Source: Oscillospiraceae bacterium (GTDB taxonomy: Bacteria > Bacillota > Clostridia > Oscillospirales > CAG-272). Taken from it: a stretch of DNA of 32,773 bases. The DNA lies in assembly GCA_015063395.1 (NCBI GenBank), contig SVUF01000008.1, positions 1-32,773 on the forward strand. Reading direction: 5' to 3'. Position 1 is the first letter of the stretch, and the number at the start of each line of letters is the position of its first letter. Shown one piece after another: positions 1 through 32,773 of this stretch. The position numbers were made by a program, and so were the translations under genes. The notes below the pieces were generated by a model. It was not told where the DNA came from. It did no database searches and worked only from the letters and a program-made list of their open reading frames with translations.

Positions 1-1423
1 ATTCCGTCCTTTCGGATGTTGCGGGGATCTCTGTCTTCCACTCGCCAAAGCTGTGTCCTGTTGCACTTACCTCAGTTGTGGAGAATACAGTCTTACACAC
101 CTTACATGAAACTGTTACAGATCCCTTTTCCGTACATGTGGGATCAACCGTCTTTGTTTCATATGAGTGGGCAATGGGAGCCGTGGGAGCATCCTCATAG
201 CTTTCTGAGCAGATCTCACATGTATGAACGGTCTTTCCGCCTGCTTGACATGTGGGCTCGATGACCTTTGAAGCATACTTGTGTGATGCAAACTCTGTAT
301 CTGCCTCTGTATGAACGTACTGACAAACCGAACACTTATATGTGGTCTCGCCCTTTACCTTACATGTGGATGTAGATGAAACCTTTTCATAGCTGTGTCC
401 TGTTGCTGCAACCTCGTCGCTCTTGTAGCTGTCGCCGCATGCTGTACATGTATTGAGTGAATATCCGCCCTCTGTACATGTGGGGGCTGTAGTTGAAACT
501 GTATAGTTGTGAGCGATCTTTTCAAAGTATGTGGTCTTTGTGTCTCCGCAAACCTTGCACTCTTCCTTTACAGAACCCTTTTCTGTACATGTGGGAGCAA
601 CATATGTGCTCTTGATCTCCTCATATTCATGAGTACATGTCAATGTCTTAAGAGCAACTGTATACCTCTTTGTTGTTCCGTCGGGAGCCTTTACTGTAAA
701 TGCAAGTGAGCTTGACTTACCGATCGTAAGTGTTCCCTGGCTTCTTGTGTAGGTTACAGTAGCATCGCTGTCAACTGCTATTGCCTCCACCTTATAGTAA
801 AGATTATCAAGTGCAATTGTGTCAAGAACATAATTGCTTCCTGTTGACTTTACGATATAGTCAGTTCCGTTTGTGTCATTTTCTCTGTCCTTGGATGTGG
901 GGTATGTTGTTACCTTTACATATTCACATCCTGTTTCAGAGGAAGCAAGTGTGTATTCCCAAGAGGTAACCTCGGGATACACCGTCTTATAGGGTGTTGT
1001 TGATACATCTGTTACAGCCATATTTGCTACGCTGATTGTAAGAGTATCACCAACCTTTACCCCCTCTTTCACCTTAAATTTTGCGCTAATGGGAGTTTCT
1101 GTTGCCTTTCCCTTGCTCAAAATTGCACATGTGATCTTATCAGGATTGTTCTCCTGTACACTAAGGATATAGCTTCCTTCGCTTACATTACACTTTGGTG
1201 TCTCCACAATCTCAAGCTTGTCGTGATCGTACACAAATGTAAAATCCACACCGCCAACTTTATCACTGAATGTGAGGTCTACGGTGAAGGTCTGACCTGC
1301 TGCAACCTTTGTTGCAGCAGAGGTCAGCTCACCTGTCATACCGTCTGCAAAAAGTCCAAGTGACATCACAAGCATAATTGACAATGTCAATAATGAAATC
1401 AGAACTATTTTAGAATTTTTCAT
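1..1423 (-). CDS. Secreted cohesin-domain protein with C-terminal CxxC-repeat region (partial, runs off left edge)
   Basis: Translated by hand from ATG at 1423..1421 (absent from ORF track because it has no stop in window): MKNSKIVLISLLTLSIMLVMSLGLFADGMTGELTSAATKVAAGQTFTVDLTFSDKVGGVDFTFVYDHDKLEIVETPKCNVSEGSYILSVQENNPDKITCAILSKGKATETPISAKFKVKEGVKVGDTLTISVANMAVTD. Signal peptide, then a cohesin-like fold pattern, then repeated CTEKGSVKEECKVCGD-type units. Confidence 0.85.
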   Translation of the reverse strand, partial: MKNSKIVLISLLTLSIMLVMSLGLFADGMTGELTSAATKVAAGQTFTVDLTFSDKVGGVDFTFVYDHDKLEIVETPKCNVSEGSYILSVQENNPDKITCAILSKGKATETPISAKFKVKEGVKVGDTLTISVANMAVTDVSTTPYKTVYPEVTSWEYTLASSETGCEYVKVTTYPTSKDRENDTNGTDYIVKSTGSNYVLDTIALDNLYYKVEAIAVDSDATVTYTRSQGTLTIGKSSSLAFTVKAPDGTTKRYTVALKTLTCTHEYEEIKSTYVAPTCTEKGSVKEECKVCGDTKTTYFEKIAHNYTVSTTAPTCTEGGYSLNTCTACGDSYKSDEVAATGHSYEKVSSTSTCKVKGETTYKCSVCQYVHTEADTEFASHKYASKVIEPTCQAGGKTVHTCEICSESYEDAPTAPIAHSYETKTVDPTCTEKGSVTVSCKVCKTVFSTTEVSATGHSFGEWKTEIPATSERTE

Positions 1424-1451
1424 ATTTTCACCTCTTTCACTGATCTGTCAA

Positions 1452-4400
1452 TCAGCCATTAATTGTATGGAAAACACATACCGCATCAGTGATGTTTACC
1501 TTTACGGTCTCGCCTTCCTCAACTACGTCAGCTGCTATCTTCTGGATCTCGGAAAGAACAACGTCGCCTGAAAGTGAGTGGAAGATGGTTACTGCGTCGG
1601 TAATGTCGAGAATTCCGTTTCCGTCAATGTCGCCCTTGACGATTACTGTGAATCTGTTGTATACGCTTTCGCCGTCTTCAAATGTCACTGCCATTCCTGT
1701 TGTAACAACTGTGTCATCGGAAAGAACATTTCCTACCTCGTCCTTTGCAACAAGGTACTTGCCGCCGTTAAGCGCTGCCTTGAGCTCTCCGAGTGTTGTT
1801 GTGTTTCCAAGGTCGCTAATTATAATGTAGCCGTTTTCGGCTGTAAACTTACCGTCAACACCTGCAAAGATATCCTCTGCTGTGTATCCGTATACCTTTA
1901 CACCGTATGTTGTCTCATATCCAAGAGCGCTTACAGTTACTTCAACCTCGCCTGCCTTGGAAAGATCCGCTGTAGCTGATACGTCCCCAAGATCCATGGG
2001 AACTCTTGTTCCGTCGGACTTAACCTCTGAAACCACAAGTCCTGTTGTATCAAGGCTCTGTCCCTTGATGTACTCCAGCTTTTCGGGAAGTGTTGTGATC
2101 TCAATTCCAACTGTTCCGGGAAGAACTGTGAGAACAAGTGCGCTTTCACACTCACCGAATACTACCTTCGCATCGTATGTACCGTACTTTTCGTAGTCGT
2201 AATCTTCAACTGTATATGCGCCGTAAGCAATTTCACGGTATTCGCCGTTTGCATATCTTGCAATTACAGTCATTTCATCGAAGCTGTGAGGTGTTCCTTC
2301 CACTGTTACTGTGTTCATTGTTCCAAGCTCAACGATGATATCAACGGGCTTAACATCAAGTACTTCAACCTCATACTCAGCTTCAAATCCGTTGTAAGCT
2401 ACGCCTACAACATATGTGCCTACCTCATCAGAAGCAAATCCGCTAAAGCTGCAAGCCTCTGTTTCAACAAGCTCAAGAGATCCGTCGTTGTATACAAGGT
2501 ATACCTTAAGTCCTTCTGTTACAAGCTTGTTGCCAAGGTAATAATTCTTGACAGCATCAGTTGAATCAACCTCAATGCCAATGGGAGCACGTGCAATAAC
2601 TACAACCTCGTATGTTGCTTTAAGTCCTGCATAGATCACGCTTACTGTCTGTGTTCCGTAGGTGTATGCTGAATAGCCCTTTGTTCCAAGGTCCTTTGTC
2701 TCAACAACAAAGTATTCTCCGTTGTCGTAGTATGCAACAACTACGATTCCCTCAAGATCAAGTGCCTGTGAATATACAAACTCTGTCTTTGCGGGAAGCT
2801 CTGTGATTTCAATTTTTTCAAGCTTCTTTGCAGTTACTTCAACATCAAAGTATGCCTCTGCATTTGCAAATACCACTGTAACTGTCTGTACGCCAACCAA
2901 TGTCTTGTCGTATCCAACAAGGTCGCAATCCTCGCCTGTAATATACTCGCTGATTCCGCCCTCATACTTAACAAGAATTTCCATGCCTGTTGCATCAAGG
3001 TCAATTCCCTCGGGATACTTAAGTGTATCGGGATACTTTGTGATGATGATCTCTTCTACAAGAGCTTTTACTACCCATACAGGTACTTCTGTTGTAACGC
3101 CCTTGTACTCAACAAGTGCAGTTGTTCTGCCTTCTGCTGTATTGTCAAGAGCGGTGAGCATTTCCTCTGTTACAGCGATCTGCTCTGTTGTTCCGTTATC
3201 GTATTCAACCTCTGCTACGATGCCCTCAAGAATGGGAGCTCCGCCGAGAAGTGTGATGATGTACTTGCCGCCAAGATCCACTTTAATGGATACTGCGGTC
3301 TTTTCCACGATCTCAATTTCAAATTCAGCTGTCTTTCCTGCGTATTCTACTGTTACAGTATGTACGCCAACAACACTTGTATCAACCTCGGAAATTGTAA
3401 GCTCGCTTACGGGGATCTCAATTCTGTTTTCGGAAATTGTTACGACCTTGAGTCCTGTAATGTCGATCTCTGTTCCCTCAATGAATACTGTCTTGTCGGG
3501 AAGTGCTGTGATCTCAATTCCTTCGAATGAAGGCTCAACTACAGTTACCTTAAGTGTGGTCTTGTATCCAAGATAGCTTACCTCAAGATTCTGTGTGCCA
3601 AGCTTATAAGGATCATAGTTTCTTACAACAAAGCCAAATACCTCTTCGGTTGTGCCGTTGTTGATATTTGCAAATACTTCCATGCCTGTAAGATCAAGCT
3701 CCTCGCCAAGAATATATACGTTCTTGTCAGGACCTGTAACGATCTCGATGCTCTCAATGGAGCTTGCGATTACTCTTACAAGAACATCAACTGAAACTCC
3801 GTCAAATTCAACTGCTGAAGCCTGAATTCCGATCTCATTGTTGTTGTATCCTGTAATAATGTACTCACCGTAAGGAATTACCTCTGTTGTTCCGTCATTG
3901 AATGTTGCTATTACAACAAGCTGTGCGGGATCGAAGTCACATCCGAGAACTACGCTAAGCTCGTTTCCGTCGTATACAAGCTCAATGGAAACTGCCTTCT
4001 TTTCTACCAATGTAACCTCATATGTTGTTGTGAAGTCAACAAACTTAACTGTAATTGTCTGTGTGCCGATCTTGTCAGCCTCAAAGCCCGATACTGTGTA
4101 CCGGTCGGGTGTAAGCTCAACCTTAACACCGTTGTTGTATACTGCGTATACCTTGAGTCCCTCTGTTGTGAACTCCATGCCTTCAACGTATTCTGTCTTT
4201 ACGTTTGTTGTATCAACCTCGATGCCTGCGATTCCCTTTTCAATTACTGTGATCTCAAAGCTGTCAGTTGCTCCGCCAAACTCTACAGTTACGTTCTGTG
4301 TTCCAACAACGCTCATATCGTAGCCTGTGAATGTAAGATACTGGGGATCAATATACTTATATGTTCCGTTATCGTAGAATACCACTACGCTGATGCCTGT

Positions 4401-7400
4401 GGGGTCAAATTCCTGACCTTCAATGTAGATGAGCTTTTCGGGAAGCTCGTCAACCTTGATAACTGAAACCTCGGAAGGCATTACAACAACCTCAAACTTA
4501 GCCATATGACCCTTGAAGTATACTGTAAGCTCCTGTACCTCTGTCAGAGATGAGTCATAGCCGAGAACCTGATAGTCAACTCCGTATTCAAGAGCAACCT
4601 CGTCGCCTTCAGCTGTGATTGCAACTACTTCCATTCCTGTGGGATCAAAGTCTGTTCCCTGGAGATATGTTACATTGTCGGGAAGCTTGTTGATTACTAT
4701 CTTCTGATAATCCTTTGAGCGAATTGCATAAAGCTCTTCAAGGATTGTGAGAGTGTAGTTGGAGTTGGAAAGTGTTCCGAGAAGGATCTCGTAAAGACCG
4801 ATCTCTTCACCCTCTACTCTTGAAAGCGCTCCTTCAAGAACGTCCTCACCTACAAGACCGTCTGTCTCATATGTGATCTCTCCGTCCTCTTCGCCTTCAA
4901 ATTTGCCCTGTCCCTCTGTGGGAACGATTACGATGGGCTTGGGATTTACTGTAAGTGTTCCGCTTTCCACTGTGATGTTGTAGTTGTCGGAAGCAGCCTT
5001 ACCGATGAGCAGGTATGATCCTGCATCGCCGTTGAAGTTCTCTGCACCGATCTTATGATATGTGAAGATGCCCTCAAGGCTTACTGTGGGATCTGCGCAC
5101 TCAAATACGTAAACAAGATCGGGATCAAATTCTGTTCCGTATACTGTCTCATAGTCCTTGACCTTGATTGTAAGATCCTTCTTTGTAACTGTGAGTGTTC
5201 CGGGCTCGAATGTGAACTCATACTTGCCGCCGTCGTATGCGCTGGGGATTATATTGAGCGCATATACTCCAACATTTCCTGCATATTCCTCAACCTGTAC
5301 TGTGAATGTTACGTCATCCACATCTACGCTTGTTTCAACCCTGAACTCGGGAAGCTCATCGCCGTAAACGATGCTGTAGTCAGATGTTGATACTGTAACC
5401 TTTGTAGCAGGTCTGGGCTTAACGTAGAGCGTACCGTCATTAATTGTTACATTGTAGTTAGGATTTTCGTTGACACCTATTATTGTATACTCGCCAACCT
5501 CACCGTCATAATATGCAGGAGCGATATGGATGCCTGCTCTGAGATCCTCGGGACATTCCTCGATGAACTCAAACTCGGGAAGATCCTCGCCCTCGAAAAT
5601 GAAAGCGTCCTTAATGGTGAGCTCAAGGGACTTGGGAATGATCGTGATCTTACCCTTGATGGTGTTTACGATATAGTTTGTATTTGTGTGGCCTGTGGGA
5701 GCATAATCATATACACCTGCATTTGTGAACTTTTCAAATGTAAGTCCAAGGATATCACCCTCGATCACACTGCCTTCAACCACTGAATAATACTTGGAGT
5801 CGTCAGGATCGTAGTCATCGCCAAAAGGAAGTGTGATGTCTTCCATCTTGATGGTAACTTCACGGGGAACTACATTAAGTACGCCCTCTGTCTTTGCAAC
5901 CTTATATCCTTCAGGAACTGAAAGAATGTTGATGATGAGCGTGTGTGTTCCAACATTTCCTGTGTATGCTGCATTGGGTGTTACTGTATACTCGATCTTT
6001 GAAAGAAGCTCGGGCACATCGCAGTTGATCTCAAATGCGGGAAGCTCGTCGCCGTATACTGTTGTGTATTCATCCACCCAAACATTTATTGTCTTGGGTA
6101 CTATTTTGAATTCGTAGGTTCCTGTTACGCCCTTATGGTCAGCGTCTCCTGAATAGATTACCATTACAGAATAGATACCAACCTTTGAGGGAGCTGTTCT
6201 GGAAACATCGTTTGTTACAAGGTTTGTATAGATAACCTCGTCGTTTTTGCCGAGAGGAAGGATATTTCCCTCTGCGTCTGTGATGATGGGAGCTCCGTGG
6301 GGCATTCCGTCATATTCAAATTCATCTCCGGGAGACTCAATGTAGGAAGCCATAAGTCCGATCTCGAAATATCTGAATGTGGGGTTGGCAACATCGGATG
6401 TGGAGATCTGTACATACTGTCCCTTCTTTGTGGGAGCCTCTGTTGAGAAATAATAGCTGAGACCTGAACCGGACTCGTGTCCAATGAAGAAGCTATATGC
6501 CTCGGGGTTTTCCTCAAAGGGCTCTCCGGCTGCGTTATAAACGTGAGCGCTGAAGTCAAACTCCTCACCCTCTGCAAGACCGAAGCCCTCGGGGATCTCG
6601 TTGTCAAATTCGATTGCATATTCTCTGTCAAGCTCGTTTACGATAAAGCATACGCCATAATCGAAGAAAGGCATACAGTCAAGGTCTGCAATTGCAGCCG
6701 CTACAAGATAGATTCCCTCATTGTCTGTGGGAAGTCCGTCAAAGCGTACCTTTGCATCAAGAGTGCCTACAGGAAGCTTATCAAATGCCTTTTCAAGCTT
6801 TTCAATGTAGCTTCTTGCTGTTGTGATTCTGCCGTCAGCACCCTCGCGCGCTGCAAGTACCTCGTCAAGCTTTGCAAGAAGGTCAACAACATCGGAAAGT
6901 GTATAATCCCTTGTTGCAAGGAATGTTTCTAAAACCTTGACAGGATCAACTGTTCTTTCGCCGTACTTTACAGTAAGCAATCCGCGGATCTCCTCGGGAA
7001 GTCCAACGAAAATTGTTTCTACTGAAAGGAAGTTGGGATCGATCTGTACGCCGATGGTAGCATAATCATATCCGTCCTCAACCTCTACAAATCCATCTGC
7101 GCCTGTTCCCTTAAGGTATGCGCCGTCAACAACATCGATTGTTGATGAGTTAAATACGATCTGAAGTGTTTTTTCTTCACTTACTGCTTCTGCAGGGAAA
7201 TTGTTCTCGTCTCCCTTGTAGGAAGCCTTGATCTGATAGTTAAAGCCTGCAACAAGCTCGGGAAGCTCGATCTGGAACAGCTCGATCTCCTCGCCCTCAA
7301 ATTCGATGGTTATGGGATAATAACCGCCGTCAATGGGAAGCCACTCGTTGATTGCAAGTCTTTCCCTCAGATAATCAACTGTAAAGAACTGCTCCTTGAT

Positions 7401-8822
7401 CTCTTCCTTTGAGAATTTATCAGCAAGAGCGGTGCCCTCAAGAGCCTTCTCTGAAAGTTCCCAAAGCTTATCATAAAGCATGTCGCTGTACTTCTTTACA
7501 TTGCTGTTGTTTGTGTCAGTAACCTTGGCAATAAGCTCATGGTCAAGAATTGCTGAATAATCGCCTACAAAGTAGTAGTAGTCGAAGTCTGTATATTCAA
7601 CATCTGCAGGAAGGTCTGATTTATCAATAAGGTTGTTGAAGATCTCTTCCTTGATTGTCTCAATGTCAGTCTTCTGGATTACAAGAGTTTCGCCCTTGTA
7701 GATGGCAATTGTGGGAGCCTTTCTGGGATCGTATACTGCGATCTTGAACTCAACACTGTCGGTGGTGTCACCCTCGTAGATCATCTCTACCTCGTAAACC
7801 TCACCTGCAACAAGTCTGCCGCTTGCGCCTTCTTCAAATTCGTACCAGCCTGTCTTGTTGTCATAGAATCTTACAGTAAAGCCGTTCTTGGTCTCCATGT
7901 CAAAATCATCTGCAAGTGTGGAAGCTTCAAAGTCCACTACCTCTGCATAGATTCTTTCAAGAATGTCAAGCTCGTCATCCCCGGCAACAGCATTGAAGCT
8001 GATGGGGTATATGTATGACTCTGCAGCCTTGAGAACGATCTCGGAGCGTGCGATGCCGTATACGTTTACTGTATACTCGCGGTCGCCGTTGCGTACCTGG
8101 ATCTTGTCGCCCTTTTCAATTCCTTCGAGGATGCTTGCGTACTTTTCTGTACCGTTCACCTCAAGACGTGTGGGGCAGCTGAGCTTTGTTTCAATTGCGG
8201 GTAATGCAGAGGATACAACGATCTTTGCGCCGTACATGCAGTGGGGGTCAGTTGCAGGGTCAAGCTCTACAACCTTACCCTTGATGACCTTGTTCACTCC
8301 TGCAAGTGAAACATACTTCTTCTCTTTTCTGAAATTTCTTTCAGCCTGATCAAGTGCGTCGTTGATCTGCGCTTCAAGCTCAACATGATTTATGTTGATT
8401 GAGTTGAACACGAAGTCAACGTCGGGATAGTCGTTTTTGAGCTCTTCCTCTGTGATCTCGCCATTAAGGTACTGCTTATATACCTCAAGCGCACGCAGGA
8501 AATTGATGTTTTCCCTGTCGATCTCAAAGTCAAGAAGATCGTTCTTGTACTTAACGTCAACAAGATATCTTCCGTACTCATAGTCCGCTTCGCCCTTTGC
8601 ATACCACTGCCATGACTCAGCAGGGGTATCTTCGGGAAGTCCTGCACTGATATTGAGAATTGAAACCAATTCCTCCAGTGTCATTCCCGAATAGTATCCA
8701 ACGTTTATTGTGTTTGCATCTGTATCACTGTCCGCAATTGTAAAAAGTGTTGCGGGCGCACAGCTCATTACAAAGATAAACGCCAATACTAACGATAATG
8801 CTTTCTTAAACGAATTCATCAT
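1452..8822 (-). CDS. Giant secreted multidomain Ig-like protein (MBG/YDG-type repeats, about 12 Big_3-like repeats, C-terminal type I dockerin)
   Basis: Open frame of 2465 codons in the track. Best start is MMNSFKKALSLVLAFIFVMSC at 8822, preceded by GGAGGA. Repeats such as TVYGDELPAFE (MBG/YDG) and LPEKLIYIEGQEFDPTGISVVVFYDNG (Big_3). C-terminus GDIDGNGILDITDAVTIFHSLSGDVVLSEIQKIAADVVEEGETVKVNITDAVCVFHTING is dockerin-like. No LPXTG motif at C-terminus. Confidence 0.9.
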   Translation of the reverse strand: MMNSFKKALSLVLAFIFVMSCAPATLFTIADSDTDANTINVGYYSGMTLEELVSILNISAGLPEDTPAESWQWYAKGEADYEYGRYLVDVKYKNDLLDFEIDRENINFLRALEVYKQYLNGEITEEELKNDYPDVDFVFNSININHVELEAQINDALDQAERNFRKEKKYVSLAGVNKVIKGKVVELDPATDPHCMYGAKIVVSSALPAIETKLSCPTRLEVNGTEKYASILEGIEKGDKIQVRNGDREYTVNVYGIARSEIVLKAAESYIYPISFNAVAGDDELDILERIYAEVVDFEASTLADDFDMETKNGFTVRFYDNKTGWYEFEEGASGRLVAGEVYEVEMIYEGDTTDSVEFKIAVYDPRKAPTIAIYKGETLVIQKTDIETIKEEIFNNLIDKSDLPADVEYTDFDYYYFVGDYSAILDHELIAKVTDTNNSNVKKYSDMLYDKLWELSEKALEGTALADKFSKEEIKEQFFTVDYLRERLAINEWLPIDGGYYPITIEFEGEEIELFQIELPELVAGFNYQIKASYKGDENNFPAEAVSEEKTLQIVFNSSTIDVVDGAYLKGTGADGFVEVEDGYDYATIGVQIDPNFLSVETIFVGLPEEIRGLLTVKYGERTVDPVKVLETFLATRDYTLSDVVDLLAKLDEVLAAREGADGRITTARSYIEKLEKAFDKLPVGTLDAKVRFDGLPTDNEGIYLVAAAIADLDCMPFFDYGVCFIVNELDREYAIEFDNEIPEGFGLAEGEEFDFSAHVYNAAGEPFEENPEAYSFFIGHESGSGLSYYFSTEAPTKKGQYVQISTSDVANPTFRYFEIGLMASYIESPGDEFEYDGMPHGAPIITDAEGNILPLGKNDEVIYTNLVTNDVSRTAPSKVGIYSVMVIYSGDADHKGVTGTYEFKIVPKTINVWVDEYTTVYGDELPAFEINCDVPELLSKIEYTVTPNAAYTGNVGTHTLIINILSVPEGYKVAKTEGVLNVVPREVTIKMEDITLPFGDDYDPDDSKYYSVVEGSVIEGDILGLTFEKFTNAGVYDYAPTGHTNTNYIVNTIKGKITIIPKSLELTIKDAFIFEGEDLPEFEFIEECPEDLRAGIHIAPAYYDGEVGEYTIIGVNENPNYNVTINDGTLYVKPRPATKVTVSTSDYSIVYGDELPEFRVETSVDVDDVTFTVQVEEYAGNVGVYALNIIPSAYDGGKYEFTFEPGTLTVTKKDLTIKVKDYETVYGTEFDPDLVYVFECADPTVSLEGIFTYHKIGAENFNGDAGSYLLIGKAASDNYNITVESGTLTVNPKPIVIVPTEGQGKFEGEEDGEITYETDGLVGEDVLEGALSRVEGEEIGLYEILLGTLSNSNYTLTILEELYAIRSKDYQKIVINKLPDNVTYLQGTDFDPTGMEVVAITAEGDEVALEYGVDYQVLGYDSSLTEVQELTVYFKGHMAKFEVVVMPSEVSVIKVDELPEKLIYIEGQEFDPTGISVVVFYDNGTYKYIDPQYLTFTGYDMSVVGTQNVTVEFGGATDSFEITVIEKGIAGIEVDTTNVKTEYVEGMEFTTEGLKVYAVYNNGVKVELTPDRYTVSGFEADKIGTQTITVKFVDFTTTYEVTLVEKKAVSIELVYDGNELSVVLGCDFDPAQLVVIATFNDGTTEVIPYGEYIITGYNNNEIGIQASAVEFDGVSVDVLVRVIASSIESIEIVTGPDKNVYILGEELDLTGMEVFANINNGTTEEVFGFVVRNYDPYKLGTQNLEVSYLGYKTTLKVTVVEPSFEGIEITALPDKTVFIEGTEIDITGLKVVTISENRIEIPVSELTISEVDTSVVGVHTVTVEYAGKTAEFEIEIVEKTAVSIKVDLGGKYIITLLGGAPILEGIVAEVEYDNGTTEQIAVTEEMLTALDNTAEGRTTALVEYKGVTTEVPVWVVKALVEEIIITKYPDTLKYPEGIDLDATGMEILVKYEGGISEYITGEDCDLVGYDKTLVGVQTVTVVFANAEAYFDVEVTAKKLEKIEITELPAKTEFVYSQALDLEGIVVVAYYDNGEYFVVETKDLGTKGYSAYTYGTQTVSVIYAGLKATYEVVVIARAPIGIEVDSTDAVKNYYLGNKLVTEGLKVYLVYNDGSLELVETEACSFSGFASDEVGTYVVGVAYNGFEAEYEVEVLDVKPVDIIVELGTMNTVTVEGTPHSFDEMTVIARYANGEYREIAYGAYTVEDYDYEKYGTYDAKVVFGECESALVLTVLPGTVGIEITTLPEKLEYIKGQSLDTTGLVVSEVKSDGTRVPMDLGDVSATADLSKAGEVEVTVSALGYETTYGVKVYGYTAEDIFAGVDGKFTAENGYIIISDLGNTTTLGELKAALNGGKYLVAKDEVGNVLSDDTVVTTGMAVTFEDGESVYNRFTVIVKGDIDGNGILDITDAVTIFHSLSGDVVLSEIQKIAADVVEEGETVKVNITDAVCVFHTING

Positions 8823-8873
8823 AGTCCTCCAATGAATTATTTTTTGCAATTTTTGCTTTATGTTAAAACGGCT

Positions 8874-9329
8874 TTAACCGTTTTTACAACTAACTGTGAT
8901 TGTGTAGTCATTTCCCGTTGAAGTAACGATCTTCAGTGTCAAATACTTAAGATTACCTTCAAGCCCGTTTCCGTCGTCAACAAAATCAAAGCTTGTCACA
9001 TTTTCAAGAAGTACAATGCCGTCACCGCCGCCTCCCACAAAATATGACACTTTCTTTGTCTCACCGTTCCATTTCAGAACACCTGCTTCTATGTTAACGG
9101 TTTGAGTATCTTGACTGACGTTTATATATGTGGACTCTGCCGCAGCTGTCTTTACAAAATCAAGAGCTTGATATACTCTGTTTGTCTCTATGACCTCTGC
9201 TGTTATGTCGCTGTTTATGTTGGTGGCGTACAGAAGCAGTCCAAGTGCCGCCGCCGCGATGATACCGAATATTGCTATGGACGTCATCAACTCCACAAGT
9301 GTCGCTCCGCGGTTGGATTTGATACTCAT
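8874..9329 (-). CDS. Type IV prepilin-like minor pilin (PilW/GspJ-like)
   Basis: MSIKSNRGATLVELMTSIAIFGIIAAAALGLLLYAT: prepilin motif RG|ATLVE with Glu+5 and a hydrophobic helix. Confidence 0.85.
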   Translation of the reverse strand: MSIKSNRGATLVELMTSIAIFGIIAAAALGLLLYATNINSDITAEVIETNRVYQALDFVKTAAAESTYINVSQDTQTVNIEAGVLKWNGETKKVSYFVGGGGDGIVLLENVTSFDFVDDGNGLEGNLKYLTLKIVTSTGNDYTITVSCKNG

Positions 9330-9946
9330 TGCTGATCACCGCCTTCCGCTGTTACAGAAATGATCTTGTAGTTCTCAAAGACAACGTCGGTGACTTTGTT
9401 GTCATCATTCTTATCAATTATTATCTTGATATCAGTTTTTACGGCTATGCTACCGTCCTGTGCAGTAACATCTTTGATCAGTAAGTATCTATTCGTGTCA
9501 GCCAATACTTGACTTTCATCAACCAAAAATCCTTGCTCGCTATTAGCTAATGTTTCACCAACTATAATTGTTTGATTCACCGCTACGGAAGGATCATTGA
9601 GAATTGCATTAACACACAGTGAACCATTTGCTATAGGATAATAATGAGATGATATATCAAGCACCGGTGCAAATAATTCCATGCTCGAAGAAGGCCCCAA
9701 TGAGGACGCCGACTCAACTTTTAGTCCAACAAGTGCAATCTTCAATTCTCCTTTTATTTTTTGAAGAGCAGAATCGCACTTATTATAGCTTTCGATATCA
9801 GTTTTATAGTTTGTGGACACCACGCTTGATCTCAATGACACTGCCAGAAGTCCGCTGACCATTATGGTTATTACCATGATGACCACCATTACGTAATAGG
9901 TGGCGTTTCCCTTATTTGAGGAAAAAAGCTTTCGCAGTTTCTTCAT
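9326..9946 (-). CDS. PilX/GspK-like minor pilin or pilus-assembly protein
   Basis: MKKLRKLFSSNKGNATYYVMVVIMVITIMVSGLLAVSLRSSVVSTN: short basic leader ending in KG, one TM helix, no Glu+5. Overlaps both neighbours by 4 nt. Confidence 0.7.
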   Translation of the reverse strand: MKKLRKLFSSNKGNATYYVMVVIMVITIMVSGLLAVSLRSSVVSTNYKTDIESYNKCDSALQKIKGELKIALVGLKVESASSLGPSSSMELFAPVLDISSHYYPIANGSLCVNAILNDPSVAVNQTIIVGETLANSEQGFLVDESQVLADTNRYLLIKDVTAQDGSIAVKTDIKIIIDKNDDNKVTDVVFENYKIISVTAEGGDQQ

Positions 9947-10419
9947 TCAGTCCACACCCCCGATACCTTGTAATCATCCGTTTCGGCAGTTTCGGGATCA
10001 TCATAGCTTATCTCTACCCCGATATACGCCACTTTCGTGCTATCCGCTATCGCCTGCTTTGGGGTCAAGCTTATCTTAACCAATTCTCCCGACGCCATAT
10101 TCTTTTGTGCTGTTTCGGGTAAAGCCTCGCTTTCGTTGTTGGAGTCCTTATAAAAAGGTCTCAAAGGCTCTTCCCTAAATTCCACAGTGCCGAGATCGAT
10201 GGTTATGTTGCCGTCCAACTCAATCTTCCCCGATGCGAGGATCAGGGAAAGCTCGTTGTTCAGCATATTGTAGGTCTCTGTTCGTGTTTGTATCCTTTGG
10301 TTTGACTTTGCAGCCGTCAAGAATCCGGAGCAGATGGGCAACGCTACAAGAGCAATTATCGCCGTTGCGCACACGACATCTATAAGGCTGAAGCCTTTAT
10401 TGTTCTTTTTCATACTCAT
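9943..10419 (-). CDS. Type IV prepilin-like minor pilin (PilV/GspI-like)
   Basis: MSMKKNNKGFSLIDVVCATAIIALVALPICSGFLTAAKSNQRIQTRTETYNML: prepilin motif KG|FSLID. Start moved from track position 10437 to 10419 because AAAGGAG lies just upstream of that ATG. Confidence 0.8.
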   Translation of the reverse strand: MSMKKNNKGFSLIDVVCATAIIALVALPICSGFLTAAKSNQRIQTRTETYNMLNNELSLILASGKIELDGNITIDLGTVEFREEPLRPFYKDSNNESEALPETAQKNMASGELVKISLTPKQAIADSTKVAYIGVEISYDDPETAETDDYKVSGVWTE

Positions 10420-10485
10420 CTTCTCCTTTCCTTCCATTTATTTATATTATATATATCATTATACTTTATAAATACTCAGGTTGGA

Positions 10486-11124
10486 TCAACCGAAGATGTT
10501 TCCTGTTCCTATATCAAACATTCCGTCGGGAATCTTGGGAGGAACATATTCACCCTGTCCCACAACATAGTATCTGCGAAGAACCATGCTTCCCGAGATT
10601 TTTCCTTCGTTGTAGGATACACCGATCTGTACTATGGAAGCGGGGTATTCTTCCCCTGTTTTGTTTTCTCCGTTAAAGAATGTCACAAGGTTTTTGAAGC
10701 CCTCATATGTTGTTTCGTAGGGTATTGTCACATACTGTGTGCAAAGGGTGCTTCCGTTTGCCATTGAGTATATGGAGTAGTCCGCTCCGATGCTGAGAGA
10801 TCCGATGTCATACTTGAGCTGCTCCTCAAGGTATTCAACATACAGAAGCTCGTCTTCAATTCTGATCTCAACAGGAAAGGCTGAAAGCATCTCTGCAACT
10901 TCTGCCTTGATCTTCTCTGTTTCGGTTTTGTATTTTTCCTCATTGAGCTTTGCATTGTCAAGGTTGGTGATGGTTGCTTCGTAAAGCTTTATGTCCTTTC
11001 GGAGCTTTTCGTTTTCTTCTACTGTGGCTTTATACTGATTTTCATATACATACCACAGAGAAATAATTCCTGCCGCCACAAGAAGTATGGCGATTATCCA
11101 CTTACCGATAAATATTTTTTTCAT
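10486..11124 (-). CDS. pilO: PilO-like inner-membrane pilus assembly protein
   Basis: MKKIFIGKWIIAILLVAAGIISLWYVYENQYKATVEENEKLRKDIKLYEATI...: TM helix, coiled coil, then a ferredoxin-like region; located just after pilMN. Start at 11124 preceded by GAGGAGGTG; the track start at 11229 overlaps pilMN. Confidence 0.65.
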   Translation of the reverse strand: MKKIFIGKWIIAILLVAAGIISLWYVYENQYKATVEENEKLRKDIKLYEATITNLDNAKLNEEKYKTETEKIKAEVAEMLSAFPVEIRIEDELLYVEYLEEQLKYDIGSLSIGADYSIYSMANGSTLCTQYVTIPYETTYEGFKNLVTFFNGENKTGEEYPASIVQIGVSYNEGKISGSMVLRRYYVVGQGEYVPPKIPDGMFDIGTGNIFG

Positions 11125-11137
11125 ATTAAGCACCTCC

Positions 11138-13132
11138 TCATTCTTCAGGGATCTCAAACTCGCCGGTGTATTCCATGGACACTGTGATGGATACCGACTT
11201 TGCCGATCCCTCGGTGCTTGCTCCCACATCGCTTTCCTTCTTGATCATGAACAGATCAAAGAAGTTGATCCTTCCGTCGTTGAGTCCTACTCTGATCTCA
11301 TCGTCACTGAAGTTCTGATATTCGGGAGCGATATTCTTGTGTATAAGGTTGCCTTCCTTATCTATATAGTCATCAATATCAATTCCGAAAAGCTTGAAAA
11401 GCTCGGGATCAAGTGTGGTGAAATCAAATGCTACCCAATCAATTCCCACAAGCTTTGACTCGATGAGGGCATACTCCTGATCGCTGATCACCGTGAATTT
11501 GTCATCGGGTGTATTGGATCCCACCTGTCCGAAGGTGAAGCTGTTGGATATGGATGTCACCTTGATGGACTTCATCTCACGAAGGGTCATAATCACATAC
11601 GCCGCTTCGTATCTTGAATCCACGCTTACAGTCATCGATACTCCCTTTTCCGAAATTGTGATGTTCTTTGCTGAAAATGATTCGGGCATCTTTCTTTCAA
11701 ATTCTTCGATGAAATAAACCAGCTTATCATTGTATGTATACAGATATGTATTTATTCCCGAAACGCTTTCCTTAATGTCTTCCCATTTTTCAAACTCTGT
11801 CTTTACAGTCTGCGCTCCCGACAGTGTTTGCATTTTGTCCTTTAACTCCTGTGCCTGTGCCTTGAGCTTATTGTTCTCCGACTGTGGCAGATACCACAGA
11901 CAAACCGACACTGCAACACATATTGTGAACACCGAAATTCCAAGCATGAGGAGAAGGCTCTGTACTGATGAATCCTTGAATACCTCAAGCATCGGAACTG
12001 ATTTTGCAACGCTCTTGTCGGACAGATTCAGCGGTGCGATTATTGCTCCCACGCACATTGCATATTCTGTTGCAGGGAAGCCTGCGCACTTCTTTACATT
12101 AATATTTTTCTTGCCAAGAACCACATCGGGTACTGTTACCGTTGAACGAAGTCCCTCTTCAAGATACTCCTTGATTCCTCCGATCTTTACAGCAGGTCCT
12201 ACAAGATATAATTTATAATCTAAATTTGTGCTTTCAAACAATGTTTCAAAATAATCTATGCTTCTTGAAATGGATGAGCAAAGACCGTCAAGGCTTCCTA
12301 TAGTGTTCTTCTTCCATTCCTTTTCATCATAGTGTATGCCAAAGATCAAATCATCCTTTGGCGGTTCGTTGATGTCAAAGGGATCGGTTGAGCTGTACAT
12401 TACAGCCTCGGCGCTTTTCTTTGATATGCCCGTTGCATATTCAAGCACTCCGCCGTATCCGATTCCTATATGTCTCTGAAGCTTTGCTTCGCCCTGCATT
12501 ACAAATGAAAGCACTGTGGACGATGAGTTCATGGACATATATACCTTGACGGTATTTGTGCCCTCCGGCTCCGTTGCCAAGGGTCTTTCAAACATCTTCA
12601 AAAAGCGGAATACACTGTTTCCTACATAGTCGATGTTTTCGATCTCCAATGAGAGAAATGCCGCAAGATCATAATATGATGACAAAATGTCCTTGGGAAC
12701 AGCGCAAACGCTTACCTTGAGGCGCTTTCCGTTTTGGTCGCTTATCGTCTCATTTACCTTATGGACCATTTTGAAATCGGTGATATCAAGGGGGAAATAT
12801 TCCGACGCGTTGCTGATTATAACCGATTCAACCTTACTGGATCTTACATACGGTACTGTGATCTCTCTGTTGATTATTCTACCTGAATTGATTGTAAATA
12901 TTACTTTTTCTGCTGAAATCTTATGAGTTTTACAAGCATTCTGAAAGTTTTCTCTGAATATTTCCGAACATACTACCTGTCCCGATTCAGATACGGTATC
13001 AAACGGTGTATCTACCGTGAAAAAATTATGCACACAAGGGGTTCTTGAGCTGAGATCCATTTCTGTGACATAGCTGATGCCATTGTCAACAAGCACGGAC
13101 AGCACCCTTGGCGAACCGACAGTAATCTTCAT
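11138..13132 (-). CDS. pilM: PilM-PilN fusion, type IV pilus assembly
   Basis: N-terminal ~370 aa is PilM/actin-like (MKITVGSPRVLSVLVDNG...EITVPYVRSSKVESVIISNASEYFPLDITDF). It is followed by a TM segment and coiled coil (LLLMLGISVFTICVAVSVCLWYLPQSENNKLKAQAQELKDKMQTL) with PilN-like organisation. Confidence 0.8.
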   Translation of the reverse strand: MKITVGSPRVLSVLVDNGISYVTEMDLSSRTPCVHNFFTVDTPFDTVSESGQVVCSEIFRENFQNACKTHKISAEKVIFTINSGRIINREITVPYVRSSKVESVIISNASEYFPLDITDFKMVHKVNETISDQNGKRLKVSVCAVPKDILSSYYDLAAFLSLEIENIDYVGNSVFRFLKMFERPLATEPEGTNTVKVYMSMNSSSTVLSFVMQGEAKLQRHIGIGYGGVLEYATGISKKSAEAVMYSSTDPFDINEPPKDDLIFGIHYDEKEWKKNTIGSLDGLCSSISRSIDYFETLFESTNLDYKLYLVGPAVKIGGIKEYLEEGLRSTVTVPDVVLGKKNINVKKCAGFPATEYAMCVGAIIAPLNLSDKSVAKSVPMLEVFKDSSVQSLLLMLGISVFTICVAVSVCLWYLPQSENNKLKAQAQELKDKMQTLSGAQTVKTEFEKWEDIKESVSGINTYLYTYNDKLVYFIEEFERKMPESFSAKNITISEKGVSMTVSVDSRYEAAYVIMTLREMKSIKVTSISNSFTFGQVGSNTPDDKFTVISDQEYALIESKLVGIDWVAFDFTTLDPELFKLFGIDIDDYIDKEGNLIHKNIAPEYQNFSDDEIRVGLNDGRINFFDLFMIKKESDVGASTEGSAKSVSITVSMEYTGEFEIPEE

Positions 13133-13198
13133 GCTTTTTCCTGTTCCTCTCTTTCAATTTTTACACCGAAGCTCTCTCTATAATTCGGTGTCTGAGAT

Positions 13199-13882
13199 CT
13201 ATCCAAGCAAGGACAGATATGCATTTATAAGTCCCTCTCCGAAAAGAGCTGATATATAAACCCCTATGGCAAGATAGGGTCCCATGGCAAGTACTGCCCC
13301 CTCTCCTTCTGCCTTCATTCTGATGAGGTGGGTCACAGAACCTACGATGCACCCAATGATCAGAGCAAACACTATGTTTTTCCAGCCAATGAGTATTCCG
13401 CAGGCTGCCATCATCTTTACGTCTCCAAAGCCTATCGCTCCGCCCCGTGACAGATAAAAGATCGCCGCCAAGGGTACGCTTACTGCAAAAAAGCCTATGA
13501 CATAAAGCCATATATCCCTGCCTATATTTTCAAGGGTAACAATTCTCAATAATCCGAGAATGAATATAAATACATTAATTTTAAAGGGTATTTCATATGT
13601 GCGAAAATCAACGGTGAAAATTACGGTAAGCGCCCACACAAGAAGTACATTTACCAAGGACATCAGAATATCCTTTGCAAAATATGCTCCCACGCCCGAC
13701 AGTATGCCGCACATGATTCCCGTAAGCACCGTTATTTTCCGATTTTCCTTTGATTTTCTCAAGGCTCCCTTGAAGTCCTTTTCCTCGGGAAACCAATATC
13801 CCAATGGGGACAGCAGAAATATCCCAACTATACAGCCAAGCAGCGCACCGCACGCCGCGGCTATTATCATCTTATCAATCAT
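13199..13882 (-). CDS. pilD: Prepilin peptidase, A24 family
   Basis: Polytopic protein with GFGD motif (GGAIGFGDVKMMAACG) and upstream catalytic-Asp context (TVDFRTYEIPFKIN). Confidence 0.85.
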   Translation of the reverse strand: MIDKMIIAAACGALLGCIVGIFLLSPLGYWFPEEKDFKGALRKSKENRKITVLTGIMCGILSGVGAYFAKDILMSLVNVLLVWALTVIFTVDFRTYEIPFKINVFIFILGLLRIVTLENIGRDIWLYVIGFFAVSVPLAAIFYLSRGGAIGFGDVKMMAACGILIGWKNIVFALIIGCIVGSVTHLIRMKAEGEGAVLAMGPYLAIGVYISALFGEGLINAYLSLLG

Positions 13883-13885
13883 AGC

Positions 13886-15097
13886 TTATCCCAAATGGTC
13901 GTACATGCTGAACATGGGCACGAGTATGGCAATTACGATAAATCCAACGCAGGTCGCCATGAGAACCATGATGAAGGGCTCCATCAGCGACATCATTGAC
14001 GCTGTCATGACCTCGGTCTCCTCGTCATAATATTCCGCCACCTTGTCAAGCATCTCCTCGATGCCTCCTGTTTCCTCACCGATGCCAACCATGTGTGACA
14101 CGAGAGGCGGGAAATATCCTCCCATCTCTATACCCGATGCAAAGGGAGTTCCCACGGAGACCTCCTCCTTCGCTCTTTCAAGAGACTCGCGGAAATATAT
14201 ATTTGTCATATTTTCCGAGCAGATCTCAATTGTCTGAAGCATTGGAAGTCCTGCCTTCAAAAGCGTTGCCGCTGTTCTTGCAAACATTGCCGCCTCGCTT
14301 TTTGTGGTGAGTATTCCAAAGATCGGAACCTTCAAGGCGATCTTATCATATATATGACGTCCCTTGTCGGTTTTTCCGAAAAGTATGAAGGCTGCAACAA
14401 CTGCCGCTACAATTATTGCCGCCAACAGCCAATTGGACGTGAGCCAATCGCTGATTGCCAAAAGCGCCTTTGTAATTCCTGGAAGATCTGCTCCCGCGCT
14501 TTCAAATACGTTTTTGAATTTGGGCAATACCACCGCGATCATTATGATCATTACGATCACCACTACGCAAATGACCACGCAGGGATATATCATTGCCTTT
14601 TTGATCGCCGCTCTTGTTTTATTTCTCTTTTCAAAATATGACGCAAGTCTGTTGAAGGCTACCTCAAGGTTACCCGATGCCTCTCCCGCCTTTACCATGT
14701 TGATCATGATCTCGGGGAATATGGAATATCCCTGCTTTTTCATGGCATCGGTGAGGGTCTCACCCTTTTCGATCTCCGTCTTTGTGTTAAGCAAAGCCGC
14801 CTTCAGTCTTTTATTCTCGGTCTGCGCGCCAAGCATTTGTAAGGAAGTCGCAATCGGAACTCCCGCCGAAAGCATACTTACAAACTGACGGGCAAATACA
14901 CTTAGGTCACGGTCCTTTACTCTGTCGAGAAAGGGCAGATCGATATCCCTTGTCATTACACCCTGTTCCTTATATTCAACAAGGGTATATCCGTCATGCT
15001 TTATCAGCTTTTTAAGGTGCTGGGGATCGTCCGCAAACAAGCTTCCCTTTTTCTTTTTTCCGTAGCGGTCAACCGCAACGTATCCGTAAGTCGGCAT
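13886..15097 (-). CDS. pilC: Type II secretion F / PilC family inner-membrane platform protein
   Basis: LSVFARQFVSMLSAGVPIATSLQMLG...GEASGNLEVAFNRLASYFEKR...MLKAGLPMLQTIEICS...VGIGEETGGIEEMLDKVAEYYDEE: duplicated T2SSF pattern. Confidence 0.95.
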   Translation of the reverse strand: MPTYGYVAVDRYGKKKKGSLFADDPQHLKKLIKHDGYTLVEYKEQGVMTRDIDLPFLDRVKDRDLSVFARQFVSMLSAGVPIATSLQMLGAQTENKRLKAALLNTKTEIEKGETLTDAMKKQGYSIFPEIMINMVKAGEASGNLEVAFNRLASYFEKRNKTRAAIKKAMIYPCVVICVVVIVMIIMIAVVLPKFKNVFESAGADLPGITKALLAISDWLTSNWLLAAIIVAAVVAAFILFGKTDKGRHIYDKIALKVPIFGILTTKSEAAMFARTAATLLKAGLPMLQTIEICSENMTNIYFRESLERAKEEVSVGTPFASGIEMGGYFPPLVSHMVGIGEETGGIEEMLDKVAEYYDEETEVMTASMMSLMEPFIMVLMATCVGFIVIAILVPMFSMYDHLG

Positions 15098-15131
15098 TAT
15101 GCCACCTCCGTTTTATTATCTTAAGTACGGA

Positions 15132-16193
15132 TCAAAGTCCGTTCATTTTGTTTTCAAGCGCCTTGGCATCGTTTGCAAACGCCATGGCTGTTTCATATGT
15201 TATGGTCTTTTTCTTGCAAAGCTCGTACAAATGGTCGTCCAAGGTCTGCATTCCAAAACGGTGTCCCATCTGGATCATTGAATTGATCTGGAAGGTCTTG
15301 TTTTCTCTAATAAGATTTCTCACCGCCGTTGTTGGAACAAGCACCTCATATGCAGCCGTTCTTCTACCCTCAACTGTGGGTACAAGACACTGACACACAA
15401 CGCAATTCAACACGTTTGAAAGCTGTATACGGATCTGATCCTGCTGCTCTGCGGGGAATGCGTCGATGATTCGGTCGATGGTCATTGACGCGCTGTTGGT
15501 ATGAAGGGTTGCAAGAACCAAGTGTCCTGTTTCCGCCGCAGTTATTGCAATGGAAATCGTCTCGATATCTCTCATTTCTCCCACGAGAATTACGTCGGGG
15601 TCTTGACGCAACGCCGCTCGAAGTCCCGTTGAGAAGGATTTACTGTCAATTCCGATCTCCCTTTGGTGTATCGTACACATCTTTTGCTGGTGAAGATACT
15701 CCACAGGGTCCTCAAGAGTGATTATATGCTTCTTTTCAGTATTATTAAGATCGTTTATAAGCGCCGCAAGTGTAGTGGACTTTCCGTGTCCCGTTGGTCC
15801 TGTTACAAGCACCAATCCCTGACGGGCATGAACCGCATCTATTACAACCTCGGGAGTATTACAAAAACTTGTTGACGGTACTGCATAGGGCAATACTCGA
15901 AGGGCAATTGCCGTTCTTCCGCTTTCCCTGTACACATTACAACGGAGTCTTGCTATATCACCAAAGGAGTACGCAAAGTCCGCTTCCCCCTCCTCAATGA
16001 ATATGTTCTTGGTTCTTTCATCAAGAATTTCATCCGCAAGAGAGTCCACGTTTTCCGATGTGAGAACCTCATCATCAAGGTCGAAGATCTCACCGTCAAC
16101 ACGTATCTGTACAGGTCTGTTCACTGTTATATGTATGTCAGAGCCCCGTCTTTCAATGGAGTCCCTGAGCAATTCGCTCATTATTTTTGCCAT
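15132..16193 (-). CDS. pilT: PilT twitching-motility (retraction) ATPase
   Basis: GLVLVTGPTGHGKSTTLAALI (Walker A), IITLEDPVEYLH, DPDVILVGEMRDIETISIAITAAETGHLVLATLHTNSA: PilT family motifs. Confidence 0.95.
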   Translation of the reverse strand: MAKIMSELLRDSIERRGSDIHITVNRPVQIRVDGEIFDLDDEVLTSENVDSLADEILDERTKNIFIEEGEADFAYSFGDIARLRCNVYRESGRTAIALRVLPYAVPSTSFCNTPEVVIDAVHARQGLVLVTGPTGHGKSTTLAALINDLNNTEKKHIITLEDPVEYLHQQKMCTIHQREIGIDSKSFSTGLRAALRQDPDVILVGEMRDIETISIAITAAETGHLVLATLHTNSASMTIDRIIDAFPAEQQDQIRIQLSNVLNCVVCQCLVPTVEGRRTAAYEVLVPTTAVRNLIRENKTFQINSMIQMGHRFGMQTLDDHLYELCKKKTITYETAMAFANDAKALENKMNGL

Positions 16194-16208
16194 CCGCTTT
16201 TCCTTTCA

Positions 16209-17891
16209 TTATTCCTCGAAGGAAACAGGGAGTATCTCCTTGTAGGAGGTTATTCCCTCTCTTACAAGCTTTGACGCACTGACTCTCAAGGTCCTCATGC
16301 CCTCTGCTACTGCCTGCTTCTTTATATCATCGGCAGTTGCCTTGTGGCTGATCAGTGTCTTGATCCTTGGAGTTACCTCCAGAATCTCAAATACACCCAT
16401 ACGTCCGAAATATCCTGTTTTGTTGCATCTCTGACATCCGTCAGGATCGTATATGGTCATCTTTTCATCGGTGGGATATCCCATGAATTCAAGCTCCTCC
16501 TCACTTGCAAGTCTCGGCTTTTTGCAATATGGGCAAAGCTTTCTCACAAGTCTTTGAGCTATGATACCAACCACGGAGTCCGCTATAAGATAGCTGTCAA
16601 CTCCCATATCAAGAAGTCTTGTTACTGTATTTGACGAGCTGTTGGTATGAAGTGTGCTAACCACCAAGTGTCCTGTAATTGACGCCTGTACCGCGATCAT
16701 GGCGGTTTCTTCGTCTCGGATCTCTCCGATCATTATTATATCGGGGTCCTGACGGAGAATGGATCTCAGCGCCGAGGCAAATGTCAGGTTTGCCTTATTG
16801 TTTACTTGAACCTGGTTGATGCCGTCGATGTTTGCTTCCACAGGGTCCTCTACAGTTATGATGTTTACATCTTCTGTATTAAGCTCCGAAAGAGCTGTAT
16901 AAAGTGTTGTTGATTTTCCGCTTCCCGTAGGTCCTGTTACAAGCACTATACCGTGGGGGTTGGACAGTATATGGTCAAACTTATCAAGCTCATAGGGATC
17001 AAATCCAAGTGTGCTTTTATCTCTGAGAAGTCCCTTTTTCAGTGCAAGACGCATTACGCATTTTTCACCGTAAACAGTTGGAATCGTGGACACACGGATA
17101 TCGTATTCCTTACGGTCAACCTCAAAGGTTATTCTTCCGTCCTGGGGCTTTCTTTTTTCAGAAATATCCATGCCGCCAAGAACCTTAAGTCTTGCTATAA
17201 TGGCACTGGAAAGCTGTGTTGCGTATTTCATCTTATTGTAAAGCTGTCCGTCAATTCTGTAACGAACCTTTACTATATCCTGAAGAGGCTCAACGTGAAT
17301 ATCCGACGCTCTCTGTCTTGCCGCCTGCTCGATCATGGTGTTTACAAGCAGTACAATGGGGGAATTGCTGACCTCATCCTCATTTTCTGTCTCAACTGCT
17401 GTGATCTTTGCCCTTTCCCTTGTATATGCCTCAGCCGCGCTTCTTGCGGTTTCAGAGCCATAGTATCTGTCAATGGTGGACATAATATCCGCCGCCGTTG
17501 CAACATTGGGCTCAACATGCATATTGGAAAGTATGGCAATGTCATCAAGAGCCACAAGATCCATCGGGTTTGCCATTGCAAGATACAGCGTATTCTTTTC
17601 TCCGTCAATTGAAAATGGCATTACGACATTCTTTTTCAGCACGGACGGGTCGATCATGGCTATGATATCCTCATTGATATTAAGCCCCGACAGCACCACC
17701 ATCGGTGTATCCGTCTTTTTGGAAATGGCTTCAGCTATAAGCTCCTCGCTGACCATTCCTCTTTCGATCATCAGCTCCACTTCTCCCTTGTTGGCTGTTT
17801 CCGCAAGAGATTGTATCGCCTTCATCTGTTCTTCCGATATATGCTGATTTTCAAAAAGGATTTCGGTAATCTTCTTCTTCGATATATTCAT
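16209..17891 (-). CDS. pilB: PilB/GspE type IV pilus extension ATPase
   Basis: N-terminal T2SSE_N-like region, GIVLVTGPTGSGKSTTLYTAL, IITVEDPVEANIDGINQVQVN, LRSILRQDPDIIMIGEIRDEETA, and a CPYC...CQRC zinc motif. Confidence 0.95.
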   Translation of the reverse strand: MNISKKKITEILFENQHISEEQMKAIQSLAETANKGEVELMIERGMVSEELIAEAISKKTDTPMVVLSGLNINEDIIAMIDPSVLKKNVVMPFSIDGEKNTLYLAMANPMDLVALDDIAILSNMHVEPNVATAADIMSTIDRYYGSETARSAAEAYTRERAKITAVETENEDEVSNSPIVLLVNTMIEQAARQRASDIHVEPLQDIVKVRYRIDGQLYNKMKYATQLSSAIIARLKVLGGMDISEKRKPQDGRITFEVDRKEYDIRVSTIPTVYGEKCVMRLALKKGLLRDKSTLGFDPYELDKFDHILSNPHGIVLVTGPTGSGKSTTLYTALSELNTEDVNIITVEDPVEANIDGINQVQVNNKANLTFASALRSILRQDPDIIMIGEIRDEETAMIAVQASITGHLVVSTLHTNSSSNTVTRLLDMGVDSYLIADSVVGIIAQRLVRKLCPYCKKPRLASEEELEFMGYPTDEKMTIYDPDGCQRCNKTGYFGRMGVFEILEVTPRIKTLISHKATADDIKKQAVAEGMRTLRVSASKLVREGITSYKEILPVSFEE

Positions 17892-17998
17892 TTCCGTCTT
17901 TCCTTTCTTTCGTATAATTCTTTCATACAGTCATTATTTACTTACAATTTGTCAATCCTTCGGCATTGTATATTAATCGACATAATTAATCATTATTT

Positions 17999-18027
17999 AT
18001 TTTACTACAAATATATTTCTTTGTCAA
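17999..18027 (-). promoter_or_regulatory. Predicted sigma-A promoter for the pil operon
   Basis: On the minus strand TTGACA (18027..18022), 17-nt spacer, TAAAAT (18004..17999), about 110 nt upstream of the pilB start. Confidence 0.6.
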
Positions 18028-18070
18028 GGCAGATTTTGAAATTTTACGTCTATTCCATATTTTTCTACAT

Positions 18071-18086
18071 AAAACACGCGTGTTTT
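18071..18086. promoter_or_regulatory. Perfect 16-bp palindrome AAAACACGCGTGTTTT, possible operator
   Basis: AAAACACG/CGTGTTTT is an exact inverted repeat upstream of the predicted pil promoter. Confidence 0.35.
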
Positions 18087-18158
18087 TTTGCCCTTCAACA
18101 TCATTTGTTCATATGATATATGTTTTCAATTAACAAACTATTTATTTTTCATTTTCAG

Positions 18159-18303
18159 TCACTTGGAGAAACAATTCTGCTCTTTCATGAAAGCCCAAGT
18201 TACCGCCCGAGTCTTTCTTATATTTCGCATTACCTCATAGCAGCCCTCGGCAGCAGGGGAAGCTGCTCCCATACCGGTGCGCCTTTTCATAATATTTCCA
18301 AGA
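18159..18303. other. Candidate structured RNA or dispersed repeat element (strand uncertain)
   Basis: GC-richer block in AT-rich intergenic DNA. Internal helices on the minus strand include ACTTGG/CCAAGT enclosing GCTTTCATGAAAGAGC, GCAGC/GCTGC and CCGAG/CTCGG. Outer CTTGGA/TCCAAG arms could compete for pairing. Confidence 0.35.
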
Positions 18304-18326
18304 TTCAATAGCAAACAAATCTACAT

Positions 18327-18375
18327 AAAAAAAGACTGTTGCCCCGGTTTTTCCATTACCCTTACAACAGTCTTT
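18327..18375 (-). terminator. Predicted intrinsic terminator of the 18394..18936 gene
   Basis: Minus strand AAAGACTGTTG ... CAACAGTCTTTTTTT: 11-bp stem followed by a T run. Confidence 0.7.
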
Positions 18376-18393
18376 ATTTATCTGATTTTCTAT

Positions 18394-18936
18394 TCAATCT
18401 TCCCCGTCTTCCTCATACATTCCGGAATACCTTTTGATCCTGCAGCTTATCTCCTCTGCCACTGCGGAATCAAAATCACAAAAGATCTCATACTCCGTTT
18501 CATAGACCTCATATCTGATAGCATACACTCTTTCAGGCATAAAATTGGCATATACATATTCCCTGCCTGCCAAGACCTTTCTTTTGGTCATTGCCTTTCT
18601 GTCGCCTTCTTCAATTCCTGTTATTTGTGTAAATTTCAATGTAAAGCTTTTGCCTGTTATATTATGATTTCCCTTTTCCGTATAGATATAAAGCTTGGGA
18701 TATGCGCTTATATCGTCGGGACGGTCATCGATGGCAACCACCACTCTGCCCGAAACGGCACTGCTCATATATACCGACAGAGCCGCCACCACAAAGCTTA
18801 CGCCCAAAAGCTGAAGCACCGAGCCGTATGGGATCTCAAGGCTTGAGGAAAACAGCAGCAGCACTCCCACAACACACAGTATTCCGATGATAAAAAATGG
18901 CTTTTTCTTATTTTGCTTTAAAATATACTTTTTCAT
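18394..18936 (-). CDS. Hypothetical membrane protein with two TM helices near the N-terminus
   Basis: MKKYILKQNKKKPFFIIGILCVVGVLLLFSSSLEIPYGSVLQLLGVSFVVAALSVYMSSAVSG...; start chosen at 18936 because GGAG lies 6 nt upstream. Followed by an intrinsic terminator. Confidence 0.75.
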   Translation of the reverse strand: MKKYILKQNKKKPFFIIGILCVVGVLLLFSSSLEIPYGSVLQLLGVSFVVAALSVYMSSAVSGRVVVAIDDRPDDISAYPKLYIYTEKGNHNITGKSFTLKFTQITGIEEGDRKAMTKRKVLAGREYVYANFMPERVYAIRYEVYETEYEIFCDFDSAVAEEISCRIKRYSGMYEEDGED

Positions 18937-19062
18937 ACGCTTCTCCGTTTTCATTTATTTTTTCACACTTTTCTGAATTTCGCATAAATTATACTGATAG
19001 CTGTGGTACAGCTTACACCAATTATCATTATTTTTTGAAATTTTCAATATGAAAGTGAGGAT

Positions 19063-19311
19063 ATGTCTATGGAAATAGATAGAAATAAGCTTGCCGCCCT
19101 GGCAAATCTTGATGATGCCGCCTTTGGCAACATAATTTATTCGGTGATCCTTGCCTCAGGAGGCAGTGAATCCGCCGCTCGCTCCGCCATGAGCTCAGCG
19201 CCCATAATCAAGGCAAAGCTCAAAAACGCCTCCGACAAGGAGCTTCGTCAGATCATTGGCTTTATCGGTGAAAAAAATGCCGCCGACATTTTGGGAAGGC
19301 TTGGTAAATGA
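19063..19311 (+). CDS. Small hypothetical protein, first gene of a three-gene operon
   Basis: MSMEIDRNKLAALANLDDAAFGNIIYSVILASGGSESAARSAMSSAPIIKAKLKNASDKELRQIIGFIGEKNAADILGRLGK; GTGAGG upstream (start may be 19069). Its stop overlaps the next ATG. Confidence 0.7.
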   Translation: MSMEIDRNKLAALANLDDAAFGNIIYSVILASGGSESAARSAMSSAPIIKAKLKNASDKELRQIIGFIGEKNAADILGRLGK

Positions 19312-19736
19312 CCATGAGCGCTCCTGATCTTTCCTCAATTATCTCGGGGGTCCTTTCCAACCCCGAAATGCTTTCGGGAATCATGAACGCCGTGTCCGCC
19401 CTTGGCTCCTCGGGAATTGGGTCAATTTTGCAAAACACCCCAAAAAGCAATAATGACCCGCCTCCAACAGACTCTTCCCACGCCGACCGCCCTGCCGAAA
19501 CTCCCCAAAGCTCCGTTCTTGAAGCCTTTGCTCACAGAGGAAGCGATGCCGAGGGCGGCATCTCAAGCAAAGATCTCCCTCCTTCCCCTCTTGGCAATTC
19601 CTCCAAGGAGCGTCGTGCCTTGCTCTATGCCCTCAAGCCTTTTTTAGGGGAAAAACGCGGTGAAAAGATTGATTTCATTTTGAAGGTCCTGGCTCTTTTG
19701 GACACCGCAGAAAGCTTCAACAAATTCAAGCAATAA
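19308..19736 (+). CDS. Hypothetical protein, second gene of the three-gene operon
   Basis: MTMSAPDLSSIISGVLSNPEMLSGIMNAVSAL...KERRALLYALKPFLGEKRGEKIDFILKVLALLDTAESFNKFKQ; ATGA overlap with the upstream gene. Confidence 0.7.
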   Translation: MTMSAPDLSSIISGVLSNPEMLSGIMNAVSALGSSGIGSILQNTPKSNNDPPPTDSSHADRPAETPQSSVLEAFAHRGSDAEGGISSKDLPPSPLGNSSKERRALLYALKPFLGEKRGEKIDFILKVLALLDTAESFNKFKQ

Positions 19737-19740
19737 CGAG

Positions 19741-20166
19741 GTGAATATTTTGTACAGCCGAAAATTCAACGGTATTGGGGTTCTGCCCCCCGATTACAGC
19801 GGTGTTGCCCTGCGTCATGACACGGGGCAATCCCCCATGGATTCCTCAAAAAAAGAAGAAGAAAGAGATTCCGTGCCCTGTCACCCACGGCGTCCCGTTT
19901 TTGAAAACGACTCCTTTGACGACCAAACACCCTGCAAGGAACAGGATCCGCCCCAAAAGCCCCCTGAACGCCCAAATAAAACAGAGCATCAGGCTTACAA
20001 AGAAAAACGCTCTTCCCCTAACAGCAGTCAAGACAGCTCCCACGGGCGCACCTTTTCTCTTGAAGATATTATGCTGGCAGGTCTTCTGCTCCTTCTTATG
20101 AACGATGACAACGCTGACAACGGCTTACTGATCATTGTCGGTCTGCTTCTTCTTGTAGGTATGTGA
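19741..20166 (+). CDS. Hypothetical protein with C-terminal hydrophobic hairpin, third gene of the operon; likely TTG start at 19750
   Basis: The frame begins with GTG at 19741, but GAGGTG (19738-19743) is spaced 6 nt from TTG 19750. C-terminus is LEDIMLAGLLLLLMNDDNADNGLLIIVGLLLLVGM. Confidence 0.65.
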   Translation: MNILYSRKFNGIGVLPPDYSGVALRHDTGQSPMDSSKKEEERDSVPCHPRRPVFENDSFDDQTPCKEQDPPQKPPERPNKTEHQAYKEKRSSPNSSQDSSHGRTFSLEDIMLAGLLLLLMNDDNADNGLLIIVGLLLLVGM

Positions 20167-20179
20167 TATAAACAACAGA

Positions 20180-20205
20180 GGGCATCGACAACAGCATCGA
20201 TGCCC
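20180..20205 (+). terminator. Predicted hairpin terminator of the three-gene operon
   Basis: GGGCATCGA-CAACAGCA-TCGATGCCC: perfect 9-bp stem 14 nt after the stop codon; only a weak T tract follows. Confidence 0.5.
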
Positions 20206-20231
20206 AGATATTATTTCAAGATCGCTCTGCG

Positions 20232-21473
20232 TCAGCAAGGCTTTTCAAGCGCTTCAAGATCGATCTCGGGCTTTGTGTATGCAGACTCGTCAAGTGTAAA
20301 CTTTGTTCCGAGTATGCTGTTTTCCGAGAAGAATCCGCAGTTGTTCAGATAGAAGTGATTGTCAACAATTCCTCCGCCGTAGTCCTGACGCTGTGCTCTT
20401 GATGCCGTCTGGTCTCCTGTAAGAGTCATCGTTGTAACAGGGAACCAACGTCCGCCCTTTGTCACTGCCCACTGATTTGAGAAATGCGCTCTGCGGAAAC
20501 GGTTTCCGTTTACATCAATGAAGCTTTCAAGGAATGAATACGGTCCCCTGAAATATGTTGTTGTTTCGGGACGGAGGAATGAGCAGAGAAGCTCCCACTT
20601 TCCGCTTTCGGGGAAGAAGAAATATCCTGTGAACTGTGTCTTGCCGTCACCTGTGGGAACTATATGGCAGAGGAACTTGTAGGTCTTGCCCGATTCCCAA
20701 TTGTAGTTGATATATGACTGTCCGCCCGAGCCTTCGTTTCCGAACTCGCCCGTTACTACCTGCGGATGCTTTTTCAGCACTCTTACCATTTTATCCTCGG
20801 GGATCTCTGCAGGGTTATCCGTATTATAGGGTGACCAGATCGAGAACAGAACCTTTCTCAGCCCTTCGTCGCAAACCTGCATTCCAAAGTATCCGCCGTG
20901 GAATCCGATTGCCATTCCGTATGTTCCGTGAGGGTCGTCGCCGGGATTGATGGTTACTTCATTGTAGAACCACTCAACATCGTCCCCCGCCTGTGAAATA
21001 TCGTATTTACAGTGAACTGACGGGCCTCTGCGGATCCAATAGAAATCGGGCTTATCGCTTACCTTTGCATAGGAAGCCATGTCCTCGTCCCCAAGTCCTT
21101 CAACCTTAATGGCTGCAGGAAACGCAAATACGTCGCCTTCCTTTGAAACGCCCTGTACCTTAACCTCGACATATCCCTTCTTTACATTCCATGTACCGAG
21201 AGTCACTTCCATGACGCCCTTTTCAATATTTACTGTGTTGGTTTCGTCTCCGATGCCTACCTTGATCACAGATGCCGCCTTGGTGGGCTCCGCCATCTGC
21301 ATTACAAGAGTTATCTCTGCATCCTTTGCAGGCTTGAAATATGCTCCGTATACATATTCACCGTTTGACCATTCTTCCCAACCCTCGGGAGTGATATTGT
21401 CTTCTTCGCTCTGAGCCTTATTCAAAATGAATGAGTTACCGCCAAGCAACAACTGAAAGAACTTGTTTTCCAT
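20232..21473 (-). CDS. DUF3472-like protein with DUF5077-like N-terminal domain
   Basis: EGWEEWSNGEYVYGAYFKPAKDAEITLVMQMAEPTKAASVIKVGIG...SVHCKYDISQAGDDVEWFYNEVTINPGDDPHGTYGMAIGFHGGYFGMQV: resembles DUF3472 family proteins. Confidence 0.7.
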   Translation of the reverse strand: MENKFFQLLLGGNSFILNKAQSEEDNITPEGWEEWSNGEYVYGAYFKPAKDAEITLVMQMAEPTKAASVIKVGIGDETNTVNIEKGVMEVTLGTWNVKKGYVEVKVQGVSKEGDVFAFPAAIKVEGLGDEDMASYAKVSDKPDFYWIRRGPSVHCKYDISQAGDDVEWFYNEVTINPGDDPHGTYGMAIGFHGGYFGMQVCDEGLRKVLFSIWSPYNTDNPAEIPEDKMVRVLKKHPQVVTGEFGNEGSGGQSYINYNWESGKTYKFLCHIVPTGDGKTQFTGYFFFPESGKWELLCSFLRPETTTYFRGPYSFLESFIDVNGNRFRRAHFSNQWAVTKGGRWFPVTTMTLTGDQTASRAQRQDYGGGIVDNHFYLNNCGFFSENSILGTKFTLDESAYTKPEIDLEALEKPC

Positions 21474-21526
21474 AATCTGTATCCTCCGTATATAAATATT
21501 ACAATATTTTATTGTTTCATAGAAAA

Positions 21527-21555
21527 ATTATATCACATACTGTCCAAAAACGCAA
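21527..21555 (-). promoter_or_regulatory. Predicted sigma-A promoter for the DUF3472-like gene
   Basis: Minus strand TTGCGT-17 nt-TATAAT (-10 at 21532..21527), about 55 nt upstream of the start codon. Confidence 0.55.
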
Positions 21556-21587
21556 CAGCTTTTTTAAACTTTTTTATATTTTTTCAC

Positions 21588-22649
21588 TTATTTTTTCTGA
21601 CCGAACAAAAACGTGACCAAAACCTCCTCGGTGGGCTTGTTGCCGTCGTCATACTCTATAAAATTACAAACGGAATATCCCTTTTCCCATCCCGCCTTTT
21701 CGTTTTCCGACTGGCAGTAAACCGTGAGCTTATCCTTGTCACACATATAAAACGGGCTTTCTCCGTCTCTTACATATATATTCACAACGCTGTTTGGTAT
21801 GTACAGCCTTTCAAGCCCTGTGCAGCCTATAAATGCGTTTATATCTATTGTATCGATGGTATCGGGCACATCAAAGCTTTTCATTGACACGCATGCGGCG
21901 AATATGCTTTCGGGAAGCACACCGACTGCCCCTGTAAGATCAACACTTTCAAGACTTTTGCAGTTGTCAAACAAATGCTCCTCAAGAGTTTTCACTCCAC
22001 TCGGAAGCTTGAAGCTTTTGATGCTTTCGCACCTTGAATACACTGCCTTGCCTATTTTCTCAATTCCTTCATGCAACGGCGCTTCTCTAAGTTTAAAGCA
22101 CCCCGAAAATGTAAACTCCGAAATCTCCTTGACATCCTTTGACAAATAAAAGTCATACATTTCGCCGCACTCGTAAAATGCATACATTCCCATGGTGTCA
22201 ATTCCATCTGCAAGAGTTGCACAAAGCAGATTTGGGCATGATATGAAGGCATACGCCCCCACTTCCTTGATATCCCCCGACACGTATACATATTTTATCT
22301 TCTCGTTTCCATCAAATGCTCCCTCTCCGATGGCTGTGACCTTTTGCCCCTTGTGAGTTGAGCCAATATATAAAAACTCGTCCTTACATGATCCCATTCC
22401 CGAGACTGTAAGGGTTCCGTCCTCGTTTTCTTTATAAAGAAGACCCTCCGACGCCTTGGTCTTGTATGTCCTCTCCTTTCCGCATTCAACGCATACCGAT
22501 ACAAACTTGGTTTTCTTGCTCTCGCCCTTTTCTTCCTTCGTTGTCCACGCGCTCCAACAGCACTCGTCACTTTCGTTTATCCCACCGCGGCATCCCGCTA
22601 ACCCTGTCATCAAGGCTACGGCTAAAATCAGCACCACAATCCTCTTCAT
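21588..22649 (-). CDS. BspA-type leucine-rich-repeat (LRR_5) lipoprotein
   Basis: Lipobox MTGLAGC. Repeats such as VTAIGEGAFDGNEKIKYVYVSGDIKEVGAYAFISCPNLLCATL and IDINAFIGCTGLERLYIPNSV. Confidence 0.85.
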   Translation of the reverse strand: MKRIVVLILAVALMTGLAGCRGGINESDECCWSAWTTKEEKGESKKTKFVSVCVECGKERTYKTKASEGLLYKENEDGTLTVSGMGSCKDEFLYIGSTHKGQKVTAIGEGAFDGNEKIKYVYVSGDIKEVGAYAFISCPNLLCATLADGIDTMGMYAFYECGEMYDFYLSKDVKEISEFTFSGCFKLREAPLHEGIEKIGKAVYSRCESIKSFKLPSGVKTLEEHLFDNCKSLESVDLTGAVGVLPESIFAACVSMKSFDVPDTIDTIDINAFIGCTGLERLYIPNSVVNIYVRDGESPFYMCDKDKLTVYCQSENEKAGWEKGYSVCNFIEYDDGNKPTEEVLVTFLFGQKK

Positions 22650-22734
22650 TGTTTTTCTCCTGCTATTTATTTTTGTTCGTTTTCGTTTTTTACAGAGCTT
22701 TTCCCTGTTTTATAAATCTTATTAAAACACAAAA

Positions 22735-22771
22735 GGACTGTAAAAAACTCCTGTGAAATTTTTTACAGTCC
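22735..22771 (-). terminator. Predicted intrinsic terminator downstream of the DUF4956 gene
   Basis: GGACTGTAAAAAA-N11-TTTTTTACAGTCC: 13-bp perfect inverted repeat followed on the minus strand by TTTTGTGTTTT. Confidence 0.65.
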
Positions 22772-22788
22772 CTACTGTCAAATTGATA

Positions 22789-23481
22789 TTAAAGCATATT
22801 GGCGTTCTGTTCGGGTTTTGTTGAGACTATATCAAGATTTCCGTTTCTTACTCTGATCTCGTCGATCATTTCCTTTTCGCTTACACCGGACTTCAGCTTT
22901 ATGTTATAGCTTATCTGATAAAGGCTTCCCATATTTGTAGTCTTGATTCTGATGACCTCGCGGCTTGTGGTATATTTGTCAAAAATATCGTCAAAAATAC
23001 CCTCAAAATCAAGTGACTCGGGCACTGTAATGCGAAGTGTTTTTACACGGCTGCTTTCTTTTCCGAGACTTGTGCATGAAACCACAAAGTTTACTGCAAC
23101 AACAATTATGGAGAACAGAACTGCATAGGCGATATATCCCGTACCAACAGTTACACCTGCAACAGTTGCCATGAATACATTCGTGATCTCTCTTGAGTTA
23201 CCGGGAATCGATCTGTATCTCACAAGATTGAAAAGACCCGCAATTGCAATTCCTGTTGTCAGGCTGTTTACAAGAAGGATCACCACTTCTACCACTACGG
23301 GCAGAGTAGCTATACTGATTATAAAATTACGGCTGCAATTATTGTTCTTGATTGCATATGAAAGTGCGATCACAATTCCTAACAAAATTGCAACTCCCGT
23401 ACAGATCAAAAATGTTTTAAGATCAACCTTTGCCGCTTCGTATGTAGACTGATCAAGTATGCTGTTAAATAACTTTTCCAT
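22789..23481 (-). CDS. DUF4956 family membrane protein
   Basis: MEKLFNSILDQSTYEAAKVDLKTFLICTGVAILLGIVIALSYAIKN...NSLTTGIAIAGLFNLVRYRSIPGNSREITNVFMATVAGVTVGTGYIAYA. Start 23481 chosen because GGAGGG lies upstream. Confidence 0.85.
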   Translation of the reverse strand: MEKLFNSILDQSTYEAAKVDLKTFLICTGVAILLGIVIALSYAIKNNNCSRNFIISIATLPVVVEVVILLVNSLTTGIAIAGLFNLVRYRSIPGNSREITNVFMATVAGVTVGTGYIAYAVLFSIIVVAVNFVVSCTSLGKESSRVKTLRITVPESLDFEGIFDDIFDKYTTSREVIRIKTTNMGSLYQISYNIKLKSGVSEKEMIDEIRVRNGNLDIVSTKPEQNANML

Positions 23482-23527
23482 TATTCCCTCCATTAATTAC
23501 CTTTAATTACCTTGTTGGTCATGTTCG

Positions 23528-24289
23528 TTAGTCTTGTTTATCCTGTGTTTTTTTATCTGTTTTGCTCCTCAGATATGCTTTGTATCTGGGTTCATGTCCC
23601 ATTTTCATTCTGTAGGCATTTCCGTATTTTGAAAATGATGCAGGGTATATCTCTAATTCATCAAGGATCTTTGCAAACCACACAGGCATTGCGCCCGGGA
23701 TCTTCAGCTCCATGAGAACCACGTCATCGGGTAATATTTTGTTGCCATAGGAGCCAAGCCTTTGGTCAAGATCATAATCCCTCCAGGTGATATTCCTGTC
23801 AAATGTCAGTCTCAGCTCGTCGTCATCAGCCGATGTATATGACTGTCTGTCATAGGATATATACATCGCAGGGGCAAGACCCTCATAATATTTCAGCATC
23901 CACTCGATCTCCCTTGAGATCTGGCAATCCTTTTTGGGCGGACCTTCTTTTTTCATAAATTTCAGAGCCGTATCATACCTCATTCCGATCCTTCGTTTAT
24001 ACACGATGCCCTTGTATTTCTTTTTGATCTCACAGTACGCCTTGGTATCGTCATCGGGCGTAAAGTACGTCCGCAGCCTCAGCTTTTCCTTGTACACCAC
24101 GGGCTTGTCCATGCTTCGCCTTATGAGAACAAAGGATGGAGTATCAAAATATATATTCGAAATATTGCTCTCAAAGTATTTATCCTTCAGAAATCTGCCC
24201 TCTGTTTTTTCCATAAACGCCCGATACTTTTCAGCATCAAGAATGTACTTCACCTCATAGCGTTTCAAAAACAGATTTTTGCTTCCCAT
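23528..24289 (-). CDS. VTC-domain (polyphosphate polymerase-like) protein
   Basis: KRYEVKYILDAEKYRAFMEK...VYKEKLRLRTYFTPDDDTKAYCEIKKKYKGIVYKRRIGM...VLMELKIPGAMPVWFAKIL. Adjacent to DUF4956, its common partner. Confidence 0.85.
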   Translation of the reverse strand: MGSKNLFLKRYEVKYILDAEKYRAFMEKTEGRFLKDKYFESNISNIYFDTPSFVLIRRSMDKPVVYKEKLRLRTYFTPDDDTKAYCEIKKKYKGIVYKRRIGMRYDTALKFMKKEGPPKKDCQISREIEWMLKYYEGLAPAMYISYDRQSYTSADDDELRLTFDRNITWRDYDLDQRLGSYGNKILPDDVVLMELKIPGAMPVWFAKILDELEIYPASFSKYGNAYRMKMGHEPRYKAYLRSKTDKKTQDKQD

Positions 24290-24325
24290 CTCATCAACTC
24301 CAATCTTCTGTATATTCTAACTCTT

Positions 24326-24341
24326 TATTGTGAACACAATA
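24326..24341. promoter_or_regulatory. Inverted repeat TATTGTG-AA-CACAATA upstream of the VTC gene, possible operator
   Basis: 7-bp perfect arms about 40 nt upstream of the 24289 start. Confidence 0.3.
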
Positions 24342-24404
24342 TGAACTTATGTTGAATTTTCGCTTCTCCGACTGATTTTTGAAGAATATTTTTGTTCAAA
24401 ATAG

Positions 24405-25091
24405 TCAATTATTCTCAATCATTATTTTGAGAACGGCATTTGATATGTTTGCCGCGTATTCCTTGAACCTTTCAAAATCCACATCTCCGCCCTCAAGCGT
24501 ATCGGAAACGGTTCTCAAAATTGTACACGGAACACCCGCAACATAGCACACCTGTGCAATTGAGGCGCCCTCCATTTCGCAAACCGACGCGCCAAACTCC
24601 TTTGCGATCATTTCCTTTTCGCCTCGAAGGCTCACAAAGCGGTCACCCGAGGCAACAATGCCCTTCATGACCTTTACGGTGTCCCCCTCGGCATCGATCT
24701 TTGTAACACCCTCAAGCTCAGGACATACGCAAGGAAGGGTCACAACATTGATCCCCGATATAAGTCCCTTGGGGTCTCCAAGCGCCGAGGTGTCCATGTC
24801 ATGCTGTACTGCTCCCGTTGCAATGAGGGCATCTCCGATCTCCATACCCTCAACAAGTGCGCCTCCAACTCCGCAGTTTACAATTCTGCAGGGCTTATAT
24901 TCATTTATCATAACAGTTGCGCACATGGCGGCAAACACCTTTCCTATGCCGCAAACCGCAATGACAACATCCTTTCCAAGCACCTTACCCGAGGTGAAGG
25001 GAATGCCCATTATATTTTTTGTCTCTTTATTTTCCATGACCGAAAGGATCTTTTTGCTTTCGATCTCCATTGCCGCTATAATTCCTATCAT
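24405..25091 (-). CDS. mtnN: 5'-methylthioadenosine/S-adenosylhomocysteine nucleosidase
   Basis: MIGIIAAMEIESKKIL...VNCGVGGALVEGMEIGDALIATGAVQHDMDTSALG...VCEMEGASIAQVCYVAGVPCTILRTVSD. Confidence 0.93.
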   Translation of the reverse strand: MIGIIAAMEIESKKILSVMENKETKNIMGIPFTSGKVLGKDVVIAVCGIGKVFAAMCATVMINEYKPCRIVNCGVGGALVEGMEIGDALIATGAVQHDMDTSALGDPKGLISGINVVTLPCVCPELEGVTKIDAEGDTVKVMKGIVASGDRFVSLRGEKEMIAKEFGASVCEMEGASIAQVCYVAGVPCTILRTVSDTLEGGDVDFERFKEYAANISNAVLKIMIENN

Positions 25092-25107
25092 TTTTCCTCT
25101 TTATTCC

Positions 25108-25761
25108 TTATCTGAAGATCCTGCCGCCGTCATCATAAACCGCGGTTCTCATTATGTCATAGTCCCAAAGCTCGCGCCCCAGCTTCGCTCCGATGCCCTT
25201 TACAAGATGGTCGGGGTTTACATATCCCTCCTGCTTTGCCAAAAGCTCGACTCTGATCCTTACTGCGTTCTCGGTCTTTTCTGCAAAGCAGCTCAGCACT
25301 CCGGGTATAAGATCCACATCCACCATTCCTTTTTTGGACTTTTTTGTTATGATTATCGGGCTTTCAAAGGCTTTTTTTACCTCCTCAAGCTCCACTTCCT
25401 CATATACGGTTATTTCATATTCCGCTGACCTTATACTTTGGAAATCCGTAGTTCTCTCATACACATCGGTAAACTGAAGCTCCGGAGGAAATTGGGCATT
25501 GAGTCTTTCAAGAAGCTCCTCCCTCTCCATTGGTTCATTGAGCTTTATGTCAAGGTACTCGCACACACTTTCGCATCCTATGGACAATGGCAGTGAGAAC
25601 ACCATTTTGGGATGAGGATTGAAGCCCTCGGAATAATATATGGGTATTCCCGCTCTTGAAAAAGCCCCCTTCATGGTTCTTATAAGGTCAAGGTGGGAAA
25701 TGAACTTCAGCTTCCCCTCCTTTTTAAACACAAGTCTTATTTTTCCCTGCACCATGTACAT
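25108..25761 (-). CDS. TIGR03936 family (DUF2344) radical SAM-linked protein
   Basis: KIRLVFKKEGKLKFISHLDLIRTMKGAFSRAGIPIYYSEGFNPHPKMVFSLPLSIGCESVCEYLDIKL. Overlaps the upstream radical SAM gene. Confidence 0.9.
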   Translation of the reverse strand: MYMVQGKIRLVFKKEGKLKFISHLDLIRTMKGAFSRAGIPIYYSEGFNPHPKMVFSLPLSIGCESVCEYLDIKLNEPMEREELLERLNAQFPPELQFTDVYERTTDFQSIRSAEYEITVYEEVELEEVKKAFESPIIITKKSKKGMVDVDLIPGVLSCFAEKTENAVRIRVELLAKQEGYVNPDHLVKGIGAKLGRELWDYDIMRTAVYDDGGRIFR

Positions 25762-27581
25762 TTACCTCCAAGCTTGTCCGCGCCGCATCCTGCGCATTTT
25801 TCCTTACAGTTTGGCGTTGTCACCGATTCATATGCCTTTTTACACTCTGATTTCAAGAACGCCTTGGTCACTCCGATCTCCAGCATATCCCATGGAAGAA
25901 GCTCGTCCATACCGATCCTTCTTCTTGCGTAGAAATCGGGGTCGACTCCCGCCGCCTTAAATGCCGCCATCCATTTTTCATAGCTGAAGAACTCGTCCCA
26001 AGCATCAAACTTGACTCCCATTTTGTGAGCCTCAAGAAGCACCGCGCAAAGCTTTCTGCTTCCTCTTGCAAAAGCAGCTTCAACATGTCCCACCTTGGCG
26101 TCATGCCAATTATACTTCACTCTCTTATCGGTTATTACCGAAGCAAGATATGCCTGTTTTCTTTCCTGCTCCTCAAAATCGTCCTGGGCTTCCCACTGGA
26201 ATGCAGTAAACGGCTTTGGAATAAAGCATGATACACTGAGGGTCACTTCGGGGTGCTTGCCCTTTACTCTGTTGGGGTTGCGGTAATACTCCTTTACCAC
26301 CTTTTCGGAAAGCTCTGCAATTCCCTTTATATCCTCATCAGTCTCCGTGGGAAGACCGCTCATGAAATACAGCTTCACCTTGTTCTTTCCAAAATCAAAA
26401 GCAACGTTACAAGCCTTGAACAGATCCTCCTCGTAGAGATTCTTGTTTATAGCATCGCGAAGCCTCTGTGTTCCCGCCTCGGGAGCGAAGGTGATTCCCG
26501 ACTGTCTTACCCCCGAGATCTTCTTCATAAGCTCATGGGTGAAGGCATCGGCTCTTTGTGAGGGCAACGAAAGGCTGACCTTTTTGTCGTCCGTCCACTT
26601 AAGCAGCTCGTCCGTCAGCTCTGACAGGTGGGGATAATCCGACACACTGAGACATGTCAGGGATATTTCGTCATATCCCGTGTTCTCGTGAAGCTTTCTT
26701 GCTCTGCAGTTCAGCACATCGGGGGAAGCATGTCTTACGGGACGGTATGTCATTCCTGCTTGACAAAATCTGCATCCTCTGATGCATCCTCTGAATATTT
26801 CAAGCATTATTCTGTCATGCACGGTCTCTATATAGGGTATCACGAACTTGTCGGGATAATATACCTTGTCAAGATCTGCAATTATTCTCTTTTTTATCTT
26901 TGCGGGAACATCGGGATACTTTGGTCTGAAATAGTCCATTGTGCCGTCAGCCTTATATCCCACCTCATACAGTGACGGAACATAGAAGCCTTCAAGATGG
27001 GACACCTCACGTAAGAAGCCCTGTCTTGTATATGTTCCTTCCTTTTTCATCTTTATGTAAAGCTCCATAAATTCGGGAAGTGCCTCCTCGCCCTCTCCTA
27101 TGGAGAACACATCAAAGAAGTCCGCAATTGGCTCGGGGTTATAAATTGCAGGTCCGCCGCCGATGATTATGGGGCAGTCATCGCCCCTGTCCTCTGAAAG
27201 CAACGGAATCCCCGCAAGATCCAGCATATTCAGTACATTGGAAAATGAAAGCTCATACTGAAGGGTAAAGGCTACCACGTCAAAGCATGTAAGATCATCC
27301 TGGCTTTCCAGAGCAAAAAGAGGAATGTTCTCTTCTCTCATCATACTTTCCATGTCATCTGCAGGAGCATAGCATCTCTCGCACCATACATTCGGCATTC
27401 TGTTGAGAACGCCCCAAAGTATTCTCATTCCAAGGTTGGACATTCCGATCTCATAGGTATCGGGAAAGCAAAATGCCACCCTTGCGTCCATTTTTTCCTT
27501 GTCTTTTCTGATCTCTCCGTACTCTGCGCCGATATATCTTCCCGGCTTCAGCGCCTTTTTCAAAATAACGTCTTTTTTCAT
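25737..27581 (-). CDS. TIGR03960 family B12-binding-domain radical SAM protein
   Basis: PGRYIGAEYGEIRKDKEKMDARVAFCFPDTYEIGMSNLGMRILWGVLN... and EIFRGCIRGCRFCQAGMTYRPVR (CxxxCxxC). Confidence 0.93.
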   Translation of the reverse strand: MKKDVILKKALKPGRYIGAEYGEIRKDKEKMDARVAFCFPDTYEIGMSNLGMRILWGVLNRMPNVWCERCYAPADDMESMMREENIPLFALESQDDLTCFDVVAFTLQYELSFSNVLNMLDLAGIPLLSEDRGDDCPIIIGGGPAIYNPEPIADFFDVFSIGEGEEALPEFMELYIKMKKEGTYTRQGFLREVSHLEGFYVPSLYEVGYKADGTMDYFRPKYPDVPAKIKKRIIADLDKVYYPDKFVIPYIETVHDRIMLEIFRGCIRGCRFCQAGMTYRPVRHASPDVLNCRARKLHENTGYDEISLTCLSVSDYPHLSELTDELLKWTDDKKVSLSLPSQRADAFTHELMKKISGVRQSGITFAPEAGTQRLRDAINKNLYEEDLFKACNVAFDFGKNKVKLYFMSGLPTETDEDIKGIAELSEKVVKEYYRNPNRVKGKHPEVTLSVSCFIPKPFTAFQWEAQDDFEEQERKQAYLASVITDKRVKYNWHDAKVGHVEAAFARGSRKLCAVLLEAHKMGVKFDAWDEFFSYEKWMAAFKAAGVDPDFYARRRIGMDELLPWDMLEIGVTKAFLKSECKKAYESVTTPNCKEKCAGCGADKLGGKCTWCREK

Positions 27582-27675
27582 ATTATATCTATAATCCTTA
27601 TTAGTCCTTTAAAACGGTATTGCACCGAAATATTTTACGATTTGCCAATAATTATTCTTTATTTTCTGTTTTCAT

Positions 27676-29634
27676 TTACACTCTGTCGCTTAATCCCGAA
27701 AGGAGAAATAGCGTTGGGAGGGCTGATATAAGCTGATAAAACAGCATATACCACATTCCAACTCCGCCGTCTTTGCCGAATATGGCAAAGACTGCCGAAA
27801 GTATGACTCCCGTTGCAAACACAAAGCCCTTGATGATCATATCCGTACGGAAAATCGACGAAGCCTTTACCGCAACGATCAGTCCCGAAAGCAGACTTTC
27901 CTCACCCTTTGATGACACTATCCCTCCGCTGATCTCCTTTTTGCATTTGTCGGAGTCCTTGCCCTCAATGGATTTCATAATTCCAATGGGATACTTTTCC
28001 AAGGGGATCCTCACATTCATCATTTCATCATTTATAGATGGGTCGCAGGTGCATATTCCAAGGTACATTCCCTGCCTTTTTAAAAGGGAGGCAATTTTCG
28101 GTATATCGCTTTCCATTGTATATTCAAGATACGCCTTGAGGGCAATGCTGTGGCCAAGAGCCAAATATACAACGCTTATGCCGGGATCGATCTTTTCGTC
28201 ATGAGCAAAATCCTCATGCTCAAATCCGCAATCCCTCATATACCCGATGCCGCCAACAAACACAGTTCCTCCGTTTACAGCGCCGCGTATTCCCGATGAT
28301 GACACGTCAAGTATGTCTATATCAAACTTCTCGTCATAGTCCCCCACGGATTTTTCAAAAATTGCCGCCGCAGGTGAGCCTATCTTTTTGTATATGGCAT
28401 TGATTATGTAAAGAAGGGTGTCGATCCTGTTTTCTCCGTATGCCCGAAATCCCTTAAGCTTTATTTTTGAAGGCGGGAATACTGCAGTATCGTCAAAATA
28501 TACTGCGGTGCTTTCGGAATAATCCTCGAAGGCTCCGTTTCCGACAATGGTACATCCCGATGCCGATGCAACCGACGCGCCTCCGCCGAATATAAACGAA
28601 TATGAAAATAAAATGGAAAAAGGCATCGTCAGCATCATTGTCATAATGCATGCCGAAGCTGCAGAAACAAGCTCCGCTCCTGCAAAAACCTTATATATTC
28701 CCATACCGAGAGCTACAAGAAGGGACAAAAGGATCATTCTCCTGCTGTGGCGTCCTTCCTTATATTCGGAATTGCTTCTTTTTACAAAATCCTTTACAAA
28801 CCTTGCTTTTTCCACGGTTATCATGTTTTTGCCGTCGGGGGAGTATCTTCCCACATGACCCTCCGAAAGCTTTTTCACAGTAAGAACATGCTTTTCACCC
28901 TTTTCGGATACTCCGAGAAAGGCATTGTATTTTCTCGTTGTGTCAGCATAGTCAGCCACCGCCGTATAAAGAGCCAAGAGAGAAGTGGGAGTCAGATATA
29001 AATTATACATAGCTGTCCCTTCTTCTATACCGACAGCGCCCATCACCGCAAGGAAAATATAATAAATACACATAACGGTGGAGCTTACCGTAAACACCGA
29101 CGCCGAGCTTGCCCTGCCTGTTATGAGTCCCATGCCCTTTATATAGCTCTTATAGTTAAAAGCGCAAATCAGCAATAGGATCTGAAGAGCCGCAAGGGGC
29201 GGTATGGAATTGTGATACAGTATAGTAAGCCTTTCAAAAAGCCCTTCGTTATAAAATACAAACAGCTCAAGCACAAAGGATATTACAAGAAAGATCGCAG
29301 TTGGAAGAATTTTTCCTCCGGACTTTTTCCTCATTTCCCTATATTTCTTCTCAAATTCTCCATTTTGAGACTCCACAACATATTCCTGTGCGCCCTTTAT
29401 CTTACGTTGGCTGTCAAGATTCTTTTTTACCTCCCTATAATGCTCGGGGTTACGCTTTTTTGCTTCGCCGTCAAGCCCGAATATCATCATAAGGTCTATG
29501 TCATTTTCTTCATTTCCAAGCTCACCCTTGGGAAATTCCTTTTTCAATATCTTCTTTTCTATTGTGGGATTTCCGCTTTTCAGTCTGAACCTGTATTTTT
29601 TTACCCGTTTATTACTTTTCGGATTTTTCTTCAA
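27676..29634 (-). CDS. P-type-ATPase-like membrane protein with degenerate catalytic motifs (putative pseudoenzyme)
   Basis: TM layout resembles P1B ATPases. VYFDDTAVFPPSKIKLKG occupies the position of FDKTGTLT. SGIRGAVNGGTVFVGGIGYM and VVYLALGHSIALKAYLEYTMESDIPKIASLLKRQGMYLGICTCDP resemble P-type ATPase N/P domains (usual VxMLTGD). Confidence 0.65.
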   Translation of the reverse strand: MKKNPKSNKRVKKYRFRLKSGNPTIEKKILKKEFPKGELGNEENDIDLMMIFGLDGEAKKRNPEHYREVKKNLDSQRKIKGAQEYVVESQNGEFEKKYREMRKKSGGKILPTAIFLVISFVLELFVFYNEGLFERLTILYHNSIPPLAALQILLLICAFNYKSYIKGMGLITGRASSASVFTVSSTVMCIYYIFLAVMGAVGIEEGTAMYNLYLTPTSLLALYTAVADYADTTRKYNAFLGVSEKGEKHVLTVKKLSEGHVGRYSPDGKNMITVEKARFVKDFVKRSNSEYKEGRHSRRMILLSLLVALGMGIYKVFAGAELVSAASACIMTMMLTMPFSILFSYSFIFGGGASVASASGCTIVGNGAFEDYSESTAVYFDDTAVFPPSKIKLKGFRAYGENRIDTLLYIINAIYKKIGSPAAAIFEKSVGDYDEKFDIDILDVSSSGIRGAVNGGTVFVGGIGYMRDCGFEHEDFAHDEKIDPGISVVYLALGHSIALKAYLEYTMESDIPKIASLLKRQGMYLGICTCDPSINDEMMNVRIPLEKYPIGIMKSIEGKDSDKCKKEISGGIVSSKGEESLLSGLIVAVKASSIFRTDMIIKGFVFATGVILSAVFAIFGKDGGVGMWYMLFYQLISALPTLFLLSGLSDRV

Positions 29635-29654
29635 AACTTATTCCGCCTTTGCTT

Positions 29655-30503
29655 TTATTTTTCATGTCTTTGAGCAGCCGCCTCGGAAAGCACCACAGCC
29701 GCCGCGCAGGATACATTCAGGGAATTTACCTTTCCGTACATGTCAATTGAAACGATAAAATCGCATTTTTCGCTGACAAGCCTTGAAATTCCCGCGCCCT
29801 CGCTTCCAAACACAAAAGCCGCCGCGCCCTTCATATCAGTATGTCTGATGCTTGTGCCCCCTGCTTCTGCGCCGTATATCCACACTCCGTTTTTCTTGAG
29901 GGTATCAATTGCATATCCTATATTCGCCACCTTGGCAATTGCAATATGCTCAAGAGCACCTGCGGACGCCTTGGCGGTAACAGCAGTTACGGTTGCCCCG
30001 TGTCGCTTGGGAATTATAAGCCCGTGGACTCCCGCAATATCACAGCATCGGATCAACGCCCCAAGATTGCCCGGGTCCTCAACTCCGTCGGCAATTACAA
30101 TAAAGGGCGCTTCCCCTCTTTCCTCCGCAATGGCTAAAATATCCTCAACGGAACAGTATTCCTTGTAGCTTGCAAGAGCCGCAACACCCTGATGGTTTGC
30201 TCCGCAGCACATGGAATCCAGCTTTCTTTTATCAACATTTACAACGGGAACACCCATATCGATTGCCTTTGCAACCACAAGAGTTATGGAGCCCTCTCTG
30301 TCACCCGACGCAACATAGAGCTTGTCGGGGGCTCTGCCCGATGTCAAAAGCTCTAAAACAGGGTTTCTTCCGTAGATCAGCCCCTCAGGTGCATTGTCCT
30401 CGCTTTGTCTTTCTCCATGCTCCTTATTGTAGGGCTTTCGGCTCTTGCCCTCCCCTTTTTTGTTGTTATCAGTGGGTCTTCTGTCGTTTTTATAGTTTTT
30501 CAT
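29655..30503 (-). CDS. rlmB: 23S rRNA 2'-O-methyltransferase, RlmB/TrmH (SpoU) family
   Basis: GLIYGRNPVLELLTSGRAPDKLYVASG...VIADGVEDPGNLGALIRCCDIAGVHGLIIPKRHGA...FVFGSEGAGISRLVSEKCDFIVSIDMYGKVNSLNVSCAAAVVL. Confidence 0.93.
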   Translation of the reverse strand: MKNYKNDRRPTDNNKKGEGKSRKPYNKEHGERQSEDNAPEGLIYGRNPVLELLTSGRAPDKLYVASGDREGSITLVVAKAIDMGVPVVNVDKRKLDSMCCGANHQGVAALASYKEYCSVEDILAIAEERGEAPFIVIADGVEDPGNLGALIRCCDIAGVHGLIIPKRHGATVTAVTAKASAGALEHIAIAKVANIGYAIDTLKKNGVWIYGAEAGGTSIRHTDMKGAAAFVFGSEGAGISRLVSEKCDFIVSIDMYGKVNSLNVSCAAAVVLSEAAAQRHEK

Positions 30504-30610
30504 ATTTTTCTCACTTCTTTATTTTATTGCCTTGTCTATTCTGTGTATCATATCATATTTTCATAAATATATTATGTCGTTTTTTATGAACAGCTTACCG
30601 CTGTTTTCAG

Positions 30611-32005
30611 TTATTTATCCGCCTTGGAATTAAGCTCCCTCAAAAGACGCTCCGGCCATCTTGTTATGTCTCCTGCTCCCATGAATATATAAAGCTCCCC
30701 TTCTTTACCGTTTTCAAGGATATAGTCAAAAAGCTCTCTTTGGGTGGGAAGATACTTTGAATTTTTGGCTCTGTTTACAATATCAAGTGAGTGGACTCCC
30801 GTGGGGTTATCAGTTTCCCTTGCGGGCATAAGCTCGGTGATGAGGGATCCGTCATACTCCGACAGCACTCTTATGAAATCCTCAAGGAAGGTTGCTGTTC
30901 TTGAATAGGTATGGGGCTGAAAGACCGCTATAAGCTTTTCATCCGTTACCTGTCTTGCCATTTTCAATGTTACCTCAAGCTCCTCGGGGTGATGGGCATA
31001 GTCGGAATATATTTTTGCTCCGTTGTGAGTGAGGATCAGCTCAAATCGCTTTGCAATTCCGCGGTAGGATTCAATTCCCCGCTTACATTCCTCAGGGGAT
31101 ATTCCGTCGCAGTATGCTGTGACAAAGGCAAAAAGTCCGTTCATCAGATTGTGATATCCCGGCACTGCCATGTTGACTCTTGCAACAGTCCTGCCGCCCT
31201 TCATCATAATATCAAATGAATGGCGTCCCTTGCAGACCTCTATATTTTTTGCGTAAAAATCCGCGTTTTCATCGCCCTTTGATGAGATAAACACCTTTTC
31301 TCCCGAAAATGTCCCCACTGCCTTTTTGCAGTTTTCGTCATCATAGTTGGTAATGACCCTCTTTGCTCCCTTGATCGATCTTCCGAAGGACGAGATGAGA
31401 GCCTCAATGTTCGGAAAATAATCCACATGGTCAAGCTCAATATTCAGTATAAGAGCCGTTGTGGGATTAAAATGAAGGAAAGAATCGGTGTACTCACAGG
31501 CTTCATATATAAACTTATCCTCCGAGCCCAGTGTATACGCCCTTCCGCATGACATCACAGCCCCGCATATGCTTGTGGGATCATAGCCCAAGGTATCGTA
31601 TATGCAGTGTATCATTCCCGTTGTGGTGCTTTTTCCGTGAGTTCCCGATATTCCGATGCGCTCACGGTATTCCGTCATTATGTAGCCAAGATACTCAGCT
31701 CTGGTAATTATGGGTATTCCTCTTTCTGCCGCCGCCTGAAGCTCGGGATTGTCAAGATGCACCGCCGCTGTGCGTACAACAAGCTCCACGCCCTCATCAA
31801 TGTTCTTTTCTGAAAGAGGCGTGTAGATCTTCACTCCCAAGGATTCAAGAAATTCAACCGTTGTGTTGTTTTTGTCATCATCGGAGCCCGTAACCTCATA
31901 TCCGCGGCTTTTGGCAATTGCCGCAAGGGACGACATGGATACTCCGCCAATTCCCGTAAAGTGCAGTCTTTTGCACTTCTTTATCATATCAATATTGTTT
32001 TTCAT
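30611..32005 (-). CDS. murC: UDP-N-acetylmuramate--L-alanine ligase
   Basis: LHFTGIGGVSMSSLAAIAKSRGYEVTGSD...GISGTHGKSTTTGMI...FQPHTYSRTATFLEDF. Confidence 0.95.
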   Translation of the reverse strand: MKNNIDMIKKCKRLHFTGIGGVSMSSLAAIAKSRGYEVTGSDDDKNNTTVEFLESLGVKIYTPLSEKNIDEGVELVVRTAAVHLDNPELQAAAERGIPIITRAEYLGYIMTEYRERIGISGTHGKSTTTGMIHCIYDTLGYDPTSICGAVMSCGRAYTLGSEDKFIYEACEYTDSFLHFNPTTALILNIELDHVDYFPNIEALISSFGRSIKGAKRVITNYDDENCKKAVGTFSGEKVFISSKGDENADFYAKNIEVCKGRHSFDIMMKGGRTVARVNMAVPGYHNLMNGLFAFVTAYCDGISPEECKRGIESYRGIAKRFELILTHNGAKIYSDYAHHPEELEVTLKMARQVTDEKLIAVFQPHTYSRTATFLEDFIRVLSEYDGSLITELMPARETDNPTGVHSLDIVNRAKNSKYLPTQRELFDYILENGKEGELYIFMGAGDITRWPERLLRELNSKADK

Positions 32006-32258
32006 TTTTTAAGCTCCTTTAAATAGTTTGCCTTGTTAAACTAATAAAACTCACCATTTCAATTGCTATTGTTAGCTTTTTTTGGTGAAAATATTAAGAA
32101 ATTTCAACGAAAAGAGTTTTATTTAAATTTTGTTTTTTTTTATTTAAAGAAAAAATTCCAAAATTCACTAATCTTTGCCAAAAAATAACTGTATAATTTA
32201 ATCATTCAATGTGAGTGCCTCACAAAGAATGTAATTTATTTAACCGAGGTGACACACC

Positions 32259-32558
32259 ATGCAGATCACAAACGTAAAAGTGAGAAAATTATTTGACGAT
32301 GAAGGACCTATGAAAGCGGTCGTTTCTGTGACTTTTGACAACCAGCTCGCACTCCACGATATAAAGGTCATCAGTGCTAAAGAAAAACTCTTTGTTGTTA
32401 TGCCCAGCCGCAAAAACCCCGACGGTACATTCCGTGACATCGTTCACCCCATCAACGCTCCCTTCAGGGCTGAGGTTGAGGAGGCGATAATCAATGCCTA
32501 TGAAGAGGCAGTTAAAGAAGCTGAGGCTGCACAGGAGTTATCCCAAGAAAACGAATAA
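32259..32558 (+). CDS. spoVG: Septation regulator SpoVG
   Basis: MQITNVKVRKLFDDEGPMKAVVSVTFDNQLALHDIKVISAKEKLFVVMPSRKNPDGTFRDIVHPINAPFR. Confidence 0.97.
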   Translation: MQITNVKVRKLFDDEGPMKAVVSVTFDNQLALHDIKVISAKEKLFVVMPSRKNPDGTFRDIVHPINAPFRAEVEEAIINAYEEAVKEAEAAQELSQENE

Positions 32559-32578
32559 TTTTTAAAAGAAACCAAACT

Positions 32579-32601
32579 CCCCGCTTTACCGCGGGGTTTT
32601 T
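32579..32601 (+). terminator. Intrinsic terminator of spoVG
   Basis: CCCCGC-TTTACC-GCGGGG-TTTTT. Confidence 0.9.
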
Positions 32602-32681
32602 GTTTTCCGTTTTTCCCACAGCTTGAATTTATTACATTCTTGTTATCAATATTCTATTATATTCCGCCCCCGCACTTTTGC

Positions 32682-32773
32682 CTACGATATTATAACGGGA
32701 CGCTTTTTCAAATATACGTTCAGCTCCGCTCCCAAAAGCAGTATCATCACACAGTTGTAGATCCAAAGCATCA
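32682..32773 (-). CDS. C-terminus of a YihY/BrkB-family membrane protein (partial, runs off right edge)
   Basis: Minus-strand frame ...MLWIYNCVMILLLGAELNVYLKKRPVIIS*: the LLLGAELN pattern is typical of YihY C-termini. Convergent with spoVG. Confidence 0.6.
   Translation of the reverse strand, partial: MLWIYNCVMILLLGAELNVYLKKRPVIIS

Follow-up and report, generated by a model that had tools for sequence, protein, structure and literature searches.

The window, the whole 32,773-nucleotide stretch of an Oscillospiraceae contig analyzed here, carries on its minus strand a gene for a 652-aa protein that begins 20 nt past the stop codon of rlmB and is followed by a gene of the TIGR03960 family (Table 1). 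As an earlier sequence-only reading had stated, the 652-codon frame is intact, and the altered motif strings quoted in that reading are all present in the protein at the places assigned to them. The frame has a TTG start, with the ribosome-binding site AAAGGCGG 8 nt upstream. Also on the minus strand, adjacent genes with DUF4956 and VTC domains (PF16316 and PF09359; positions 22789-24289) form a polyphosphate-polymerase-like pair, and, counted from the left end of the window, the second predicted gene is a very long reading frame (2465 codons).

Table 1. Positions in the window of the pseudo-P1B-ATPase gene, its parts and its neighbours
Feature	Position	Strand	Basis
TIGR03960 B12-binding radical SAM gene, downstream neighbour	25737..27581	minus	profile search
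Pseudo-P1B-ATPase gene, 652 aa, TTG start	27676..29634	minus	profile matches, hhalign, AlphaFold2, Foldseek
Helices M5 and M6 (aa 578-651); metal-site motifs YN and MxxSS lacking	27682..27903	minus	model + alignment
TCDPSI (aa 529-534; family TxDPNI) replacing TGDN; D531 99% conserved	28033..28050	minus	profile alignment + motif counts
GSP (aa 419-421; family GGP) replacing the HP motif of the nucleotide-binding domain	28372..28380	minus	profile alignment + motif counts
Former phosphorylation loop VYFDDTAVFP (aa 378-387) replacing FDKTGTLT; D382, F386 and P387 conserved	28474..28503	minus	profile alignment + motif counts
Helices M3 and M4 (aa 294-358); break in M4 at P338, CPC position reads MPF	28561..28755	minus	model + alignment
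Reduced actuator domain without TGE (aa 248-287)	28774..28893	minus	model + alignment
Helices MA, MB, M1 and M2 (aa 109-242)	28909..29310	minus	AlphaFold2 model
Short cytosolic N-terminal tail (aa 1-80)	29395..29634	minus	model + family comparison
Tail motif DIDLMMIFG (aa 45-53), family form D..LMxAFG	29476..29502	minus	motif count vs shuffles
Ribosome-binding site AAAGGCGG, 8 nt ahead of TTG	29643..29650	minus	direct reading
rlmB, 23S rRNA G2251 2'-O-methyltransferase (TIGR00186), upstream partner	29655..30503	minus	profile search

No Pfam family covers the protein, and its score against TIGR01525 (ATPase-IB_hvy) is 38.6 bits (E=6e-10), below the curated cut-off of 346 bits. At the level of sequence, its kinship to P-type ATPases is above chance: the profile of its family matches Legionella pneumophila CopA (LpCopA; 3rfu) with E=1.7e-32, and alignment of the family with intact P1B pumps by hhalign extends over 550 columns (99.9%, E=4.8e-36). 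In the AlphaFold2 model of the window protein (pLDDT 87.8, pTM 0.83), helices MA, MB, M1 and M2 precede a small actuator remnant; M3 and an M4 interrupted at P338 come next, then the P and N domains and the last two helices, M5 and M6. The M2-M3 loop, which corresponds to the A domain, is reduced in the family to a median of 56 aa. LpCopA (4bbj) is the best Foldseek match of this model (E 3.9e-16, probability 1.00), and the top eleven matches are all P1B ATPases. The P-type layout proposed in the sequence-only reading is thus borne out as a full predicted P1B fold with eight-helix topology, which is seen again in the model of a second family member (L009).

The catalytic and metal-site motifs of the pump have been lost throughout the family. 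Among the cores of 123 non-redundant members, none contains DKTGT, the TGE dephosphorylation loop of the A domain, the Mg2+/hinge motif GDGxND or the SEHP sequence of the N domain, where GGP or GSP stands instead. At the CPC position the proline survives and the metal-binding Cys pattern is lost; YN in M5 and MxxSS in M6 are each found in 1/123 cores, although the search patterns for these two also miss 7 of 16 intact pumps and are weaker tests than CPC. In the window protein, the corresponding positions read T336-MPF-339 (CPC), KIGS420-P421-AAAIF (HP) and C528-TCDPSIND (TGD), and GDGxND is not found. When the family profile is aligned with intact pumps, gaps stand opposite the TGE and GDGxND segments, the latter reflecting a deletion of about 36 residues downstream of TCDPSI/TxDPNI.

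The degenerate motifs are kept as a family signature, DxxVFP, GGPL and TxDPNI, as alignment of the orthologues shows. Conservation reaches 99% at D531, 93% at G365, 91% at D382 and 90% at P387, and G461 and the strings VFP, GGPL and TxDPNI are likewise conserved. In the membrane part, conservation extends to E123, to two prolines (P338 at the M4 break, 91%; position 348, 89%) and, in M6, to the LYQLFW segment. The suggestion that the phosphorylatable Asp may remain holds for the window copy but for only part of the family: in an ungapped alignment with intact pumps, D381 faces the phospho-Asp and D382 faces the Lys of DKTGT, and the position of D381 is Asp in only 63/123 relatives, whereas it is the adjacent D382 that is conserved as Asp (112/123).

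Several lines of evidence point to restriction of the family to one bacterial order, which is likely to be Oscillospirales; the named records with the gene are labelled Oscillospiraceae, Ruminococcus or Clostridia. In a search of 59 genomes around the window (one genome per genus), 56 gave matches, the weakest of which are probably ordinary pumps. A profile built from 30 relatives scores up to 929 bits inside the order and about 70 bits and below outside it; all of the 16 non-order loci retrieved with this profile carry DKTGT and GDGxND, whereas 175 members from the order carry neither. With a wider profile run across the phylum, the in-order scores are 508 and 387 bits; no score elsewhere exceeds 107 bits, and the matches there cover the P/N region only. 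All 25 inspected pump loci retain DKTGT and GDGxND, including two from the genome of the window, which thus separately encodes two intact P1B pumps. Matches occur in 296/297 genomes within the order, a figure that includes ordinary pumps and is not an exact prevalence. When the 24 genomes with the weakest matches were re-examined, the gene was found directly behind rlmB in 13, and 5 were cut by contig ends; one (G036) has rlmB without an adjoining pseudo-pump gene, and 5 have neither rlmB above the cut-off nor a pseudo-pump score above background. This co-absence is weak evidence, as a single gap in the assembly or a single deletion would take away both genes. Members span about 20 families of the order, and their frames are open in nearly all cases. 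No relatives of the pseudo-pump were found among the viral contigs searched. One record (L170; JAGHTD010000015.1) labelled Candidatus Colimorpha enterica (Bacteroidota according to NCBI) encodes this order-restricted protein, and is probably a mislabelled or contaminated MAG.

The position next to rlmB is nearly invariant. In 102 of the 103 testable loci, the gene directly upstream, in the same orientation, is rlmB, usually with a gap of a few tens of bases, and the sole exception by this rule (L108) also has rlmB adjacent in the gene map. An apparent absence of rlmB at two loci (L102 and L106), where the first gene map showed long antisense ORFs, was discarded, as profile search detects rlmB next to the pseudo-pump gene in L106 and also in L062, which is nearly a copy of L102. 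The best shared outer neighbours are TIGR03960 downstream (41/62) and a sigma-factor-like gene upstream (17/60). Outside the order, no family member was found behind rlmB (loci L191-L220), and the genes there resemble rae1 and sigH, names that are given by sequence resemblance. Comparison of this rae1-sigH type cluster with the sigma-factor-like gene upstream inside the order suggests that the cluster was rearranged around the arrival of the pseudo-pump. A basic N-terminal extension of RlmB was considered as a partner of the acidic tail described below, and was rejected because RlmB outside the order has an extension of similar length and charge. Gene order suggests a possible functional tie to RlmB, a shared operon being no proof of a physical link.

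The family appears to be single in origin, and its core is under strong purifying selection. In a maximum-likelihood tree, 36 pseudo-pump members form one clade, which is split from 16 intact pumps with support of 100/100; this is consistent with a single origin of the family, in which the window member sits on a long branch. Between 15 close pairs, dN/dS is 0.03-0.14 for the core and 0.04-0.38 for the tail; these pairs are relatives, the window copy being without a close relative in the collection. The conserved degenerate motifs and the purifying selection on the core argue against a decaying pseudogene, as the sequence-only reading had held. Such strong selection on a catalytically stripped pump relative means that some other job must exist.

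Most members differ from the window copy in the region ahead of the core. Counted from the upstream stop codon, this region has a family median of about 296 residues, 27% of them acidic, and is largely disordered, whereas the window protein has about 78. In the model of L009, a typical member, a helix at residues 12-27 (pLDDT about 83) is followed by disorder to about residue 198 and then by helices running into the core. The pattern [ST]x[DE][DE][IL][LI], which marks an amphipathic helix near the tail start, occurs in 54/122 tails (1.5 expected from shuffles) and LMxAFG in 49/122 (0 expected), counts that measure conservation rather than an independent test because the motifs were defined on the same sequences. 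A tail motif common to other membrane proteins was rejected: only 1 of 2638 neighbourhood ORFs matched, and none with a membrane helix. Gene loss in genus g125 was likewise rejected, as the gene is present there with a very long tail, which exceeds 800 aa in most of the copies that extended beyond the stretch first examined; in four loci of this genus (L251-L254), repeated basic-aromatic motifs, KKSFWSKWFS and PKRSFFSRLFG, lie between acidic stretches. Because the window copy is very short-tailed and on a long branch, ideas based on the tail may not apply to it.

That the window protein and its family are dead P1B pumps is well supported by the sequence comparisons and models, because every element of the phosphorylation cycle and of the metal site is lost; biochemical inactivity is what these losses predict. 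Neither of the findings that the sequence-only reading had named as counting against it, a predicted structure lacking the P-type fold and orthologues with intact DKTGT, was obtained, and its proposal of a sensor or scaffold derived from a pump would be consistent with all of these results. The retained fold, the fixed new surface motifs, the tail and the selection would favour, as a somewhat probable reading, a membrane scaffold or conformational sensor that derives from a P1B pump, is catalytically dead and is made together with RlmB. The protein descends from a P1B metal-pumping ATPase and keeps its architecture, with eight membrane helices, a reduced actuator and both the P and the N domain. 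The phosphorylation loop, TGE, GDGxND (by deletion), HP and the metal-binding residues of M4-M6 are lost, so that the pump cycle is predicted no longer to run. The family has instead gained fixed surface motifs, DxxVFP, GGPL and TxDPNI, and most members also carry a long, acidic tail in the cytosol, often opening with a short amphipathic helix. A cytosolic partner might then be bound by the P/N head together with the tail motifs, possibly when a ligand occupies the former transport route. Candidate partners would be RlmB and the ribosome during its maturation, and a link to ribosome maturation is speculative. In its broadest form the idea is a long shot: an order-wide core family in Clostridia would serve as a non-enzymatic membrane hub made from a P-type ATPase, its tail motifs linking the membrane with ribosome maturation that depends on RlmB, or with some other process in the cytosol.

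Other functions of the protein have to be weighed against the scaffold or sensor. A passive channel, facilitator or lipid scramblase, in which the membrane pathway of the pump is kept and ATP coupling is lost, would account for the conservation of P338, proline 348, E123 and the LYQLFW segment, but is unlikely, as CPC, YN and MxxSS are lost and a channel would not need so strong a conservation of the P and N domains. DxD is the general motif I of the HAD superfamily, and the protein might still be an enzyme in which D382-x-[D/E]384 supports slow phosphatase or ATPase chemistry without the pump cycle. Asp at position 382 in the great majority of members and D or E at position 384 in 97/123 fit such a site, whereas the Mg2+-binding motif IV (GDGxND) is deleted, position 382 is Ala, Ser or Glu in 11/123 members and the window protein itself has Ala at position 384, so that residual enzyme activity has only a slim chance.

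A non-catalytic subunit pairing with an intact P1B pump and regulating it is improbable to a similar degree. The two intact P1B pumps in the same genome would provide possible partners, but the gene sits with rlmB, and in the neighbourhoods examined the families of shared neighbours include no other P-type pump gene beside it. For the window copy, which is short-tailed and divergent (26% identity or less to relatives), decay into a pseudogene or faulty assembly could be considered; against this stand the open frames and common signature across about 20 families, the low dN/dS of the core and a locus that is the same everywhere, which make decay or misassembly exceedingly improbable.

A vertically inherited bacterial family that is order-wide and strongly selected, and in which the fold is kept and all catalytic motifs are lost, would clearly exemplify the conversion of a pump to another use, and would allow asking directly what the P-type fold does without ATP. 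In the literature searched, no paper on a bacterial P-type pseudoenzyme and no description of such a family was found, and the pseudo-pump family, for which Pfam has no model, appears uncharacterized. A 2023 review of P-type ATPases (PMC10654040) gave no match for "inactive" and one unrelated match for "pseudo".

Among known systems, the pseudo-pump resembles HAD-superfamily hydrolases in its P domain, which has a HAD-type fold whose first strand ends in an Asp, but its motif IV is deleted and its motif II is altered to TxDPN. P-type ATPases are defined by a phosphorylated Asp, and pump-independent functions were reportedly proposed for one of them, C. elegans CATP-1, by Ruaud and Bessereau in 2007. 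A later paper disputes this role and ascribes the phenotype to pump activity (PMC11631496). CATP-1 is comparable in that a signalling role independent of pumping was suggested for a P-type ATPase, but it keeps the catalytic Asp motif, whereas the pseudo-pump does not keep DKTGT. The closest likeness is to the P1B ATPases CopA and ZntA (TIGR01525; LpCopA, 3rfu/4bbj), with which the pseudo-pump shares eight helices, the order of the A, P and N domains, the M4 break at the CPC proline and sequence kinship. Unlike CopA and ZntA, it is devoid of DKTGT, TGE, GDGxND, HP, CPC, YN and MxxSS, and bears an acidic tail in place of their metal-binding N domain.
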